Below, piece by piece: positions 1-64,000 of a stretch of 64,000 nucleotides of DNA. The stretch is from Oscillospiraceae bacterium (GTDB lineage: Bacteria; Bacillota; Clostridia; Oscillospirales; Ruminococcaceae), in assembly GCA_021200775.1 (NCBI GenBank), contig JAJQGB010000007.1, positions 62,001 to 126,000 of the forward strand, read 5' to 3'. Position 1 is the first letter of the stretch, and each line of letters opens with the position of its first letter. A program made the position numbers and the translations under genes. The notes beneath the pieces were generated by a model, which saw nothing but the letters and a program-made list of their open reading frames with translations, had not been told where the DNA came from and did no database searches.

Positions 1-2
1 GT

Positions 3-107
3 CACAACCTCACCCTCTGCGTCTGGGAAGGAAACGATAGCGCTAAGGCGTTTTATGACAAGATGGGGATGGGCGTGCAGAGGACGGTCAGGGAGACGAT
101 ATTGTAA
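3..107 (+). CDS. GNAT acetyltransferase, C-terminal fragment
   Basis: The window opens inside a reading frame that runs 34 codons to a TAA stop. The visible tail contains L-x-V-x-x-x-N-x-x-A-x-x-F-Y-x-K-x-G-M, the C-terminal signature of GNAT N-acetyltransferases (the Asn-Ala-Phe-Tyr helix followed by the Gly-Met/Phe turn). The acetyl-CoA-binding part lies upstream of the window, so the substrate cannot be judged. The family call is fairly safe; the specific function is unknown. It is on the same strand as mreC but separated from it by a repeat-filled gap. Confidence 0.7.
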   Translation, partial: HNLTLCVWEGNDSAKAFYDKMGMGVQRTVRETIL

Positions 108-182
108 ACCCATTGTCGTCTGCGGCGGCTAAAGCCGACTTGGCTGACGCCAAGTCGGCAAGTTCGGCTTCACCGAACTTGC

Positions 183-323
183 ACCCCTCCACCACCGCCT
201 TCGGCGGCGGTCCCCCTCCCCTTGACAGGGGAGGCAATAACATCCTCAGGCAAGAATCTGCGAGAGAAGTAGTTATGGCTCCCCTGACAAGGGGAGCTGG
301 CGCCCGAAGGGCGACTGAGGGGT
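183..323. repeat. Hairpin-rich MITE-like repeat, copy 1
   Basis: Copy of the window's main interspersed repeat. The left arm starts ACCCCTCC, carries a GCC-TTC-GGC hairpin and a CTCCCCTTGACAGGGGAG hairpin. A short centre follows, then an inverted right arm (GGCTCCCCT-n-AGGGGAGC, a GCCC-GAA-GGGC hairpin, GACTGAGGGGT). It is flanked by further perfect hairpins at about 138-180 and 324-372. It fills most of the 290 bp gap before mreC. Reading frames across it are artefacts of the repeat. Confidence 0.85.
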
Positions 324-397
324 GCTATTTCCGGCAACGCCGGAAATAGCTGGCTTGGCAAAGCCAAGCCATAGAGCCCGGAAAGGAGGCAATCCAA

Positions 398-1255
398 ATG
401 AAAGACTTTTTCACCAGCACCAAGTTCAAGGTCATACTTTGTATTGCCGCCTTGATGATTGGGATTATGATTTATGCGGCGGTGGCTTCGGGGAGTGCTG
501 TCAGTTCGGCGTTCGGGACGATTCTGGAGCCGTTCCAGTCGGCTTCGCAGAGCATTTCGACCTGGGTCACGACCAGAATCGACATGTTTGTCAACGCCGG
601 GAAGTATTACGAAGAAAATCAGGCTTTGAAAGAAGAGATTGCCCGCCTCACCGGCGAGATGGCGGACTATGAAACCGTCATGCAGGAGAACGAACAGCTC
701 AGGGAGATGGTGAGTCTCGCTGAGTCTTCCGAAGGAATGGAGTTCTCCGAGCCCTGCAAGGTCATCGGACGTACTGCCAACGACGTCTACGGCTCCTTCT
801 TTATCGACAAGGGCTCCAAAGATGGAATCGAGTATTACGACCCGGTTGTGACGGCAAACGGCTTGGTCGGCTTCGTCACCGAGGTTGAGTATACCTACTC
901 GAAGGTCACAACTATTCTTTCAAGCGACATTTCTATAGGAATTTACTGTGTCGAGACCGGCGAAACCGGGGTCACCGAAGGCTCATACACTCTGGGACTC
1001 AACGGCAAGCTCAGGATGATTTACATTCCGCTTGACTGCGAGATGTCCGAAGGCGACATTGTCGTCACTTCCGGCTATTCAGGGCTCGTCCCGAACGGAC
1101 TTATTGTCGGCACTGTCGGAGAGACGGAGATTACCGCAAGCGGACTTTCCCGGACGGCTGTCATCACACCGACCGTCGACCCGGACGAACTGACGAGCGT
1201 CTACGTCATCGTCGATTTCGAGGGAAAGGGCAGTGGCTATGAAGATTCAGAGTAA
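398..1255 (+). CDS. mreC: Rod shape-determining protein MreC
   Basis: MreC is the bitopic scaffold of the elongasome: it links MreB and MreD to peptidoglycan synthases outside the membrane. The 285-residue product has a short basic cytoplasmic start, one membrane segment at about residues 10-30, a coiled coil at about 66-103 rich in Glu/Gln/Leu, and then the beta-rich MreC domain with motifs such as D-x-G-S-x-D-G-I and P-x-G-L-x-V-G-x-V. Length matches the family. An AGGAGG ribosome site sits nine bases before the ATG. The next gene, mreD, overlaps its end, as usual. mreB is not adjacent here; it lies about 20 kb downstream. Confidence 0.95.
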   Translation: MKDFFTSTKFKVILCIAALMIGIMIYAAVASGSAVSSAFGTILEPFQSASQSISTWVTTRIDMFVNAGKYYEENQALKEEIARLTGEMADYETVMQENEQLREMVSLAESSEGMEFSEPCKVIGRTANDVYGSFFIDKGSKDGIEYYDPVVTANGLVGFVTEVEYTYSKVTTILSSDISIGIYCVETGETGVTEGSYTLGLNGKLRMIYIPLDCEMSEGDIVVTSGYSGLVPNGLIVGTVGETEITASGLSRTAVITPTVDPDELTSVYVIVDFEGKGSGYEDSE

Positions 1256-1817
1256 ACCCAAGAGCGCCGGGCTCTCCCAGAACGTGCGAACCGTCCTGAA
1301 ATGGCTGTTCTACGTCTTGACAATGATATTTTTCTACTGCGTGATGGTCTCGGGAAGCGGCAACGGCTCAAAGGCGCTCATGCTCATTCCGTTTGCGACG
1401 GCGATTGCCTGTTATGAGGGAGAGATTCCCGCCGCCGTTATCGGTGCGATTTCGGGAATTTTAATCGACCTTGCAACCGGACAGCTCCTCGGCTTCACCG
1501 GGCTGTATCTTTGCCTGTTCTGCGGGATTATAAGCGGAATGTTCCGCCAGTTCCTCCGCAAAAACATCATAAACTACTTTGCCCTGACCGTCGCAACCTG
1601 CCTTATTTATCTCTACATCGACTACTATTTCTTCTACGTAATCTGGGACTACGAAGGCTATCAGGAGGTCTTGAAGGCGAGACTTATCCCCAGCCATCTG
1701 AAGACGATTGTCTTCTCCCCACTCTGCTACCTGGCGTGCCTGATTGCCGAAAGACTTTCGACCGTCAAACGCAAGCTCGAACTGGAGGAGAAGAGCGAGA
1801 TGGTGGATAGGGTTTGA
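1239..1817 (+). CDS. mreD: Rod shape-determining protein MreD
   Basis: A 192-residue polytopic membrane protein with five or six hydrophobic segments and the MreD-typical D-L-x-x-x-x-x-L-G-x-x-G-L-Y motif near the middle. It works with MreC and MreB in cell elongation. I place the start at the ATG at 1239 because a GAAAGGG ribosome site sits at a good distance; the GTG at 1233 is in frame but only two bases from that site. The start overlaps the end of mreC by 17 bp, implying coupled translation. An intrinsic terminator follows at 1893, so mreCD looks like a two-gene unit. Confidence 0.9.
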   Translation: MKIQSKPKSAGLSQNVRTVLKWLFYVLTMIFFYCVMVSGSGNGSKALMLIPFATAIACYEGEIPAAVIGAISGILIDLATGQLLGFTGLYLCLFCGIISGMFRQFLRKNIINYFALTVATCLIYLYIDYYFFYVIWDYEGYQEVLKARLIPSHLKTIVFSPLCYLACLIAERLSTVKRKLELEEKSEMVDRV

Positions 1818-1892
1818 TTGCAATTCCCTCAGTCAAAATGTTTTATAATCTCCCCAAAAATGCCCGGTTTTATGTGCATAAGGGAGTAATTT

Positions 1893-1925
1893 TGCAAGTT
1901 CAGATTAAAAGAACTTGCATTTTTT
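1893..1925 (+). terminator. Intrinsic terminator after mreCD
   Basis: A perfect 9-bp stem (TGCAAGTTC, 1893-1901, against GAACTTGCA, 1911-1919) with a 9-nt A-rich loop is followed at once by six T residues. The right arm also forms the -35 box of the next promoter. Confidence 0.85.
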
Positions 1926-1943
1926 GTCCCCAGGGAATATAAT
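1915..1943 (+). promoter_or_regulatory. Sigma-A-like promoter for the aminotransferase gene
   Basis: TTGCAT (1915-1920), a 17-bp spacer and TATAAT (1938-1943) lie 33 bp before the ATG at 1976. The -35 box is embedded in the right arm of the mreCD terminator hairpin. Confidence 0.85.
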
Positions 1944-1975
1944 TGTAAGAGTATTATTTTACGGAGGATATTAGT

Positions 1976-3247
1976 ATGAAGCTATCCGAATTTTCAAAAG
2001 ACGAACTTGAAAAGTTTTATAAAGACGAGACTGCGAAGCTGGAGGAGTACAAAGCCCTCGGCTTGAAGCTCGATATGTCAAGAGGCAAGCCGTCGCCCGA
2101 ACAGCTTGACCTTTCCAATGAAATGCTCACCCACTGCCTTGACGGCGACCACATCTCCGAAACAGGCATTGACTGCCGGAACTACGGTGTTTTGGATGGA
2201 ATCTATGAGGCGAAGCGCCTTATGATGCCGATGATGGGCGTCGGAAGATACGAAATCATAATCGGCGGAAATTCGAGCTTACAGCTCATGTATGATACTC
2301 TTGCACGTGCAATGCTCCTCGGCGTCAAGGGAAGCCCGGAGCCCTGGTGCCATAGAAAAACCGTCAAGTGGCTCTGCCCTGCCCCCGGATACGACAGACA
2401 TTTCGCAATCTGCGAGGCGTTTGGAATGGAAATGATAACCGTTCCGATGCTCTCTGACGGGCCCGACATGGACATGGTCGAGAAGCTTGTTTCGGAGGAC
2501 GAGGACATCAAGGGAATCTGGTGTGTCCCGAGGTATGCTAACCCGACGGGTGTCGTCTATTCGGACGAAGTCGTAAGAAGGTTTGCGAACCTCAACCCTG
2601 CGGCTCCCGACTTCAGAATCTATTGGGACGACGCCTATTGCGTCCACGACCTCACCGACGAGCACGCAGAAATCCTCAATATTTTGGAAGAGTGCAAAAA
2701 GACCGGCAAGCCGGATATGCCGCTGATTTTCGCTTCGACCTCAAAGATTTCCTTCCCCGGCGGAGGAATCGCCGCAGTCGGCGGAAGCGAGGAGAACATG
2801 GAGTTCATGCGCAAGCAGATGTCCTTCCAGATTATCGGCTACGACAAGCTCAATCAGCTCCGCCACGCCAAATTCTTCGAGGATTACGACGGAATTATGG
2901 AGCACATGAAGAAGCACCGTGCAATCCTGAAGCCGAAGTTCGACCTTGTTGTTGATACTTTGGAGAAAGAGCTCGCCCCGCTCGATATCGGCAGTTGGAG
3001 CAACCCGAAGGGCGGCTATTTCGTCTCGTTCGACGGAATGGAAGGCACAGCTAAGCGTATAGTTTCCCTCTGCAAGGACGCCGGCGTCACAATGACCGGT
3101 GCCGGAGCCTCGTTCCCCTACGGCAAAGACCCGAAGGACACGAATATAAGAATCGCCCCGTCCTATCCTTCCCTCGAAGAACTCGGCAAGGCGATGGAGA
3201 TATTCACCGTTGCCGTGAAGGTGGCATCGGCGGAGAAGATGATGTAA
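1976..3247 (+). CDS. Class I aminotransferase, aspartate type (PF12897-like)
   Basis: A 423-residue PLP enzyme of the fold-type I aminotransferases, closest in pattern to the 'type Ic' aspartate aminotransferase/MocR-like group (Pfam Asp_aminotransf), which transaminates aspartate or related amino acids with 2-oxoglutarate. Visible active-site features are N-P-T-G at 189-192, the W-D-D-A-Y cofactor motif at 217-221, and the PLP lysine K257 in S-T-S-K-I-S-F-P-G-G-G. Length matches the family. A GGAGG ribosome site and a strong promoter precede it, and it appears monocistronic. The exact amino acid substrate is inference. Confidence 0.85.
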   Translation: MKLSEFSKDELEKFYKDETAKLEEYKALGLKLDMSRGKPSPEQLDLSNEMLTHCLDGDHISETGIDCRNYGVLDGIYEAKRLMMPMMGVGRYEIIIGGNSSLQLMYDTLARAMLLGVKGSPEPWCHRKTVKWLCPAPGYDRHFAICEAFGMEMITVPMLSDGPDMDMVEKLVSEDEDIKGIWCVPRYANPTGVVYSDEVVRRFANLNPAAPDFRIYWDDAYCVHDLTDEHAEILNILEECKKTGKPDMPLIFASTSKISFPGGGIAAVGGSEENMEFMRKQMSFQIIGYDKLNQLRHAKFFEDYDGIMEHMKKHRAILKPKFDLVVDTLEKELAPLDIGSWSNPKGGYFVSFDGMEGTAKRIVSLCKDAGVTMTGAGASFPYGKDPKDTNIRIAPSYPSLEELGKAMEIFTVAVKVASAEKMM

Positions 3248-3251
3248 TCGG

Positions 3252-3423
3252 AAACCCCTCCACCACCGCCTTCGGCGGCGGTTCCCCTCCCCTTTCAGGG
3301 GAGGCTTTTTTTGCTTTCATGAAAATTTGTACAGAATACAAAAAGGCTCCCCTGAAAGGGGAGCGCAGAAGTTCGCAAGCGAACTTCGGGAGATTTGCTT
3401 CGCAAACTCCGACTGAGGGGTTT
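3252..3423. repeat. Hairpin-rich MITE-like repeat, copy 2
   Basis: Starts AAACCCCTCC five bases after the aminotransferase stop and ends GAGGGGTTT just before the converging MscS gene, giving 9-bp terminal inverted repeats. Internal hairpins include GCC-TTC-GGC, the CTCCCCT/AGGGGAG pair, and extra stems around GTTCGC-AA-GCGAAC. It lies between two convergent genes and may terminate both. Confidence 0.85.
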
Positions 3424-3440
3424 TTATTTCAGCATGAAAT

Positions 3441-4250
3441 TTATTTCATGTGAACATCCAACTGGCTATACGCCATCTGGACGCCGTGGGCTTTGAAGGT
3501 CTCACGGATTTTTTCATACATGGCGAAGTTGACGTCCCAGTAGTTCTGGCTTTCGACCCAGACGCGGACGGTGTATTCGATGTCCGAAGCGTTGTAGCCA
3601 CTGAGTCTGACGAACGGCTCGGGGTCTCTTAAAATCCTGTCGTCCGCATTGATTGCGTCCATGATTGCCGCCTTGACGTCTTCTGTGGGGGAGTCGTATG
3701 AGGCGGTGAACTTGAAGTCGACACGTCTCTTCGGCTCACGGCTGTAGTTGAGGACGGAAGCGGCGGTTGCGTCGGCATTCGGAATACTGACGACCGTGTT
3801 GTCGATGGTGTCGAGGACGGTGTAGAAGAGCCCGACACTCTTTACCGTTCCGGCTTTTCCGGAGATGTCGACATAGTCACCTACTCCGAACGGCTTTGTT
3901 ATAAGTAAGGTTATCCCCGAGAACAGGTTTGACATGATGTTCTGGACTGAAAGCGAAAGAGCCAGGGTTACGACGCTTAATAATGCTACAAGCGATGTTG
4001 TGGAGATTCCCAGTGCGTCGCAGACGATTATTACGGTCAGAGCCCACAGGAGAATTCTTGCGGCGGTTTTGATGAATCCGCAGATTGTCTTGTCGAGATG
4101 CTTTGCCTTGTCGAGCATCCTGCCGACCAAAGCGTTCAGAATACGCATAACGAGTATGCAGATAACCAGGATTACGATTGCGTTGAGGATTCCGCCGAGG
4201 GTGAATCCCCCGATTCCGAACCCCAGAATGTTTTGTATTGCTTCGAGCAT
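3441..4250 (-). CDS. MscS-family mechanosensitive ion channel
   Basis: A 269-residue small-conductance mechanosensitive channel that releases solutes on hypo-osmotic shock. Three N-terminal hydrophobic segments are visible (about residues 15-40, 60-85 and 90-118). The pore helix contains the family's Q-N-I-x-S-N-x-F-S-G-I motif, followed by the beta domain with F-x-V-G-D-Y-V-D-I and P-N at the usual spacing, and then the cytoplasmic alpha/beta domain. A GGAGG ribosome site lies eight bases upstream of the ATG on the minus strand. It is a single gene convergent with the aminotransferase. Length equals that of canonical MscS. Confidence 0.93.
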   Translation of the reverse strand: MLEAIQNILGFGIGGFTLGGILNAIVILVICILVMRILNALVGRMLDKAKHLDKTICGFIKTAARILLWALTVIIVCDALGISTTSLVALLSVVTLALSLSVQNIMSNLFSGITLLITKPFGVGDYVDISGKAGTVKSVGLFYTVLDTIDNTVVSIPNADATAASVLNYSREPKRRVDFKFTASYDSPTEDVKAAIMDAINADDRILRDPEPFVRLSGYNASDIEYTVRVWVESQNYWDVNFAMYEKIRETFKAHGVQMAYSQLDVHMK

Positions 4251-4374
4251 TTTTTGTACCTCCGTTTGCTTTGGACAAGTGTTGATTTTTACTTTAAATA
4301 TAGTATCACAAATAGGCTCTCATGTCAAGCGTCGCCCCTGCGGGGGTCGGTCGCTACATAATTTAATTTGTCTC

Positions 4375-4403
4375 TTGCAAACTTGCCCGACATCGTGTAT
4401 AAT
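4375..4403 (+). promoter_or_regulatory. Promoter for the lipoprotein gene at 4436
   Basis: TTGCAA (4375-4380), 17 bp, TATAAT (4398-4403). The AGGAGG ribosome site and the ATG follow about 30 bp later. Confidence 0.85.
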
Positions 4404-4435
4404 TAGAGAAGCAAATATCTCAGGAGGTATTATAT

Positions 4436-5878
4436 ATGCGAAAAATATTGGCACTGCTTCTGGCAGGAATTATGATTATAGCGCTCGTGGGCTGTGGCAG
4501 TTCTTCAAGAGAAGTTGTCCAGCTTACGTTTGCAACACAGGATGCCGAGGCTATCCTTGCGGCGGCGGGAATCTTACTCCCCGATGTCGAAGAAACCTCT
4601 GCCGCCGGCACAACAGTAAAATGGTGTGCTTGGTACGACGACATCCAGAACTATTCTGAAGACGAAATCATCAACTCCGGTTACTGGACCTTCCAGGAAA
4701 AGTACGGTTGCACCGTCGAGTGGATTGAGGTTACATGGGACACAAGATTCGATGAGATTGCGAACTATGTTCTTGCATCCAACTCCCCCGACTTCTATCC
4801 CGGACACGACGGAATCTTCCCGATGATGTGCATGAAGGGCGTATTCATGCCGGTCGACGACTATATCGACTACAGCGACCCGCTTTGGGCAGACGTGAAG
4901 GACTATGCAGACAGCTACTATACAATCAAAGGTCTGCACTACACCATGATTTACGACGTCACATTCGGAAATGTCTGCGCCTATAACAGACGTGTTGTTT
5001 CCGAATACGGCTACGACGACCCCGCCGAGCTCTATTATAATGATGAGTGGACATGGGATGTCTTCTATGAGATGTGCCTCGACTTCACCGACGCCGACGA
5101 AGACAGATATGCCCTTGACGGCTGGGGCTATGGCGAAGCTATCATGCGTTCCTGCGGCGAGCTGGTTGTCGTTTATAACACCGAAACCATGCAGTTTGAA
5201 TCAAATGTTGACGCACCGGCTATCGAGCGTGCGGCAAACCTTATGTACGACCTCGCAAAGAACGACTGCCAGTACCCCGTCTGGAACAACGGCTGGTCTA
5301 TAAGAAACAGCGTTGACGGCGGCGGTATGAAGGAAGGACTTTGCCTGTTCTATATCGGCGGCACCTACATGTTCACCGGTCCGGTTGACTCAATCAGTTC
5401 CGTTTGGGGCGATTTGGACGAATTGATGTTCGTTCCGCTTCCTAGAGACGATGACGGCGACGGCGTCTATTATGCTGAAACCACTCCGTCGGCATACGCT
5501 CTTGTCCAGGGCGCCAAGAACCCCGAAGGAGTTGCGCTTCTCGCCGCCTGCATGAGATTCAAGGTTGTCGACCCGACGGTCGTAAATATCGACCGTCAGC
5601 AGTTAGAGACTACATACCTTTGGACTCAGGACATGCTCGAAATGTGGGACCAGTGCTATGACCTCGCCAACAACGGCTCGAAGGTTATCGTTTCCTACTA
5701 CGAAGGCTTGGGCGACAAGCTCAACAACGTAGTTTCCGCCTTGGAGAGCTTCGGTGAAGCCGAAGATCCGACCACCTGGGCTCAGATGAAGGAGACCTAT
5801 TCCGAGCAGATTGACTACTACGTCAACCAGCTGAACGAGACAATCGCATCGTATGATCCGTATAGTTTGAATGAGTAA
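4436..5878 (+). CDS. Extracellular solute-binding lipoprotein (family 1-like)
   Basis: A 480-residue secreted lipoprotein. The signal peptide ends in the lipobox L-V-G-C, so Cys20 should be lipidated and anchor the protein outside the cytoplasmic membrane. The mature part has the layout of family 1 (sugar-type) solute-binding proteins: an N-terminal lobe with F-x-x-K-Y-G-C-x-V-x-W, a W-T-W-D-x-F-Y hinge motif, and late aromatic-rich segments. It has its own promoter and an efficient terminator and no permease or ATPase nearby, so it must share a transporter encoded elsewhere or act alone. The ligand cannot be read from sequence. Confidence 0.8.
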   Translation: MRKILALLLAGIMIIALVGCGSSSREVVQLTFATQDAEAILAAAGILLPDVEETSAAGTTVKWCAWYDDIQNYSEDEIINSGYWTFQEKYGCTVEWIEVTWDTRFDEIANYVLASNSPDFYPGHDGIFPMMCMKGVFMPVDDYIDYSDPLWADVKDYADSYYTIKGLHYTMIYDVTFGNVCAYNRRVVSEYGYDDPAELYYNDEWTWDVFYEMCLDFTDADEDRYALDGWGYGEAIMRSCGELVVVYNTETMQFESNVDAPAIERAANLMYDLAKNDCQYPVWNNGWSIRNSVDGGGMKEGLCLFYIGGTYMFTGPVDSISSVWGDLDELMFVPLPRDDDGDGVYYAETTPSAYALVQGAKNPEGVALLAACMRFKVVDPTVVNIDRQQLETTYLWTQDMLEMWDQCYDLANNGSKVIVSYYEGLGDKLNNVVSALESFGEAEDPTTWAQMKETYSEQIDYYVNQLNETIASYDPYSLNE

Positions 5879-5883
5879 AACAG

Positions 5884-5910
5884 ATGCCTCCCGGAAAGGG
5901 AGGCATTTTT
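5884..5910 (+). terminator. Intrinsic terminator, lipoprotein gene
   Basis: A 9-bp stem (ATGCCTCCC, 5884-5892, with GGGAGGCAT, 5898-5906) and a 5-nt loop are followed by a T-run. It stands between convergent genes. Confidence 0.85.
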
Positions 5911-5914
5911 GCGC

Positions 5915-7204
5915 CTAAAGTGATTTCATCTTCCCCGCCAGATACACCGGCAGATTTGTAATCCCGCCGTTGGTTCTTAGGTTTCGCTTTGAAAATCTGA
6001 TGGCGTGTGCGGGTTGATTATCGGCGACATATTTCTTGAAAGACGGTGCGGATTTGTCCTCGCCGGCTTTTACTTCCACGGGAATAATCTCCGTGCCGTT
6101 CTGGATGACGAAATCAATTTCGCTGTTCTTGTCGGAATAATACCTCGGCTCGACCTCGAACTGCCCTTTCAGCTGTTGCAGGACGTAGTTTTCGGTGAGT
6201 GCGCCCTTGAACTGGTAGTCGGATTTGAGGAGAATCGCACTGTTGTCGATTCCCGCCATGTGTTTGAGAAGCCCTGTGTCGAAGACAAAAAGCTTGAACT
6301 GGTCTAATTTGTCGAACGCCGACAGCGGATGCTCCATCTTCGAGACGTTGTAGACTCGGTTGAGCATCCCCGCTGAGACAAGCCACTCAATGGCTTCCTC
6401 GAAATCCTTTGCCCTGCCGCCTTCACGGACAGCACCATACATAAACTTCTCGTTCGGCTTGGCGAGCTGGGTGACAATGCTTCTGAAGACCATCAGAATC
6501 CGCCCACTGTTGACCTTTCCGCTGTGCTTCGAGAAGTCGTTTTCGTAGACCTCGACAAGCTCACGCTGAATCTGGCTTATCTTCGCCGGGTCTTTGTATT
6601 TAATCCAGGAGTCAACACACTCCGGCATTCCGCCGATTATGAGATAGTTGTTGTAGGCTTCAAGAAGTCGGTTGTGGAAAATCTTTTCAATCTGAGTGCC
6701 AACGCTAATACTATCATAATAGGAGAACAGTGCCGGGTCGACTGCTTCCAGGAACTCATCAAATTTAAGTGGGTATATGTCTAAAAGATTCACCATCCCG
6801 ACGGGATATGACTTCGGCTGAGCCAATAGCGTGCCTAAAAGACTTCCCGCCGCTATCACATGGTACTCGTTCGCCTTTTCTTTGAAGTATTTTAAACTGT
6901 TTAAAGCTTCCGGACACTCCTGAATCTCATCGAAGATAATCAGAGTTTTCCCCGGGAGAATCTTCTCGCCGGCAATAAGCGACAGAAGCTCGATAATACG
7001 TGTCGGGTTCTTGTTCGCCTCGAAGATGGATTTCAGCTCGTCTTCTTCGTCAAAGTTGAAATAGACGTAGCTGTCGTAGTAGTTCTGCCCAAACTCTTTC
7101 ATGAGCCAGGTTTTTCCGACCTGCCGGGCGCCCTTCAGAACAAGCGGCTTGCGGGTCTCACTCGCCTTCCAATTTATCAAATCTTTAATCGCATTTCGCT
7201 TCAA
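5915..7204 (-). CDS. AAA+ ATPase, AAA_14 plus DUF4143 domains
   Basis: A 429-residue P-loop ATPase. The N-terminal AAA_14 part shows Walker A G-A-R-Q-V-G-K-T at 25-32, Walker B L-I-I-F-D-E-I-Q at 88-95, and sensor-like A-A-G-S-L-L-G. The C-terminal DUF4143 part ends with E-I-D-F-V-I-Q, P-V-E-V-K-A-G, a restriction-endonuclease-like (PD-(D/E)xK-type) core. Proteins of this family are very common in gut bacteria and often multi-copy, but their cellular role is not established. A paralogue lies at 52581-53933. The gene is monocistronic on the minus strand, with its own promoter at 7233-7261 and three boxes spaced 33 bp further upstream. Confidence 0.9.
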   Translation of the reverse strand: MKRNAIKDLINWKASETRKPLVLKGARQVGKTWLMKEFGQNYYDSYVYFNFDEEDELKSIFEANKNPTRIIELLSLIAGEKILPGKTLIIFDEIQECPEALNSLKYFKEKANEYHVIAAGSLLGTLLAQPKSYPVGMVNLLDIYPLKFDEFLEAVDPALFSYYDSISVGTQIEKIFHNRLLEAYNNYLIIGGMPECVDSWIKYKDPAKISQIQRELVEVYENDFSKHSGKVNSGRILMVFRSIVTQLAKPNEKFMYGAVREGGRAKDFEEAIEWLVSAGMLNRVYNVSKMEHPLSAFDKLDQFKLFVFDTGLLKHMAGIDNSAILLKSDYQFKGALTENYVLQQLKGQFEVEPRYYSDKNSEIDFVIQNGTEIIPVEVKAGEDKSAPSFKKYVADNQPAHAIRFSKRNLRTNGGITNLPVYLAGKMKSL

Positions 7205-7232
7205 AAAATCACCGCCTATAAGCTTTTATAAT

Positions 7233-7261
7233 AGTATAACACTTTTTCCTCCCTTTTACAA
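7233..7261 (-). promoter_or_regulatory. Promoter of the first DUF4143 ATPase gene
   Basis: On the minus strand: TTGTAA (7256-7261), a 17-bp spacer and TATACT (7233-7238), 28 bp before the start codon. Confidence 0.8.
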
Positions 7262-7330
7262 CCCAAAAATCACATTTTTTCTGAGTTTTTGAGGGTGGAA
7301 AATACATTTTTTGAAAGGAAATTTCTGGTA

Positions 7331-7408
7331 CACGAAAAAGCAACATCAAATCCGCAGAATTTGCACGAAAAAGCAAGTTTGCAAGGCTTGATTTTGCACG
7401 AAAAGGCA
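7331..7408. repeat. Three boxes at exact 33-bp period upstream of DUF4143 ATPase
   Basis: The 12-mer CACGAAAAAGCA (TGCTTTTTCGTG on the gene's strand) begins at 7331, 7364 and 7397, spaced exactly 33 bp. The third copy has one change (AAAAGG). The 21-bp stretches between boxes are not conserved. The array sits 70-150 bp upstream of the ATPase promoter. A similar layout with a different box precedes the paralogue at 52.5 kb. It is probably a protein-binding array; this is inference. Confidence 0.8.
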
Positions 7409-7409
7409 G

Positions 7410-7649
7410 ATTGACGCCTCCTCCATGAATCTCCCCATCCCGAAACTTGCAAAAATCCTGCAAAAGGGCTTGGATTCTTGGCTCATTATGAATTTTTGAA
7501 TCGGGTTGCCGTCATGGTGGACTTTATGTTTTCTTGACAAAGACTTCCATATTCGCTCATTTTTCGGCGGTCGAAATCTTCAAATTGTCCAAAACGGCGT
7601 GAAATTTTCATCACGTTTTTTGCATTATCGCCTAAATTTGCGAGGTCTA
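7410..7649. other. Intergenic stretch with no recognised gene
   Basis: The short minus-strand frames here have no ribosome site and no family resemblance. A TTGACA at about 7534 lacks a good -10 partner. I see nothing else in these 240 bases. Confidence 0.5.
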
Positions 7650-7678
7650 TTGACAAGTGAAGAGAAAAGGCGTATAAT
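7650..7678 (+). promoter_or_regulatory. Consensus promoter of the opp operon leader
   Basis: A perfect TTGACA (7650-7655), 17-bp spacer and TATAAT (7673-7678). Transcription would start near 7685, leaving a leader of about 245 nt before oppA. Confidence 0.9.
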
Positions 7679-7684
7679 GAAACA

Positions 7685-7915
7685 ATCGTGAAGGTAGGGG
7701 CACCCTCTTCTCACCGTGTCGTCACAATCTTGCAGGCGATTTCAGTGATTGAAAAGGCTGAATCTTATCCACGGGGAATACACAGGTGGCGTTGCGGACT
7801 GAACTAAGCGTGGCGTGGCGCCTACATAATAAATAGTGTATTCAAAAAGCACGTCCGGGCGTTGTGCTAGGGACCTGCACAGCAGGTTAAAAAGACGTCC
7901 GCGCGAAATTTATTG
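7685..7915 (+). promoter_or_regulatory. Long structured 5' leader of oppA, candidate cis-regulatory RNA
   Basis: About 230 nt of leader separate a consensus promoter from the oppA ribosome site. Possible structure: GTAGGGGC (7694-7701) can pair with GCGCCTAC (7818-7825) with one mismatch, enclosing about 130 nt. Inside, TTCAG pairs with CTGAA (7741-7762). Downstream is the hairpin ACCTGC-ACA-GCAGGT (7873-7887). The motif ACGTCCGSGCG occurs twice (about 7851 and 7895). It does not match a riboswitch class I can recognise, and no open reading frame fits. That it regulates oppA is inference. Confidence 0.45.
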
Positions 7916-7929
7916 GAGGTAAATACAAC

Positions 7930-10188
7930 ATGAAAAGACTACTTGCTATGATCTTGGCTGTTGCAATGGTTGTTTCCTGCTTCTCCGCTTGCGGTAGCTC
8001 ATCTAATGATACTACCACTACTACTGCGGCTAACAGCACCGATGATACCGTCGCTACAGACGACACAGCCGTAGAGAATCCTACCGAGCCGGTAGATCCC
8101 TATGCTGACTATGAGATCTGGGTCGAGAACGAAGATGGAACAGTATCCATCGACTTCGAAGAGTACACTGCACTTTCCGCAGCTATCTACTCTGACGTTC
8201 TTGGCGATTACTACGATTACTATCAGGCAGCTTCCGAGGCTGAGAACGTTTCCGAAAAGTACGCTCTCTATGCTATCGCTGAGGCTAAGCTCCTTGAAGA
8301 GTGCGTATTCGTTTCTACCACTTACAACGGTGGCGGACAGGCTATGAGCCGCGTTATGGTTCGTTCCGGCGACTATGCTCTTTGGGGCTCTGACTCCGAC
8401 AGAATGCACAACTACGTTGTTACCAACGAGATGATCACTGTTGCTGACAGAACCTACCTCAAGGAACTCTGGGAAGAGCTCAGAGGCACTGGCACCTACC
8501 TTGATGAAGCTAAGGCTTATCTCACTTCGCAGGGCTACACCTTCGACGATGAGTATGTAAACAGCTACACCGGTGATGCTGAGACCTTCGACGTTCTCGC
8601 TACTTCACAGGCTACCGACTCCGAGAAGGTTATCCAGTGCTACGACGGACTCGTTGAGTACGATTCCGAAGGTATGCTTCAGCCGGCACTCGCTGAGAGC
8701 TGGGAAGTTTCTGACGATGGTCTTACCTGGACCTTCCACATCCGTGAAGGCGTTACATGGGTTGACTCTCAGGGCAGATATGTAGCAGACGTTACTGCTG
8801 ACGACTGGGTTGCAGCTATGCAGCACATGCTCGATGCAGCTGGCGGACTTGAGTACCTCGTTGACGGCGAAGTCGGTATGGCTATTGCTGGCGCTTACGA
8901 GTATCTCTCCGGCGAAATCACCGACTTCTCTGAGGTTGGCGTTACCGCTGTTGACACCTACACCCTCGTTTACACTCTCGAGAGCCCTTGCTCATTCTTC
9001 GAGACTATGCTCGGCTACTCCTGCTTCGCTCCTATGAGCAGAAGCTACTACACTTCCCAGGGTGGTAAGTTCGGCGCTGAATATGATCCTTCCGCTTCCG
9101 ACTACTACTACGGAACTACTTTCGAGAACATCGCTTACTGCGGTCCGTTCATCATCACTCAGTACACCAACGAGAACACCATCAAGTGGGAGTACAACGA
9201 GTCCTACTGGAATCCTGACAATGTTCAGATTCACTCTATCACTTGGCTCTACAACGATGGTTCCGACGTTACCAAGCAGTACAACGACTTCATCTCCGGT
9301 TTGGTTGACTCTGTAAGTATCTCTACTTCTATCGCTGCTATCGCAGCTGCTGATGGATACTCCACCGACAACTACATCTACCGTGCTGACCTCGGTACTA
9401 CTTCCTACCTCGCATTCTACAACATCTACAGAACCGCTTTCGCTAACTTCAACGACAGCACTACCTTGGTTTCCGGTCTTTCTGAAGAAGAGGCTACGAG
9501 AACCAACGTTGCTATGCTCAATGTTCACTTCAGAAGAGCTATCACCTATGCTGTAGACAGAATCTCCTACAACGCTCAGTTCTACGGAGATGAAATCGCT
9601 GCTGTACGTGTTTCCAACGCTTACGTTCCTGGTGACTTCGTTGTCCTCGAGGAAGAAGTTACTGTTGACATCAACGGCACTGCTACCACCTTCCCGGCTG
9701 GCACCTACTACGGCGAAATCCGTCAGGCTCAGCTCGATGCTGATGGCGTAGCTATCAAGTCTTGGGATCCTGATACCAACTCTTCTGCTGGTTACGATGG
9801 ATACTACAACGTTGACAACGCTGTTGCTGAACTCGAAATCGCTATCGAAGAGCTCGCTGCTCAGGGCGTAGTTATCGACGAGGATAATCCTATCCACATC
9901 GAATTCGTTACCACCGGTGCTGTTGAGACTTATGTAAACGGCGCTAACGCTTGGAAGCAGTCTGTTGAGTCCGCACTCGGCGGAAAGGTCATCATCGACA
10001 TCGTCGCTGCTGACGCTACCTCCGATTGGTACTATGCTTGCTACTACTTCAGCTATGGTTACGAAGCTAACTTCACCATCAACACCTTGTCTGGTTGGGG
10101 ACCTGACTACGGCGATCCTTCCACTTATCTCGGAACCTTCCTCGATAGTTACTCCGGCTACATGGTCAAGAGCATCGGTATCTATTAA
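7930..10188 (+). CDS. oppA: Oligopeptide ABC transporter substrate-binding lipoprotein
   Basis: A 752-residue family 5 solute-binding protein (OppA/DppA type) that captures peptides outside the cell and delivers them to OppBC. The signal peptide ends at a lipobox F-S-A-C with Cys21. A Thr/Asp-rich linker (about 28-60) is followed by an N-terminal region unusual for the family, and then the SBP_bac_5 core with L-A-E-S-W-E-V-S-D-D-G-L-T-W-T-F-H-I-R near 255. It is longer than classical OppA (about 540) because of that extra N-terminal part. Codon use is strongly biased, consistent with high expression. A GGAGG ribosome site precedes the ATG. It is followed by permease and ATPase genes. Confidence 0.93.
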   Translation: MKRLLAMILAVAMVVSCFSACGSSSNDTTTTTAANSTDDTVATDDTAVENPTEPVDPYADYEIWVENEDGTVSIDFEEYTALSAAIYSDVLGDYYDYYQAASEAENVSEKYALYAIAEAKLLEECVFVSTTYNGGGQAMSRVMVRSGDYALWGSDSDRMHNYVVTNEMITVADRTYLKELWEELRGTGTYLDEAKAYLTSQGYTFDDEYVNSYTGDAETFDVLATSQATDSEKVIQCYDGLVEYDSEGMLQPALAESWEVSDDGLTWTFHIREGVTWVDSQGRYVADVTADDWVAAMQHMLDAAGGLEYLVDGEVGMAIAGAYEYLSGEITDFSEVGVTAVDTYTLVYTLESPCSFFETMLGYSCFAPMSRSYYTSQGGKFGAEYDPSASDYYYGTTFENIAYCGPFIITQYTNENTIKWEYNESYWNPDNVQIHSITWLYNDGSDVTKQYNDFISGLVDSVSISTSIAAIAAADGYSTDNYIYRADLGTTSYLAFYNIYRTAFANFNDSTTLVSGLSEEEATRTNVAMLNVHFRRAITYAVDRISYNAQFYGDEIAAVRVSNAYVPGDFVVLEEEVTVDINGTATTFPAGTYYGEIRQAQLDADGVAIKSWDPDTNSSAGYDGYYNVDNAVAELEIAIEELAAQGVVIDEDNPIHIEFVTTGAVETYVNGANAWKQSVESALGGKVIIDIVAADATSDWYYACYYFSYGYEANFTINTLSGWGPDYGDPSTYLGTFLDSYSGYMVKSIGIY

Positions 10189-10258
10189 TTTAGACCCCGC
10201 TCTGAATCAGATCAATTTAATCTGAATAGCAAAGCTTTAAATCTTAATCAGAGTATCT

Positions 10259-10287
10259 GCCCCCAAGAGTCAAGGCTTTTGGGGGCT
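10259..10287 (+). terminator. Hairpin between oppA and oppB
   Basis: GCCCCCAA pairs with TTGGGGGC around a 12-nt loop, but no T-run follows. It sits in a 246-bp gap that also holds TCAGAT-n7-ATCTGA (about 10207-10225). It may act as a partial terminator or as an mRNA stabiliser that lets oppA exceed the membrane genes. Nothing else is seen in the gap. Confidence 0.5.
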
Positions 10288-10434
10288 CTCTGATAAAGAA
10301 TCTTTTAGGGCTTTAAAGAGGAATCAACAATTTCGGAAAATCCGGTGACTTAAGGGTCGGATTTTCCGCAGGAGAACCTAACGACTATAACAACAATGGG
10401 GAATGGCGGCGGTTGTTTCCCCGCGTAAGGAACG

Positions 10435-12015
10435 GTGGACAAAGTGGCAAAATATCTAGTAAGAAGAATATTAACGGGTTTGCTCTCTATCGTTGCAGTC
10501 ATAGCAATCGTCATGGTCCTGATATATTCCCTTATGGACAGGACGTTGATATTCGCACAGGACACTGTTTACTCGAAACAGAGCAACAATAACAAAACCG
10601 TTTACCAGTATCAGAAGTGGGAAGAGTATGGCTACCTTGACTATGTAACCTATAACGATTACCTCAACGAGCTGGTAGCAAACGGCGAGATTGACGAGGA
10701 CATCAAGTCTTCAGTCGCTTCAATCGCAAGAAAATCAGAAAACGACTCGGAAGAAGTCGCAGAGTATGTTCAGAAGTTCACTGAATACTATCAGAGTAAG
10801 GGCTATACTGTTATAAGGCTGGACGCTGTTATGATGACCAACACTAAGGTTGCAACCGGTGGTAACCAACAGCTCTTTGCTTATAAGAATATACCCGTCA
10901 TCTCACGACTCTGGACATATCTTACGAGCATCCTGACATTTGACAACATCAACGCAGTTACCGACGATGTCGGAGAGCGTGGACTTACGTTTACACTCTA
11001 TGACCCTGTATACGGCGGAGACACCTTCTCGCCCGCAATCATCGGCAACGGCACAACGCATAAGTACCTATTATACTTCGACAACGAGTTCCCGTTTATC
11101 CATCAGAATTTCGTGACGATAAACCTGGGAGTTTCATACACAGTTAATCAGGGTATTGATATCACCAATACCATGTCCGACAAGCAAGGTAGCTACGCAA
11201 AGAGAGAAGTTACATATCCTACAGGTTTGACGGAGCAGAGCGCCGATAACCTTCACACGGCGAAATATGTTTCGGGAAGCTTAGAGAGTAACATCGTCTA
11301 TTCGGAGAGATTTACCGACAACTACACCAGCACCACAACCTACAAGACAGGTCGTTCGAGAGTCGGTTATTCGTTCATAATCGGTATCCTTTCGACACTT
11401 ATGGCTTATGTCCTGGGTATTCCTCTTGGAATCCTCATGGCACAGCACAAGGACGGATTCCTTGATAAATTAGGAACTCTTTACATCATCTTCATGATTG
11501 CTGTTCCTTCGCTTGCATATATCTTCCTCTTCAAGGCAATAGGCGGAAAGCTAGGGTTCCCAACGACGTTCGTTATAGATACGGAAGTCCCGGCGATGTA
11601 TATCCTGCCTATCGTTTCACTGGCTTTGCCTTCGGTTGCAAGCCTGATGAAGTGGTTACGTAGATACATGATCGACCAGATGAATTCCGACTACGTCAAG
11701 TTTGCACGTGCAGGCGGTCTTTCTGAAGGCGAAATCTTTAGAAACCACATCCTGAAGAATGCGGTTATCCCGATTGTTCACGGTATCCCCGGCAGTATCT
11801 TAGGAGCACTCACCGGCGCCATCATCACCGAGCGTGTATACTCGGTTCCTGGTACTGGTAACCTCCTCACGAGAGCTATCAACGCTTACGATAACTCGGT
11901 TATCGTCGGTGTAACGCTCTTCTATGCTGTACTGTCCGTTGTCTCGCTCATCGCCGGCGACCTTCTCATGTCCGCTGTCGACCCGAGAATCAACTTTACT
12001 ACGAAAGCGCGGTGA
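10435..12015 (+). CDS. oppB: Oligopeptide ABC transporter permease, first subunit
   Basis: A 526-residue membrane subunit of the peptide importer, of the OppB/DppB family. One membrane segment lies at about 10-33. A very long extracytoplasmic loop (about 35-310) follows, then five hydrophobic segments with the inner-membrane ATPase-docking EAA loop G-L-S-E-G-E-I-F-R-N-H-I-L-K-N-A around 425-440. Classical OppB is about 310 residues, so the loop adds roughly 200. The start is a GTG preceded by AAGGA. oppC follows six bases after the stop, so the genes are cotranscribed. Confidence 0.92.
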   Translation: MDKVAKYLVRRILTGLLSIVAVIAIVMVLIYSLMDRTLIFAQDTVYSKQSNNNKTVYQYQKWEEYGYLDYVTYNDYLNELVANGEIDEDIKSSVASIARKSENDSEEVAEYVQKFTEYYQSKGYTVIRLDAVMMTNTKVATGGNQQLFAYKNIPVISRLWTYLTSILTFDNINAVTDDVGERGLTFTLYDPVYGGDTFSPAIIGNGTTHKYLLYFDNEFPFIHQNFVTINLGVSYTVNQGIDITNTMSDKQGSYAKREVTYPTGLTEQSADNLHTAKYVSGSLESNIVYSERFTDNYTSTTTYKTGRSRVGYSFIIGILSTLMAYVLGIPLGILMAQHKDGFLDKLGTLYIIFMIAVPSLAYIFLFKAIGGKLGFPTTFVIDTEVPAMYILPIVSLALPSVASLMKWLRRYMIDQMNSDYVKFARAGGLSEGEIFRNHILKNAVIPIVHGIPGSILGALTGAIITERVYSVPGTGNLLTRAINAYDNSVIVGVTLFYAVLSVVSLIAGDLLMSAVDPRINFTTKAR

Positions 12016-12021
12016 TAGAAT

Positions 12022-12996
12022 ATGACAACAGCTGAAATATCTGAAAAGTATGGTCTTTCAAAGGAAGAACTCTTTGCGCATGTCGACAACAACGCTGAAG
12101 AGGCTGAAAGAATAACCGCACCGCGTTATTCCTACTGGCACTCGGTCTTCCGCGTATTCTTCCGCAAGAAAATAAACATCGTAATCCTGGCACTGCTTGC
12201 GGTAATAATCGTATTTACATATGTTTATCCCGCAGTAACCGAATACGACAAGTTCGCAAACATCATGGATGCAAGTGCAAAGCACCTTACTCCTGCCGCG
12301 GCAATGGAGAAGTTCGGCTACAATATCCACTGGATATTCGGTGCCGGTGCTTCCGGACAGTCGACGTTTGACGCTATCTGGTATGGTGCAAGAATCTCTG
12401 TATCGCTCGCATTCATCTGCGCCGCAATCAACATGGTTATCGGTGTAGTTTTGGGTGCTGTCTGGGGCTTCTCGAAGAGAGTTGACTCCATCATGATTCC
12501 GATTTACAACATCATCGGCAACATCCCTTATGTACTCCTCATCTCCGTTCTCGTAATGCTCTTCACCCCGTCCTTCTGGACAATGGTATTCGCATTGACT
12601 ATCACCGGATGGATTGGAATTGCCTACTTCATCCGAACGCAGGTAGTAATCATAAGAGACCGTGAGTATAACCTGGCTTCAAAGTGTCTTGGAACGTCCA
12701 CCTTCAAGATTGCTATAAAGAACATTCTGCCGTTCATGACTTCCGTCATCGTTACCCAGGCGGCTACTGAAATTCCTTCCTACATCGGCTACGAAGTATT
12801 CCTAGCTTACATCGGAATGGGACTTTCGGATATGTCACTCGGTCGTATGATTTACGACGCCGAGTCCGCAATGGTAACTCCCGGCTGGCAGTTCGAGTTC
12901 TGGTGCCCGGTTGCTGTAGTCTCCATCATCACAATCGTTCTTTACGTTGTCGGTCAGAACTTAGGTGACGCTACCGACCCGAGAACACACATGTAA
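12022..12996 (+). CDS. oppC: Oligopeptide ABC transporter permease, second subunit
   Basis: A 324-residue permease partner of OppB. A soluble N-terminal stretch of about 50 residues is followed by six hydrophobic segments. The EAA-type motif C-L-G-T-S-T-F-K-I-A-I-K-N-I-L-P is present near 225-240, and the D-P-R-T-H-M ending is typical of OppC/DppC. It forms the channel heterodimer with OppB and docks with OppD/OppF. Gaps of 6 bp upstream and 14 bp downstream indicate one operon. Confidence 0.93.
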   Translation: MTTAEISEKYGLSKEELFAHVDNNAEEAERITAPRYSYWHSVFRVFFRKKINIVILALLAVIIVFTYVYPAVTEYDKFANIMDASAKHLTPAAAMEKFGYNIHWIFGAGASGQSTFDAIWYGARISVSLAFICAAINMVIGVVLGAVWGFSKRVDSIMIPIYNIIGNIPYVLLISVLVMLFTPSFWTMVFALTITGWIGIAYFIRTQVVIIRDREYNLASKCLGTSTFKIAIKNILPFMTSVIVTQAATEIPSYIGYEVFLAYIGMGLSDMSLGRMIYDAESAMVTPGWQFEFWCPVAVVSIITIVLYVVGQNLGDATDPRTHM

Positions 12997-13010
12997 TGGG
13001 GGTGCAGTAA

Positions 13011-14765
13011 ATGGAAAACAATGAGAAGAAAGTTTTGCTCTCCGCAAAGGATGTGCACCTTCAGTTCAAGGTAAGAGGACGTGTCCTCACTGCTATCAGA
13101 GGAATTTCTCTTGACATTTACGAAGAGGAATCCATCGCAATAGTCGGTGAGTCCGGCTCCGGTAAGTCCGTTTTCACAAAGTGCTTCACCGGTATGAACG
13201 ATAACAACGGTTACATCAGCGGCGGCGAAATCATCTATAACGACCCCGAGCTTTCGGACACTCACGTCGCACTCTCAAGCGACATCAAGAGAATCGAAAA
13301 AAGAGCAAAGAAAAGGCTCGACGAATATTCAAAGCTCGAATTAGGAGCTGAAACCTATAAGGAAATCCTGAATCTCAGATCGGAGAAGAAGGAAAGAGAA
13401 GGTCTCAGTTCATCCGAGCTCGAAGCTGAAAAGGCAAAGGAAAAGGACCTCATTGCAGACAGAACCGATGCCTATAACCTTAAACTCACCCTCGACCCGA
13501 AGAAGGACAAGGCTCAGATTAAGGAACTTTCGGCAAAGATTGACGAGTACGACGCAGAGCTGAAGTCGGTAAGAGCGAAGGCAAAGTCGGTTGAAGCTGA
13601 GCACAAAAAGGCTCTGAAGGCTGATTCTGCGTATCTTTCCGCCTACGACCAGAAGATGGCGGCTCTCAAAGAAAAGTATCAGAAGGAAATTTCCGGCGAA
13701 ATCTCCGACAAGGTCAGGGACCGCAACGTTGTTCTTGCAAAAGAAATCTGCCTTTCAATCGGAAGATATGGCTTGAATGACCGCTATGTCCTTCTTAGAA
13801 AGCTTTTGTCGGCTCTGAGGAAGGCAATGCGTCTGGGAGTTGACCTTGACGACGACAAGCAGAGAAACGCTGTTTTCGATACGGTTGCATTCAGAGTTCA
13901 GTATCTCGACGAGACAGAGGAGGCTCTCCACGGCACATGCGTTTTGAACCTTGCAAACGTCAAGTTTGATAAGGACTGGGCACAGATTCGTGGTAAGAGA
14001 ATCGCTACCGTCTTCCAGGACCCGATGACTTCCTTGAACCCGATTATCACAATCGGCAAACAGATTACTTCTATTATCATCAAGCACCAGGGTTGCAGTG
14101 AGGTTGAGGCGAGAAGAAAAGCGCTTGACCTTATGCACAAGGTCGGTATTCCGAACCCTGAGAAGAGATTTGACGATTATCCCTTCCAGTATTCAGGCGG
14201 TATGAGACAGAGAATCGTTATTGCGATTGCCCTTTCCTGCCAGCCGAAGATTCTTATCTGCGACGAGCCTACAACTGCTCTCGACGTTACAATCCAGGCT
14301 CAGATTCTGAAGCTCTTGAAGGACCTCCAAAAGGAGTTCCATTATACAATAGTATTCATCACCCACGACCTGGGAGTTGTTGCTAACATTGCTGACAGAG
14401 TTGCAGTACTTTATGCCGGACAGATAGTAGAGCTCGGAACGGTTGAAGAGGTCTTCTATGACCCGAAGCACCCGTACACATGGGCACTTCTTTCAAGCCT
14501 TCCTCAGCTCACACAGAGAAATACGAAGCTCTATTCAATCACAGGTACGCCTCCGTCCCTTTATAACGAGGTTGTCGGAGATGCGTTCGCACCGAGAAAT
14601 CCCTATTGCCTGAAGATTGACACCCTTGAGGAGCCGCCGTTGTTCAAGATAAGCGACACTCATTACGCAAAGACGTGGTTACTCGACCCCGATGCTCCTA
14701 AGGTTGAAAAGCCGGAAGCAATCGACGATATTCACGGCAAGCTCATCAGAGCGTTCAACATATAA
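13011..14765 (+). CDS. oppD: Oligopeptide ABC transporter ATPase OppD with large insertion
   Basis: A 584-residue nucleotide-binding subunit. Walker A G-E-S-G-S-G-K-S is at 46-53, but the Q-loop F-Q-D-P only appears at 335-338. The signature S-G-G-M-R-Q-R is at 395-401, Walker B with D-E-P at 414-420 and the switch His at 452. The C-terminal oligopeptide-transporter extension (oligo_HPY type) follows, although the usual iron-sulphur-like Cys cluster is not evident. Normal OppD has about 330-350 residues. The extra ~245 residues (about 80-325) between Walker A and Q-loop are highly charged and heptad-like, suggesting a coiled coil. The flanking core motifs are intact, so it is likely functional. 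It lies between oppC and oppF. Confidence 0.92.
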   Translation: MENNEKKVLLSAKDVHLQFKVRGRVLTAIRGISLDIYEEESIAIVGESGSGKSVFTKCFTGMNDNNGYISGGEIIYNDPELSDTHVALSSDIKRIEKRAKKRLDEYSKLELGAETYKEILNLRSEKKEREGLSSSELEAEKAKEKDLIADRTDAYNLKLTLDPKKDKAQIKELSAKIDEYDAELKSVRAKAKSVEAEHKKALKADSAYLSAYDQKMAALKEKYQKEISGEISDKVRDRNVVLAKEICLSIGRYGLNDRYVLLRKLLSALRKAMRLGVDLDDDKQRNAVFDTVAFRVQYLDETEEALHGTCVLNLANVKFDKDWAQIRGKRIATVFQDPMTSLNPIITIGKQITSIIIKHQGCSEVEARRKALDLMHKVGIPNPEKRFDDYPFQYSGGMRQRIVIAIALSCQPKILICDEPTTALDVTIQAQILKLLKDLQKEFHYTIVFITHDLGVVANIADRVAVLYAGQIVELGTVEEVFYDPKHPYTWALLSSLPQLTQRNTKLYSITGTPPSLYNEVVGDAFAPRNPYCLKIDTLEEPPLFKISDTHYAKTWLLDPDAPKVEKPEAIDDIHGKLIRAFNI

Positions 14766-14777
14766 GGGGGTTTTGAC

Positions 14778-16088
14778 GTGGCAAAAGAAAACAAAAAGAC
14801 TGCAACGCAGTCGCATTTCCCGGAGCATGGTCCTATCGATGAAACCGGAAGAGAAGTGCTGTTGCAACTCAAAAACGTCGATATTACCTTCGGCAAGGGC
14901 GACAACGCCGTAAAAGCTGTCAAGAATGCAAGCTTCGACATCTATAAGGGCGAGACCTTCTCACTGGTTGGTGAGTCCGGTTCAGGTAAAACTACAATCG
15001 GTCGTGCCGTCATCAGAGTAAATCCCTGTGCGGCAGGCGAAATCCTTTATAAAGGCGTAAGAATTTCCGGAAAGATTCCTCACTCACTCGACCGTGAGGT
15101 AATAAGAAACATCCAGATGGTATTCCAGGACCCTGCGGCGTCTCTGAATGAGCGTGCAACGGTTGACTATATCGTATCCGAAGGTCTTTACAACTTCCAT
15201 CTCTACGAAAACGAGGCGGACAGAGTCAAGAAGGTTGAGGATATCATCAAGGAAGTAGGACTGTTGCCGGAGCATCTGACAAGATATCCGCACGAGTTCT
15301 CCGGCGGACAGAGACAGAGAATCGGTCTGGCAAGAGCGATGGTTATGAAGCCGGAGCTGGTTGTAGCCGACGAGCCTATCTCGGCACTCGACGTCTCCAT
15401 CAGAGCGCAGGTCTTAAACCTCATGAAGAAGTTTCAGGAGGAGGACGGTGTAACATATCTGTTCATCGCCCACGACCTTTCAATCGTAAGATTCATCTCC
15501 GACAGAATCGGTGTTATCTACAAGGGCGATATCGTTGAGATTGCGGACGCTGAGGAGCTCTTTAACTTCCCGCTTCATCCGTACACTCACTCGCTCATCT
15601 CGGCAATCCCGATTCCCGACCCGAAGCTCGAAAAGAACAAGGTTTTGTACACCTACGACCCGTCAATCCATGACTACAGTGAGGACAAGCCGGTCTTAAC
15701 CGACATCGGTCACAATCACTTCGTCTATGGCAACAAGAAGGAAATCGAGGAGTACAAGGCGTTAAGAGAAAAGAACGAGATTATCAAGTCGGTCACTATC
15801 CTCGAAGAGGGCGAGACCTACGAGCCAACAGTTGAAGAAATAGACGCAAACGAGAAGGCTGCTGAAGAGCAGTTCCTCAACGCACCGATTCACGACACCA
15901 GCTCGAAGTGGTATGCAGTTCTTTCCTTCCTGCTTCCTATCCTGGGCATTATCCTCGGTCAGATATTCAAGGCAAACAGGCATTTCCGCAACTGGAAGAT
16001 TTGCCGTAAGGGTGCCATTGCAGGCTTTGTGGTAATCGGAATTATCGTTGTCCTGTTCCTGTTGATGCTCCTGTTGGCGGTTATCTGA
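14778..16088 (+). CDS. oppF: Oligopeptide ABC transporter ATPase OppF with membrane tail
   Basis: A 436-residue nucleotide-binding subunit. Walker A G-E-S-G-S-G-K-T is at 65-72, Q-loop F-Q-D-P at about 116-119, signature S-G-G-Q-R-Q-R at 175-181 and Walker B with D-E-P at 195-200. After the usual OppF C-terminal domain comes an acidic linker and two hydrophobic segments (about 378-396 and 412-436) separated by a basic loop, resembling small two-helix membrane modules such as DUF4190. Canonical OppF is soluble and about 310-330 residues, so the tail is an added membrane anchor. It is the last gene of the opp cluster; start GTG with a GGGGG-type ribosome site. Confidence 0.9.
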
Positions 16089-16178
16089 CACATTTACGAC
16101 AGAAACGCAAATACGCTTAGTAAGGTCCGACCTGTCCGGTATCATTCGGACGGGTCGGATTGTTTTTGGTGAAGTACT

Positions 16179-17429
16179 ATGAAATCTACAAGGTCACGAA
16201 TTCATACCAGCAATTCAAATCCCAAACCGATTGAAAATGTCGAGATTTCGAGCTCGCATGTCGGGCTTCGGATAGCCGCAGTTGTATTCTTGGTGATGGT
16301 TGCGGCGACGGCGTTCGGCTATGGCATCAGTTCGCTCTTTTCGGGCACCGACGGCTGGCAGGAGATTGAGGCGGACGTCGACGATATGAGTGCGGCTACC
16401 GAGCTTACGTTTATGTATGACATCGGCGCCGGCTCGGAGGGTGCAACTGCCGAGAGAAAGGCAATAGTCGTCATCTATTCCGACGCTTGCGAGACGGCTT
16501 TCCAGCTCTTCACCCCGGACGTCGAATATGAGTACGTCTTTAACGTCTGGTATATAAATAACCACCCGAACGAGGAAATTCAGGTGGAGGAGGCGCTATA
16601 TTCCGCACTTGAAATGATGGTTGAGTCTGGCGGAAGAGAGATTTATCTCGGACCGATTTATTCGGAGTATGAAAGCCTTTTCTTCTCGGCTGAAGACTGG
16701 CAGGCGGAGGAGTTCGACCCGCTTTATAACGACGTCGAGGCGGAATATTTCTCGGAGGTTCTCGGATTTATAAGCACCGACGAGCACATTTCAATAGAGC
16801 TTCTTGGCGACAACAAAATCATGCTTCACGTTTCGGACGAGTATCTGAGCTACGCCGAAGAGATGGGAATCGAAAGCTTCATCGATTTTTCGTGGATGAC
16901 GAATGCCTTTGTCGTCGACTATGTTTCGGACGTGATGATTGAGAACGGCTACACTGCCGGAATAATCGGCTCGAACGACGGCTTCACCCGGAACCTTGGC
17001 GGTTGCGACGACCTGTTCACCTATACCCTCTATTCAAGGCAGGGAAGCACCGTCTATTCCGTCGCCGACCTGGTCTATGAGGGCGGATATAGCTTCGTCT
17101 ATGCCCATGACTACGCAATCACTTCGGACGACGCACTGAAATACTACACCTACGAATCGGGCGAGACAAGAACCCCATACATCGCCGCCACCGACGGTCT
17201 CTCCAAAGCCGCAACGGAGGATCTGGTTCTCTATTCCGGGACGTCAACCTGCGCTGAGCTTGTCCTGAGCCTTGCGGATGTCTATCTTGCGGATGAACTG
17301 GACGAAGCCAAGCTCGAAGCCCTTGCGGAAGACGGAATCTTTGCGGTGTATTATGATGGGTTCGCTATCGAATGTACCGATGAGGAGATTATGCTCAGCG
17401 GGGTGGCGGAAGGATTCGTAGTAGAGTAA
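16179..17429 (+). CDS. Membrane-anchored protein of unknown function, weakly ApbE-like
   Basis: A 416-residue protein with a soluble N-terminus of about 30 residues, one membrane segment (about 31-52), and a long acidic extracytoplasmic part. I do not recognise a family with confidence. Residues around 245-285 (F-I-D-F-S-W-M-T-N-A-F-V-V-D-Y-V, then G-Y-T-A-G-I-I, then G) echo the D-L-G-G-I-A-K-G-Y-A-V-D motif of ApbE flavin transferases, but the key glycines and metal residues are not conserved. It could be a degenerate ApbE-fold protein. It follows oppF by 90 bp and ends at a terminator, so it may be cotranscribed with the opp genes. Confidence 0.6.
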   Translation: MKSTRSRIHTSNSNPKPIENVEISSSHVGLRIAAVVFLVMVAATAFGYGISSLFSGTDGWQEIEADVDDMSAATELTFMYDIGAGSEGATAERKAIVVIYSDACETAFQLFTPDVEYEYVFNVWYINNHPNEEIQVEEALYSALEMMVESGGREIYLGPIYSEYESLFFSAEDWQAEEFDPLYNDVEAEYFSEVLGFISTDEHISIELLGDNKIMLHVSDEYLSYAEEMGIESFIDFSWMTNAFVVDYVSDVMIENGYTAGIIGSNDGFTRNLGGCDDLFTYTLYSRQGSTVYSVADLVYEGGYSFVYAHDYAITSDDALKYYTYESGETRTPYIAATDGLSKAATEDLVLYSGTSTCAELVLSLADVYLADELDEAKLEALAEDGIFAVYYDGFAIECTDEEIMLSGVAEGFVVE

Positions 17430-17444
17430 AATCGGATATAACAA

Positions 17445-17475
17445 AAGAAGTACCCAATCGGATACTTCTTTTTTT
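17445..17475 (+). terminator. Intrinsic terminator after the 16179 gene
   Basis: The 8-bp stem AAGAAGTA/TACTTCTT with a 10-nt loop is followed by a run of T. It abuts the minus-strand tRNA-Tyr. Confidence 0.85.
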
Positions 17476-17476
17476 C

Positions 17477-17562
17477 TGGTGGGAGAGGATGGATTCGGAC
17501 CATCGAAGCTGAAAAGCAACAGATTTACAGTCTGCCCCCTTTGGCCACTCGGGAACTCTCCC
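17477..17562 (-). tRNA. tRNA-Tyr (GTA)
   Basis: Read on the minus strand, this is an 86-nt class II tRNA. The acceptor stem GGGAGAG/CTCTCCC with discriminator A and encoded CCA is perfect. The anticodon loop CTGTAAA contains GTA, and a long variable arm (GCTTTTCAGCTTC region) precedes the T arm with GGTCCGAATCC. All features fit tRNA-Tyr. Confidence 0.95.
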
Positions 17563-17645
17563 ATATTTAATTTACAAAGCCGCCGAGTTTTCGTGTTCCA
17601 CAAAGTCGCCAGACTTTCGTGTGCATAACCCGTCGGGCTTTCTTG

Positions 17646-17721
17646 TGGAGCTGGTGGACGGACTTGAACCCCCGACCTGCTGATTACAAATCAGCTGCTC
17701 TACCAACTGAGCTACACCAGC
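17646..17721 (-). tRNA. tRNA-Thr (TGT)
   Basis: Read on the minus strand, 76 nt with acceptor stem GCTGGTG/CACCAGC, D arm GCTCAGTTGGTAGAGC, anticodon loop TTTGTAA with anticodon TGT, T arm GGGGTTCAAGTCC and encoded CCA. It lies 83 bp upstream of tRNA-Tyr on the same strand, so the two are probably cotranscribed. The 83 bp between them hold nothing recognisable. Confidence 0.95.
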
Positions 17722-17822
17722 AAGCACTCAACAACGTATGATATGATAACACATCGCACGCCAAATGTCAAGGGTTTTTTGAAATATTTTTTTGCGTGGC
17801 GGAAATTAGTTTTTGTGTGTAT

Positions 17823-18266
17823 TCACACATGCGTCCTCAAATACGCCTCCGCAACGGCTTCAGGCATCTCCTCCGGCTTCATCGCTTTGGTCTGCTCTTC
17901 GCCGATTGTCATCGCACTTTCATAGTACCAGCACTTATAGTTCAGCATGTCAAGGGTCGCTTGCAGGCGGGAAATCTCCGCCTCGACGGCACTTTTCTGG
18001 CTTTCAAAGAGAGCTTTGCGCTCCCCGAAAGTCTCGCTTCCACGGGCGCACATGTCCATGAAGCGCTTGATGTCCTTGATTTCGAGCCCCGACTTTTTCA
18101 GACATTCGATTACCCGAAGCGTCTCGATTTCGGTTTCGGTGAACTGGCGGATTCCGGATTTTCTTTCGAGACCCGGGAACAAGCCCTCCTTGTCGTAGTA
18201 TCTTAGCGTCGAAATTGGAAGTCCCCACATCTCGGAAATCTCGCCGATGGTATATGTCTTGCTCAT
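17823..18266 (-). CDS. MerR-family transcriptional regulator
   Basis: A 147-residue regulator. The N-terminal winged helix shows Y-T-I-G-E-I-S-E, then S-T-L-R-Y-Y-D-K-E-G-L-F-P, the classical MerR DNA-binding signature. A coiled-coil dimerisation helix (about 80-115) and a short effector tail follow, with no metal-binding Cys pattern. I start at the ATG at 18266. A longer frame to 18356 would only add a low-complexity R-R-N-F repeat encoded by a 12-bp tandem repeat and lacks a ribosome site. It is divergent from the hydrolase gene, whose promoter has a MerR-type 19-bp spacer and dyad (18363-18393), so it probably activates that gene. Confidence 0.9.
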   Translation of the reverse strand: MSKTYTIGEISEMWGLPISTLRYYDKEGLFPGLERKSGIRQFTETEIETLRVIECLKKSGLEIKDIKRFMDMCARGSETFGERKALFESQKSAVEAEISRLQATLDMLNYKCWYYESAMTIGEEQTKAMKPEEMPEAVAEAYLRTHV

Positions 18267-18293
18267 AATGATGCTTCTTTCAGAAAAATTTTT

Positions 18294-18353
18294 GCGAAAA
18301 TTTCTGCGAAAATTTCTGCGAAAATTTCTGCGAAAATTTCTGCGAAAATCTCG
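18294..18353. repeat. 12-bp tandem repeat in merR leader
   Basis: GCGAAAATTTCT occurs four times without change from 18294 and a fifth time with changes. It lies in the 5' leader of the merR mRNA, between promoter and start codon. Copy number could vary by slippage and alter leader length or structure. Confidence 0.9.
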
Positions 18354-18362
18354 CATGGGGTC

Positions 18363-18393
18363 TTGACCTGAAGTCAGGTTTAGGTATTATAAT
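18363..18393 (+). promoter_or_regulatory. MerR-controlled promoter with 19-bp spacer
   Basis: TTGACC (18363-18368) and TATAAT (18388-18393) are separated by 19 bp, and the dyad ACCTGA-AG-TCAGGT (18366-18379) lies between them. This is the hallmark of promoters activated by DNA distortion by MerR proteins. It drives the hydrolase gene at 18470. Confidence 0.88.
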
Positions 18394-18394
18394 G

Positions 18395-18423
18395 ATTATA
18401 CCACAGAAGAAGGGATAAGTCAA
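18395..18423 (-). promoter_or_regulatory. Divergent promoter of merR
   Basis: On the minus strand: TTGACT (18418-18423), 17 bp, TATAAT (18395-18400). Its transcript would run through the MerR operator, suggesting autoregulation. Confidence 0.75.
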
Positions 18424-18469
18424 CGCTTTTTCGACAAATTCCGACACCCGATGAAAGAGAGGATACATC

Positions 18470-19438
18470 ATGCAAGAACTTAATCTGACAACCGAATGGG
18501 ACAAGACCTTCCCAAAAAGCGAAAAAGTCAACCACCGCAAGGTGACCTTCCACAACCACTACGGCTTCACCCTTGCCGCCGATTTGTACGAACCGAAGGA
18601 TTATGAAGGAAAGCTGGCGGCGCTGGCTGTCTGCGGACCTTTCGGCGCCTGCAAGGAACAGGCGGCTGGGCTCTATGCTCAGGAAATGGCGAATCGAGGC
18701 TTCTTAACAATCGCCTTCGACCCGTCGTTTATGGGAGAATCCTCCGGCGAGCCGAGGAACATGACTTCCGTCGACATTAATACTGAGGATTTCTCCGCCG
18801 CCGTCGACTTTTTGTCGGTTCAGGAGGACGTCGACCCGGAGAAAATCGGCATTATCGGCATCTGCGGCTGGGGAGGAATGGCTCTTAACGTCGCTTCGAT
18901 GGACACCCGAATCAAGGCGACCGTCACTTCGACGATGTACAACATGTCCCGTGTCAGCGCAAACGACTATTTTGACACTATGGACGAGGACGGACGCTAC
19001 GAAATGCTGAAGCACCTCAACCAACAGCGCACTGAGGACTACCGCAACGGCACGACAAACTACCCAGGCGGAGTCGCCGACCCGATGCCGGTGGAAGCGC
19101 CGTGGTACTTCCAGGACTATCACGCCTACTACAAGACCGAGCGTGGCTACCACCCGAGAAGCGCAAACTCAAACGAGGGAAGAGCCGAAACCGGAAGTTT
19201 AGGCTTCATCAACCTTCCGACTGCCTGGCGCTCGTCTGAAATCCGCTCCGCCGTCCTGATGATTCACGGCGAAAAGGCGCACTCCTGCTACTTCACCCGT
19301 GACGAGTTCAAGATGCTCAAAGGCGACAACAAGGAGCTCCTCATCATCCCCGGCGCCGTCCACACGGATTTGTACGACAATATGGACGTGATTCCGTTCG
19401 ACAGGATTGAGGAGTTTTTGAGGAAGTATTTGAAGTAA
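18470..19438 (+). CDS. Alpha/beta hydrolase family protein
   Basis: A 322-residue alpha/beta-hydrolase-fold protein. After strand 1 (A-L-A-V-C-G-P-F-G-A) it carries F-D-P-S-F-M-G-E-S-S-G, then the nucleophile elbow region I-G-I-C-G-W-G-G where the usual Ser position holds Trp. The acid and His appear as M-I-H-G-E-K-A-H and P-G-A-V-H-T-D-L-Y. The Trp variant occurs in a subgroup of this family as I recall, so catalysis may differ or be lost. The MerR-type promoter upstream and the CMD-cupin gene 15 bp downstream suggest an inducible response to a small organic or electrophilic compound. The substrate is unknown. Confidence 0.85.
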   Translation: MQELNLTTEWDKTFPKSEKVNHRKVTFHNHYGFTLAADLYEPKDYEGKLAALAVCGPFGACKEQAAGLYAQEMANRGFLTIAFDPSFMGESSGEPRNMTSVDINTEDFSAAVDFLSVQEDVDPEKIGIIGICGWGGMALNVASMDTRIKATVTSTMYNMSRVSANDYFDTMDEDGRYEMLKHLNQQRTEDYRNGTTNYPGGVADPMPVEAPWYFQDYHAYYKTERGYHPRSANSNEGRAETGSLGFINLPTAWRSSEIRSAVLMIHGEKAHSCYFTRDEFKMLKGDNKELLIIPGAVHTDLYDNMDVIPFDRIEEFLRKYLK

Positions 19439-19453
19439 CAAGGAGGAACCGCC

Positions 19454-20194
19454 ATGCAAAAAATAGTACAAACCGCAGGCAGAGATTCGCTCGGGGAGTT
19501 TGCCCCGGAGTTTGCTCACTTTAACGACGACGTTCTGTTCGGCGAGAACTGGAACAACGGGGACATCGACCTCAAAACCCGGTGCATTGTGACGGTTGTC
19601 GCTCTGATGAGCTCGGGGACGACCGATTCGTCGCTTCTTTACCACCTTCAGAACGCAAAGAACCACGGTGTCACCAGGAGTGAGATTGCCGCCGTCATCA
19701 CACATGCGGCGTTCTATGCCGGCTGGGCAAAGGCTTGGGCAGTGTTCAATATGGCGAAGACCGTCTGGACGGAGGAAGTCACAGAGAACGATGGCGGGAA
19801 GTCCGCACATCAGGCTTCTATGATTTTCCCGATTGGTGCGCCAAACGACGGCTATGCGCAGTATTTTAGCGGGAAGAGCTACCTCTATCCCGTTTCGACC
19901 TCGCAGGTCGGCATCTTCAACGTCACCTTCGAGCCGGGTTGCCGGAACAACTGGCACATTCACAAGGCTGAGAAGGGCGGCGGACAGATTTTAATCTGCG
20001 TCGGCGGCGTCGGCTACTATCAGGAATGGGGCAAGGAACCGGTTGAGATGCACCCCGGCGACTGCGTCAGCATCCCCGCAGGCGTCAAGCACTGGCACGG
20101 CGCCGGAAAAGACGCCTGGTTCTCCCACCTGGCAATTGAAGTCCCCGGCGAAGGCTGCCGGAATGAGTGGCTGGAACCTGCACCGGAGGCGTAA
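19454..20194 (+). CDS. Carboxymuconolactone decarboxylase-cupin fusion protein
   Basis: A 246-residue two-domain protein. Residues about 10-115 match the CMD/AhpD-like helical domain (R-C-I-V-T-V-V-A-L, N-A-K-N-H-G-V-T-R-x-E-I, I-T-H-A-A-F-Y-A-G-W). The AhpD C-x-x-C pair is absent, so peroxidase activity of that kind is unlikely. Residues about 145-235 form a cupin with H-I-H near 175 and P-G-D-C-V-x-I-P-A-G-V-K-H-W-H-G, giving the metal-binding His set. Similar fusions are often annotated as gamma-carboxymuconolactone decarboxylase-like proteins of unknown substrate. It is cotranscribed with the hydrolase and terminated by the repeat hairpin that follows. Confidence 0.88.
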   Translation: MQKIVQTAGRDSLGEFAPEFAHFNDDVLFGENWNNGDIDLKTRCIVTVVALMSSGTTDSSLLYHLQNAKNHGVTRSEIAAVITHAAFYAGWAKAWAVFNMAKTVWTEEVTENDGGKSAHQASMIFPIGAPNDGYAQYFSGKSYLYPVSTSQVGIFNVTFEPGCRNNWHIHKAEKGGGQILICVGGVGYYQEWGKEPVEMHPGDCVSIPAGVKHWHGAGKDAWFSHLAIEVPGEGCRNEWLEPAPEA

Positions 20195-20246
20195 ATACGA
20201 CTTGCCTTTCGGCAAGTCGGCGAGTTTTGCCTGTGACAAAACTCGC

Positions 20247-20296
20247 ACCCCTCAGTCAGCTTCGCTGACAGCTCCCCTTGACAGGGGAGCCTTTTT
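20247..20296. repeat. Half copy of the hairpin repeat acting as terminator
   Basis: A single arm (ACCCCTCAG, a CAGC-TTC-GCTG hairpin, then GCTCCCCT/AGGGGAGC at 20271-20290) is followed by CTTTTT. This makes a good intrinsic terminator for the hydrolase operon. Two further perfect hairpins (ACTTGCC/GGCAAGT and CGAGTTTTG/CAAAACTCG) precede it at about 20200-20245. Confidence 0.8.
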
Positions 20297-20315
20297 ATGC
20301 CTTGCCAAAAGTTAC

Positions 20316-20344
20316 TTGTTATCTATGGTGATTTGTGCTATACT
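20316..20344 (+). promoter_or_regulatory. Promoter of the sir2 gene
   Basis: TTGTTA (20316-20321), 17 bp, extended -10 TGC-TATACT (20339-20344). A GGGAGGAG ribosome site follows before the ATG at 20377. Confidence 0.8.
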
Positions 20345-20376
20345 TAAAACAGTACCAATCGGGAGGAGATTTTATT

Positions 20377-21123
20377 ATGTCAGTCATCATGCCTTTAGAA
20401 CAAGCTGTTTTTGACGAGGTCAAGGAGATTATTAACGCTTCCGACAATGTCGTCTTCTTCGGCGGAGCCGGGATGTCTACCGAGAGTGGCGTGCCGGATT
20501 TCAGGTCTGTAGACGGGCTTTATAACCAGAAATATGCCTATCCGCCCGAGACGATTTTAAGCCACTCCTTCTTCAATGCGCACCCGGACGTCTTCTATGA
20601 GTTCTACCGGGACAAGACAATCGGACCGATGGTCGACGCCGAGCCGAACAAGGGTCACCTGAAGCTCGCCCAGTGGGAACGGGAAGGGAAGCTGAAAGCC
20701 GTCATCACCCAGAACATCGACGGTCTTCACCAGAAAGCAGGTTCAAAAGAGGTTCTCGAACTCCACGGTTCTGCCGACAAAAACTACTGCCCGAAGTGCG
20801 GCAGGATTTTCAGTATGCGTGATATTATGCAGGAAACCGGGATTTTCCGTTGCCCCGACTGCGGGAAGATTGTCCGTTCGGGTGCAGTTCTTTATGAAGA
20901 GCCGCTTGACGACGACGTCGTGACGACCGCACTTTACTACATCCAGAACGCCGACGTCCTGATTGTTGCGGGGACATCTCTCGCCGTATATCCTGCCGCC
21001 GGTTTCATAAACTACTACCGTGGCGACAAGCTCGTCTTTATCGAAAAGAACCCAGAAGTCACGAATCCCCGGGCAGATTATACTCTCCACGGCAAGGCGG
21101 GAGAGATTTTGGATGCCATGTAA
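20377..21123 (+). CDS. NAD-dependent protein deacylase, Sir2 family
   Basis: A 248-residue sirtuin that removes acyl groups from lysines using NAD+. Visible motifs are the NAD loop G-A-G-M-S-T-E-S-G-V-P-D-F-R-S at 30-44, T-Q-N-I-D-G-L-H, the catalytic H in L-H-G-S, two zinc-binding C-x-x-C pairs (C-P-K-C and C-P-D-C), and G-T-S-L-x-V-Y-P. Length fits bacterial class II/III sirtuins (CobB-like). I use the ATG at 20377, which has a strong ribosome site; an upstream in-frame ATG lies inside the promoter. It is monocistronic. Confidence 0.95.
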   Translation: MSVIMPLEQAVFDEVKEIINASDNVVFFGGAGMSTESGVPDFRSVDGLYNQKYAYPPETILSHSFFNAHPDVFYEFYRDKTIGPMVDAEPNKGHLKLAQWEREGKLKAVITQNIDGLHQKAGSKEVLELHGSADKNYCPKCGRIFSMRDIMQETGIFRCPDCGKIVRSGAVLYEEPLDDDVVTTALYYIQNADVLIVAGTSLAVYPAAGFINYYRGDKLVFIEKNPEVTNPRADYTLHGKAGEILDAM

Positions 21124-21277
21124 CCCCTCAGTCAGCCACTTCGTGGCTGCCAGCTCCGGAAGTTCGCTTGCGAACTTCATTTCAGAGGGAGCCTATGACT
21201 GCCTCTATCAGGGCTTCTGAGAGAAGCACAAAAGCCTCCCCTGAAAGGGGAGGTGGCGCAAAGCGCCGGAGGGGTTT
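21122..21277. repeat. Hairpin-rich MITE-like repeat, copy 4
   Basis: Begins AACCCCTCAG at the sir2 stop codon and ends CGGAGGGGTTT. It contains AGCCAC-TTC-GTGGCT, AAGTTCGC-TT-GCGAACTT, a CTCCCCTGAAAGGGGAG hairpin and GGCGC-AAA-GCGCC. The central stretch (GCCTATGACTGCCTC...) is shared with copies at 26.2 and 41.6 kb. Confidence 0.85.
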
Positions 21278-21301
21278 CCGATACTTTTTTCAATTTCCCT
21301 C

Positions 21302-21330
21302 TTGTACAACTCCAAAATCTGTGCTATACT
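21302..21330 (+). promoter_or_regulatory. Promoter of mreB
   Basis: TTGTAC (21302-21307), 17 bp, extended -10 TGC-TATACT (21325-21330). Confidence 0.8.
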
Positions 21331-21414
21331 TTACTTGATTATTCTCGGGGAGTAGCGGCTTGGCTACTTTTCACTGCGAGAAGCGAAGTTTTATCTGAGA
21401 AAGGCAGAATTATT

Positions 21415-22431
21415 ATGTTCAAAAAAGATATAGGAATAGACCTCGGAACGGCGAATACCCTCGTCTGCGTCAAGGGCAAGGGCATCATCATCCGTGAACC
21501 GTCGGTCGTTGCGGTCGATACCAAGACCGACGCTGTAAAGTATGTCGGACAGGACGCAAAGAACATTATCGGTCGTACTCCCGGCTCGATTCGTGCGGTT
21601 CGTCCTCTTAAAGACGGAGTCATCGCTGACTTCGACATGTGCACAGTAATGCTTCAGGAGTTCATCCGTAAAGCAATCGGCTCGAACCCGTTTGTGAAGG
21701 CTCGGGTCGTAATCTGCATCCCTTCCGGAGTCACGGCTGTTGAGAGAAGAGCCGTTAAGGAAGCGGCAGAAGGCGCAGGAGCAAAGAGAGTTTCAATCGT
21801 CGAAGAGCCGATGGCGGCGGCAATCGGAGCAGGGCTTCCGGTCGAGGAGCCGACCGGTTCAATGATAGTCGATATCGGAGGAGGAACCAGCGAAGTAGCG
21901 GTTATCTCCCTCTGCGGAATCGTCACAAGCCGCTCGGTAAGGGTTGCCGGCGACGAGTTCGACCTTTCCATCATCAATTTCATCAAGAAGAAGTACAATC
22001 TCCTCATCGGCGACAGAACCGCCGAGCACATAAAGATTTCGATTGGTTCGGCATATCCTCTTGAAGAGGAAATCGACCTTGAAATTAAAGGTAGAAACCT
22101 TCTTACGGGACTCCCTGAGAACATCACAATCAATTCGGAAGAAATCCGTGAAGCGCTCGCCGACCCGCTTGCAAACATCATCGACGCCGTGAAGACGACT
22201 CTTGAAAGAACTCCTCCGGAGCTCTCGGCGGACATCATCGACTCGGGAATCACCCTTGCCGGCGGCGGAGCTTTGCTAAGAGGTCTCGACCGCCTCATCA
22301 ACGAAGAAACCGGAATCCCGGTCTACATCGCCGAGCGCCCGCTTGACTGCGTAGTCGACGGCGCCGGAAAGCTCCTCGAAAACATCGAAGAACTGCACGA
22401 TGTTCTCAATGGAAACGATACTACAGTATGA
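21415..22431 (+). CDS. mreB: Actin-like rod shape protein MreB/Mbl
   Basis: A 338-residue bacterial actin that polymerises under the membrane and guides lateral wall synthesis. Motifs include phosphate-1 [10 protein letters not shown] at the N-terminus, [11 protein letters not shown], phosphate-2 [11 protein letters not shown], and the adenosine loop [11 protein letters not shown] start at the ATG at 21415 ([10 protein letters not shown]), the family's normal start; the longer frame is leader sequence. It has its own promoter and terminator, so this mreB paralogue is expressed separately from mreCD at the window start. Mbl rather than MreB proper is possible. Confidence 0.95.
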
Positions 22432-22436
22432 TATTC

Positions 22437-22463
22437 AGGCTCCCTTTGACGGGGAGCCTTTTT
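22437..22463 (+). terminator. Terminator of mreB, derived from the repeat hairpin
   Basis: AGGCTCCC-TTTGAC-GGGGAGCCT followed by TTTT. The sequence equals the central hairpin of the interspersed repeat, suggesting the repeat was co-opted as a terminator. Confidence 0.85.
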
Positions 22464-22501
22464 CATCCTAAAAATTTTCTCCCAAACCTCCAAAAATAGT
22501 G

Positions 22502-22530
22502 TTGTATTCTTGAAAAATATGTGTTATAAT
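22502..22530 (+). promoter_or_regulatory. Promoter of the 72-residue protein gene
   Basis: TTGTAT (22502-22507), 17 bp, TATAAT (22525-22530). Confidence 0.8.
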
Positions 22531-22598
22531 TACAATAACCTCAAAAAAACTTCCGCTGGGGAGCTTTTGCGACTTAATATTCTGAAAGGAGAAAAGCT

Positions 22599-22817
22599 AT
22601 GGACATCAAGGCTAAAGTTGACGAATTGGTCAAGAAGATTACTTCCGATGAGGAACTTCTTTCCAAGTTCAAGAGCGACCCGTCAGGAACAGTCAAGGAT
22701 TTGGTTGGGGTTGAGATTCCCTCCGACCAGCTCAAAACCCTCACCGACGGCATAACCGCAAAGGTCAATCTCGACAATCTTTCAAGCGGCATTGGTAAGC
22801 TGTTCGGGAAGAAGTAA
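22599..22817 (+). CDS. Small conserved protein, Nif11/NHLP-leader-like
   Basis: A 72-residue soluble acidic-basic protein: an N-terminal helix rich in Lys/Glu, then F-K-S-D-P-S-G-T-V-K-D-L-V-G-V-E-I-P, and a Gly-Lys-Phe-rich tail. The D-P-x-x-x-x-x-L-x-G-V-x-I-P pattern resembles the Nif11 / nitrile-hydratase-like leader peptides of RiPP precursors, and similar small proteins are widespread in Clostridia. There is no modification enzyme or Gly-Gly transporter nearby, so a RiPP role is not supported here. A GAAAGGAG ribosome site and strong promoter show it is a real gene. Function unknown. Confidence 0.75.
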   Translation: MDIKAKVDELVKKITSDEELLSKFKSDPSGTVKDLVGVEIPSDQLKTLTDGITAKVNLDNLSSGIGKLFGKK

Positions 22818-22871
22818 TCCGCCGGCAAATCCGCAAGCGGAAACTCTCAAAAAATCTTTGGAGGTAATATA

Positions 22872-23243
22872 ATGGGAAAGTTCGTTGTTAAGGAAACCAA
22901 CACGGGGTACGTGTTCAACCTCAAAGCCGACAACGGTCAGGTTATCGCTGTAAGCCAGGTTTATTCGAGCATCGACTCCTGCCATAACGGCATTGAAAGC
23001 GTCAGGAAGAACGCAGTGATTGCAAATCTCGAAGACCAGACGCTGGAGAACTGCGTCGTAGTTCCGAACCCGAAGTTCGAGATTTACACTGACAAGGCTG
23101 GCGAGTTCAGGTTCCGTCTGAAGGCTCGCAACGGTGAAATCATCGCCACCGGCGAAGGCTACAAGGCGAAAGCCTCCTGCCAGAACGGCATCGACAGCAT
23201 CAGAAGAAATGCCCCCGATGCAGAAGTGGTTGAAGCGGAATAA
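22872..23243 (+). CDS. YegP-like DUF1508 tandem-domain protein
   Basis: A 123-residue protein made of two DUF1508 (YegP) repeats, residues about 3-55 and 63-118. Each has F-x-(L/V)-K-(A/x)-x-N-G-(Q/E)-(V/I)-I-A, followed by C-(H/Q)-N-G-I-(E/D)-S-(V/I)-R-(K/R)-N-A. The family forms a small beta-rich fold of unknown role; members are abundant soluble proteins. A GGAGG ribosome site precedes it, and it lies 54 bp after the 72-residue gene, so both are probably cotranscribed from 22502. Confidence 0.9.
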   Translation: MGKFVVKETNTGYVFNLKADNGQVIAVSQVYSSIDSCHNGIESVRKNAVIANLEDQTLENCVVVPNPKFEIYTDKAGEFRFRLKARNGEIIATGEGYKAKASCQNGIDSIRRNAPDAEVVEAE

Positions 23244-23254
23244 GCATGACAAAA

Positions 23255-23285
23255 TCCCTCAGTCACCGAAAAGTTGGCTGAGGGA
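23255..23285 (+). terminator. Hairpin after the DUF1508 gene
   Basis: TCCCTCAG pairs with CTGAGGGA (plus CA/TG inside) around a short loop. No T-run follows, so termination is possible but not certain. Confidence 0.45.
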
Positions 23286-23322
23286 CTATCATACAAAAGA
23301 AAAACGAGCAATAAAAAAGCTG

Positions 23323-23351
23323 TTGACAAACGGGCAGCGATGGGGTATAAT
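23323..23351 (+). promoter_or_regulatory. Promoter of the orphan antitoxin-like RNA
   Basis: TTGACA (23323-23328), 17 bp, TATAAT (23346-23351). The 31 bp around it nearly repeat the promoter at 36264-36292. Confidence 0.9.
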
Positions 23352-23356
23352 ATAAG

Positions 23357-23464
23357 TGATGAGAGGCTACCTGAACTGCAATTCAGGTAGCGGTCACTCT
23401 CCTATAACACTAGGTTTATGGATATGCAACCGCACTTGATAAAACAATCAGGTGCGGTTTTTCT
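23357..23464 (+). ncRNA. Small structured RNA, orphan type I antitoxin-like
   Basis: A ~108-nt transcript can be drawn from a consensus promoter to an excellent terminator: AACCGCACTTGAT (23428-23440) pairs with ATCAGGTGCGGTT (23447-23459), then TTTTTC. Its 5' half holds a perfect 10-bp hairpin (GCTACCTGAA with TTCAGGTAGC). Promoter, mid-region and terminator position resemble the RNA at 36298-36416, which is antisense to a small toxin-like gene. Here the opposite strand retains only toxin-end-like remnants (H-K-K before the terminator stem) and no full peptide gene. Confidence 0.75.
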
Positions 23465-23591
23465 TATGCCCAAATCTTAATAATTCCCACCTTTACAAAC
23501 GGCAGAAAGTATGATAAACTGGTATTTGTCGACTATGTCGAAAAATGTCGAAAACCGGATTGGATTGGATTTACTTTTAAAAGGAGGAAAC

Positions 23592-24713
23592 ATGGACGAA
23601 AGAACTATGACTGCTGAGGAACGTCAGAAGACTTTGCAGGAAATTACCGGCGGCGGAGTTGCCACGGCTGAGAAAACCGAGTTTACATCGGAGCAGACTC
23701 CCGGGGAGCTTCTTGAAATGTACAGAAGCTCAAACGAGAAGAGAAGCGCATCGGAAGTCAGGACCTACAAGACTATCTTAGGCGTGCTTTGCGCCGTTGT
23801 CGCACTGCTGGCGGTTGCGGTGGTTGTCGTTTCTGTCGGATGGATTACCGAGCAGGGAACAGTCGTCACCGAGATTCAGACTGTTGAGATTCCGACAATA
23901 GTTACCGAGTACATAGCTGTTGATCCGACGAGTGAATACGACCACGAGCTGGGCGAGGATACATTTACCCTCAGCGACTCGAACTACGGTACTATATTAA
24001 TGTATGCTTTGCAGAATGTCGGGAAAAACGAGTACGATGAAGAGTGCTTCACCGTCGACGAGGAGACCGGCTACATCACATACGACGACGGCGAGACCTA
24101 CTCGATTATGGGAATCGACGTCTCCGTCTATCAGGGCGACATCGACTGGGATGCCGTGAAAGAAGCGGGAGTCGAATTTGCGATAATCCGTTGCGGCTAT
24201 CGTGGCTACGTCACCGGAACCGTGAATGAGGACGCCAATTTTCGGGCGAACATCAAAGGAGCTACCGAGGCAGGCATAAAAGTCGGAGTTTACTTCTTCT
24301 CACAGGCTCTGAGCGTTGAGGAAGCTTTGGAAGAAGCGGAGTTCTGCCTTGATCTGGTCGATGACTACGAGCTCGATTATCCGATATTCTTTGACTGGGA
24401 AGTCGTAATCGATGCAGACGGCGACACAGCAAGAACTGCTTACATAGACCCTCAGCAGCTGACCGACAACTTTCTTACGTTTGCCGCAAGGGTTGAGATT
24501 GACGGCTACACCGCCGGAATCTATGCGAACAAGAAGACCGCCGTCTGGAAATATGACCTGAGCCGTGTCGACGACTACATGATGTGGTTCGCCGGCTACT
24601 CCGACACCCCGACCCTCTACTACGACTTGCAGATGTGGCAGTACTCGTCAAGCGGGGCGGTGGATGGAATTAATGGTAATGTGGATTTGAATATTGCGTT
24701 TGTGAGTAGGTGA
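23592..24713 (+). CDS. Membrane-anchored GH25 muramidase
   Basis: A 373-residue protein with a cytoplasmic N-terminus of about 60 residues, one membrane segment (about 68-92), a Thr/Glu-rich stalk, and a C-terminal glycoside hydrolase 25 domain (about 178-373). The domain starts G-I-D-V-S-V-Y-Q-G-D-I-D-W and has F-F-D-W-E carrying the catalytic Asp/Glu pair, then G-Y-T-A-G-I-Y-A-N and W-Q-Y-S-S-S. GH25 enzymes cleave the muramic acid-glucosamine bond of peptidoglycan. I start at the ATG at 23592 after AAAGGAGG. A likely promoter is TTTACA-17-TAAACT (23492-23520). The anchor suggests a host wall-remodelling enzyme rather than a phage lysin. Confidence 0.92.
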   Translation: MDERTMTAEERQKTLQEITGGGVATAEKTEFTSEQTPGELLEMYRSSNEKRSASEVRTYKTILGVLCAVVALLAVAVVVVSVGWITEQGTVVTEIQTVEIPTIVTEYIAVDPTSEYDHELGEDTFTLSDSNYGTILMYALQNVGKNEYDEECFTVDEETGYITYDDGETYSIMGIDVSVYQGDIDWDAVKEAGVEFAIIRCGYRGYVTGTVNEDANFRANIKGATEAGIKVGVYFFSQALSVEEALEEAEFCLDLVDDYELDYPIFFDWEVVIDADGDTARTAYIDPQQLTDNFLTFAARVEIDGYTAGIYANKKTAVWKYDLSRVDDYMMWFAGYSDTPTLYYDLQMWQYSSSGAVDGINGNVDLNIAFVSR

Positions 24714-24723
24714 CGCTCTATTT

Positions 24724-24975
24724 GTCGGCTGTGGCGGCTGAAGCCGCCTTGCCGAGCCGCTCGCCTGTGGCTCGCGGCACCTCTCAGTCTGCGCCTGCGG
24801 CGCATCCAGCTCCCCTTATCAAGGGGAGCCTTTATTAGCTCTCCCGAAGGTTTCTACAGAATAACACAGTTGCCTTTCGCAGTTATGGCTCCCCTTACTA
24901 AGGGGAGCTGTCAGCGAAGCTGACTGAGAGGTGCGCCGACCAACGGGAGGCGCGTCGCCGGCAAAGCTGGCGACA
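24724..24975. repeat. Hairpin-rich MITE-like repeat, copy 5, extended
   Basis: The core 24778-24932 (CACCTCTCAG...GAGAGGTG) is flanked by more hairpins: GGCGGC-TGAA-GCCGCC before it, and GCGCC...GGCGC and GTCGCC...GGCGAC after it. It occupies most of the 359-bp gap between the muramidase gene and ilvE, and no gene lies in it. Confidence 0.85.
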
Positions 24976-25005
24976 ACTGCCATTGAAGTGCCTCCAACAA
25001 AACTA

Positions 25006-25034
25006 TTGACAACTTAATCTCTCTGTGCTACAAT
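25006..25034 (+). promoter_or_regulatory. Promoter of ilvE
   Basis: TTGACA (25006-25011), 17 bp, TGC-TACAAT (25029-25034). Confidence 0.85.
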
Positions 25035-25072
25035 TTAATCAAATAGTACACTATAACAAGGAGTGGATACTG

Positions 25073-26140
25073 ATGCTTAACATTAAAATTGAGAAAACTA
25101 CAACACCGAAGAGAATCCCCGGAAAGGGCGAGCCTTTGGGGTTCGGACATATCTTTACCGACCACATGTTCATTATGAACTATGACGAGGGTCAGGGCTG
25201 GCACGACCCGAGAGTCGTTCCTTATCAGTCGATTTCTCTCGACCCGTCCGCAATGGTCTTCCACTATGGACAGACTATGTTTGAGGGCTTGAAGGCTTAT
25301 AAGGGCGCTGACGGCGAGGTCTATCTCTTCCGTCCCGACATGAACGCAAAGCGTGCAAACACCTCTAACCAGAGACTTTGCATCCCGGAAATTCCCGAGG
25401 AGGACTTCGTTCAGGCTATCAAGGCTGTTGTCGACGTCGACAGAGCATGGATTCCCGAGGATGAGGGCACCTCACTCTATATAAGACCTTTCGTAATCGC
25501 AACTGAGCCTCAGCTCGGCGTTTCACCGTCAACAAATTATCTCTTTATGGTAATTCTTTCCCCGTCAGGCGCTTATTATGAGAGCGGACTTGCTCCCGTC
25601 GGCATCTGGATTGAGGACGAGTATGTAAGAGCCGTCCGTGGCGGTATGGGATTTGCCAAGACCGGCGGTAACTATGCGGCTTCACTTGCGGCACAGGTCA
25701 AGGCTCACGACGACGGATATGCACAGGTTCTCTGGCTTGACGGCGTTGAGAGAAAGTACATCGAAGAAGTCGGCTCGATGAACATCTTTTTCAAAATCAA
25801 TGGCAAGGTTGTAACTCCTATGCTTAACGGCTCGATTCTCCCCGGCATCACCCGTAACTCGGTTCTCACTCTTTGCAGAGACTGGGACTATGAGGTTGAG
25901 GAGAGAAAGGTCTCTGTCGACGAACTCATCGAAGCGGCTCACACCGGCGCTCTGGAAGAAGTCTTCGGCACCGGCACTGCGGCGGTAATTTCTCCCGTCG
26001 GCAAGCTCAGATATGTTGATGAAGTCTTTGAAATCGGTGGAGGCAAGATAGGTGAACTCACCCAGCGCCTCTATGACGAAATCACCGGCATCCAGAGCGG
26101 CAAACTCGACGACCCGAGAGGGTGGAGACAGAAGGTATGA
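25073..26140 (+). CDS. ilvE: Branched-chain amino acid aminotransferase
   Basis: A 355-residue class IV PLP aminotransferase that interconverts leucine, isoleucine and valine with their 2-oxo acids. It shows [21 protein letters not shown], the PLP lysine in [11 protein letters not shown], then [10 protein letters not shown] and [12 protein letters not shown]. Length and motifs fit the long (BCAT type II) form. The ATG at 25073 follows AAGGAGTGG; the longer frame overlaps the promoter. It appears monocistronic, with a repeat copy starting on its stop codon. Confidence 0.95.
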
Positions 26141-26276
26141 AACCCCTCAGTCTGCGCCTGCGGCGCATCCAGCTCCCCTTTCAGGGGAGCCTATCATTGC
26201 CTCTCTAAAAGCTTCTGATAGAATCAGAAAAAGCCTCCCCTGAAAGGGGAGGTGGCACGAAGTGCCGGAGGGGTTT
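26140..26276. repeat. Hairpin-rich MITE-like repeat, copy 6
   Basis: AAACCCCTC begins at the last base of the ilvE stop and GAGGGGTTT ends 17 bp before metY, giving clean 9-bp terminal inverted repeats. Hairpins: TGCGCC-TGC-GGCGCA, CTCCCCT/AGGGGAG twice, and GGCAC-GAA-GTGCC. Confidence 0.88.
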
Positions 26277-26293
26277 CCGGAAAGGAGACACAA

Positions 26294-27586
26294 ATGGCAA
26301 AAAGAACCAGAGACATCGAAACCTCCTGTGTTCAGGGCGGGTATACGCCGGGGAACGGGGAGCCGAGACAGATTCCTATCATACAGTCCACTACATTTAA
26401 ATATAGCACCGGTGAGGATATGGGCAAGCTCTTCGACCTTGAAGCGAACGGCTACTTCTACTCCCGGCTTCAGAACCCGACCTGTGATATGGTTGCGGCG
26501 AAAATCTGCGAGATGGAGGGCGGAACCGCCGCAATGCTGACTTCTTCCGGTCAGGCGGCAAGCTTCTACTCGGTCTTCAACATCGCATCACAGGGCGACC
26601 ATGTCGTTGCGGAGTCGTCAATCTATGGCGGCACGTTCAATCTTTTCTCAGTTACAATGAAGAGAATGGGCATCGACTTCACATTCGTTGCTCCCGACTG
26701 CTCCGATGAAGAGCTCGAAGCGGCTTTCAAGCCGAACACGAAGGCTGTTTTCGGCGAGACTATCGCCAATCCGGCTCTGAGAGTCTTAGATATCGAGAGA
26801 TTTGCTAATGCGGCTCACCGCCACGGAGTTCCGCTGATTGTCGACAACACCTTTGCGACCCCGGTTAATTGCAGACCATTCGAGTGGGGAGCGGACATCG
26901 TAACACACTCGACCACTAAATATATGGACGGTCACGGTTCGGCTGTCGGCGGTTGCATAGTAGATTCCGGCAACTTCGACTGGATGGCTCATGCGGACAA
27001 GTTCCCCGGGCTCACAACTCCCGACGAGAGCTACCACGGCATCACCTATGCCGAGAGATTTGGCAACGAGGGCGCATTCATCACGAAAGCGACTGCCCAG
27101 CTTATGAGAGATTTCGGCTCGACGCCTTCTCCCCAGAGCGCATATCTTCTGAATCTAGGGCTCGAAAGCCTCCACGTCAGAATGAAGCGCCACTGCGAGA
27201 ATGCGATGGCGGTTGCGAAGTACCTCCAGACCGACGACAGAATTTCCTGGATAATCTACCCCGACCTGGAGGGCGACCAGGACTATGAGCTTTGTAAGAA
27301 ATATCTCCCGAACGGCTCCTGCGGAGTCATCAGCTTCGGCGTCAAGGGCGGAAGAACTGCCGCCGAGAGCTTCATGCGTGGTCTTAAACTCGCCGCCATC
27401 GAAACCCACGTCGCCGACGCAAGAACCTGCTGTCTCCATCCCGCCAGCACCACCCACCGCCAGATGAATGAGGAAGAACTCATTGCGGCAGGCGTGCCCA
27501 GCGATTTGGTTCGCTTCTCATGCGGACTTGAAAGCGCTGAAGATCTGATTGCGGATATTAAGCAGGCGCTAGATAATATCGCGTAA
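26294..27586 (+). CDS. metY: O-acetylhomoserine sulfhydrylase (MetY type)
   Basis: A 430-residue Cys/Met-metabolism PLP enzyme that makes homocysteine from O-acetylhomoserine and sulfide. Features include Y-S-R-L-Q-N-P-T near 65, G-Q-A-A and S-S-I-Y-G-G-T-F-N-L-F, V-D-N-T-F-A-T-P, the PLP lysine in H-S-T-T-K-Y-M-D-G-H-G, and C-L-H-P-A-S-T-T-H. The 430-residue length and N-terminal motif favour the sulfhydrylase over the cystathionine enzymes. The ATG at 26294 follows GGAAAGGAG. The adjacent metA would supply its substrate, but metA carries a nonsense codon. Confidence 0.9.
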   Translation: MAKRTRDIETSCVQGGYTPGNGEPRQIPIIQSTTFKYSTGEDMGKLFDLEANGYFYSRLQNPTCDMVAAKICEMEGGTAAMLTSSGQAASFYSVFNIASQGDHVVAESSIYGGTFNLFSVTMKRMGIDFTFVAPDCSDEELEAAFKPNTKAVFGETIANPALRVLDIERFANAAHRHGVPLIVDNTFATPVNCRPFEWGADIVTHSTTKYMDGHGSAVGGCIVDSGNFDWMAHADKFPGLTTPDESYHGITYAERFGNEGAFITKATAQLMRDFGSTPSPQSAYLLNLGLESLHVRMKRHCENAMAVAKYLQTDDRISWIIYPDLEGDQDYELCKKYLPNGSCGVISFGVKGGRTAAESFMRGLKLAAIETHVADARTCCLHPASTTHRQMNEEELIAAGVPSDLVRFSCGLESAEDLIADIKQALDNIA

Positions 27587-27733
27587 ACCCCTCAGTCAGC
27601 TACGCTGACAGCTCCCCTTTCAGGGGAGCCTTAGTTTAGCGCAGTTATGGCTCCCCTGTTAAGGGGAGCTGTCAGCCGTAGGCTGACTGAGAGGTGCGCC
27701 GACCGAAGGGAGGCGCTGTCGCCGAAGGCGACA
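27585..27733. repeat. Hairpin-rich MITE-like repeat, copy 7, extended
   Basis: Starts AAACCCCTC in the metY stop codon. Core hairpins CAGC-TAC-GCTG and CAGCC-GTA-GGCTG are both intact despite different sequences. The extension has GCGCCGACC/GGGAGGCGC and GTCGCC-GAA-GGCGAC. It separates metY from metA. Confidence 0.85.
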
Positions 27734-27756
27734 CATTATTTGAAAGGAGAAATCTG

Positions 27757-28674
27757 ATGCCAATAAGAATCCCGAACTCGCTTCCGGCGGCGAAGACGCT
27801 TCAAGACGAGAACATCTTTATAATGCCGGAGACCCGGGCTTCTACGCAGGACATCCGTCCCTTGCGGATTCTCCTTCTTAACCTCATGCCGACGAAAATC
27901 GAGACGGAAACCCAGTTCGCGCGGCTCTTGGGAAACACTCCTTTGCAGGTCGAAATCGAGCTTATGCACACCGTTTCCCACCAGTCGAAGAATATTTCGC
28001 AGGAGCATTTGCTTTCGTTTTACAAAACTTTCGACGAGATAAAAAAATCCCGCTATGACGGGATGGTGATAACCGGTGCGCCGGTCGAGCAGATGGACTT
28101 TGAGGATGTTGAGTACTGGGGCGAGCTCTGCGAGATTTTTGAATGGTCGAAGACCCATGTGCACTCCACATTCCACATCTGCTGGGCGGCTCAGGCGGGA
28201 CTTTACTACCACTTCGGCGTCCCCAAAAAATAGCTTCCGGAAAAGCTTTTCGGCGTTTTCCCGCATCGGGTCAGCTATAAAAACCCGATTCTCTTCCGTG
28301 GCTTCGATGACGTTTTCTACGCCCCACATTCGAGAAATTCGACGGTTGACATACACGATGTTGAGAAAATCCCCGAACTCAAAATCCTTGCCGCAAGCGA
28401 CGAGGCGGGGCTTTATGCCTGCATGACCGCCGAGGGCAAGCAGATTTTCGTCACCGGACACTCCGAGTACGACCCGGACACCCTGTCTAGGGAGTATTTC
28501 CGGGATAAAGAAAAGGGCTTGGATATCCAGATCCCCAAAAACTATTTCCCCCACGACGACCCAACCCAGCCGCCAATGGTAAAATGGCGAGCCCACGCCA
28601 ACCTCCTGTTCTCAAACTGGCTCAATTACTTCGTCTATCAGACCACGCCGTTTGATGTGGAGGAGATTGGGTAG
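27757..28674 (+). pseudogene. metA: metA (homoserine O-acyltransferase) with in-frame amber stop
   Basis: The 305-codon frame encodes a MetA-family homoserine O-acetyl/succinyltransferase along its full length, but codon 159 (28231-28233) is TAG. Both sides are in the same frame, so this is a substitution, not a frameshift. The neighbourhood K-K-stop-L-P-E-K-L-F-G matches the family's K-x-E-L-P-E-K, implying GAG to TAG. The 158-residue product keeps the nucleophile Cys142 (H-I-C-W) but lacks the catalytic His235 and Glu237 (T-G-H-S-E-Y-D), which stand at the canonical positions downstream. A GAAAGGAG ribosome site is intact, so the mutation looks recent. A sequence error or readthrough is also possible. 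Confidence 0.88.
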
Positions 28675-28683
28675 AACTTTCCC

Positions 28684-28729
28684 TTTACATTTCCCCAAAA
28701 ATCTGCTATCATATAAGGTAGCAGATTTT
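28684..28729 (+). terminator. Terminator hairpin of metA overlapping a promoter
   Basis: AAAATCTGCTA (28698-28708) pairs with TAGCAGATTTT (28719-28729), ending in T's. A promoter for the next gene, TTTACA (28684-28689), 17 bp, TATCAT (28707-28712), overlaps it, with the -10 in the stem and loop. Confidence 0.75.
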
Positions 28730-28758
28730 CGGTTTATTTGGACTTACTTGGAGCGGAT

Positions 28759-31236
28759 ATGAACGAGGGTAAAGGCAAAATCAAATACAAATTAATTCTG
28801 ACGGCTTGCGTGGCGGTCTTGCTTGCTGTGCTTATTTTTGTGACTTGCCTGGCGCAGAACTGGGTCAGCTTCCACGCTTTGGAAATCACCGTTTCGTCGC
28901 TCGTTACCGATTCTGTCGGGTCGACAGACCAGGAGCCGGTGCGGTTCTCCATCGACTGCGGTTTCTATTCGAGCACACAGCGGCTTTACCTTAGCTCTTC
29001 GGCGAAGAACGGGCTGGAAGTTGTCGACATTCTCTATACTACCGACGGCTCGGAGCCGCAGACTTCCGGTGAGAGCTACTCCGGCGGAATCACACTTTCC
29101 GTCAAGGACAGCGAGGAGTGTATTCTATACACAATCAGAGCCTGCGCCGTCTATTCGGATGGGAGCTGTTCCGAAACCGTCACCAGAAGCTACTTTTTGG
29201 GAGCAAACATCGACGAACGGTTCGACTGTCTCGTATTTTCGATTTCAATCGACCCGGATTACCTATATAATTATGAGGATGGAATTTTTATCGCCGGAAA
29301 GATGCGTGACGACTACTTAGCCACCGACCCTGAGGGCGACATCGAGCCGACAGACCCTGCCAACTGGAACCAGAGCGGAATGGAGGGCGAGCGCCCGGCA
29401 TACGTCGAGGTCTATGAGTACGACGGCACCTGCGTCATCTCTCAGGCTTGCGGGCTGAGAATTTACGGCGGATGGAGCCGCTCAAACAGCCAGAAAAATT
29501 TGAGATTATACGCCCGTGAGGAGTACGACCCCGAAAACGACCGGTTCAGATACGAATTCTTCACTGACGAAACGGACGTGAACGGCGACAAAATCAAGTC
29601 CTACAACAAGATTTCCCTCCGTGCGGGCGCAAACGACAACGGATATCTGTTCGAGCGTGACGAGGTTGTCTCGTCTTTGGCGGACGACGCCGGCTTGGAC
29701 GCCAAGAACTGCCGTGCGGCGGCTGTCTTCCTCAATGGCGAGTACTACGGATTCGCCTGGGTTCAGGACGTCTATTCGGAGGACTGGCTCGACCACCAGT
29801 ATGCTGTCGAGCAGGGAACATGGGACATCTTAGAAGGTTGCGAGTACATGATTACTGAGGGCAACAATGACGACCGGTTTGAAGAAGCGAAGAGCGACTG
29901 GGAGACGGTTCAGGCGTATGCCTATAAGGATTTGACCGACGACGAGATTTTCGCCGAGTTCGAGGAGCTTGTCGACATCGACAACATGCTGACATACTAC
30001 GCCCTTTGCGCCTATGTCGGCAACAGCGACTGGCCCAACAATAACTACAAGGTATACAGATTTGTTTCGGGGGACACGAGCCTATCCTCAGAGGACGAGG
30101 TTTTCGACGGAAAATGGCGGTTCCTCATCTACGACAGCGACTTCGCTCTGGGGCTCTACGGGTCGAGCTTCTTTGAGTACAATATAAAAGACCTGTTCGA
30201 CGAAACCTATTTCGGGCTTTTCCCCGAGGATTGGTACGACGACGTCCACGACGAGGGCGAGAAGTATACGAGAAGCGACCTTCTGATTTCGCTGTGCAAG
30301 CGGGATGACATTAAAGAAAAATTCGTCAATATTCTCTGCGACATCATGAACTGGTACTGCGATTCGGACAAGGTTTCGGACGAGCTCGACACCCTCAACG
30401 CCGAGCGTCTCCACGAGATTGTCGAAGCCGGCGAGGCGGGGACAACCTCCACATGGAGCATTTCGAGCGAGCTTGAAAACGCAAAAGAGTGGATAACCGG
30501 CAGACCCTACTCCGCCAAGACCCAGATTACAGCGATTTTCCCGGAGTACGATTCAAAATCCACCTACTATGTCCGGATTGTGACTTCCGACTACGCCGAA
30601 ATCACTTATAATACTGCCAGAATCGACCCGGGCGACGAATACACCTTCAGCGGCTACTACTTCGACGGGACTTCACAGATTCTATCATGCCAACCGGTCG
30701 ACGGCTACAAGTTTGAGTACTGGGAGATTAACGGCGAGATTGTCTACGACGAAACGGTCGAAGTTTCGAGCGAAATCTACGGCGACAACATAAAAATCAG
30801 CCTTACCTGCTCCTGCGACACGGCAGGCTTACGGATTTCCGAGGTCTGCTATAAGGGAAGCTATCAGGACTACGTCACCATCAAGAATTACGGCGAGGAG
30901 ACTGTTTCTCTTGCCGGGTTCACCGTTTCCGACGGAACCTACGCCTACACCATCACCTCCGGCACTCTTGCTTCCGGCGAGGAGATGAAGCTCGTCTGCG
31001 AGAATTATCTTAGGGATGACGCCGTGGGACTCGTCCAGCTGAGCTTCAACTTCAGCGAATTTGAAACGGTTACCCTCACAGACGCCACCGGCGAACTGGT
31101 TTCGGAGGTCTACCTCCGTGACGCCGCCAAGAACTCGGCACTTATGTATGACGAACTTTCGGATAGCTATGTCCAGTTCACGCCCTACCCGAAGACAAGA
31201 ACGCTGGAGGCGGAACTGCCGACACGTTGGTGGTGA
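28759..31236 (+). CDS. CotH-kinase-domain membrane/surface protein with LTD tail
   Basis: An 825-residue protein. A membrane segment (about 12-35) serves as anchor or uncleaved signal. A chitobiase C-terminal-like domain (CHB_HEX_C, with Y-T-T-D-G-S-E-P) comes next. A CotH-family kinase-like domain (about 200-480) follows, with R-I-Y-G-G-W-S-R, L-R-A-G-A-N-D-N-G, N-G-E-Y-Y-G-F-A-W and W-R-F-L-I-Y-D-S-D. The C-terminus has a Gly-rich beta module and a lamin-tail domain (L-R-I-S-E-V-C-Y, V-T-I-K-N-Y-G). CotH proteins phosphorylate spore-coat proteins in Bacillus; secreted multi-domain versions in gut Clostridia have unknown targets. Start at the ATG at 28759 after GGAG. Confidence 0.85.
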   Translation: MNEGKGKIKYKLILTACVAVLLAVLIFVTCLAQNWVSFHALEITVSSLVTDSVGSTDQEPVRFSIDCGFYSSTQRLYLSSSAKNGLEVVDILYTTDGSEPQTSGESYSGGITLSVKDSEECILYTIRACAVYSDGSCSETVTRSYFLGANIDERFDCLVFSISIDPDYLYNYEDGIFIAGKMRDDYLATDPEGDIEPTDPANWNQSGMEGERPAYVEVYEYDGTCVISQACGLRIYGGWSRSNSQKNLRLYAREEYDPENDRFRYEFFTDETDVNGDKIKSYNKISLRAGANDNGYLFERDEVVSSLADDAGLDAKNCRAAAVFLNGEYYGFAWVQDVYSEDWLDHQYAVEQGTWDILEGCEYMITEGNNDDRFEEAKSDWETVQAYAYKDLTDDEIFAEFEELVDIDNMLTYYALCAYVGNSDWPNNNYKVYRFVSGDTSLSSEDEVFDGKWRFLIYDSDFALGLYGSSFFEYNIKDLFDETYFGLFPEDWYDDVHDEGEKYTRSDLLISLCKRDDIKEKFVNILCDIMNWYCDSDKVSDELDTLNAERLHEIVEAGEAGTTSTWSISSELENAKEWITGRPYSAKTQITAIFPEYDSKSTYYVRIVTSDYAEITYNTARIDPGDEYTFSGYYFDGTSQILSCQPVDGYKFEYWEINGEIVYDETVEVSSEIYGDNIKISLTCSCDTAGLRISEVCYKGSYQDYVTIKNYGEETVSLAGFTVSDGTYAYTITSGTLASGEEMKLVCENYLRDDAVGLVQLSFNFSEFETVTLTDATGELVSEVYLRDAAKNSALMYDELSDSYVQFTPYPKTRTLEAELPTRWW

Positions 31237-31339
31237 GGTCGGCTCCGACGGCTGGTGCCGTCTTGCCGAAGGCAAGTCGTTTTCTCGCCTCCCATCGTTG
31301 AATATGATTTACAAATAATTTGAAAGGAGACATCCAATC

Positions 31340-32203
31340 ATGCCTAATAAAATTATCATAACCTGCGACTCAACCTGTGATTTAAGTCCGGAGCTTTATC
31401 GGAAGTATGAGATAGTTCCTGTTCCTCTTGGGGTGATTCTGGGAGAAGAACTCCGCAAGGACGGCGTGGATGTCAAGGCGCCGGAGATTTTCGAGTATGT
31501 CGACAAGACGGGAAATCTCCCGAAGACTTCTGCCGTTTCGGTCGACGAGTATACGAGAATCTTCAAGAAGTACGTCGACAAAGGCTCTGACGTCGTCCAC
31601 ATCAATATTTCCAGCGAGTTTTCCTCCTGCTATCAGAACGCCTGCATCGCCGCAGAGGAGTTCCCGGGGCACGTCTACCCGATTGATTCGAGAAATCTCT
31701 CGACCGGCTCGGGACACCTTGCAATCAGGGCTCGGACTCTTGCCGACGACGAGCTCACTGCGCCGGAAATTGCGGCCAGAATCAACGAGATGAAGGATCG
31801 CCTTGACGTAAGCTTCGTTTTGCAGACGCTTACATACCTTCAGAAGGGCGGAAGGTGCAGTGGAGTGACCGCTTTCGGGGCAAATCTTCTGAAAATCCGC
31901 CCGGAAATTATCGTCCAGGACGGCAATATGGTTGTCGGGAAGAAATACCGTGGCGACATGGAGAAGACGATTCTGAACTACGTCCGTGGACGCCTTGAAG
32001 GCAGAACCGACATCGACACCCACCGGATTTTCATCACCCACTCCTACGTCCCGCACGCAATCGTCGACAAGGTAAGAGACTTGATAAAGGAGCTTCAGCC
32101 GTTCGACGACTCGGCAATTCTGGAAACCTTCGCCGGTTGCACCGTCTCCTGCCACTGCGGACCGTATACCCTCGGGGTGCTGTTCTTTAAGAAGAAGCAA
32201 TAA
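31340..32203 (+). CDS. DegV/FakB-family fatty-acid-binding protein
   Basis: A 287-residue DegV-domain protein. These proteins (FakB) hold a fatty acid for phosphorylation by the kinase FakA. N-terminal I-I-T-C-D-S-T-C-D-L, then K-T-S-A-V-S-V-D-E-Y, N-I-S-S-E-F-S-S-C-Y-Q-N-A, and D-S-R-N-L-S-T-G-S-G define the ligand-binding half. L-Q-K-G-G-R-C-S-G marks the second domain. GAAAGGAG precedes the ATG. No fakA is nearby. The 103-bp upstream gap has small hairpins related to the repeat family (about 31237-31275). Confidence 0.92.
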   Translation: MPNKIIITCDSTCDLSPELYRKYEIVPVPLGVILGEELRKDGVDVKAPEIFEYVDKTGNLPKTSAVSVDEYTRIFKKYVDKGSDVVHINISSEFSSCYQNACIAAEEFPGHVYPIDSRNLSTGSGHLAIRARTLADDELTAPEIAARINEMKDRLDVSFVLQTLTYLQKGGRCSGVTAFGANLLKIRPEIIVQDGNMVVGKKYRGDMEKTILNYVRGRLEGRTDIDTHRIFITHSYVPHAIVDKVRDLIKELQPFDDSAILETFAGCTVSCHCGPYTLGVLFFKKKQ

Positions 32204-32238
32204 GAAATAACACAACAAAGGGAGCAATAATCTCGTAA

Positions 32239-33843
32239 ATGTTCAAACGCAACTTAAATTACGTCAAAAATATTGCCTTGCCGGCGCTGATATTCAGCTT
32301 TATTGCGGGTACCATCACCGGCGGGTTTATCGTTCTGTATCGGTTTGCGGCGAATAAAGTCATAAATCTGTCTGAAAACGTCTACTCGGTTGTCCGGGAG
32401 AAGCCGGTGCTCGTCATTCCGGCGATTGCGGTTTTGGGAGCGATGGCGGCGATTCTCGCTTTCGTCTACAAGCAGACGCCGAACCTTAAAGGCGGCGGAA
32501 TCCCGACGGCTATCGGAATCCTCAGAGGCGGAATCCGGTTCAACTGGATTAAGAACCTTATCGGAGTAACCTTGGCTTCGCTTTCGACATTCTTTGTGGG
32601 AGTGCCTTTAGGAAGCGAAGGACCGAGCGTCCAGATTGGTACCGCCATAGGTCGTGGAACCGTCAAGACCCTTGCCAAGAAGGACCAGGCGTGGGACAGG
32701 TACGTTATGACCGGCGGCGCCTGCGCCGGATTCACTGCGGCGACAAACGCCCCGATTGCCGGAATCATGTTCGCAATCGAGGAGGCTCACCAGAGAATCA
32801 GCCCGATGATTATAATGACTGCGTTCTCGTCGGTCATGTTCTCGTCAATCACCGTCCGGTGGATGTGCCCGCTTCTTGGAATGGAAGCCGACATGTTCCC
32901 GGGGATTTCCGAACTTGTCCTGGAAATCAGCAACTCACAGCTCTGGGTAATCGCCATCTGTGCCATTGTCGTCGGGTTTATGTCGGTAGTTTTCCTGAGA
33001 TACTTCAAGGTGATGAGAAGGTTTATTGGTGAGACTCTGTCGGCGATGAGTTTACGGCTCAAAATCTTTATAGTCTTCATGCTGACTTTTGCGTTCGGAC
33101 TGATTTCCTATGACTTCATCTCGACCGGACACGATTTGGTTGACAGTTTGCTTGAAGGCAATGTTATCTGGTATATAATTCTGGCGATTCTTTTGTATAG
33201 GGCGACGATGCTTCTTGCGGCGAACAACACCGGTATCAACGGCGGTATGTTCGTCCCGATAATCGCCCTCAGCGCACTTGTCGCTTCGCTCGTTGCGAAA
33301 GTTGCCGTCGGAGCAGGCTGGATTGGCTCGGAGTACTACAGCACGATTGTTATTTTGGGAATCACAGCCGGCATCTCCGGCATGATGAAGTGCCCGCTTA
33401 CGGCGATGGTCTTCTCGATTGAAGCCTTAGGCTGCTCCGGGAACATTCTCCCGGTAATATTGGCGGCGGCGCTTTCCTACATAGTTACAGAAGCTATGGG
33501 CGCCGAGTCCATCAACGAAGAGGTCGTTGCGGGACGTATCAGAGAGATTAATTACGGAAAAGTCCCGAAGGTCATAGATACATTTGTAACCGTCGGCAAA
33601 AACACATTTGCCGTCGGAAAGCAAATCCGGGATATCTTCTGGCCTCAGAATCTGTTTGTGTTGTCCGTCAAGCACGGCGAACTCGCCGGCGCCGAGGTAG
33701 ACAGCCACGGCGACAACACCCTCCAGGAGGGCGACATCCTCCACGTCCGGTATATGACGTATGACAACTCCGCCACGAAAGAGGAACTCTACGCCATCGT
33801 TGGGGAGCAGAAGATTGAATCACGCAGGGCGGTGGATGTTTAA
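32239..33843 (+). CDS. ClC-family chloride/proton transporter with TrkA-C domain
   Basis: A 534-residue ClC protein with about ten hydrophobic segments. Selectivity motifs are G-G-G-I-P (variant of GSGIP), G-S-E-G-P with the gating glutamate (variant of GREGP), and G-I-N-G-G-M-F-V-P. An A-I-E-E near 190 could be the proton glutamate, so an exchanger is more likely than a channel. The soluble C-terminus (about 450-534) is a TrkA-C ligand-binding domain. It probably shares an mRNA with the DegV gene 35 bp upstream. The ribosome site is weak (GGGAGC, 12 bases away). Confidence 0.92.
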   Translation: MFKRNLNYVKNIALPALIFSFIAGTITGGFIVLYRFAANKVINLSENVYSVVREKPVLVIPAIAVLGAMAAILAFVYKQTPNLKGGGIPTAIGILRGGIRFNWIKNLIGVTLASLSTFFVGVPLGSEGPSVQIGTAIGRGTVKTLAKKDQAWDRYVMTGGACAGFTAATNAPIAGIMFAIEEAHQRISPMIIMTAFSSVMFSSITVRWMCPLLGMEADMFPGISELVLEISNSQLWVIAICAIVVGFMSVVFLRYFKVMRRFIGETLSAMSLRLKIFIVFMLTFAFGLISYDFISTGHDLVDSLLEGNVIWYIILAILLYRATMLLAANNTGINGGMFVPIIALSALVASLVAKVAVGAGWIGSEYYSTIVILGITAGISGMMKCPLTAMVFSIEALGCSGNILPVILAAALSYIVTEAMGAESINEEVVAGRIREINYGKVPKVIDTFVTVGKNTFAVGKQIRDIFWPQNLFVLSVKHGELAGAEVDSHGDNTLQEGDILHVRYMTYDNSATKEELYAIVGEQKIESRRAVDV

Positions 33844-33893
33844 TTCGCCAATTCTCGCCCCGTTCCGCTAAAGAAGATTGTGCAAAAAATACT

Positions 33894-33922
33894 TTGATTT
33901 AGACCGCACATTGTGCTATACT
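33894..33922 (+). promoter_or_regulatory. Promoter of the antiporter gene
   Basis: TTGATT (33894-33899), 17 bp, extended -10 TGC-TATACT (33917-33922). Confidence 0.75.
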
Positions 33923-33976
33923 TGATAGCTGATCAGAAAAAACTCTTTAATTTTCAGGAAAGAAGTGGGTCAAAAA

Positions 33977-35245
33977 ATGGAGGAAGTTCTGATATGTTTG
34001 GCGCTCGCTATGATTTGCGGGCTTCTGATGACGAGGGTAGCGAAGATTTTTCACCTTCCGGCTGTAACGGCGTATCTGGTAACCGGTATTTTGCTCGGTC
34101 CGTTCTGCCTCGGTTCTCTCGGAATTGAGGGACTGGGCTTCACGTCCCTTGAAGAAGTCGACAGCTTTTCAATTATTTCACAGGTAGCACTGGCGTTTAT
34201 CGCATTTTTAATCGGCAACGAGTTCAAAGTCAAAGAGCTCAAAGAAATGGGCAAGCAGGCGATAACTGTCGGTATTTTGCAGGCAGTAGTCACAACCGTG
34301 GTCGTTGATATCGGACTTATCGCATTGCATTTCATCTTCCCGGAAGCTATTTCTCTTCCGGCGGCGATAACTCTCGGAGCAATCGCTTCGGCAACGGCTC
34401 CGGCGGCAACGTTGATGGTCGTGAACCAGTACAAGGCGCACGGTCCTCTGACAAAGCTTCTGCTGATGGTCGTCGCAATCGACGACGCTGTGGGACTTGT
34501 CCTCTTCTCCGTCTCATACGGAATCGCAGACGCTCTGGAACAGGGCAGGGTTTCGGTTGTGAACATCGTTCTGGAACCGGTTATCGAGATAGCACTTTCT
34601 ATAATTCTGGGCGTTCTGATGGGGCTTCTCCTCAGATGGTTCGAGAAGTTCTTTAAGTCGAGAGCAAACAGAATGTCGATGTCGATTGGCGTTGTTGTCC
34701 TTGCGGCGGCGGTTTCGATGACCGAACTTGAAGTCGGCGGAGTCAAAATCGGCTTCTCGCTCTTACTCACCTGCATGATAACAGGAGCAATCTTCTGCAA
34801 CACAAGCGAGCTTTCGGGCGGTGTTATGGAGAACGACGACCGGTGGACATCGGCACTTAACGTCCTGTTCTTCGTAATTTCCGGCGCAGAGCTTGATTTG
34901 AGCATTTTAACTCAGCCGCTTGTTCTGCTCGTCGGTATCACATACATCATCTTCCGTTCATGTGGCAAGATTTTCGGAGCGTTCAGCTCCACCAAGATGA
35001 CCGGTTGCAGTCCGGAGATTCAGAAGTACTTAGGCATCACGCTTCTCCCGCAGGCAGGCGTAGCATTAGGTATGGCAACCACTGCGGCAAACCTGCAGGA
35101 CGGTGCACTCATAAGAAACGTAGTTCTCTTCTCGGTAATGGTCTATGAGCTCGTCGGACCGACGCTCACCAAGATTGCGCTTAAGAAGGCTGGGGAGATT
35201 GACCCCGATGCGGATAAAAAGGTTAAGAAAGCGGCTAAAGCATGA
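33977..35245 (+). CDS. Cation:proton antiporter, CPA2 type
   Basis: A 422-residue polytopic membrane protein of the sodium/hydrogen exchanger superfamily with about 12 hydrophobic segments. It has V-T-A-Y-L-V-T-G-I-L-L-G-P near the start, the G-A-I-A-S-A-T-A-P-A crossover region, and A-I-D-D-A-V-G with the ion-binding Asp-Asp pair. It ends in a short charged tail without a TrkA-N domain. The start may be this ATG or the in-frame GTG at 33965, for which the AGGAAAG site is better placed. The ion (Na+ or K+) cannot be told. It is a single-gene unit, followed by a repeat half copy. Confidence 0.88.
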   Translation: MEEVLICLALAMICGLLMTRVAKIFHLPAVTAYLVTGILLGPFCLGSLGIEGLGFTSLEEVDSFSIISQVALAFIAFLIGNEFKVKELKEMGKQAITVGILQAVVTTVVVDIGLIALHFIFPEAISLPAAITLGAIASATAPAATLMVVNQYKAHGPLTKLLLMVVAIDDAVGLVLFSVSYGIADALEQGRVSVVNIVLEPVIEIALSIILGVLMGLLLRWFEKFFKSRANRMSMSIGVVVLAAAVSMTELEVGGVKIGFSLLLTCMITGAIFCNTSELSGGVMENDDRWTSALNVLFFVISGAELDLSILTQPLVLLVGITYIIFRSCGKIFGAFSSTKMTGCSPEIQKYLGITLLPQAGVALGMATTAANLQDGALIRNVVLFSVMVYELVGPTLTKIALKKAGEIDPDADKKVKKAAKA

Positions 35246-35247
35246 TG

Positions 35248-35330
35248 TCGCCCTGCGGGCGACGCGCCTCCCGTTGGTCGGCGCACCTCTCAGTCAGCTC
35301 CGCTGACAGCTCCCCTTGACAGGGGAGCCA
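35248..35330. repeat. Hairpin repeat, half copy 8 with extension
   Basis: GTCGCC-CTGC-GGCGAC and GCGCCTCCC...GGTCGGCGC, then CACCTCTCAG, CAGC-TCC-GCTG and GCTCCCCTTGACAGGGGAGC. It lies between the antiporter and PfkB genes and supplies the only candidate terminator there. Confidence 0.8.
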
Positions 35331-35355
35331 TTTGTATTCTATCGGAGGCTTTGAA

Positions 35356-36255
35356 ATGATAACCACAGTAACTCTCAGCCCTTGTCTTGACAAGACGGTG
35401 AAGACACCGAAGCTCGATTTGGATTCCATGAACCGGGTTGAGCAGGTTAGTCTTGATATCGGCGGGAAGGGAATCAATGTAAGTCGGGCGCTGGTTCGGC
35501 TTGGAGTCCCGAGCCGGGCGGTTGGATTCAATTTTTCCGGCGGGGAGAAGATTCCCGAAACGCTTTCTTCCGAAGGGATTGAGTGCAGGTTTACCGAGTG
35601 CCCAGGTTCGCTTCGCACGAATTTAAAGATTATGGAGACTGAGCTCGGGCGGACTGTTGAGATTAACGAGTCGAACCCGGAAGTGGCGTCTGAAAAAATC
35701 GAAGAACTGAAGGCTTTGATAGCCGAATCCGCCGAAGACAGCGAATATCTCGTCCTTGCGGGAAGCGTCCCGAAGGGCGTCGGAGTGGGCATTTACCGCC
35801 AGCTTGGCGAGATTGCGAACACGAAAGTAATCTTAGACGCACAGGGTGAGCTCCTGAGAGAAGGCTTGAAGGCGCATCCCTTCATGATAAAGCCTAACAT
35901 TTTTGAACTTGAGACGATTGTCGGGAAGATTTCTTCCGAAAGCGAGATAATCGCCGCCGCAAGAAAGCTGATTGCCGAATACGGCGTGAAGTTGGTTCTC
36001 GTCTCCCGAGGCGCAGACGGAGCGGTTATCGTCTCAGCAGACGAGCATTACACCGCACCGGCAGTAAAAGTGCCGGTCAGGAGCACCTCCGGAGCCGGCG
36101 ACAGCATGGTAGCAGGAGCGATTCTGGCTCTGACAAAGCAGAAGCCGCTTGAAACTGTCCTTAAATACGCCGTCACAGCGGCCGCAGGAGCGATTTCGCA
36201 TGATGGAACCACATTTTGCGGGATGGAGGAGTTTGAGGAATTGCTGAAAAAATAA
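35356..36255 (+). CDS. PfkB-family 1-phosphofructokinase/tagatose-6-phosphate kinase
   Basis: A 299-residue ribokinase-fold sugar phosphate kinase. N-terminal T-V-T-L-S-P-C-L-D-K-T-V and G-G-K-G-I-N-V-S-R-A-L mark the FruK/LacC subgroup. The catalytic motif G-A-G-D-S-M-V-A-G lies at about 244-252 with the catalytic base Asp. FruK would convert fructose-1-phosphate to the 1,6-bisphosphate. No PTS gene is adjacent, so LacC-like use of tagatose-6-phosphate is equally possible. I start at the ATG at 35356 after GGAGG; the longer frame runs into the repeat. Confidence 0.85.
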   Translation: MITTVTLSPCLDKTVKTPKLDLDSMNRVEQVSLDIGGKGINVSRALVRLGVPSRAVGFNFSGGEKIPETLSSEGIECRFTECPGSLRTNLKIMETELGRTVEINESNPEVASEKIEELKALIAESAEDSEYLVLAGSVPKGVGVGIYRQLGEIANTKVILDAQGELLREGLKAHPFMIKPNIFELETIVGKISSESEIIAAARKLIAEYGVKLVLVSRGADGAVIVSADEHYTAPAVKVPVRSTSGAGDSMVAGAILALTKQKPLETVLKYAVTAAAGAISHDGTTFCGMEEFEELLKK

Positions 36256-36263
36256 AAAAGCCG

Positions 36264-36292
36264 TTGACAAACGGACGGCGATGGGGTATAAT
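36264..36292 (+). promoter_or_regulatory. Promoter of the antisense (antitoxin-like) RNA
   Basis: TTGACA (36264-36269), 17 bp, TATAAT (36287-36292), nearly identical in context to 23323-23351. Confidence 0.9.
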
Positions 36293-36297
36293 ATTGG

Positions 36298-36416
36298 TAG
36301 CAAAAGGGGACAGCTTCATCTGAAGTACCAGTTCAGATAATCGAGCGTCTCCGTAATAACTAAGTATATGAGAAGAGCCGCTATCTTTGCTAACTACGAG
36401 ATGCGGTTATTTCTTT
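36298..36416 (+). ncRNA. Antisense RNA, candidate type I antitoxin
   Basis: The predicted ~119-nt RNA starts after a consensus promoter and ends at the hairpin CCGCTATCT...AGATGCGG (36378-36407) followed by TTATTTCTTT. Its 5' part has ATCTGAA/TTCAGAT inside GGGGAC...GTCTCC. Its 3' end overlaps the last codons and stop of the minus-strand peptide gene at 36407-36496, so it would base-pair with the toxin mRNA 3' region. This matches the layout of type I systems such as txpA/ratA; function is inference. Confidence 0.75.
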
Positions 36417-36496
36417 CGGTGACAACCGATTTCATAACCGAGGGATACAGCTGACAGAAGTATGTCGAGAAGCAAAAGAACCTCTGTAATACTCAT
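36407..36496 (-). CDS. 29-residue hydrophobic peptide, candidate type I toxin
   Basis: Too short for ordinary gene finding. The peptide reads M-S-I-T-E-V-L-L-L-L-D-I-L-L-S-A-V-S-L-G and then Y-E-I-G-C-H-R-K-K: one membrane-spanning helix with a basic tail, like small holin-like toxins (for example the Hol_Tox, TxpA and BsrG groups), though I cannot assign it to one. AAAGGGGTG lies eight bases before the ATG, and a strong minus-strand promoter (36559-36588) drives it through a ~60-nt leader. An antisense RNA converges on its 3' end. Expected role: membrane-depolarising toxin repressed by the RNA. Confidence 0.75.
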   Translation of the reverse strand: MSITEVLLLLDILLSAVSLGYEIGCHRKK

Positions 36497-36558
36497 TTGC
36501 CATCACCCCTTTCTTTTCAGATCGGAGTGTGCCCGCATGTCCCACAATTGCCACAAGT

Positions 36559-36588
36559 ATTATATCACACGCTTGCACATATTGTCAA
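36559..36588 (-). promoter_or_regulatory. Promoter of the small peptide gene
   Basis: On the minus strand: TTGACA (36583-36588), 18 bp, TATAAT (36559-36564). Confidence 0.85.
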
Positions 36589-36651
36589 CAAACAAATCCG
36601 CAATGTGGATTGGCTCATCCGAAAATTTCTCAACAAAATTTCGTTTTCCTC

Positions 36652-36679
36652 TTGCATTTTTGAAAATCTGTGGTATACT
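36652..36679 (+). promoter_or_regulatory. Promoter of the rimP-nusA-infB operon
   Basis: TTGCAT (36652-36657), 16 bp, TATACT (36674-36679). The spacer ends in TGTGG. Confidence 0.7.
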
Positions 36680-36755
36680 ATAATTAATAACTCTTATGAA
36701 AGGCTGGAATCTCGTTCCGGTCTTTTCTTTTGAATAGCCTGAAAGGGGTGAAAGT

Positions 36756-37247
36756 ATGTCTGTAATTAAATCCGACAGCCCGACGGTTCAAAGAGTCCGG
36801 GAGATTGCGGAGCCTTTGTGCGAGGAGCTGGGGCTTTATCTCTGGGACGTCAGATATGAAAAAGAAGGAGCTTCGTGGTACCTCCGGATTATCATCGACA
36901 AGGATGGCGGAGTTGACATGAACGACTGCGAGGCGCTTCATAGACCGCTGAGCGACAAGCTCGACGAGGTTGACCCGATAAAGCAGTCCTACATCTTCGA
37001 GGTGTCAAGCCCGGGACTGGGGCGTGAGCTCCGGCGGCTCGACCACTTTGAAGTCTGCATCGGCGACCCGATAAAAATCCGCTTCATCCGCCCCCGGGAC
37101 GGCGAGAAGGAAATCCTCCGTGTCCTCGCCGGCTACGACAAGGACGGAATTACGGTTTTGGATGAGAACGAACAAGAAGAAAAAATCAGCTTTGAAGAGT
37201 GTGCGAAGATTACGCTTTTCGATGACGAGGATTTGGAATTAGATTGA
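36756..37247 (+). CDS. rimP: Ribosome maturation factor RimP
   Basis: A 163-residue protein for 30S subunit assembly. The N-terminal alpha-beta domain has E-L-G-L-Y-L-W-D-V and I-I-I-D-K-D-G-G-V-x-x-x-D-C-E. The motif Y-x-F-E-V-S-S-P-G-L-G-R-E-L, diagnostic of RimP, is at about 85-98, followed by the C-terminal SH3-like domain. A GGGGTG ribosome site precedes the ATG. It is the first gene of the conserved rimP-nusA-ylxR-ylxQ-infB-rbfA operon, 31 bp before nusA. Confidence 0.96.
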   Translation: MSVIKSDSPTVQRVREIAEPLCEELGLYLWDVRYEKEGASWYLRIIIDKDGGVDMNDCEALHRPLSDKLDEVDPIKQSYIFEVSSPGLGRELRRLDHFEVCIGDPIKIRFIRPRDGEKEILRVLAGYDKDGITVLDENEQEEKISFEECAKITLFDDEDLELD

Positions 37248-37278
37248 TTAATACCAAGAAAGGACTGGTTAAAACAAT

Positions 37279-38427
37279 ATGAAGAGAAGAACTAAGGCGG
37301 CTCAGAGCCATGAGCTTAATTTAGACGAGCTGTTTGGTGCTATTGACGGATTGCAGGAAGAAAGCGGAATTCAGCTTCCGGAGCTTCTTGAAAAAATCAA
37401 GCAGGGAATTCTGAAGGCAGTTAAGAGAGACTATCCCGGAAACGAGAACGTCAGGGTTGACCTTGACCCCGAAACGAAGAAGTTTGAAATCCACATCTTG
37501 AAGACAGTTGTCGAGGGCGAGCCGGAAGACCCGGCTAACGAGATGACGTTAGAGCAGGCTAGAACCATTGACGTAAACGCTTTCGTAGGCGGCACAGTTG
37601 AAATCCCCGTTTCACCGTCGGCTTTCGGAAGAGTTGCGGCTTCTTCCGCAAAGCAGTCTATTCGTTCAGACTTAAAGCAGTTTGAGCGTGACAGACTCGT
37701 CTCCCAGTATAAAGATAAAGAGCACGAAATCGTCTCTGCGACCGTTCAGAAGGTCGAGCCGGCAACCGGCAATGCTATTTTGTCCATCGACAAGGACGAA
37801 ATTTACTTCCCGAAGGGAGAGCAGATTCCTGGGGAGGAGCTTAAACCCGGCGACATCATCAAGGTTTACGTCGTCGGAATACTTAACCCAGACAGAAAGC
37901 CGTCCGTCAAAGTTTCAAGAACTCACCGCGACTTTGTCAGAAGGCTGTTTGAACTCGAAGTTCCCGAGATTTACGACGGAATCGTCGAGATTAAGGCTAT
38001 CGCAAGAGAGCCCGGTTCCAGAAGCAAGATTGCAGTATCATCGAATGACGAGAATGTCGACGCCATCGGCGCTTGCATCGGTAACCGCCGTTCGAGAATC
38101 GGTGCGATTGTTTCGGAACTCGGCGGGGAGAAGATAGATCTTATCAAGTACAGTGACGACGACGCAGAATTTATAAAGCAGGCACTTTCACCTGCCGAGG
38201 TTATAAGCGTCACAATCGATAGCGAGGACATAAAGTCGGCTCGTGTCATTGTCCCCGAGTCACAGCTGTCGCTTGCTATAGGTAACCGTGGACAGAACGC
38301 AAAGCTTGCGGCTCGTCTCACCGGCTACAAGATTGACATCCTTTCGCCTGAAGGTCTTGCCAAAAAGGAAGCGGAAGCCGCCGCAGAGATGGAGGAAGCT
38401 CCCGAAGAAGCTTCCGAAGAGGGATAA
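37279..38427 (+). CDS. nusA: Transcription termination/antitermination factor NusA
   Basis: A 382-residue RNA polymerase-associated factor controlling pausing, termination and antitermination. Domains in order: N-terminal polymerase-binding domain (about 1-135), S1 domain (about 145-215), KH1 with A-I-A-R-E-P-G-S-R-S-K-I-A-V (about 225-300), and KH2 with L-A-I-G-N-R-G-Q-N-A-K-L-A-A-R-L-T-G (about 330-350). It then has a short acidic tail; the two acidic repeats of proteobacterial NusA are absent, as normal in Firmicutes. ylxR starts four bases after the stop. Confidence 0.97.
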   Translation: MKRRTKAAQSHELNLDELFGAIDGLQEESGIQLPELLEKIKQGILKAVKRDYPGNENVRVDLDPETKKFEIHILKTVVEGEPEDPANEMTLEQARTIDVNAFVGGTVEIPVSPSAFGRVAASSAKQSIRSDLKQFERDRLVSQYKDKEHEIVSATVQKVEPATGNAILSIDKDEIYFPKGEQIPGEELKPGDIIKVYVVGILNPDRKPSVKVSRTHRDFVRRLFELEVPEIYDGIVEIKAIAREPGSRSKIAVSSNDENVDAIGACIGNRRSRIGAIVSELGGEKIDLIKYSDDDAEFIKQALSPAEVISVTIDSEDIKSARVIVPESQLSLAIGNRGQNAKLAARLTGYKIDILSPEGLAKKEAEAAAEMEEAPEEASEEG

Positions 38428-38430
38428 ATA

Positions 38431-38733
38431 ATGCCAAAAGTCAAGAAAAAGCCGATTAGAACCTGCCTCGGGTGCGGTGAGCCCAAAGAGAAAAAGTCGC
38501 TTGTAAGAATTGTGAGAACCCCCGAGGGCGAAATACTCGTCGACCCGACCGGAAAGAAGTCGGGAAGAGGCGCCTATATCTGCCCGAAGTCTGAGTGCTT
38601 AGAAAAAGCTCGCAAGAGAAGAAGCCTGGAAAGAAGCCTTGAATGTGAAATCCCGGCTGAAATCTATGAGAGACTCGTCAGAGACATTTCGGAGGTAGAA
38701 TCACTGGAATTGGAAGGCGGCGAAGATGGCTGA
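38431..38733 (+). CDS. ylxR: YlxR (RnpM-type) nucleic-acid-binding protein, DUF448
   Basis: A 100-residue YlxR-family protein with R-T-C-L-G-C and the signature D-x-x-G-K-x-S-G-R-G-A-Y-I-C, followed by a basic helix. Recent work in Bacillus links YlxR to RNase P modulation. It sits between nusA and the L7Ae-like gene, which overlaps its end by 8 bp, so translation is coupled. The length is typical. Confidence 0.93.
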   Translation: MPKVKKKPIRTCLGCGEPKEKKSLVRIVRTPEGEILVDPTGKKSGRGAYICPKSECLEKARKRRSLERSLECEIPAEIYERLVRDISEVESLELEGGEDG

Positions 38734-39025
38734 TATAATGAATTTACTGGGCATTTGCCGCAAAGCCGGCAAGCTCACCCTCGGGATGGACGAAGTAAAA
38801 GGCACAGTCCACTCCGGGAAAGCATATATCGTCCTTGTCACGAAAGACCTGGCGGAGCGCTCAAAAAGCGAAATCTCACGAGTATGTGAGGAGCACGGAA
38901 CCCCAATATACGAAATACCCGAGAGCATGTACGATGTTGGTGCGGCTCTTGGAAAGGTTTACGGAATCATGTCCGTTACCGATGCGGGGTTCGCAAAAGC
39001 CACCGTCAAGCGGTTGACAAGCTAA
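38726..39025 (+). CDS. ylxQ: YlxQ, L7Ae-family RNA-binding protein
   Basis: A 99-residue L7Ae/L30e-fold protein (YlxQ/RplGB), expected to bind kink-turn RNA. Features: L-G-I-C-R-K-A-G-K-L-T-L-G-M-D, V-L-V-T-K-D-L-A-E-R-S, and the C-terminal I-M-S-V-T-D-A-G-F-A. It overlaps ylxR by 8 bp, with a ribosome site (GGCGGCGAAG region) inside ylxR. It belongs to the nusA-infB operon. Confidence 0.93.
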   Translation: MADIMNLLGICRKAGKLTLGMDEVKGTVHSGKAYIVLVTKDLAERSKSEISRVCEEHGTPIYEIPESMYDVGAALGKVYGIMSVTDAGFAKATVKRLTS

Positions 39026-39046
39026 TGACCATAAGGAGATTTGCCT

Positions 39047-41524
39047 ATGATTACAAAATACAAATTATCAAACCTTGCGAAGGATTTAAACATTCCGGTG
39101 AACGACGTCATCGATTGCCTGACTCCCGTTTTCGGAGTCAAAAAGGGCTCGACGATTTTAGGACCTGAGGAGATTAACTATGTCTTCGAGGTCTTCACCG
39201 GCAAGAACCAGGTGAGTAGCTTTGACGACTACTTCAACTACAAGCCGGTAAGAAAGCCGAAGGCTCCTAAGACCGAAGCTCCGAAGCAGGAAGTTAAGAA
39301 AGAGGAGCCGAAGCCGGTTGAGGAGAAGGCTGAAGCCGAGAAGGCTCCCGTAGTGGAAGAAGTCAAGCCGGAAGTTAAGCCCGAGCCTGTTCCAGCACCT
39401 GCTCCCGTAGCAGAAGAGAAGAAGCCGGAACCGGTTGCCGAGGAGAAGAAAGAAAAGCACTCCGACAAGAAGCCGGCAAAGAAGAAGGAGCGTGGCGAGA
39501 GAATCCAGCTCGTCACCGGCAAGACTGAAAGCACTACTTATGCCCAGCGTGAGAAGACCCACGTTGTGGACACCCGTGGCAGCTATGTAAATATCGACAA
39601 GTATAACGAGCACTACGACAATCTGGCTGACAGTAAGAACCGTGGCGGAGACAACTATCAGAAGAAGCAGAAGCTCACTCAGAAGTCCCGCCAGCAGAAG
39701 AAGGAGAAGCTCTCCACCAAGCGTGAGACAGAAGCCGAGAGAATGAAGCGCATGGAGCTCGAACGGGCAAGAAAGCTCAAGGTCCGTGTTCAGATTCCGG
39801 ACGAAATCACCGTTTCCGAGCTCGCTACCCGTTTGAAGGCTACCGTTTCCGACGTTATAAAGAAGCTCATCGGCTTGGGAGTTATGGCGTCCCAGAACGA
39901 AGTCATCGACTTCGACACTGCGGCTCTGGTTGCTGAAGAAATGGGAGCTAAGGTTGAAAAGGAAGTTGTCGTGACGATTGAGGAGAGACTCATCGTCGAC
40001 GAAGAGGACACCGCCGAGAATCTCCAGCCGAGAGACCCTGTCGTAGTTGTAATGGGTCACGTCGACCACGGAAAGACCTCGCTTCTCGACAAAATCCGCC
40101 ATGCAAACGTAACCGCAACCGAAGCGGGAGGAATCACCCAGCACATCGGTGCTTACAGAGTTTCCATCAGCGGAAGAGACATCACCTTCCTCGATACGCC
40201 CGGTCACGAAGCGTTTACAGCTATGAGACTTCGTGGCGCTATGGTTACCGATATTGCAATACTCGTTGTTGCCGCTGACGACGGAATCATGCCGCAGACG
40301 GTTGAAGCCATCAACCACGCAAAGGCGGCAGGAGTTTCAATAATCGTTGCCATCAACAAGATGGATAAAGAGGGCGCAAACCCGGACAGAATCATGCAAC
40401 AGCTCACCGAGCACGACCTGGTTGTCGAAGCATGGGGCGGCGACGTCATGTGCGTTCCCGTTTCGGCAAAGACCGGAGCAGGTATAGATGAGCTTTTGGA
40501 AGACATAATTCTTGTAGCCGATGTTCTTGAACTCAAAGCCAACCCGAACCGTGCGGCGAAGGGCTCAGTCATCGAAGCAAGACTTGACAAGGGTCGTGGA
40601 CCGGTCGCAACAGTTCTTGTCCAGAACGGCACACTCCATTCGGGCGACGTCATCATCGCCGGAACGGCTGTCGGACGTGTCAGAACGATGACGGACGACA
40701 AGGGAAGAATCGTTGAGACGGCAGGACCTTCAGTTCCTGTTGAGATTACCGGTCTTGCGGAAGTCCCTGCGGCTGGTGACACCTTCAACGCCGTTGCCGA
40801 CGAAAAGCTCGCAAGAGAGCTCGTCGAAAAGAGAAAGCAGGAAGCAAAGGAAGAAGTCTTCAAGCAGGCTCAGAAGGTTACACTCGATAACCTCTTCAGC
40901 CAGATTAACGAAGGCGAAATCAAGGAGCTTCCCATCATCGTCAAGGCTGACGTTCAGGGCTCAGTCGAAGCCGTCAAGCAGTCGCTCGAAAAGATTTCAA
41001 ACGACGAAGTCAAGGTTAAGGTTATCCACGGCGGCGTAGGTGCGATTTCCGAATCGGATGTCATGCTTGCCGGCGCTTCGGGTGCAATTATAGTCGGATT
41101 CAACGTCCGTCCCGACCCTGTTGCAAAGGAAAACGCCGAGCGTGACGGAGTTGAACTGAAGACCTACAGAGTTATTTACGAAGCCATCGAGGAAATCGAA
41201 GCCGCTATGAAGGGTATGCTTGCGCCGAAGTATGTCGAAGTGGACACCGCACGTGTCGAGGTAAGACAGGTCTACAAGATTACCGGCGTCGGACAGGTAG
41301 CAGGATGCTATGTCCAGTCGGGCAAGATTTCGAGAAACGATTTGGTACGTGTCGTACGTGACGGCATCGTAATCGCCGAAGATAAGATGTCCAGCCTAAA
41401 GCGCTTCAAGGACAATGTCCGTGACGTTGCGCAAGGCTACGAGTGCGGCATCACCCTTGAAAAGTTCACCGACTTTAAAGAGGGAGATATATTCGAGGCG
41501 TATCAGCTTAATGAAGCGGAGTAA
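39047..41524 (+). CDS. infB: Translation initiation factor IF-2
   Basis: An 825-residue GTPase that brings initiator tRNA to the 30S subunit. The N-terminal IF2N motif and a Lys/Glu/Pro-rich low-complexity linker (about 68-230) precede a second IF2N region. The G domain has [14 protein letters not shown] and N-K-M-D. The beta-barrel domains II, III and IV follow with [14 protein letters not shown] lies eight bases before the ATG at 39047; an in-frame TTG six bases upstream is a poorer start. A repeat copy begins on its stop codon and separates it from rbfA. Confidence 0.97.
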
Positions 41525-41688
41525 CCCTTCCACCACCGCCTTCGGCGGCGGTCCCCCTCCGGAAGTTCGCTTGCGAACTTCATTTCAGAGGGAGGCTATG
41601 ACTGCCTCACGCAAGGTTTTTGAGAGAATAAAAATGGGCTCCCCTGAAAGGGGAGCTGGCAGCCACGAAGTGGCTGACTGAGGGGTTT
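41523..41688. repeat. Hairpin-rich MITE-like repeat, copy 9, inside the infB operon
   Basis: Begins AACCCTTCC in the infB stop codon and ends GAGGGGTTT 14 bp before rbfA. It carries GCC-TTC-GGC, AAGTTCGC-TT-GCGAACTT, CTCCCCTGAAAGGGGAG and AGCCAC-GAA-GTGGCT hairpins. It interrupts an otherwise tightly packed operon. Confidence 0.88.
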
Positions 41689-41702
41689 CCAGGAGGTATA
41701 AA

Positions 41703-42056
41703 ATGGCTGACCACAAATCCGAACGCTTCTCTTCTGACTTGCAGAGGATTCTGAGCACTATGCTCGGGGAGCTTAAAGACCCACGAATCAAGGACAGGAT
41801 GCTTACGATTGTCCGGTGCGAAGTCACGAGAGACCGTTCAAGCGCAAGAGTTTACGTTTCCAGTTTAAACGGTATTGAAGAAGCAAAGGAAGCTGTGAAG
41901 GGCTTAGAAAGCGCTTCGGGGATGATTAAAAGAAGAATCTCCGACAGCCTTCACATAAGAAAGGCTCCCGAGCTCAAATTTATAGCGGATGATTCGAGCG
42001 AATACTCCGCACACATTTCCAGGTTACTTCGGGAAATGAACATCGAGGAGGATTGA
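41703..42056 (+). CDS. rbfA: Ribosome-binding factor A
   Basis: A 117-residue KH-like protein needed for 16S 5'-end maturation and cold adaptation. Typical motifs: R-x-x-x-L-Q-R-I-L-S-T-M-L, E-L-K-D-P-R-I, V-T-x-V-x-x-S-x-D-x-S-x-A-x-V-Y-V-type strand, and L-H-I-R-K-A-P-E-L-K-F near the end. A CAGGAGG ribosome site immediately follows the repeat. nrnA starts just past its stop. Confidence 0.95.
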   Translation: MADHKSERFSSDLQRILSTMLGELKDPRIKDRMLTIVRCEVTRDRSSARVYVSSLNGIEEAKEAVKGLESASGMIKRRISDSLHIRKAPELKFIADDSSEYSAHISRLLREMNIEED

Positions 42057-42064
42057 CACAAGAG

Positions 42065-43024
42065 ATGGAAAATATCAAGCTTACAAGCTACGATGAGGTG
42101 GCTGAAATACTCCGTGAATGTGACAACGTCACAATTCTCACCCACAAAAGCCCCGACGGCGACTGCATCGGCGCCGGAATGGGACTCTGCCTTTACCTTC
42201 GGTCGTTAGGCAAGAAGGCAAATGTCGTGAACGATGAGGAATTCCCCGCAAGGTACGATTTCCTTATCGGTGACTACAAGCCGATGAACTTCAAGGAAAA
42301 GTTCGTAATCTCTGTCGACATCTCCGACACAACGCTCTTAGGCGACAATCTCGCTGAGTATGCAGACAAGATTGATTTATGCATCGACCACCACGGCTCA
42401 AACAGATTCTTCGCAAAGAAGTCTTATGTCGACCCGCAGGCTTCCGCCGCTTGCCTCATAATCTTCGAGCTTTTGGAGCATATGGGAGCAGAAATCACTC
42501 TTCCGATTGCCACAAATCTCTACACCGGGCTTGCGACCGACACCGGTTGCTTCAAGTTCCAGAACACCACTCCCGAAGCCCACATTGCGGCGGCGAAGCT
42601 CATGAGAATTGGCGTTGATTTCGAGCACATCAACAGGAAAATGTTTGACATCAAGTCGAGAAACAGAATCGTTGCCGAGCAGAGACTTGTCAGCGGTATG
42701 CGCTTCTTCGAGGATGGACAGATTGGCTTCCTGACAGTTACAAATCAGGCTATAACCGAGTTCCATATCGATAGAAGTGAACTCGAAACATTCGCCCAGA
42801 TTCCTCTTACAATTGAGGGTGTCAGATTCGGTTACACCATCAAACAGCAGGAGGACAAGCCGAACACCTACAAGATTTCCCTTAGGACTACCGACGCTGA
42901 TGCCGCCGCAATCTGTGGCGAACTTGGCGGTGGCGGACATTTAAGAGCCGCAGGTTGCACCGTTGAGGGCAAGCTCAGGGAAGTATACGTCAAGCTTCTC
43001 GATGTCACAAGGAAGTATCTGTGA
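42065..43024 (+). CDS. nrnA: DHH-family nanoRNase/pAp phosphatase NrnA
   Basis: A 319-residue phosphoesterase that degrades very short RNAs and dephosphorylates pAp. The DHH domain shows T-H-K-S-P-D-G-D-C-I-G, V-D-I-S-D-T, the name-giving I-D-H-H-G-S-N, and A-T-D-T-G-C-F-K-F. The C-terminal DHHA1 domain ends with G-G-G-G-H-L-R-A-A-G-C. I favour the ATG at 42065; an in-frame TTG at 42053 touches the ribosome site and is less likely. truB overlaps its stop by 4 bp, so it belongs to the same operon. Confidence 0.93.
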   Translation: MENIKLTSYDEVAEILRECDNVTILTHKSPDGDCIGAGMGLCLYLRSLGKKANVVNDEEFPARYDFLIGDYKPMNFKEKFVISVDISDTTLLGDNLAEYADKIDLCIDHHGSNRFFAKKSYVDPQASAACLIIFELLEHMGAEITLPIATNLYTGLATDTGCFKFQNTTPEAHIAAAKLMRIGVDFEHINRKMFDIKSRNRIVAEQRLVSGMRFFEDGQIGFLTVTNQAITEFHIDRSELETFAQIPLTIEGVRFGYTIKQQEDKPNTYKISLRTTDADAAAICGELGGGGHLRAAGCTVEGKLREVYVKLLDVTRKYL

Positions 43025-43923
43025 CTCTCGAAAATCTCCCCGGCGGAGTGCTTCTTATTGACAAGCCGTCGGGGTACACATCCTTTGACGTTATCGCCGT
43101 TCTTCGTGGACTCCTCCACGAAAAAAGGCTCGGTCACACCGGGACTTTAGACCCGATGGCGACAGGCGTTCTGCCGGTTCTTATCGGCAAGGCGACCGGC
43201 GCCAGCGACATACTTCCAATTGATGAAAAGTCATATCGAGCCGATTTTGTACTCGGCAAGTCCACCGACACCCAGGACATAACCGGGAAAGTGCTGTCTG
43301 AGACGGATAAGCCGATAACCGAAGCTGAGATTTTAGGGAAGCTCCCGCAGTTTCGGGGAGTGATTTCCCAGCTTCCGCCGATGTATTCGGCAGTGTCCGT
43401 GAATGGAAAAAGGCTTTATGAGCTTGCCCGGCAGGGAGTCAGCGTCGAACGGACGCCACGTGAGATTACTGTTTACAGTATCGAGCTTGAAAGATATGAC
43501 GAATCGGGAAGAACCGGAACGCTTCTTATCTCCTGCTCGAAGGGAACCTACATCCGCACTATTATCAGTGACCTGGGCGACTCGTTAGGCGTCGGAGGCT
43601 GTATGACAGCGCTTCGGAGAATCTCGGCGCACGGTTTCGGGATTGAAGAGTGTACTCCGCTCGAAGACTTGCGGGCAAGCGAGAATCCGCTTGAAATGGC
43701 GATTCCGAAGATTGTCCCCACCGACAAGCTTTTTGAGTGCTATCCGAAGCTGAATCTCTCGGAAGCCCAGACCCGGATGTACAAAAACGGCGTCAAGCTG
43801 GATGCAAAGAGGGTTCGGGGAGCCAAAGAAGACGGGATTTTCAGAATCTACGGAAACTCAGGGTTCTTAGGACTTTGCAGAGTCCAGAACGGCGAAATCA
43901 GAATAGTAAAGAATTTCTGGTGA
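43021..43923 (+). CDS. truB: tRNA pseudouridine(55) synthase TruB
   Basis: A 300-residue enzyme that makes pseudouridine 55 in the T loop of tRNAs. G-V-L-L-I-D-K-P-S-G-Y-T-S and the catalytic motif G-H-T-G-T-L-D-P-M-A-T-G-V-L with the nucleophilic Asp are near the N-terminus. S-C-S-K-G-T-Y-I-R-T follows around 180, and a PUA-like tail closes the protein. It starts with GTG in a GTGA overlap with the nrnA stop and ends in another GTGA overlap with ribF, a neat example of translational coupling. Confidence 0.96.
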   Translation: MTLENLPGGVLLIDKPSGYTSFDVIAVLRGLLHEKRLGHTGTLDPMATGVLPVLIGKATGASDILPIDEKSYRADFVLGKSTDTQDITGKVLSETDKPITEAEILGKLPQFRGVISQLPPMYSAVSVNGKRLYELARQGVSVERTPREITVYSIELERYDESGRTGTLLISCSKGTYIRTIISDLGDSLGVGGCMTALRRISAHGFGIEECTPLEDLRASENPLEMAIPKIVPTDKLFECYPKLNLSEAQTRMYKNGVKLDAKRVRGAKEDGIFRIYGNSGFLGLCRVQNGEIRIVKNFW

Positions 43924-44810
43924 TTAGTATTAGTGATACAAAAGTAAAAAAGGCTGTGCTTCTGGGGCTCTTCGACGGCGTCCACGTCGGTCATCAGTCG
44001 GCGCTTCGGGCGCTTCGTGAAACCGGAGCTGACGAAAAAATCGTCTACACCTTCCGTTCAAGCGAGGTCGACACCAAAGGTCACCGGAGCTTTGTCCTCA
44101 GCGACTCGGAAAAAGAAGAGAAGCTACTTGAATACGGTGCCGACAGGGTTTACTTTGCCGACTTCGCAACCGTCCGGGACACCAGTCCCGAGGATTTCGT
44201 CAGGTGTACTCTTAAAGAAGAGTTCGGCGCCGACATTGTTCTCTCGGGCGAGAATTTCCGGTTCGGGAAGAATGCGGCAGGCGATTCGGAGCTTCTTAAA
44301 TCGCTTTGTGAGTCATATGGCATGATGTCGAAAATCGTCGAACTTGTCCATATTGGCGGGGAGACGGTTTCTACAACCAGAATCCGGAGCCTGATTGAAC
44401 AGGGCGAAATGGCTGAGGCGAACGAGCTTTTAGGGTATAAATACTTCTTCGAGGGCAGAGTCATGCACGGGATGAGTCTCGGGCGTGAGATGGGGATAAG
44501 AACCGTCAATATTCCGGTGTCAGGGAAGAAAGTAGTCCCGAAGTTCGGCGTCTATTCGAGCGACGTGACGGTGATTCCGACAGGAGAAAAGTTCAAAGGC
44601 ATTTCAAACGTGGGAGTGAAGCCGACTGTCAGCGATTCGGGTGAAATCGGGCTTGAAACGCACATTTTAGGCGACGTCGGCGATTTATACCATGTGGATA
44701 TAAAAGTGGAGCTTAAAAGGTTCTACCGCCCGGAAAGGAAGTTTTCCGGGATAGAAGAACTCACGGCTACTATAAATAAAGACATAGACAAAAGAAGGGA
44801 GGAAGACTGA
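43920..44810 (+). CDS. ribF: Bifunctional riboflavin kinase/FAD synthetase
   Basis: A 296-residue enzyme that phosphorylates riboflavin and adenylates FMN. The N-terminal FAD synthetase domain has [12 protein letters not shown] and S-T-T-R-I-R. The C-terminal riboflavin kinase domain has V-x-H-G-x-x-L-G-R-x-x-G-x-x-T-V-N-I, then [12 protein letters not shown] and F-Y-R-P-E-R-K-F. The GTG at 43920 overlaps the truB stop; no independent ribosome site is evident, so expression likely depends on truB translation. The frame extends further upstream inside truB but without homology. Confidence 0.93.
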
Positions 44811-44829
44811 TTATTCAGTCGACCGGAAA

Positions 44830-46281
44830 ATGAGTGAAGTAAGAACGAGGTTTGCACCATCACCTACCGGCTATATGCATATAGGAAATTTAAGAACCGC
44901 ACTTTACACCTATATCATAGCCAAGAAGTACGGAGGAAAGTTCATCCTTCGTATTGAAGATACCGACCAGGAAAGATATGTCGAGGGTGCTGTCGACACT
45001 ATTTATCGCACTCTCAAAGCAGTAGGACTCAACTGGGACGAAGGACCGGACGTCGGTGGCGACTATGGACCTTATGTACAGTCGGAGAGAATGGGCATTT
45101 TCAAGAAATATGCGCTGGAATTAGTGGAAAAGGGCGGAGCATACTATTGCTTCTGCGACAAGGACAGATTAACAGAGCTTAAAGCCGTTCAGGAAGCGGC
45201 AGGAATCAGCCCGATGTACGACAGGCACTGCCGCAATTTATCGAAAGAAGAAATCCAGGCAAAGCTTGATGCCGGAACACCCTATGTTATCCGTCAGAAG
45301 ATTCCGCTTGAAGGCACCACCACCTTCCACGACGAGCTCTTCGGCGACATCACCGTCGAAAATTCGACTCTTGACGACCAGATTCTTCTTAAAGCTGACG
45401 GTATGCCTACTTATAACTTTGCGAACGTCGTCGACGACCACCTGATGGGGATTACTCATGTTGTCCGTGGCAACGAATATCTCGCTTCCGCACCGAAGTA
45501 TAATCTTCTTTACGAGGCGTTCGGCTGGGAGGTTCCTAAGTACATCCACGTCGCACCGATTATGAAGGACAAGCACAACAAGCTTTCAAAGAGAAACGGC
45601 GACGCTTCGTTTGAGGATTTGGTTCAAAAAGGGTATCTCAGTGAAGCCATCATAAACTACATCGCACTCCTGGGCTGGGCTCCGAAGGGCGAAAGAGAAA
45701 TCTTCACGCTTCCGGAACTCATCGAAGAGTTTGAAATCGACGGGCTTTCAAAGTCCCCGGCTATCTTCGACCCGCTGAAATTAAGAGCCATCAACGGCGA
45801 ATATATCCGTGCACTTACTCCTGAGAAGTTTGCAGAATATGCTGAGCCGTATATAAGACAGGTTGTCAAGAAAGACGTTGACATCTCAAAGATTGCGGCA
45901 CTCTTACAGAACAGAACCGAAGTCTTTTCCGAAATTCCCGAGCAGGTTGACTTTATCGACGAGATGCCGGACTATGATTTGGCACTTTACGAGAACAAGA
46001 AGATGAAGACCAACCGTGAGACGGCTGTCGACGCTCTGACGAGAGCTTTGCCGGTTCTCGAAACCATCCCTGAGACTGATTGGAACTTCCAGAACATCCA
46101 CGACAGGCTTTTCGACCTCATCGCCGAAATGGGAGTCAAGAACGGATATGTTCTCTGGTCTCTTCGTGTCGCCATCAGCGGCAAGCAGTTCACACCGGGC
46201 GGAGCATTTGAGATTGCCGAAATCATCGGTAAGGATGAAACGATTGCAAGAATCAACCGTTCACTTGAAATGCTCGGATAG
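44830..46281 (+). CDS. gltX: Glutamyl-tRNA synthetase
   Basis: A 483-residue class I aminoacyl-tRNA synthetase. The HIGH motif appears as [15 protein letters not shown] near residue 10, and the KMSKS loop as K-L-S-K-R-N-G-D near 256. The C-terminal anticodon-binding helical domain follows. It lies 19 bp after ribF and may be read through from that operon. Ribosome site strength is modest. In Firmicutes lacking GlnRS the enzyme also charges tRNA-Gln; whether that holds here cannot be told from this window. Confidence 0.97.
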
Positions 46282-46377
46282 TGTTGCATTTCTTCAAAGA
46301 GTCACAGAGTGTACACAAATTTGATGTACAATGCATAAGACATATATCGGAATTTACCGGAAAGGACGTAATACCCG

Positions 46378-47376
46378 ATGATTGAGGTAAAAAACCTTTG
46401 TAAATCCTACGGCGACAAATTGGCGGTCGACAACATAAGCTTTGAAGCTCACAACGGTGAGATTCTGGGCTTTCTGGGACCGAACGGCGCAGGAAAATCC
46501 ACGACAATGAACATCCTGACGGGCTATCTCTCCTCCACAAGCGGAGAAGCGTATATAAACGGCAAGGAAATCTTGGAAGAGCCGCTTCTTGCAAAGAAGG
46601 AAATAGGATATCTCCCCGAGTTTCCTCCGCTGTATCTTGACATGACCGTCAAAGAGTACCTGAATTTCATGTACGAGCTGAAGGGTTGCAAGATTCCAAA
46701 GAACACCCACTTGCAGGAAATATGCGAGCTTGTCAAGATTGAGGAGGTCTATAACCGCCTCATCAAGAACCTTTCAAAGGGATATAAACAGCGTGTCGGC
46801 TTGGCTCAGGCACTTGTCGGCAACCCGAACGTCCTTATCCTTGACGAACCGACGGTAGGTCTTGACCCGAAGCAGATTATCGAGATAAGAACGCTTATTA
46901 AAAAGCTTGGAAAGAACCACACGGTAATTCTTTCATCGCATATTCTTTCGGAAGTCCAGGCGGTCTGCGACCGTATCGTCATCATCAACGGCGGCAAGAT
47001 TATCGCCGACGACACCGCAGACAATCTCTCGAACACCTTAACCGCCGACCACAAGCTGATTGCCCGAATCGACGGTCCCAGAGAAGAAGTAATAAAAGTT
47101 ATAAGCTCGATTCCGGGAGTCGTTTCCGTGTTAGCAGACATGCAGAGAGAAAAGGGCATCTGGGAATACAATATCGAAGCCGTCGAGGGAACGGATATAA
47201 GACGGGAGCTCAACAAGCGTCTTTCAGCTCGTAACTGGTACATCATGGGGCTTCGTCCTTCGGAGCTTACTCTTGAAGACATCTTCCTCAGACTTACGAT
47301 GGGCGAAAGCGTCGACGAGTTCATAAACCAGAAAGCAGAGTCGCTTGACAGTCACGGGGAGGCGAAAAAGGCATGA
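46378..47376 (+). CDS. ABC transporter ATPase, Gld/ABC-2 type
   Basis: A 332-residue ATPase with Walker A G-P-N-G-A-G-K-S-T near 39-47, signature L-S-K-G-Y-K-Q-R, Walker B L-I-L-D-E-P-T-V-G-L-D and the switch His in L-S-S-H-I-L. The C-terminal part resembles GldA/DrrA-like subunits. The following genes (permease, GldG-like, DUF4340) define a Gld-type ABC cluster, known in Bacteroidetes for gliding but in Clostridia without known cargo. The ATG follows GGAAAGG. It overlaps the permease gene by 4 bp. Confidence 0.93.
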   Translation: MIEVKNLCKSYGDKLAVDNISFEAHNGEILGFLGPNGAGKSTTMNILTGYLSSTSGEAYINGKEILEEPLLAKKEIGYLPEFPPLYLDMTVKEYLNFMYELKGCKIPKNTHLQEICELVKIEEVYNRLIKNLSKGYKQRVGLAQALVGNPNVLILDEPTVGLDPKQIIEIRTLIKKLGKNHTVILSSHILSEVQAVCDRIVIINGGKIIADDTADNLSNTLTADHKLIARIDGPREEVIKVISSIPGVVSVLADMQREKGIWEYNIEAVEGTDIRRELNKRLSARNWYIMGLRPSELTLEDIFLRLTMGESVDEFINQKAESLDSHGEAKKA

Positions 47377-48101
47377 AAGCAATATTCAAAAGAGAGCTGA
47401 GTTCATACTTCAATTCTCTTATAGGCTACATCTTCCTGACAGCCTTCTATGCCGCTTCGGGAGTACTGTTCAGTATTTCAGCGGTTTCTACAAGCTCGAC
47501 CGACGGGCTTCTCTATCTGACTTCGGATATGTCGACGATGTTCTCGCTTTTATTCTATGTCCTGATGGTTCTTATCCCGATTCTTACGATGAGAACAATC
47601 TCGGAGGACATGAAGAACAAGACCGACCAGTGCCTTCTTACGGCTCCAATCAGTCTCGGTTCATTGGTAGTCGGAAAGTACCTTGCGGCTTTGCTCGTGT
47701 ATGCTATGGGCGTTGCGGCGACATTCGTCTATGCTATAGTACTTAACTTCTTCGTTGAGGTTCAGTGGCTCGAAGTTATGGGAAATATCGTGGGACTTCT
47801 TCTCATCGGTGCGGCGTTCATCGCAATCTGCATGTTCGTCTCGTCCCTGACAGAGAATCAGGTTATCGCCGCTGTCGGCGGATTTGCGGCAATACTCGTT
47901 ATGTATCTCATCTCGTCGATTGCCTCGGTTATCAACGTAAACTGGATTTCAAACATCCTCTATGAGCTCTCGGTTGTTTCGAGATACACCTATTTCACCT
48001 ACGGATTATTCGACTTTTCAAACGTCCTCTTCTTTGTGAGCATGGTGGTCGTCTTCCTGTTCCTGACCGTCCGTGTTATTGAAAGACGCCGTTGGAGCTA
48101 A
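47373..48101 (+). CDS. ABC-2 type permease, GldF-like
   Basis: A 242-residue membrane protein with six hydrophobic segments, of the ABC-2 membrane family (GldF/NosY-like). It starts M-K-A-I-F-K-R-E-L-S-S-Y-F-N, typical of the group, and has the T-I-S-E-D-M-K-N-K-T-D-Q-C-L-L-T-A-P motif in the first cytoplasmic loop. Start overlaps the ATPase stop (ATGA). It forms the channel with the upstream ATPase. Confidence 0.92.
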   Translation: MKAIFKRELSSYFNSLIGYIFLTAFYAASGVLFSISAVSTSSTDGLLYLTSDMSTMFSLLFYVLMVLIPILTMRTISEDMKNKTDQCLLTAPISLGSLVVGKYLAALLVYAMGVAATFVYAIVLNFFVEVQWLEVMGNIVGLLLIGAAFIAICMFVSSLTENQVIAAVGGFAAILVMYLISSIASVINVNWISNILYELSVVSRYTYFTYGLFDFSNVLFFVSMVVVFLFLTVRVIERRRWS

Positions 48102-48115
48102 GGAGGGACTTTGAT

Positions 48116-49765
48116 ATGAAAGAAACAAAAAAGAAAAACGAAGTAGTGGAAACAGAAGCTACTGAGGAAAAGGCTGAAAAGAAATCGAAAAAGTCGGTTG
48201 CCGGAACATCAGTCAAGCCGAAGCGTGAAAGAAAGCCTCTTAACAAAAGAAAGCTGAAGCATGGTTCGTTCGCAACGGCTATGACAGTCCTGTTCGTTGC
48301 GGCGGTGGTGCTTGTAAACATAATCACGACAATGCTTTTTGACCGGTTCCCGATTACAATCGACCTTACCGGCGACAGCATCTACTCGGTTTCGGACGAG
48401 ACTATCGAATATATCGAGAATATCACTTCTCCGGTTGAGATTACCGTTATGGCGACTGAGGACGAATACCGCTCGATAAGCGACTATTCGGTTCAGTGCG
48501 CAGAGCTCCTCGACAAGTACACACAGTACAATTCCCTTATCACCGTAACCTATAAAGACCTGAACTCGAACCCCGATTTTGTTGCGAACTATTCGCAGGC
48601 ACTTGAAACGGGCGACATCATAATTGAGCTCGGAAACGGTGAGCACACAAGAGTCAAGGTGGTTTCCCTTTGCGACATCATCGAGGTTGTCGAGGACTAT
48701 GAGACCTATCTCAGCCAGTACGAGTCCTACTACGGCGCACTCTACACCCACCAGATGTTCTACTCCTACGGTCTTATAACCGGTTCAATCGCCGAGCAGG
48801 CTATTACGAGCGCCGTTATGACCGTAACCGACGCAAACCCGATAACCGTTGCAACCTTGACTTATCCGGGTGCCGACGAATCGGACGTATCGGGGCTTAC
48901 CGACCTTCTTGACAAGAACGGCTACATCGTAACCGAAATCAACATCCAGACGGAAGAAATCGACGAGGATGTTGACCTCATCATAATTCCGGCTCCGAAG
49001 ATTGACTATACCACCGCAGAAATCTCGAAGATTGAAACCTGGCTCTACAACAACGGCGAGCTCGAAAAGGATTTGCTCTATGTCGCTTCCGTTGAGCAGG
49101 CTGAAACTCCGAACCTTGACGCACTTCTCTATAAGTATGGCTTGACGGTTGAGTACAAAGTCATCTACGAGACGGATACGAACTACTATTCGGGATATCA
49201 GAACCGCACCTTCCAGTCGATGGTATCGGAAGACTACTCAGCCGATATCGCAAACCCGTATCTCTCGCTCTATGTTCCGGATTCACGTGCTGTTTCTACG
49301 AGATTTGACGACGGTGACGGCTACTACACCTGCCAGATTCTCGTTCAGACCTCTGAAAACGCAGTCTTAAAGGACATGTACGACACATCAGACGATTGGA
49401 CTACCGACGACGCCACCGAGCGTGGAAGCTTCTATTCGGTCGCAATGGGCGTCTATAAGGTTCTGAATCAGGACACCCATATTTCGGGCTACACTCACGT
49501 TATAGCTGTTGGCTCCGACCAGATGCTTCTTTCAACGCTCATGTCGAGCTCGCAGTTCAATAACGGCGACTTCTTCATAAGCCTTCTCAACGAAATTACC
49601 GAGAAGACGGAAGGCATTACAATCACTTCAAAGACCGTTCAGGCAAGCGGAGTAGTAGTTACGGAATCGGTTGAAAACGGACTTAACGTCGCATTTGCGG
49701 TGGTTATCCCTGTAATCACAATCATCATCGGCATTGTTGTATGGGTTAGAAGGAGACACAGATAA
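48116..49765 (+). CDS. GldG-like ABC-associated membrane protein
   Basis: A 549-residue protein with a Lys/Glu-rich cytoplasmic N-terminus (about 1-50), one membrane segment (about 58-78), a long extracytoplasmic part of the ABC_transp_aux/GldG type (F-D-L-T-x-D-x-x-Y-S-V-S-like motif at about 85-95), and a C-terminal membrane helix (about 520-543) followed by R-R-R-H-R. The layout equals GldG. The ATG at 48116 follows AAGGAGGG; the longer frame starts inside the permease gene. It overlaps the next gene by one base. Confidence 0.88.
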   Translation: MKETKKKNEVVETEATEEKAEKKSKKSVAGTSVKPKRERKPLNKRKLKHGSFATAMTVLFVAAVVLVNIITTMLFDRFPITIDLTGDSIYSVSDETIEYIENITSPVEITVMATEDEYRSISDYSVQCAELLDKYTQYNSLITVTYKDLNSNPDFVANYSQALETGDIIIELGNGEHTRVKVVSLCDIIEVVEDYETYLSQYESYYGALYTHQMFYSYGLITGSIAEQAITSAVMTVTDANPITVATLTYPGADESDVSGLTDLLDKNGYIVTEINIQTEEIDEDVDLIIIPAPKIDYTTAEISKIETWLYNNGELEKDLLYVASVEQAETPNLDALLYKYGLTVEYKVIYETDTNYYSGYQNRTFQSMVSEDYSADIANPYLSLYVPDSRAVSTRFDDGDGYYTCQILVQTSENAVLKDMYDTSDDWTTDDATERGSFYSVAMGVYKVLNQDTHISGYTHVIAVGSDQMLLSTLMSSSQFNNGDFFISLLNEITEKTEGITITSKTVQASGVVVTESVENGLNVAFAVVIPVITIIIGIVVWVRRRHR

Positions 49766-51252
49766 TGACCTCAAAGAAAAGAAGCCTTATAATCGTCGCT
49801 GTTTTTGTACTCTCCATGCTTATAGTTCTGGGAATACTCCTTCTGACACAGGTCGACGTCACTGTTTCCTCCGACGACGACACGGTCGACACGACGACAT
49901 ACATTTACAGCGGAAGCCGTGACGACATTGAGACTATGGTTATCTCGAACGAATACGGCGAGTACACCGTCACCCAGACCGACGGAACCTTCACAATAGA
50001 CGAGCTCGAAGGACTCAACCAGAACTCCACCACCCTTGCGGCGGCTGGAAACTGCATATCTTCAATCACTGCTCAGTCACTCGTTGAAGAGAACGCCGAA
50101 AATCTCGAAAAATACGGACTATCGGATGACGACCCGACCGCAAAAGTCACCGTTACTCTCACCGACGGCACCGTCTATACCGTTTACTACGGAATCGACT
50201 CTGCGGATTCGACAAGCTCGACTGTTTATGTAAGGCTCGGAGATTCTAATGACGTCTACACAGTCTTGTCGAACTCGTCAAGATACTTCTACTACGCAAA
50301 AGAGGACTTCATAAGCCTGATTATCCTCAGCGAGCTCTCATCAACCAGCACTTCTCCGACGATTGACTACATGACCGTCACGAGAAAGGATTTGGATTAC
50401 GACGTCACTTTTGAGGACGACACCAAGAACTATGCGACGGATGAAGTCTCGATGGCTTCCTCGCAGGTTATGACTTCGCCGGTTTACGCATATCTTGATA
50501 TCACCAACTCGAACGACGTTATCTATGGTATGTGGGGACTGACTGCTACCGATGCCGTCTGCCCGTTCCCGACCGATGAGGATTGGGAGTACTACGGACT
50601 TTCCGACCCGTACTGCACAGTTCTGATTGAGGCGGAGCTTCAGACATACCATCTGATTATCGGAAATGTTGCGTCCTACGTCACCGACGACTCGGGCAAC
50701 GACACCAGCGAGCCGGCTTACTACTACGGCTACTATGAAGGAATCGACTGTGTATTCACATTCTCGGTCGACGACCTTCCGTGGGTCACGTTCATGCCGA
50801 TTGACATCATGTCCAGCCTGATGACGTCGAACTACATCTACAGAATCGACTATATCAACATCGAATTCTATGAGGACGGCGAGATCACCGATTACTACTT
50901 CGACGTCACTGCCGATGAGGACGAGGATTATCTGGTCGCCACTTACAATAACGAGTTTGTCGACATCGATACTTTCAAAGTCCTCTATCAGTTCATTCTG
51001 AAATGTCCTATCGACGACTTGTGCTTAGAAGACCCGGCGGAAGATTCAGAACTCGTCTGCAAGATGGAGATTATCACCGAAACCGGCGGAGATGTCCTCG
51101 AATTTTACGACGACGGCAACAACCGAGTCACAATCAAGATGAACGGCACGACTTCGTTCAGCCAGCCGATAAGCTATATCCAGACGCTTAAGACGAATCT
51201 TGAGACGTTTATCAACGGCGGAACGAGTGATGATATTTTGATGGCGTGGTAA
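49765..51252 (+). CDS. DUF4340 extracytoplasmic protein of the ABC cluster
   Basis: A 495-residue protein with one N-terminal membrane segment (about 8-28), then a long acidic extracytoplasmic region with DUF4340-type repeats: an early I-S-N-E-Y-G-E-Y-T-V-T-Q, Y-G-L-S-D-D-D-P-T-A-K-V-T-V-T and, later, a second Y-Y-G-L-S-D-P-Y module. DUF4340 proteins accompany GldG-type transporters and are thought to be assembly or substrate-handling partners. The gene shares one base with the previous stop (TAATG). Confidence 0.88.
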   Translation: MTSKKRSLIIVAVFVLSMLIVLGILLLTQVDVTVSSDDDTVDTTTYIYSGSRDDIETMVISNEYGEYTVTQTDGTFTIDELEGLNQNSTTLAAAGNCISSITAQSLVEENAENLEKYGLSDDDPTAKVTVTLTDGTVYTVYYGIDSADSTSSTVYVRLGDSNDVYTVLSNSSRYFYYAKEDFISLIILSELSSTSTSPTIDYMTVTRKDLDYDVTFEDDTKNYATDEVSMASSQVMTSPVYAYLDITNSNDVIYGMWGLTATDAVCPFPTDEDWEYYGLSDPYCTVLIEAELQTYHLIIGNVASYVTDDSGNDTSEPAYYYGYYEGIDCVFTFSVDDLPWVTFMPIDIMSSLMTSNYIYRIDYINIEFYEDGEITDYYFDVTADEDEDYLVATYNNEFVDIDTFKVLYQFILKCPIDDLCLEDPAEDSELVCKMEIITETGGDVLEFYDDGNNRVTIKMNGTTSFSQPISYIQTLKTNLETFINGGTSDDILMAW

Positions 51253-51267
51253 GAAAGGATGAATATA

Positions 51268-51540
51268 ATGGCAGAACAATTCTTTGAATACAAGGGTATG
51301 CCTTTGGTTCGCAAGGGCAACGAGCTCTATTATGGTAGCATGGGGGACAAGGAAGTCGTCTATATGCAGATTGCGGCTTCCGAGAAGCAGGGCGACGTCG
51401 ATGTCGCCACGAAGGTTCGGGTTTACAGAATGTTGACCGACGAAAACGTCCCCGTCATGGAGCGCATAACCAAGACGACAGAGAAGAAGACCCTCTTTGA
51501 GGCAATCGACCTCGCACATGATTGGTTGGCGACGAGATAA
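51268..51540 (+). CDS. Small conserved-looking protein after DUF4340
   Basis: A 90-residue soluble protein I do not recognise. Predicted beta-rich start (F-F-E-Y-K-G-M-P-L-V-R-K-G-N-E-L-Y-Y-G) and a C-terminal helix (T-L-F-E-A-I-D-L-A-H-D-W-L). AGAAAGG is well placed for the ATG at 51268 and too near the ATG at 51259. It sits 15 bp after the DUF4340 gene and directly before a strong terminator, so it is probably the last gene of the Gld-like cluster and may assist it in the cytoplasm. Confidence 0.7.
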   Translation: MAEQFFEYKGMPLVRKGNELYYGSMGDKEVVYMQIAASEKQGDVDVATKVRVYRMLTDENVPVMERITKTTEKKTLFEAIDLAHDWLATR

Positions 51541-51541
51541 G

Positions 51542-51570
51542 AAAAAATCCCGCTTCGGCGGGGTTTTTTA
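51542..51570 (+). terminator. Intrinsic terminator of the Gld-like cluster
   Basis: An 11-bp stem (AAAAATCCCGC/GCGGGGTTTTT) with TTCG tetraloop and T-run. It is symmetrical and may also stop transcription from the minus-strand toxN gene. Confidence 0.92.
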
Positions 51571-51604
51571 ATGTACAATGAAGGTGTCGGCAATGCCGGA
51601 AGTT

Positions 51605-52165
51605 TTATCGGATGAACTTTTTGCAGGCTTCTTCGAGCTTTGAGAAGTTGCAATAGAACGGTCGTATTATGCCGGAATTCTTTTGGTCGGAGTAAATCCG
51701 GGAGACATTTGTAGCGATTTTATCCCTGATACTCAGGCAGAACCGGTATTCTTTTTCGAGAATTCCACGGTACACGGTGTCGGTGATTTCCGAGAAATTG
51801 ACCCGATGATAGAGCCCCGCCGGCACCGGAATCATCTTCTTCAAATCCAGGACGGCAATAATGTGCTTGACCTTCCCGTTACCGTCCGGCTTGCGCATAG
51901 CTTTCGGAGACAGATTGTCTTCATTCACGATTTCGTATATCAGAAAGTAGTCTCTGGAGGAGTTTCTCCAATTCAGGTGCTTTGGTTTACTCGAAGAAAA
52001 CGGGACGAAATATGTAAAATCGCCGATGCCGATGATTATCCCGAGAAAAGGTTTGGTTTCATAGCGGTTCGGCGAGTAAAACACCTCGCTGTCGACGTCG
52101 TGAAGGTATTTCAGGTATGGTACATCAACCGTATAGATGCCAATATCGTTGAATTCAATATCCAT
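51605..52165 (-). CDS. toxN: Type III toxin, ToxN/AbiQ family endoribonuclease
   Basis: A 186-residue protein matching the ToxN/AbiQ family (PF13958): Y-L-K-Y-L-H-D-V-D near 17-25, K-P-F-L-G-I at 38-43, the conserved F-V-P-F-S-S-S-K-P-K-H at 53-63 that holds the active-site Ser/Lys residues, A-V-L-D-L-K-K-M-I-P-V-P, and the late C-N-F-S-K-L-E-E. ToxN cleaves RNA, including its own antitoxin precursor, and blocks growth or phage replication when freed. Length is near the usual 165-190. The upstream tandem-repeat RNA and terminator give the canonical type III order. AAGAGG lies eight bases before the ATG. Confidence 0.92.
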   Translation of the reverse strand: MDIEFNDIGIYTVDVPYLKYLHDVDSEVFYSPNRYETKPFLGIIIGIGDFTYFVPFSSSKPKHLNWRNSSRDYFLIYEIVNEDNLSPKAMRKPDGNGKVKHIIAVLDLKKMIPVPAGLYHRVNFSEITDTVYRGILEKEYRFCLSIRDKIATNVSRIYSDQKNSGIIRPFYCNFSKLEEACKKFIR

Positions 52166-52180
52166 GGTAAACCTCTTACT

Positions 52181-52204
52181 AAAAGAGGAGGGTAAACCCT
52201 CCTC
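52181..52204 (-). terminator. Terminator between antitoxin repeats and toxN
   Basis: On the minus strand GAGGAGGG-TTTA-CCCTCCTC is followed by TTTT. In type III systems such a leaky terminator sets the excess of antitoxin RNA over toxin mRNA. Confidence 0.9.
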
Positions 52205-52350
52205 AGTTCTTTACAGTTCCGCACTTGGGATGTAGGCGGCGGAACGCCTTTCTGACAGGTCGCACTTTCTTGTCGGGCGGCGAAACGCCCTCTTTACAGT
52301 TCGCACTCGGGATATAGGCGGCGAAACGCCTTCTTTACGGACTTTCGTCC
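52205..52350 (-). ncRNA. toxI: ToxI-like antitoxin RNA: three ~41-nt tandem repeats
   Basis: On the minus strand, unit 1 is 52338-52298 (41 nt), unit 2 is 52297-52257 (41 nt) and unit 3 is 52256-52215 (42 nt). A 10-nt partial unit (GTAAAGAACT) abuts the terminator. Each unit has GTAAAGA (GTCAGAA in unit 3), a GGCG-TTY-CGCC hairpin, and a tail ending in AGTGCG(G)A(A/C)CT. The variable middle (about 8 nt) differs between units. The 5' end carries a GGAC-GAAA-GTCC tetraloop hairpin (52339-52350). The toxin is expected to cut the precursor into single repeats that inhibit it. Confidence 0.9.
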
Positions 52351-52356
52351 ACCTAT

Positions 52357-52385
52357 AGTATACACTATCCGAAAGAAAAAAGCAA
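52357..52385 (-). promoter_or_regulatory. Promoter of the toxI-toxN locus
   Basis: On the minus strand: TTGCTT (52380-52385), 17 bp, TATACT (52357-52362). Transcription begins just before the first hairpin. Confidence 0.85.
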
Positions 52386-52434
52386 CAGGATTTTTAAATT
52401 TTTCTCCATGCAAAAACTAGCAAAACAGGAAAGT

Positions 52435-52545
52435 TTGAAAAGTGGCTATTTTTGTGGCAAAATTATATTGAAAAGTGGGTAAAAATCGAGCTGAAAAGTA
52501 TTGAAAAGTGGCTTGAAATGGGGTATAATATTATTGAAAAGTCAT
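52435..52545. repeat. Four boxes at exact 33-bp period upstream of second DUF4143 ATPase
   Basis: TTGAAAAGT begins at 52435, 52468, 52501 and 52534: three intervals of exactly 33 bp. The first three read TTGAAAAGTGG. A near-match CTGAAAAGT lies 10 bp before the third. The third box is the -35 element of the promoter. Sequences between boxes differ. A regulator or the ATPase itself may bind one face of the DNA here; this is inference. Confidence 0.88.
52501..52529 (+). promoter_or_regulatory. Promoter of the second DUF4143 ATPase gene
   Basis: TTGAAA (52501-52506), 17 bp, TATAAT (52524-52529), embedded in the 33-bp array. Confidence 0.85.
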
Positions 52546-52580
52546 TTAAGGTGAAATCGGGCTTTTGAAGAGGTGTTTTT

Positions 52581-53933
52581 ATGCTGACCCGCAAAATTGA
52601 AAAGGTGATTCGGGAGCATTTGCTCGGGAATTCCGGGAAGATTCTTCTTATCGACGGCGCCCGGCAGGTCGGGAAGACTTATATCATCCGGCATGTGGGA
52701 AGGGAACTGTTTGAGAACATTATCGAAATCAATATGGTTGAGGATTCCCTCGGCGAGCGGCTGTTTGCTGAGGTGAAGACGGTCGACGATTTCTATCTTC
52801 GGCTCAGTATGACCGAGGGCGACAAGATGCACGAAAAGTCGGACACTCTCATCTTCATCGACGAGATTCAGGCTTATCCCCATCTTCTGACGCTTCTCAA
52901 ATTCCTGTCGCAGGACGGAAGATACACATTTATCGCAAGTGGTTCGCTTCTTGGAGTGACTTTGTCGCAGACAACTTCAATTCCGATGGGAAGTATCAGA
53001 AAAGTCAGAATGTATCCCTTAGATTTTGAGGAATTTCTTTATGCCAACGGCATGAACGAAGCGGCGGTGTCGGTTCTAAGAACAAAATTTGAGAAAAAAG
53101 AGTCCCTTGACACGGGACTGCACGAAAAGATGATGGATTTATTCCGGAAGTATCTTCTGGTCGGCGGACTTCCGGACGCTGTGAACACGTTTCTTGAAAG
53201 CAAGAATATCCAGCGTGTCAGGGAGATTCAGTCGGAGATTCACGACTATTATGCCGCCGATGCCTCAAAATATGATTCTGAGAAGAAGCTTAAAATCCGC
53301 CGGGTTTATGACATGATTCCCTCTAATATGGAGAACAAGAAGAAGCGGGTTGTGGCACAGAGCATTGAGGGCAAAAAGGGCAAGACATTTCTCGACTATC
53401 AGGACGAGTTTGAGTACCTTATCAGCGCCGGAATTGCCTTGAATGTTCAGGCAATCTCGAACCCGCAGTTTCCGCTTTCCCAGTCTCAGGGCAAGAATCT
53501 TCTGAAGCTATACCTGAATGACGTCGGGATTCTCTCGGGAATCCTTTATGGCAACAATATGCGTGCGATTATGGACGAGGTTCGCTCGGTTAATCTCGGG
53601 TCGGTCTATGAGACGGTAGTTGCGAGCGAGCTTGCGGCGCATGGGCACAAGCTCTACTATTACGACAACCGTGTTAAAGGCGAGGTCGACTATCTCATCG
53701 ACGACTACGAAAGTCTGTCCGCCGTCCCAATTGAGGTCAAATCCGGCAAGGATTATAATGTCCACAGCGCACTGAGCGCCTTCGTCTCGAATGAGGACTA
53801 CCACGTGAAGAAGGCGTATGTCCTTTCAAACGAAAGAGAGATTCTGACTGACGGCAGGATAACCTATCTCCCGATTTATTTCGTGATGTTTTTAGGTACA
53901 GAAACCGGCACGGAAAATCTGATTATTGAATAG
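52581..53933 (+). CDS. AAA+ ATPase, AAA_14 plus DUF4143 domains, second copy
   Basis: A 450-residue paralogue of the 5915-7204 product. Walker A G-A-R-Q-V-G-K-T is at 26-33, Walker B L-I-F-I-D-E-I-Q at 90-97, and the sensor A-S-G-S-L-L-G-V follows. The DUF4143 C-terminus has G-E-V-D-Y-L-I-D-D, P-I-E-V-K-S-G (nuclease-like core), and L-P-I-Y at the end. The two proteins differ in many positions, so they are not a recent duplication. GAGGTG precedes the ATG. It stands next to the toxN locus on the opposite strand, in what looks like an accessory island. Role unknown. Confidence 0.9.
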   Translation: MLTRKIEKVIREHLLGNSGKILLIDGARQVGKTYIIRHVGRELFENIIEINMVEDSLGERLFAEVKTVDDFYLRLSMTEGDKMHEKSDTLIFIDEIQAYPHLLTLLKFLSQDGRYTFIASGSLLGVTLSQTTSIPMGSIRKVRMYPLDFEEFLYANGMNEAAVSVLRTKFEKKESLDTGLHEKMMDLFRKYLLVGGLPDAVNTFLESKNIQRVREIQSEIHDYYAADASKYDSEKKLKIRRVYDMIPSNMENKKKRVVAQSIEGKKGKTFLDYQDEFEYLISAGIALNVQAISNPQFPLSQSQGKNLLKLYLNDVGILSGILYGNNMRAIMDEVRSVNLGSVYETVVASELAAHGHKLYYYDNRVKGEVDYLIDDYESLSAVPIEVKSGKDYNVHSALSAFVSNEDYHVKKAYVLSNEREILTDGRITYLPIYFVMFLGTETGTENLIIE

Positions 53934-53937
53934 TCAC

Positions 53938-53975
53938 AGCCCGGGCTCAGAACTATGAGTCCGGGCTTTCTTTTT
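53938..53975 (+). terminator. Intrinsic terminator of the second ATPase gene
   Basis: AGCCCGGGCTC pairs with GAGTCCGGGCT (one G-U) around an 8-nt loop, followed by TTTC and TTTTT. Confidence 0.9.
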
Positions 53976-54092
53976 GTCTGATTCTCCAAAAATCCACCCC
54001 ACAAAATCCAAAATCTTCTCCGAATTAAATTCGAGCTTTTTCGGGGTTTGGGTCTATATTTTTTCATTTACAATCGGTATTCGCTGATTTTT

Positions 54093-54172
54093 TGTTGAAA
54101 ACTCTGTTGAAAATGTTGAGAACCTAGCTTTTCCGGGCTTTTATTTTCAACAAACTCACAGAGTTTTCAACA
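54093..54172. repeat. Nested inverted repeat with TGTTGAAAA boxes
   Basis: A perfect 15-bp inverted repeat (54093-54107 with 54158-54172) encloses a second one (TGTTGAAAAT, 54105-54114, with 54143-54152). TGTTGAAAA therefore occurs four times, as two direct pairs 12-20 bp apart facing each other. No gene lies in the 405-bp gap 53934-54338; the rest of it holds the terminator and the next promoter. Confidence 0.8.
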
Positions 54173-54251
54173 TTCTTTATTTTCGTGAATGAGGGTATAC
54201 TAAGGGTAATATTCGTCCCTACAATCTTTATCCCGAATTTCAAATTGAATC

Positions 54252-54280
54252 TTGACAACTTCCCTCAACTATGATATACT
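54252..54280 (+). promoter_or_regulatory. Promoter of the DMT transporter gene
   Basis: TTGACA (54252-54257), 17 bp, TATACT (54275-54280). Confidence 0.88.
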
Positions 54281-54338
54281 TTCAAATCGTGCAAACTTGC
54301 ACTTTATTGAAAACTATTATTAGTTGGGAGATTATTAT

Positions 54339-55262
54339 ATGTGGTTTTTATTCACGCTGTTGACGACGTTTCTCTGGGGTGCCGCCGACCTGTTCTATAA
54401 GAAGGGTGCGGACGAATCCGAAAAATACAGTCACTATCTGACTGCAATCGCAGTCGGTCTTATAATGGGTATTCAGGCGATAATCATGCTTATAGCAAAC
54501 GGGTTTGACTACAACCCGCTGAATCTGATTTACTACCTGCCGACTTCGCTTATGTACATAATCTCGATGGTTGTCGGCTATGCGGGACTGAGGTATCTCG
54601 AACTCTCCATCTGCTCGCCGGTTGAAAATTCTTCGGGAGCAGTCGTCACGATTCTTTGCATCATCTTTTTGGGACAAAGCTTAGACCTGATGTCCGCTGT
54701 TTCGGTAATTCTCGTCACAATCGGCGTTGTCTACATCGGAATTTTGGAGAGACAGGAAGTCGGGGACGTAAAAGAGTCGGACAAGAAGTACATCAACGGC
54801 TTCGTCGCACTCATCTTCCCACTTGTCTATGCGGTTTTGGACGCTTTGGGCACATTCTTCGACGCATTTTATCTTGATATCGAGCTTAGCCCGCTTGTCG
54901 ACGTCACCGAAGACAACATCGAGGACGTTGCGAACATATCCTATATGCTGACGTTCCTGATTGTTGCGCTGCTTCTTCTTTTCTATGTTCTTGTCATAAA
55001 GAAGGAGAAGATAGCTCTCCCGAAGCAGAAAGACAAGGTCGCCGCCGCAATCTTCGAGACCGCCGGACAGTACTTCTATGTCTACGCCATGAGTGGCAAC
55101 GCCATCGTCGCCGCACCGCTTATTTCGGCATACAGCATAGTTTCGATAGTCCTTTCGAGAATCTTCCTCAAAGAAAAACTTGCCCCGAAGCAGTATATCG
55201 CCATCGCAATTGTTATGGCGGGAATACTGGTTATGGGTGTTGCTGAGGGATTGGCGGAATAA
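54339..55262 (+). CDS. EamA/DMT-superfamily membrane transporter
   Basis: A 307-residue membrane protein with about ten hydrophobic helices in two EamA-like halves: L-L-T-T-F-L-W-G-A-A-D near the start, and late I-V-A-A-P-L-I-S-A-Y-S-I-V-S-I-V-L-S-R-I and L-K-E-K-L motifs. DMT proteins export or import small metabolites; the substrate is unknown. An acidic loop (about 190-210) splits the halves. The ATG at 54339 follows GGGAG; the in-frame TTG at 54324 lies in the ribosome site. It is a single-gene unit. Confidence 0.88.
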   Translation: MWFLFTLLTTFLWGAADLFYKKGADESEKYSHYLTAIAVGLIMGIQAIIMLIANGFDYNPLNLIYYLPTSLMYIISMVVGYAGLRYLELSICSPVENSSGAVVTILCIIFLGQSLDLMSAVSVILVTIGVVYIGILERQEVGDVKESDKKYINGFVALIFPLVYAVLDALGTFFDAFYLDIELSPLVDVTEDNIEDVANISYMLTFLIVALLLLFYVLVIKKEKIALPKQKDKVAAAIFETAGQYFYVYAMSGNAIVAAPLISAYSIVSIVLSRIFLKEKLAPKQYIAIAIVMAGILVMGVAEGLAE

Positions 55263-55425
55263 CCCCTCCACCACCGCCTTCGGCGGCGGTCCCCCTCCCC
55301 CTTCGGGGGAGGCTATTTTTAGGTACAAAAAGGCTCCCCTGTCAAGGGGAGCTGTCAGCGAAGCTGACTGAGAGGTGCTATTTTCGCCGAAGGCGAAAAT
55401 AGCGTGGCTCGCTGAAAGCGAGCCA
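55261..55425. repeat. Hairpin-rich MITE-like repeat, copy 10, extended
   Basis: Starts AACCCCTCC in the transporter stop codon; core ends GAGAGGTG at 55378. The extension holds GCTATTTTCGCC-GAA-GGCGAAAATAGC and GTGGCTCGCT-GAA-AGCGAGCCAC, both perfect. It lies between convergent genes (transporter and argD). Confidence 0.85.
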
Positions 55426-55436
55426 CTAATTCCGAA

Positions 55437-56618
55437 TTACGCATTTAAAACTCGCAAGAGTTTTACAGCCATCTCATCCACATCCGCTTCGGTAATTACC
55501 AGCGGCGGCACGAATCTGATTACGTTTGCGCCGGCAGAGATGAGGACGAGGTGCTCGTCCAGGAGGGCGGATTTTACGATGTTCGAAACGGGGACGTTGA
55601 ATTCGAGTCCCTGAATCAAGCCTTTGCCACGGTGGGCGACAATTTTATCAGAGGAAGCCATCAGGGCTTCGAGCTTATCCCAAAGATATCCTCCTACGTT
55701 TCTAACGTGTCCGGGGATGTCTTTTTCTTTGTAGATATCAAGAACCTTTGAGGCGACGGCGCAGACAAGCGGATTTCCGCCATAGGTCGAGCCGTGGTCT
55801 CCGACCGTCATCGCATTTGCGGCTTCGCCATATGCTAAGAACGCACCAATCGGGAAGCCGTTTCCGAGAGCCTTTGCAACGGTCATTACGTCCGGCTTTA
55901 CATTGTAAGCTTGCCAGGCGAACATGTTGCCGCTTCTCGCCATTCCGCACTGGATTTCATCCAGGATAAGCAGAGCACCGGTCTCGTCGCAGAGCTTGCG
56001 GACGCCGGTTAAGAACTCTTCGGTTGCCGGATAGATGCCGCCTTCGCCCTGAATCGTCTCCATGATGACGGCGGCGGTCTTCTCCGAGAAGAGAGATTTG
56101 ACGCTGTCGAGATTATTGTACTCAGCGAACCTGATATTCGGAATCAGCGGGTCGAACGGGTCACGATAGTGGGCGTTGCCGGTGACGGAGAGTGCACCGA
56201 GACTTCTTCCGTGGAAGGAGTGCTCCATGGCGATAATCTCGTAGTCGCTGGGGAGTCCACGGTTATAAGCATGGCGCTTCGCAATTTTAAGAGCTCCCTC
56301 AATCGCTTCTGTGCCGCTGTTCGTGAAGAAAACCCTGTCCATCTCCGAGACTTTCAACAGCTTTTCAGCCGCTTCGGTTGCGGGGATGTTGTAAAACAGG
56401 TTGGAAGTGTGGACGAGCTTGTCAATTTGAGTCTTAGCCGCTTCGTCGACTTCGGGATAATGGTACCCAAGTCCCATAACGGCAATTCCAGCTCCGAAAT
56501 CGAGGTATTCTTGTCCCTTGTCGTCATAAAGCCGGACGCCGTCGCCCCGTTCAAACACAACGGGGAAGCGGGAATAGGTTTTGTATAGTGCGCCTTCAGC
56601 GCGGTCAATAGTAGTCAT
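55437..56618 (-). CDS. argD: Acetylornithine aminotransferase
   Basis: A 393-residue class III PLP aminotransferase, fourth step of arginine synthesis (N-acetylglutamate semialdehyde to N-acetylornithine). Features: [32 protein letters not shown], the cofactor Asp in L-I-L-D-E-I-Q-C-G, and the PLP lysine in [10 protein letters not shown]. It overlaps argB by 4 bp, so it is coupled and last in the minus-strand arginine operon. Confidence 0.95.
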
Positions 56619-57526
56619 CCCTTATAATACCTTTCCCCACCATCTCTTATAATGGCGGTGCCGATACCTTTGTTGGTGAAGATTTCAAGAAGCAGGCAGT
56701 GGGCGATGCGTCCATCCAGAATATGCACACGATTGACGCCGTGGGTAATGGCGTCGATGCAGTTCTGCATTTTGGGGAGCATTCCTCCGCCGAAGCTTCC
56801 TTCTTCGACAAATTTCTGCGCTTCCGAAACGGTCATTTCCGAAATCAGGGTGGATTTGTCGTTGAAGTCACGGTAAACGCCCTCAACGTCCGTCAGGAAC
56901 GCAAGCTTTTCGGCGTTGACAGCCCGGGCTATTGCACATGCGGCATCGTCGGCATTGATGTTGTAGCTGTAGAAGTCGTTGTCATAGCCAATCGGGCAGA
57001 TAATCGGGAGGAAGTCCTTTTCGAGAAGGTCGTAGATTATCTTCGGGTTGACTTCGGTAACCTCGCCGACGAAGCCGATGTCCTCGCCGCCGGAGAGCTT
57101 TTTCTCGCATTTTAAGAGCATACCGTCCTTGCCGCTGATTCCGACAGCCTTGACGCCGAGCTCGTTGACGAGCTGGACAAGGCTCTTGTTGACTCTGTTC
57201 AAAACCATTTCGGCGATTTCCATCGTCGGTTCGTCGGTGACACGAAGCCCGTTCACAAAGTGCGGCTCCATCCCGACTTTGCCGACCCAGCGGCTGATTT
57301 CCTTGCCGCCGCCGTGGACAATAATCGGCTTGAATCCGACAAGTTTTAAGAGAACGACGTCCTGAATCACCGAGTGCTTCAGGTTTTCGTCGACCATTGC
57401 GCTCCCGCCGTACTTGACGACGATGATTTTCCGGTTGAACCGCTGGATATAAGGCAGTGCCTCAATCAGCACCTGCGCCTTCTGCATAACGTCCATATCC
57501 GGAACAGTAGATGTATTTTCGGTCAT
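56615..57526 (-). CDS. argB: Acetylglutamate kinase
   Basis: A 303-residue amino-acid kinase, second step of arginine synthesis. Phosphate-binding V-K-Y-G-G-S-A-M, then V-H-G-G-G-K-E-I-S, the acetylglutamate-binding [15 protein letters not shown] near 190, and G-G-M-L-P-K-M near the end. I start at the ATG at 57526, which follows AAGGAG at the right distance; the upstream ATG at 57544 overlaps the ribosome site. The N-terminal extension suggests the longer, arginine-inhibited type, but this is inference. It lies between argJ and argD. Confidence 0.95.
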
Positions 57527-57543
57527 ATTTGAAATCTCCTTCA

Positions 57544-57571
57544 TTGTACATTGTACATTTTACATTGTACA
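57544..57571. repeat. TTGTACA tandem repeat between argJ and argB
   Basis: Four 7-bp units (third is TTTTACA). The same 28-bp block recurs at 62577-62604, with two units at 59567-59580 overlapping the argC stop. Confidence 0.85.
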
Positions 57572-57574
57572 TTA

Positions 57575-58804
57575 TTATGAGCGATAATCTGCGTTGATTT
57601 TGACGTAGTCATATGTCAAATCGCAACCCCATGCTGTGGCAGTTTCACTACCGTCGTGGACGTCGGCGATAACCGTGACTTCCGGCTCCGAAAGAATCTT
57701 CGTGGCGAACTCTTCCGAGTAATCGGTTGCCATTCCGTTTTCGACGACACGAAGCTTCCCTGCGGCGCTGATGAAGTACAAATCGGTTGTGTCGGGATTG
57801 AACTTCGCACCCGAATAGCCGAGAGCACAGAGGATTCGTCCCCAGTTTGCGTCGTGCCCATAGATTGCCGCCTTCGTGAGGCTGGAGCAGACGACCGACT
57901 TCGCAAGAATCTTTGCGGTTTCTTTATCAGATGCGTTGACGATTTTCACTTCGAGGAGTGCCGTGCAACCTTCGCCGTCGCCGGCAATCTTCTTTGCCAG
58001 AGTTTCGGTGACGGTGCGGAGAGCCGCAGAGAAGAGCTCAAAATCTTCGTTCTCTTCGGTGATTTCCGGATTTCCGGCGAGACCGTTCGCCATCATGATG
58101 ACGGTATCGTTCGTTGAGGTGTCCCCGTCGACCGAAATCATATTGAATGTGTCCTGAATGTCGGCTTTGAGCGCCTTATTGAGAAGCGTTTTTGAAATCG
58201 CAATATCCGAGGTGATGAAGCAGAGCATTGTGCACATGTTCGGGTGAATCATCCCCGAGCCCTTGCACATGCCGCCGATTGTGACGGTCTTGCCGCCGAG
58301 GGTGAATCTGACTGCGATTTCTTTCGGCTTTGTATCAGTAGTCATTATTGCTTTTTCAGCCGCAGTGCCGTGGGCTTCGTCAGTGCCGAGTCTTTCGGAA
58401 AGAGCTTTAACGCCCGATTTGAGCTTGTCAACGGGGAGCTGTTTGCCGATTACACCGGTGGAAGCTACCAATACGGAGCCTTCCGGAAGTCCGAGAACCG
58501 ACTTTGCTTCATCCGAAACTTCATTACAGCAGTCAAAGCCTTCCTTGCCGGTGCAGGCGTTTGCAATGCCGGAATTTATGACTATTGCCTGTGAAGTCTC
58601 ATAGGTTTCGACAATCTCTTTGTCGAAAAGAACCGGAGCGGCTTTCACAAGATTTGTCGTGAAGGTTCCCGCAGTGACGGCAGGGACGGAGCTATAAATC
58701 ATAGCCATATCGTCCCGACCCTGATATTTTATTCCCGCCGCATATGCCCCGGCAGAAAACCCAATAGCGGCAGTTACGCCGCCAGAGATTTTTTCGATTT
58801 TCAT
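57575..58804 (-). CDS. argJ: Bifunctional ornithine acetyltransferase/N-acetylglutamate synthase
   Basis: A 409-residue ArgJ that recycles the acetyl group from acetylornithine to glutamate. The protein self-cleaves at the Thr in the A-T-M-L-A-F-type motif, here C-T-M-L-C-F, preceded by K-G-S-G-M-I-H-P. Other motifs: S-G-I-A-N-A-C-T-G, M-T-T-D-T-K-P-K, and D-G-D-T-S-T-N-D-T. The ATG at 58804 follows GAGGAAA; a longer frame runs into the intergenic AATTCCGAA repeats (about 58822-58855). It is part of the argC-J-B-D cluster. Confidence 0.95.
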   Translation of the reverse strand: MKIEKISGGVTAAIGFSAGAYAAGIKYQGRDDMAMIYSSVPAVTAGTFTTNLVKAAPVLFDKEIVETYETSQAIVINSGIANACTGKEGFDCCNEVSDEAKSVLGLPEGSVLVASTGVIGKQLPVDKLKSGVKALSERLGTDEAHGTAAEKAIMTTDTKPKEIAVRFTLGGKTVTIGGMCKGSGMIHPNMCTMLCFITSDIAISKTLLNKALKADIQDTFNMISVDGDTSTNDTVIMMANGLAGNPEITEENEDFELFSAALRTVTETLAKKIAGDGEGCTALLEVKIVNASDKETAKILAKSVVCSSLTKAAIYGHDANWGRILCALGYSGAKFNPDTTDLYFISAAGKLRVVENGMATDYSEEFATKILSEPEVTVIADVHDGSETATAWGCDLTYDYVKINADYRS

Positions 58805-58836
58805 TGTAATTTCCTCACTAATTCCGAACTCCGAAT

Positions 58837-59322
58837 TCATAATTCCGAATTACGTTTAATTTTGTTCTCATCGTTCAGCACCAAGTCATAGACGTTTACG
58901 TCCTCCCGGGGCGACCAGCCGGTCGATTGCCAGAAGGAGTTGCCGAGGCGGTTTTGTTTGAAGGCGATAAGGCTGATTTTGTTTACGCCGTCGGCTTTGA
59001 GGGCATTTGTGCAGAATTTCGCCATCTCTGTGCCGATGCCCTGATTGCGGTAGCTTCTTTCGACGCAGACGTGGTAGAAATAACCCGTTCTGCCGTCGCT
59101 TCCGCAAAGAATGGTCCCGACGAGCTTGCCGTCGATTTCGGCAACGACGCTGAGTCCCGGGTTTCTCGCAAGAAACCGCTTCACGCCGTCATAGGAGTCG
59201 TCGATACTCCTGATTGCGAATCCTTCAATGCTCTCCCAGAGAGCGAACACCTCGGGGTAGTCCTCTTTCGTCATTGGACGAATAGTCATGGGGCGCAATG
59301 TTGCGCCGGATTTAGTGTTCAT
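58837..59322 (-). CDS. GNAT N-acetyltransferase within the arginine cluster
   Basis: A 161-residue GNAT protein. The acetyl-CoA loop is R-N-Q-G-I-G-T-E-M-A, preceded by F-Y-H-V-C-V-E-R and followed by I-A-F-K-Q-N-R-L-G-N-S-F-W-Q-S-T-G-W, a complete GNAT core. It sits between argC and argJ on the same strand. Because ArgJ can supply acetylglutamate only by recycling unless it is bifunctional, a GNAT here could prime the cycle, but its sequence is RimI-like and generic, so this is speculation. AGAGGT precedes the ATG. Confidence 0.85.
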   Translation of the reverse strand: MNTKSGATLRPMTIRPMTKEDYPEVFALWESIEGFAIRSIDDSYDGVKRFLARNPGLSVVAEIDGKLVGTILCGSDGRTGYFYHVCVERSYRNQGIGTEMAKFCTNALKADGVNKISLIAFKQNRLGNSFWQSTGWSPREDVNVYDLVLNDENKIKRNSEL

Positions 59323-59347
59323 TGCGTGACCTCTTTCGTACCGTAAA

Positions 59348-59564
59348 TGCGACTTGCCTTCGGCAAGTCGGCGCCTCCCTTCGGTCGGCGCACCCTTCCA
59401 CCGTGCTTCGCACGGTCCCCCTCCCCTTGACAGGGGAGGCTATGGTAGTCTCAAACAAAAAGCGTTGATAGGAGCAGTTATGGCTCCCCTGACAAGGGGA
59501 GCTGGCAGCCACGAAGTGGCTGACTGAGGGGTGCCGCACGAAGTGCGGCGTCGGCGAAGCCGAC
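59348..59564. repeat. Hairpin-rich MITE-like repeat, copy 11, extended
   Basis: Core 59391-59533 (CACCCTTCC...GAGGGGTG) with CCGTGC-TTC-GCACGG replacing the usual GCC-TTC-GGC stem, CTCCCCT/AGGGGAG arms and AGCCAC-GAA-GTGGCT. Outer hairpins: GACTTGCC-TTC-GGCAAGTC, CCGCAC-GAA-GTGCGG, GTCGGC-GAA-GCCGAC. It separates argC from the rest of the arginine cluster. Confidence 0.87.
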
Positions 59565-59575
59565 CATTGTACATT

Positions 59576-60616
59576 TTACAGCGGCAGCTGTTCAATCCCT
59601 TTAGTTTCCGGGCATCCAAACATCAGGTTCATGTTCTGGATTGCTTGTCCGGCGGCGCCTTTTACCATGTTGTCGATGGCGCCCATCATGATGACTCTGT
59701 TTGTGCGTTCGTCCAGCTTGCAGGAGACGTCTGCTAAATTCGAGCCACGGACCCAGCTCGTCTCCGGAGGAGTGCCGTAGGGCAGGGCACGGACGAAATA
59801 TTCATCTTTATAGCAATCAACGTATGCCGCATGGAGCTCTTCCGGAGTTACGGATTTAACGAGACTTGCGTATGCCGTCACTAAGATTCCTCTTTGCATG
59901 GGCACGAGATGCGGAGTGAAGCTGATTCTTACGTCTCTTCCAGCAACTCGGGATAACTGCTCCTCAATTTCAGGAACATGGCGATGTGCGGCGACGGAGT
60001 ATGCCTTGATGGACTCGTTTACCTCGCAGAAGAGGTTTGCGGTTTTGGCGCCTCTTCCGGCACCGGAAGTGCCGCTTTTTGCGTCAATTATAATAGTATC
60101 GGGGTTTATGTAGCCCGCTTTCAGCATGGGATAGATGCTGAGGAAACTGCATGTCGGGTAGCAACCCGGGTTCGCAATAAGCCTTGCCGACTTTATCTTC
60201 TCACGATTGATTTCTGGCAAGCCATAGACGGCTTCTCTGATAAATTCCGGGCAGGGATGATGAATCTTGTACCACTGCTCATAGATTTCCGGGTCGGTGA
60301 TTCGGAAATCGGCACTTAAATCTATAATCTTGCATTTTGAGAGAATCTCCTCGGTCACCTGTGAAGCGCAGAAGCCCTGCGGAGTTGCGGTGAAGATGAC
60401 GTCGACGTTTTCCGACATTTCAAGCATATCTTCGCCACAGCACTCATCGTCCTCATAATTCCGAAGAGCGCCGTATTCGTTCGAGAACGGCGTCCCCGTA
60501 TAACTACGTGAGCCCAGACCGACGATTTCTATATCATCTCTCTGCTTCAATAATCTAACCAACTCAGCACCGGCATAACCCGTCGCACCGATGATACCAA
60601 CTTTAATCTTATCCAT
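59576..60616 (-). CDS. argC: N-acetyl-gamma-glutamyl-phosphate reductase
   Basis: A 346-residue NADPH-dependent reductase, third step of arginine synthesis. The N-terminal nucleotide fold shows V-G-I-I-G-A-T-G-Y-A-G-A-E-L-V-R-L-L; the catalytic cysteine is in A-N-P-G-C-Y-P-T; H-R-H-V-P-E-I and F-T-P-H-L-V-P-M follow. I start at the second ATG (60616), at a better distance from AAGGGGAT. It is the promoter-proximal gene of the arginine cluster. Confidence 0.95.
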   Translation of the reverse strand: MDKIKVGIIGATGYAGAELVRLLKQRDDIEIVGLGSRSYTGTPFSNEYGALRNYEDDECCGEDMLEMSENVDVIFTATPQGFCASQVTEEILSKCKIIDLSADFRITDPEIYEQWYKIHHPCPEFIREAVYGLPEINREKIKSARLIANPGCYPTCSFLSIYPMLKAGYINPDTIIIDAKSGTSGAGRGAKTANLFCEVNESIKAYSVAAHRHVPEIEEQLSRVAGRDVRISFTPHLVPMQRGILVTAYASLVKSVTPEELHAAYVDCYKDEYFVRALPYGTPPETSWVRGSNLADVSCKLDERTNRVIMMGAIDNMVKGAAGQAIQNMNLMFGCPETKGIEQLPL

Positions 60617-60646
60617 ATACATATCCCCTTTAAGTCACATGCAACA

Positions 60647-60675
60647 ATTATACACGATATACAGGTTTTTTGCAA
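60647..60675 (-). promoter_or_regulatory. Promoter of argC
   Basis: On the minus strand: TTGCAA (60670-60675), 17 bp, TATAAT (60647-60652). I could not make out a convincing ArgR box. Confidence 0.82.
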
Positions 60676-60689
60676 TAGTTATTTTTCGG

Positions 60690-60930
60690 AAACCCCTCAG
60701 TCAGCCTTCGGCTGACAGCTCCCCTTTCAGGGGAGCCATAACTGCTAGAGCACAGCTTCTGACTTTTGAAGAACGCTGGTTTGAAAACCAATCTCTTAGT
60801 ACGATTATTCGGGAGAAGAATACAGGCTCCCCTGACAAGGGGAGCTGGCGCCCGAAGGGCGACTGAGGGGTGCCATTTCGCCGAAGGTGAAATGGCGTCG
60901 GCGGAAGTGCCGCAGGCGCTGGAGCCGACA
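60690..60930. repeat. Hairpin-rich MITE-like repeat, copy 12, extended
   Basis: Core 60690-60871 (AAACCCCTC...GAGGGGT) with AGCC-TTC-GGCT and GCCC-GAA-GGGC stems and a longer centre than other copies. The extension has GCCATTTCGCC-GAA-GGTGAAATGGC. It fills the gap between the divergent argC and mraZ; no gene is present in these ~440 bp apart from promoters. Confidence 0.85.
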
Positions 60931-60978
60931 ATGGCGGAGCTCCTCCTCAAAAAAATTCCCGAGAATCGAATTTCCCTA

Positions 60979-61007
60979 TTGCATTTTGGAAAATATAATG
61001 CTATAAT
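60979..61007 (+). promoter_or_regulatory. Promoter of the dcw cluster
   Basis: TTGCAT (60979-60984), 17 bp, TGC-TATAAT (61002-61007). Confidence 0.88.
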
Positions 61008-61016
61008 TGGTGTACC

Positions 61017-61052
61017 AAGTGGTATCGAGTGTTAAAAGGTGGCAAAAAGTGA
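61017..61052 (+). promoter_or_regulatory. Probable MraZ operator: four 10-bp-spaced GTG boxes
   Basis: AAGTGG (61017), GAGTGT (61027), AGGTGG (61037) and AAGTGA (61047) recur every 10 bp between the -10 box and the ribosome site. MraZ is known to bind short direct repeats of this kind (TGGGN in E. coli, AAAGTG-type in Mollicutes) and regulate its own operon. Confidence 0.75.
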
Positions 61053-61062
61053 GGTGAATCTG

Positions 61063-61497
61063 ATGCCGGAAGAGTTGAAAATGAGCGGGGAGCTCCCTTA
61101 TACGATTGATGTGAAGGGCAGAATGAGCTTTCCACAGAAATTTCGTGACGTATTGGGCGACAGTTTTGTTCTGACCCGTGGCGCCGACCATCGGCTGGTT
61201 GCATACTCAACCGAGCATTGGAACACGCTCCGTGACAAGATTTCACTCATGCGTGAGGGTAAGGACAAGGAAATTTTAAAGCAGATTTACATCAAGGGAG
61301 CTATTCAGGTTGAAACTGATAAGCTCGGAAGAATTCTGGTGCCACAGGCTTTGAGGGAATACGCCCGGCTTCTTAAAGACGTCTACGTCGTCGGAGCTAT
61401 CGACACGGCGGAAATCTGGGACAAGAATACATACGAAGAGTTCACGCAGTCGATTTCGCCGGATGATTTGTATGCGGCATTGGCGGCACTTGACTGA
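61063..61497 (+). CDS. mraZ: Transcriptional regulator MraZ
   Basis: A 144-residue protein of two SpoVT-AbrB-like domains, first gene of the division and cell wall cluster. Y-T-I-D-V-K-G-R-M-S-F-P starts domain 1 and L-G-R-I-L-V-P-Q-A-L-R-E-Y-A marks domain 2, the DNA-contacting R-x-x-(I/L)-P-type loops. I start at the ATG at 61063 after GAGGTG; an in-frame GTG at 61039 lies inside the operator. It probably represses its own promoter via the repeats at 61017-61052. Confidence 0.94.
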   Translation: MPEELKMSGELPYTIDVKGRMSFPQKFRDVLGDSFVLTRGADHRLVAYSTEHWNTLRDKISLMREGKDKEILKQIYIKGAIQVETDKLGRILVPQALREYARLLKDVYVVGAIDTAEIWDKNTYEEFTQSISPDDLYAALAALD

Positions 61498-61515
61498 GAA
61501 TAAAAGGACAGATTC

Positions 61516-62439
61516 ATGGAATTTCGGCATATACCGGTTCTCTTAGATGAATGTATAATCGGGCTTGACATCAAGCCGGAAGGAATTTATGTTGATGGAA
61601 CCGCCGGCGGTGCGGGACATTCAAGGGAAATAGCGAAGCGCCTTGTTACAGGCAAGCTTATTGCGATTGACCGTGACCCCGAAGCTGTAGAAGTCGCCCG
61701 GGAGAGACTTTTCGGGCTGAATGCGACTGTTGTCGAAGGCACTTTTGGAAACGTCGACAAGATTTTAGACGAGCAGGGAATAGGGCAGATTGACGGTTTG
61801 CTTTTAGACATCGGCGTCAGCTCATATCAGCTTGACAACCCGGACAGAGGGTTCTCCTATCACTCGGAAGACTCGGAGCTTGATATGAGAATGAGCGAGA
61901 GCGGACTGAGCGCCCGGGACGTCGTCAACACATATTCGTATGAGGATTTGACTCGGATTCTCTTTGAGTACGGAGAAGAGAAGTTTGCGAAGAGCATCGC
62001 CTCAAATATTGTCCGTGAGCGTGAGAAGAACGAGATAAGAACCGTCGGAGACCTGGCGGACATAATAAGAGAGTCGATCCCTGCTAAGGTCAAAAGGGGG
62101 AAGAATCCCTGCAAAAAGACATTTCAGGCAATAAGAATAGAAGTAAACAACGAGTTCGGTGAGCTTTCGGAGGCTCTTGACAAGGGCTTTGACAGGCTGA
62201 AACCGGGCGGAAGGCTGTGTGTAATCACATTTCATTCGCTCGAAGACCGGATGGTGAAGCAGAGATTTCTTAGCTTCGCACAAGGCTGTATCTGCCCTCC
62301 CGAGTTCCCAGTATGCGTATGCGGCAGGACTCCAAGAGGCAAGATAATCACCAAAAAGCCGATAGAACCGAGCGAAGCGGAGTTAGAGAGCAACAATCGC
62401 AGTCATTCTGCAAAGTTGAGGATAGTAGAGAAGTTGTAA
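61516..62439 (+). CDS. rsmH: 16S rRNA (cytosine-1402-N4) methyltransferase RsmH
   Basis: A 307-residue SAM-dependent methyltransferase (MraW). H-I-P-V-L-L-D-E near the start, SAM motif V-D-G-T-A-G-G-A-G-H-S, D-G-L-L-L-D-I-G-V-S-S-Y-Q-L-D, R-G-F-S-Y, the family's D-M-R-M and F-Q-A-I-R-I-E-V-N-N-E, and H-S-L-E-D-R. It lies 18 bp after mraZ in the usual dcw order. Confidence 0.96.
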   Translation: MEFRHIPVLLDECIIGLDIKPEGIYVDGTAGGAGHSREIAKRLVTGKLIAIDRDPEAVEVARERLFGLNATVVEGTFGNVDKILDEQGIGQIDGLLLDIGVSSYQLDNPDRGFSYHSEDSELDMRMSESGLSARDVVNTYSYEDLTRILFEYGEEKFAKSIASNIVREREKNEIRTVGDLADIIRESIPAKVKRGKNPCKKTFQAIRIEVNNEFGELSEALDKGFDRLKPGGRLCVITFHSLEDRMVKQRFLSFAQGCICPPEFPVCVCGRTPRGKIITKKPIEPSEAELESNNRSHSAKLRIVEKL

Positions 62440-62442
62440 AAA

Positions 62443-62604
62443 TGTACAATGTACAATGTACAATGTACAATGGTGGAGTCGGCTGTCGCCGACATATCAG
62501 AAGCAATTTACGAGAACCGCAAACTTATCTTTAACGGGCAGGTTTGATAATCGTCCTGCGAAGCAGGACACATTCATTGTACATTGTACATTTTACATTG
62601 TACA
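62443..62604. repeat. 162-bp element bounded by inverted TGTACAA arrays
   Basis: TGTACAA is repeated four times at 62443-62470; its inverse TTGTACA four times (one unit TTTTACA) at 62577-62604. Between them are GTCGGC-TGTC-GCCGAC-like and GTCCTGC-GAA-GCAGGAC hairpins. It is inserted between rsmH and ftsL, and its arms match the blocks at 57544 and 59567. Confidence 0.82.
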
Positions 62605-62625
62605 TTGAAAAAAGGACGTGAAATC

Positions 62626-63129
62626 ATGGCATATCGTGACGACAATTTAGCTTATGACCTTTCGGTTTATGAGCCGAAGAGCAATGTGGTGCCGAAGACC
62701 CAGCCGAAGGCGGAACCTAAAACCAAGCCACGAATTGAAATACGGCACAATACCGTCGCTTTGCCGCAGAATCTGTTTACGATTTTCGTAACGGCAGTTG
62801 TTGTTCTGGCAGTCATGTTTGCGCTTCTTTACGGCAAGGTCGAGACAAACCGGCTATTCAACGAGATTTCCACCCTTGAAACAAGCCTTGCCGAGCTCGA
62901 AAGCGACAACGCAAGTCTCGCTGCCGAGTACGAGTCGAAAACGTCACTAAAGAGCGTCGAGGAATATGCCCAGAATGTTCTTGGGCTCGAAAAGCTCGAC
63001 AAGTCGCAGATTGAATATGTCGAGGTTGAAGCGGACACCGTCATCGAAGTAGTCGAGACGGAGAGCTCAAACATTTTCGTAATCATAAAGAACTGGTTTG
63101 ACGACCTGTTTGAATATCTGGGCTTCTGA
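62626..63129 (+). CDS. ftsL: Cell division protein FtsL-like
   Basis: A 167-residue bitopic protein: basic, Pro/Lys-rich cytoplasmic part (about 1-50), membrane helix (about 54-76), and an extracytoplasmic leucine-zipper coiled coil (about 80-120) followed by N-V-L-G-L-E-K-L-D, the pattern of FtsL/DivIC proteins. It would join DivIB and FtsW-FtsI in the divisome. Position between rsmH and ftsI supports FtsL rather than DivIC. AAAGGACGTG precedes the ATG at 62626. Confidence 0.88.
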   Translation: MAYRDDNLAYDLSVYEPKSNVVPKTQPKAEPKTKPRIEIRHNTVALPQNLFTIFVTAVVVLAVMFALLYGKVETNRLFNEISTLETSLAELESDNASLAAEYESKTSLKSVEEYAQNVLGLEKLDKSQIEYVEVEADTVIEVVETESSNIFVIIKNWFDDLFEYLGF

Positions 63130-63167
63130 TTAAATAATAATAGTAATGTGATAGAGTACGAGGGAGT

Positions 63168-63227
63168 TAAGTTTTGCCTTCTTGAATATTGAAGGGTAAA
63201 CTTAGCTTTCTTCAGTAAGAGGCAAAA
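63168..63227 (+). promoter_or_regulatory. Competing hairpins in the ftsL-ftsI gap
   Basis: TAAGTTT (63168-63174) can pair with AAACTTA (63198-63204), while overlapping TTTTGCCT (63172-63179) can pair with AGGCAAAA (63220-63227). The two stems exclude each other, as in an attenuator. The 135-bp gap contains no reading frame. No regulator is evident; tentative. Confidence 0.4.
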
Positions 63228-63264
63228 AGTCGGAACGTGTTATTTTTTGCAAGAAGGAGTTAAA

Positions 63265-64000
63265 ATGGCAGAGAGTAAAAAAACGACTCCAAAAATGAAG
63301 CGGCGACTGCTGATACCACTGTTCCTGGTTATGATTCTTGCGCTGGTGTATGTCTCCTACAGCATGTATCAGGTTGCGGTTGTTGACAGTGAGAAGTATC
63401 AGGAGCTCGCTAACAGTCAGCAGTTCAAAACGACTACCATCAGCTCAACAAGAGGAACAATCTACGACACGAACGGTCAGGTTCTGGCACAGAGTGTGAC
63501 GGTCTACACCGTCTTCGTCGACCCGACCACCTTCAGAGACAGGGATACCGAGCAGGAGGACTTAATCGTCGACACCCTTTCCGAGTATCTTGACATCGAT
63601 GAAGATGTGATTGAAGAGAAGCTGTCAAAGAGCAACGCCTATCAGGTTATAGCAACCGACGTCGACAAGACAACGGCAACAGGAATCCTCACCATCATGA
63701 GCGAGGCGGGAATCACGTCTGTCGGAGCTACAGCTACAACAGAAAGATACTATCCCCAGGACGACCTTGCGGCAAATGTAATCGGGCATTTGCACTATGA
63801 CGGCTACGGAATCTATGGAATCGAGTCGTCCTATGACGACTATCTGACTGGAACCGACGGCGCAATTGTCACTGCAATCGACGCTACCGGCTCGGAAATC
63901 CAGTACAAATACAAGCAGAGCTATGATGCTGTCGACGGATACTCGGTCTATTCGACTTTGGACGCCACCATTCAGTATTACGTCGAGGAAGCGCTTGCGA
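63265..64000 (+). CDS. ftsI: Penicillin-binding protein FtsI/SpoVD-like, truncated by window end
   Basis: The first 245 residues of a class B penicillin-binding protein. A basic start, a membrane anchor (about 13-36) and the PBP dimerisation domain are visible: I-S-S-T-R-G-T-I-Y-D-T-N-G-Q-V-L-A near 59-75, E-R-Y-Y-P-Q-D-D-L-A-A-N-V-I-G, and G-I-Y-G-I-E-S-S-Y-D-D-Y-L-x-G. The transpeptidase domain lies beyond the window. AAGAAGGAG precedes the ATG. Its place after ftsL favours FtsI; in Clostridia the sporulation paralogue SpoVD occupies the same position in some genomes. Confidence 0.93.
   Translation, partial: MAESKKTTPKMKRRLLIPLFLVMILALVYVSYSMYQVAVVDSEKYQELANSQQFKTTTISSTRGTIYDTNGQVLAQSVTVYTVFVDPTTFRDRDTEQEDLIVDTLSEYLDIDEDVIEEKLSKSNAYQVIATDVDKTTATGILTIMSEAGITSVGATATTERYYPQDDLAANVIGHLHYDGYGIYGIESSYDDYLTGTDGAIVTAIDATGSEIQYKYKQSYDAVDGYSVYSTLDATIQYYVEEALA

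Follow-up and report, generated by a model that had tools for sequence, protein, structure and literature searches.

Type III toxin-antitoxin systems with a solved antitoxin RNA carry, in the portions of the literature drawn on here, either a short-L2 ToxI or a long-L2 CptI, and a proposal in these papers is that the way the RNA folds determines the closure of the RNA-protein ring (PMC5086642, PMC4627078). The repeats measure 36 nt in ToxIN_Pa, 34 nt in ToxIN_Bt and 35 nt in AbiQ (PMC5086642), and 45 nt, with an L2 of 9 nt, in CptI_Er (PMC4627078); excerpts on ToxI describe a four-pair S1 and an S2 holding a U12-U22 pair, with L2 between them (PMC8860590). ToxIN_Pa, AbiQ and TenpIN_Pl are described as aborting phage infection (PMC5377504), and CptIN_Er stabilised plasmids, with no phage aborted in the tests that the excerpt reports (PMC4627078). 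The same partial sources report no cross-neutralisation among those published ToxI and CptI antitoxins for which it was tried (PMC5086642, PMC4627078).

The locus described here lies in the window, the whole 64,000-nt stretch of Oscillospiraceae DNA that was analysed (Table 1). Its sequence and predicted fold leave little doubt that it is a ToxIN locus, and its features as a whole are, with high probability, best explained by a chromosomal system whose ToxN is checked by processed ToxI pseudoknots. It very probably belongs to a little-described ToxIN branch in which the RNA fold and a part of the protein possibly facing the RNA are both enlarged; the enlarged L2 and toxin turn give the locus a moderate interest.

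Organization of the Locus

An earlier sequence-only reading had reported a promoter, a GNRA hairpin, units of 41, 41 and 42 nt, a terminator and a 186-aa gene in that order, and all of these were found on the minus strand. The two putative promoter elements are 17 nt apart on that strand; the promoter is weak by consensus and absent from the promoter-scanner output. The hairpin at the 5' end of the transcript becomes GGAU-GAAA-AUCC in L004 and L023, a paired change on both sides. Position 1 of the pseudoknot falls at 52331, 52290 and 52249 in the three units, and a terminator scan of 51500-52700 returned 4 sites against a shuffled mean of 1.5. Rfam assigned no antitoxin family to the array at its gathering score (whole window and 15 relative loci), nor when the surroundings of the locus were searched with a limit of E up to 5.

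Table 1. Positions of the features of the toxN locus in the window.
Feature	Position	Strand	Basis or remark
-35 element TTGCTT	52380-52385	-	Seen in sequence; TTGCAT at the equivalent spot in L004, L023
-10 element TATACT	52357-52362	-	Seen in sequence; unchanged in L004, L023
5' hairpin of antitoxin transcript, GGAC-GAAA-GUCC	52339-52350	-	Sequence
Tandem array	52338-52207	-	Repeat search: period 41, 3.2 copies, score 144
ToxI unit 1, predicted 41-nt monomer	52295-52335	-	Core 52331-52301; cut sites inferred from ToxI register
ToxI unit 2, predicted 41-nt monomer	52254-52294	-	Core 52290-52260; cut sites inferred from ToxI register
ToxI unit 3, predicted 42-nt monomer	52212-52253	-	Core 52249-52219; cut sites inferred
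Fourth-unit remnant AAGAA past last predicted cut	52207-52211	-	Sequence, array search
Intrinsic terminator between antitoxin and toxin	52185-52204 (stem)	-	GAGGAGGG-TTTA-CCCTCCTC-TTTT; terminator scan
AAGAGG, likely toxN ribosome-binding site	52172-52177	-	Sequence, inference
toxN, 186 aa, ToxN/AbiQ endoribonuclease toxin	51605-52165 (ATG 52165)	-	Homology, alignment, structure model
Enlarged beta5-beta6 turn, codons about 82-97	51875-51922	-	Alignment, segment lengths, structure model
Terminator behind toxN	51549-51562	-	Terminator scan

The junction between units 2 and 3 (52250-52259) reads TGTCAGAA in place of TGTAAAGA; its sequence in the window is UGUCAGAA, and the AAAG motif is missing here as in L004 and L023. 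Because this junction is without an A-rich motif, complete processing of the array is doubtful. A decayed or silent ToxIN, for example through this degenerate junction or the weak promoter, is unlikely: the missing AAAG and the relatives with internal stops (L059, L063, L066) or short frames (L022, L061, L062) would suit it, but the 186-codon frame is intact with its catalytic residues kept, orthologues in related species, 86-89% identical, are organised in the same way, with the same array and a similar promoter, and compensatory changes are seen in both the array and the 5' hairpin. The intact gene, the conserved catalytic residues and the compensatory RNA changes make it plausible that the locus is functional, as had been proposed from its letters.

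Fold of the Antitoxin RNA

In the ToxI frame as read here, S1 is formed by positions 1-4/13-16 and S2 by 9-12/22-25, and L2 spans 17-21; the letter sequence used for ToxI_Pa agrees with the bases that PMC8860590 names. The units of the window fit this frame as AGGC-GUU-UCGC-C-GCCU-[AUAUCCCGAGU]-GCGA, with an L1 of 3 nt. The expectation that the repeat would match nothing known thus holds in part: the core keeps the published frame, including the A-R-G-U closing L2, and the L2 length, the C in place of U at position 12 and the flanks differ from ToxI.

A repeat of 41-42 nt with an L2 of about 10 nt is near the 45 and 9 of CptI_Er, as against the 34-36-nt repeats of three ToxIN, and could suggest a CptIN system, whose complex might be a CptIN-like tetramer; this is very improbable. 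Two CptIN traits, a short unkinked helix and a one-base L1, are replaced by a long broken helix (in the model) and an L1 of 3 nt.

S2 was paired in 72 of 72 cells (34 units from 12 loci, reduced to 18 distinct core rows), against a mean of 62.3 in 10000 permutations of the 3' strands, which never reached 72, a comparison inflated by related sequences and by a unit finder that required at least three S2 pairs and thereby biased pairing percentages and apparent covariation upward. With the same upward bias, all 200 pseudoknot cells paired when 25 of the 34 units were aligned with MAFFT, and 37 of them were changed on both sides, a number matched by none of 500 shuffles and far above that of every slide. 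Of the five measures, two did not stand out: pairs with a double change (134 of 500 shuffles as high) and further pair types (158 of 500). The register of the unit finder was wrong at some loci (among them the last units of L017 and L086, L059 and the L001 group), which were read by eye. By compensatory change only, an H-type pseudoknot with S1 and S2 is indicated as present; RNAfold, whose sole output type is nested helices, does not return it for the single sequence of the array.

The stem that had been proposed as the conserved fold, GGCG-TTY-CGCC, has to be given up, its bases belonging to the two pseudoknot helices (G-G-C/G-C-C and Y-C-G-C/G-C-G-R). It is highly improbable that the main role of the repeats is to regulate toxN as an RNA, or to attenuate its transcription, through such hairpins and the terminator, rather than to act as a processed antitoxin: most units allow the hairpin (95 of 100 cells paired) and nested helices are what RNAfold yields, but 5 of 100 cells are broken and none shows a double change, against 37 double-change cells in the pseudoknot, and antitoxins are processed in the characterised relatives described in the available part of PMC5086642.

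Positions 12-22 are C-U in all three units of the window, as against U-U in E. coli ToxI, and pair in only 8 of 18 distinct rows of the clade. The U12-U22 pair with G21 is presented, in the excerpt of PMC8860590, as a feature of E. coli ToxI clusters, and its absence is no bar to membership of the ToxIN family.

The Toxin and Its Clade

Toxin homology and structure alignments back the assignment to a type III system of the ToxN/AbiQ family made from sequence alone, and the FVPFSSSKPKH motif singled out in that reading is located at toxN residues 53-63. Residues K38, S57, S58 and K60 align with K33, T52, S53 and K55 of ToxN_Pa, AbiQ was the sole model in a PADLOC search to reach E up to 0.1, and the predicted structure contains the long kinked helix of the ToxN family (130-145/147-164). 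The beta5-beta6 turn has about 17 residues more than in ToxN_Pa, the extra residues forming the turn between strands 73-81 and 98-107 of the model. In the excerpt of PMC8860590, Ser65, Glu73, Asn79 and Lys87 of E. coli ToxN contact ToxI; the aligned residue numbers place them on the matching hairpin, and the enlarged turn may touch L2.

The 90 loci gave 74 different open frames, and 59 toxins were aligned. The segment aligned to window residues 61-109 (catalytic lysine to K-M-I-P) is 49-51 aa long in 16 of the 59, of which 14 are intact and 2 truncated; the remaining 43 have 23-40 aa. In a tree of 56 rows, with columns filled in fewer than 30% of rows omitted, the 14 intact long-segment toxins form one side of a branch with support 100/100. 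L2, position 22 included, is 10-12 nt in the arrays of 12 of these 14, apart from one of the two units of L057, which has just 6; in L031 and L060 it reaches 20-22 nt. The short-segment toxins have an L2 of mostly 4-8 nt (hand-entered for 27 of 43, with 16 of 43 without a value), the exceptions being L007, at 11 nt, and one L090 unit parsed at 10. The link between toxin turn and L2 is one single split, and hence no statistical correlation.

In all six units of L030, L031 and L060 the L2 can form a stem of its own, with 7 bp in two units, 5 bp in another two and only 3 bp in the last two. None of 5000 shuffles reached the summed score; taken singly, the two shortest stems are no better than chance (1585 and 1858 of 5000 shuffles) and the case for one of the 5-bp stems is weak (332 of 5000). 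L030 is on a phage-labelled contig, and its toxN frame runs to the end of the record. Among the titles and abstract beginnings of the matches listed there was no ToxI with a hairpin in L2, and an earlier description is possible. That these systems form a structural class of their own, with turn and L2 enlarged together, a third helix gained by the L2 in one branch (L030, L031, L060), a geometry or stoichiometry unlike the 3:3 triangle and separate specificities, is a tentative idea with the odds against it.

Several other observations concern the relatives. L007, whose ToxN is outside the clade and whose toxin segment is somewhat longer (35 aa) alongside its 11-nt L2, is possibly an independent L2 enlargement. 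The leaders of L017 and L086 contain, before unit 1 and ahead of three long-L2 units, a short-L2 pseudoknot candidate resembling the L090 repeats and possibly meant for another ToxN; it hints at perhaps a mixed array or a decoy antitoxin, with a comparable match in 222 and 253 of 5000 random leaders (about 5%). In L059 and L061-L066 a long-clade toxN is broken or truncated, five of the seven being in one other family (f57) of the class; one or more upstream repeat units are retained in L059, L061, L062 and L066. In L022, from a related genome (G271), the array is apparently intact and the toxN frame is only 98 aa.

Distribution and Genomic Setting

With the toxin as query and a limit of E up to 0.001, matches came from 14 of 297 family genomes, 20 of 394 genomes sampled across the order, 35 of 391 sampled across the class and 8 of 31 genus genomes, samples that overlap and each include the locus's own genome. 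Further searches gave five loci in genome contigs, 88 plasmid records and two phages, the best plasmid match being 50% identical and on an E. faecalis conjugative plasmid; viral contigs contained one ToxN of 32% identity. With L029 as query the viral contigs gave three partial matches of 32% identity, and with L060 none; L060 in the phylum sample, at E up to 1e-15, matched 1 of 398 genomes, its own.

The neighbouring gene (51259-51540) is present in 30 of 31 genus genomes. Five congeners (L093, L097-L100) have the AAA_14/DUF4143 gene immediately after it, with no match to the stretch of the locus, and against the closest of them (L098) the unmatched part is window 51547-52399. Within 1.5 kb downstream, L092 and L094 have the locus and lack the ATPase gene, and both are missing from L095 and L096. 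The cassette is without a mobility gene, and no target-site duplication was seen. The genome has a second ToxN (L001, G000:C6:260435-260917) with short-L2 repeats about 35 nt apart and close relatives in three congeners (L087, L088, L089).

Four TTGAAAAGT iterons with an exact spacing of 33 bp (52435-52544) precede the AAA_14/DUF4143 ATPase gene, 52581-53933(+). Similar repeats precede the orthologues in L093 and L097-L100, and none of the loci retrieved for the genome's other 11 DUF4143 genes contains TTGAAAAGT; the iterons are possibly a site of self-regulation.

Proposed Working and Significance

For the ToxIN reading favoured here, a single promoter would give rise to a short RNA with three ToxI units; transcription would mostly end at the terminator, and occasional readthrough would supply ToxN. 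ToxN would cut its own antitoxin transcript at the A-rich junctions (predicted UA^AAG), and the resulting 41-42-nt pseudoknots would bind it and block its activity. If the antitoxin supply were halted, for example by a phage shutting down transcription, ToxN would be freed to cleave cellular and phage RNA, and growth would stop. The cleavage, the neutralisation, assembly into a ring and a function in defence against phages or in self-maintenance are inferred by analogy with the described systems; a defensive or selfish role would fit a locus that is chromosomal and that some species have and others lack. The antitoxin likely has its own specificity, as the earlier reading suspected, since the published antitoxins tested show no cross-neutralisation.

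The antitoxins of the clade range from an L2 of about 10 nt to a hairpin-bearing L2, and the ring-closure idea is thereby testable inside one family. Because the genome has a second, short-L2 ToxIN, discrimination between two ToxIN of one cell is directly testable as well.

Comparison with Known Systems

The ToxIN of P. atrosepticum and E. coli (2xd0, 7d8o; excerpts of PMC8860590) share with this locus the gene order, the ToxN fold, the catalytic Lys/Thr-or-Ser/Ser/Lys, the pseudoknot frame (S1 1-4/13-16 and S2) and the A-R-G-U before the 3' strand of S2; the toxins are 24-28% identical in structure alignments. The ToxI_Pa repeat is 36 nt with an L2 of 5, whereas the repeats of the window are 41-42 nt with an L2 of about 10 nt, position 12 is C and S2 extends to pair 8-26. 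The repeats are also longer than those of ToxIN from B. thuringiensis (4ato, 34 nt) and AbiQ-antiQ from Lactococcus (4glk, 35 nt). CptIN of Eubacterium rectale (4rmo) has a long repeat, a long L2 and the beta core in common with the locus, as far as the available text of PMC4627078 goes. The ToxI candidates HMP2_3156, HMP2_5421 and HMP2_14852, structured RNAs that precede ToxN in Clostridiales and Leptotrichia, can be likened to the array by their description in part of PMC8040213. The ToxN of E. faecalis pGTC3 (L029, NZ_KY303941.1), 50% identical and in the same long-turn clade, has an L2 of 10-11 nt including position 22 and an S2 3' strand of G-U-G-G; the plasmid is conjugative, and a recombinase and a transposase are encoded close to the toxin.
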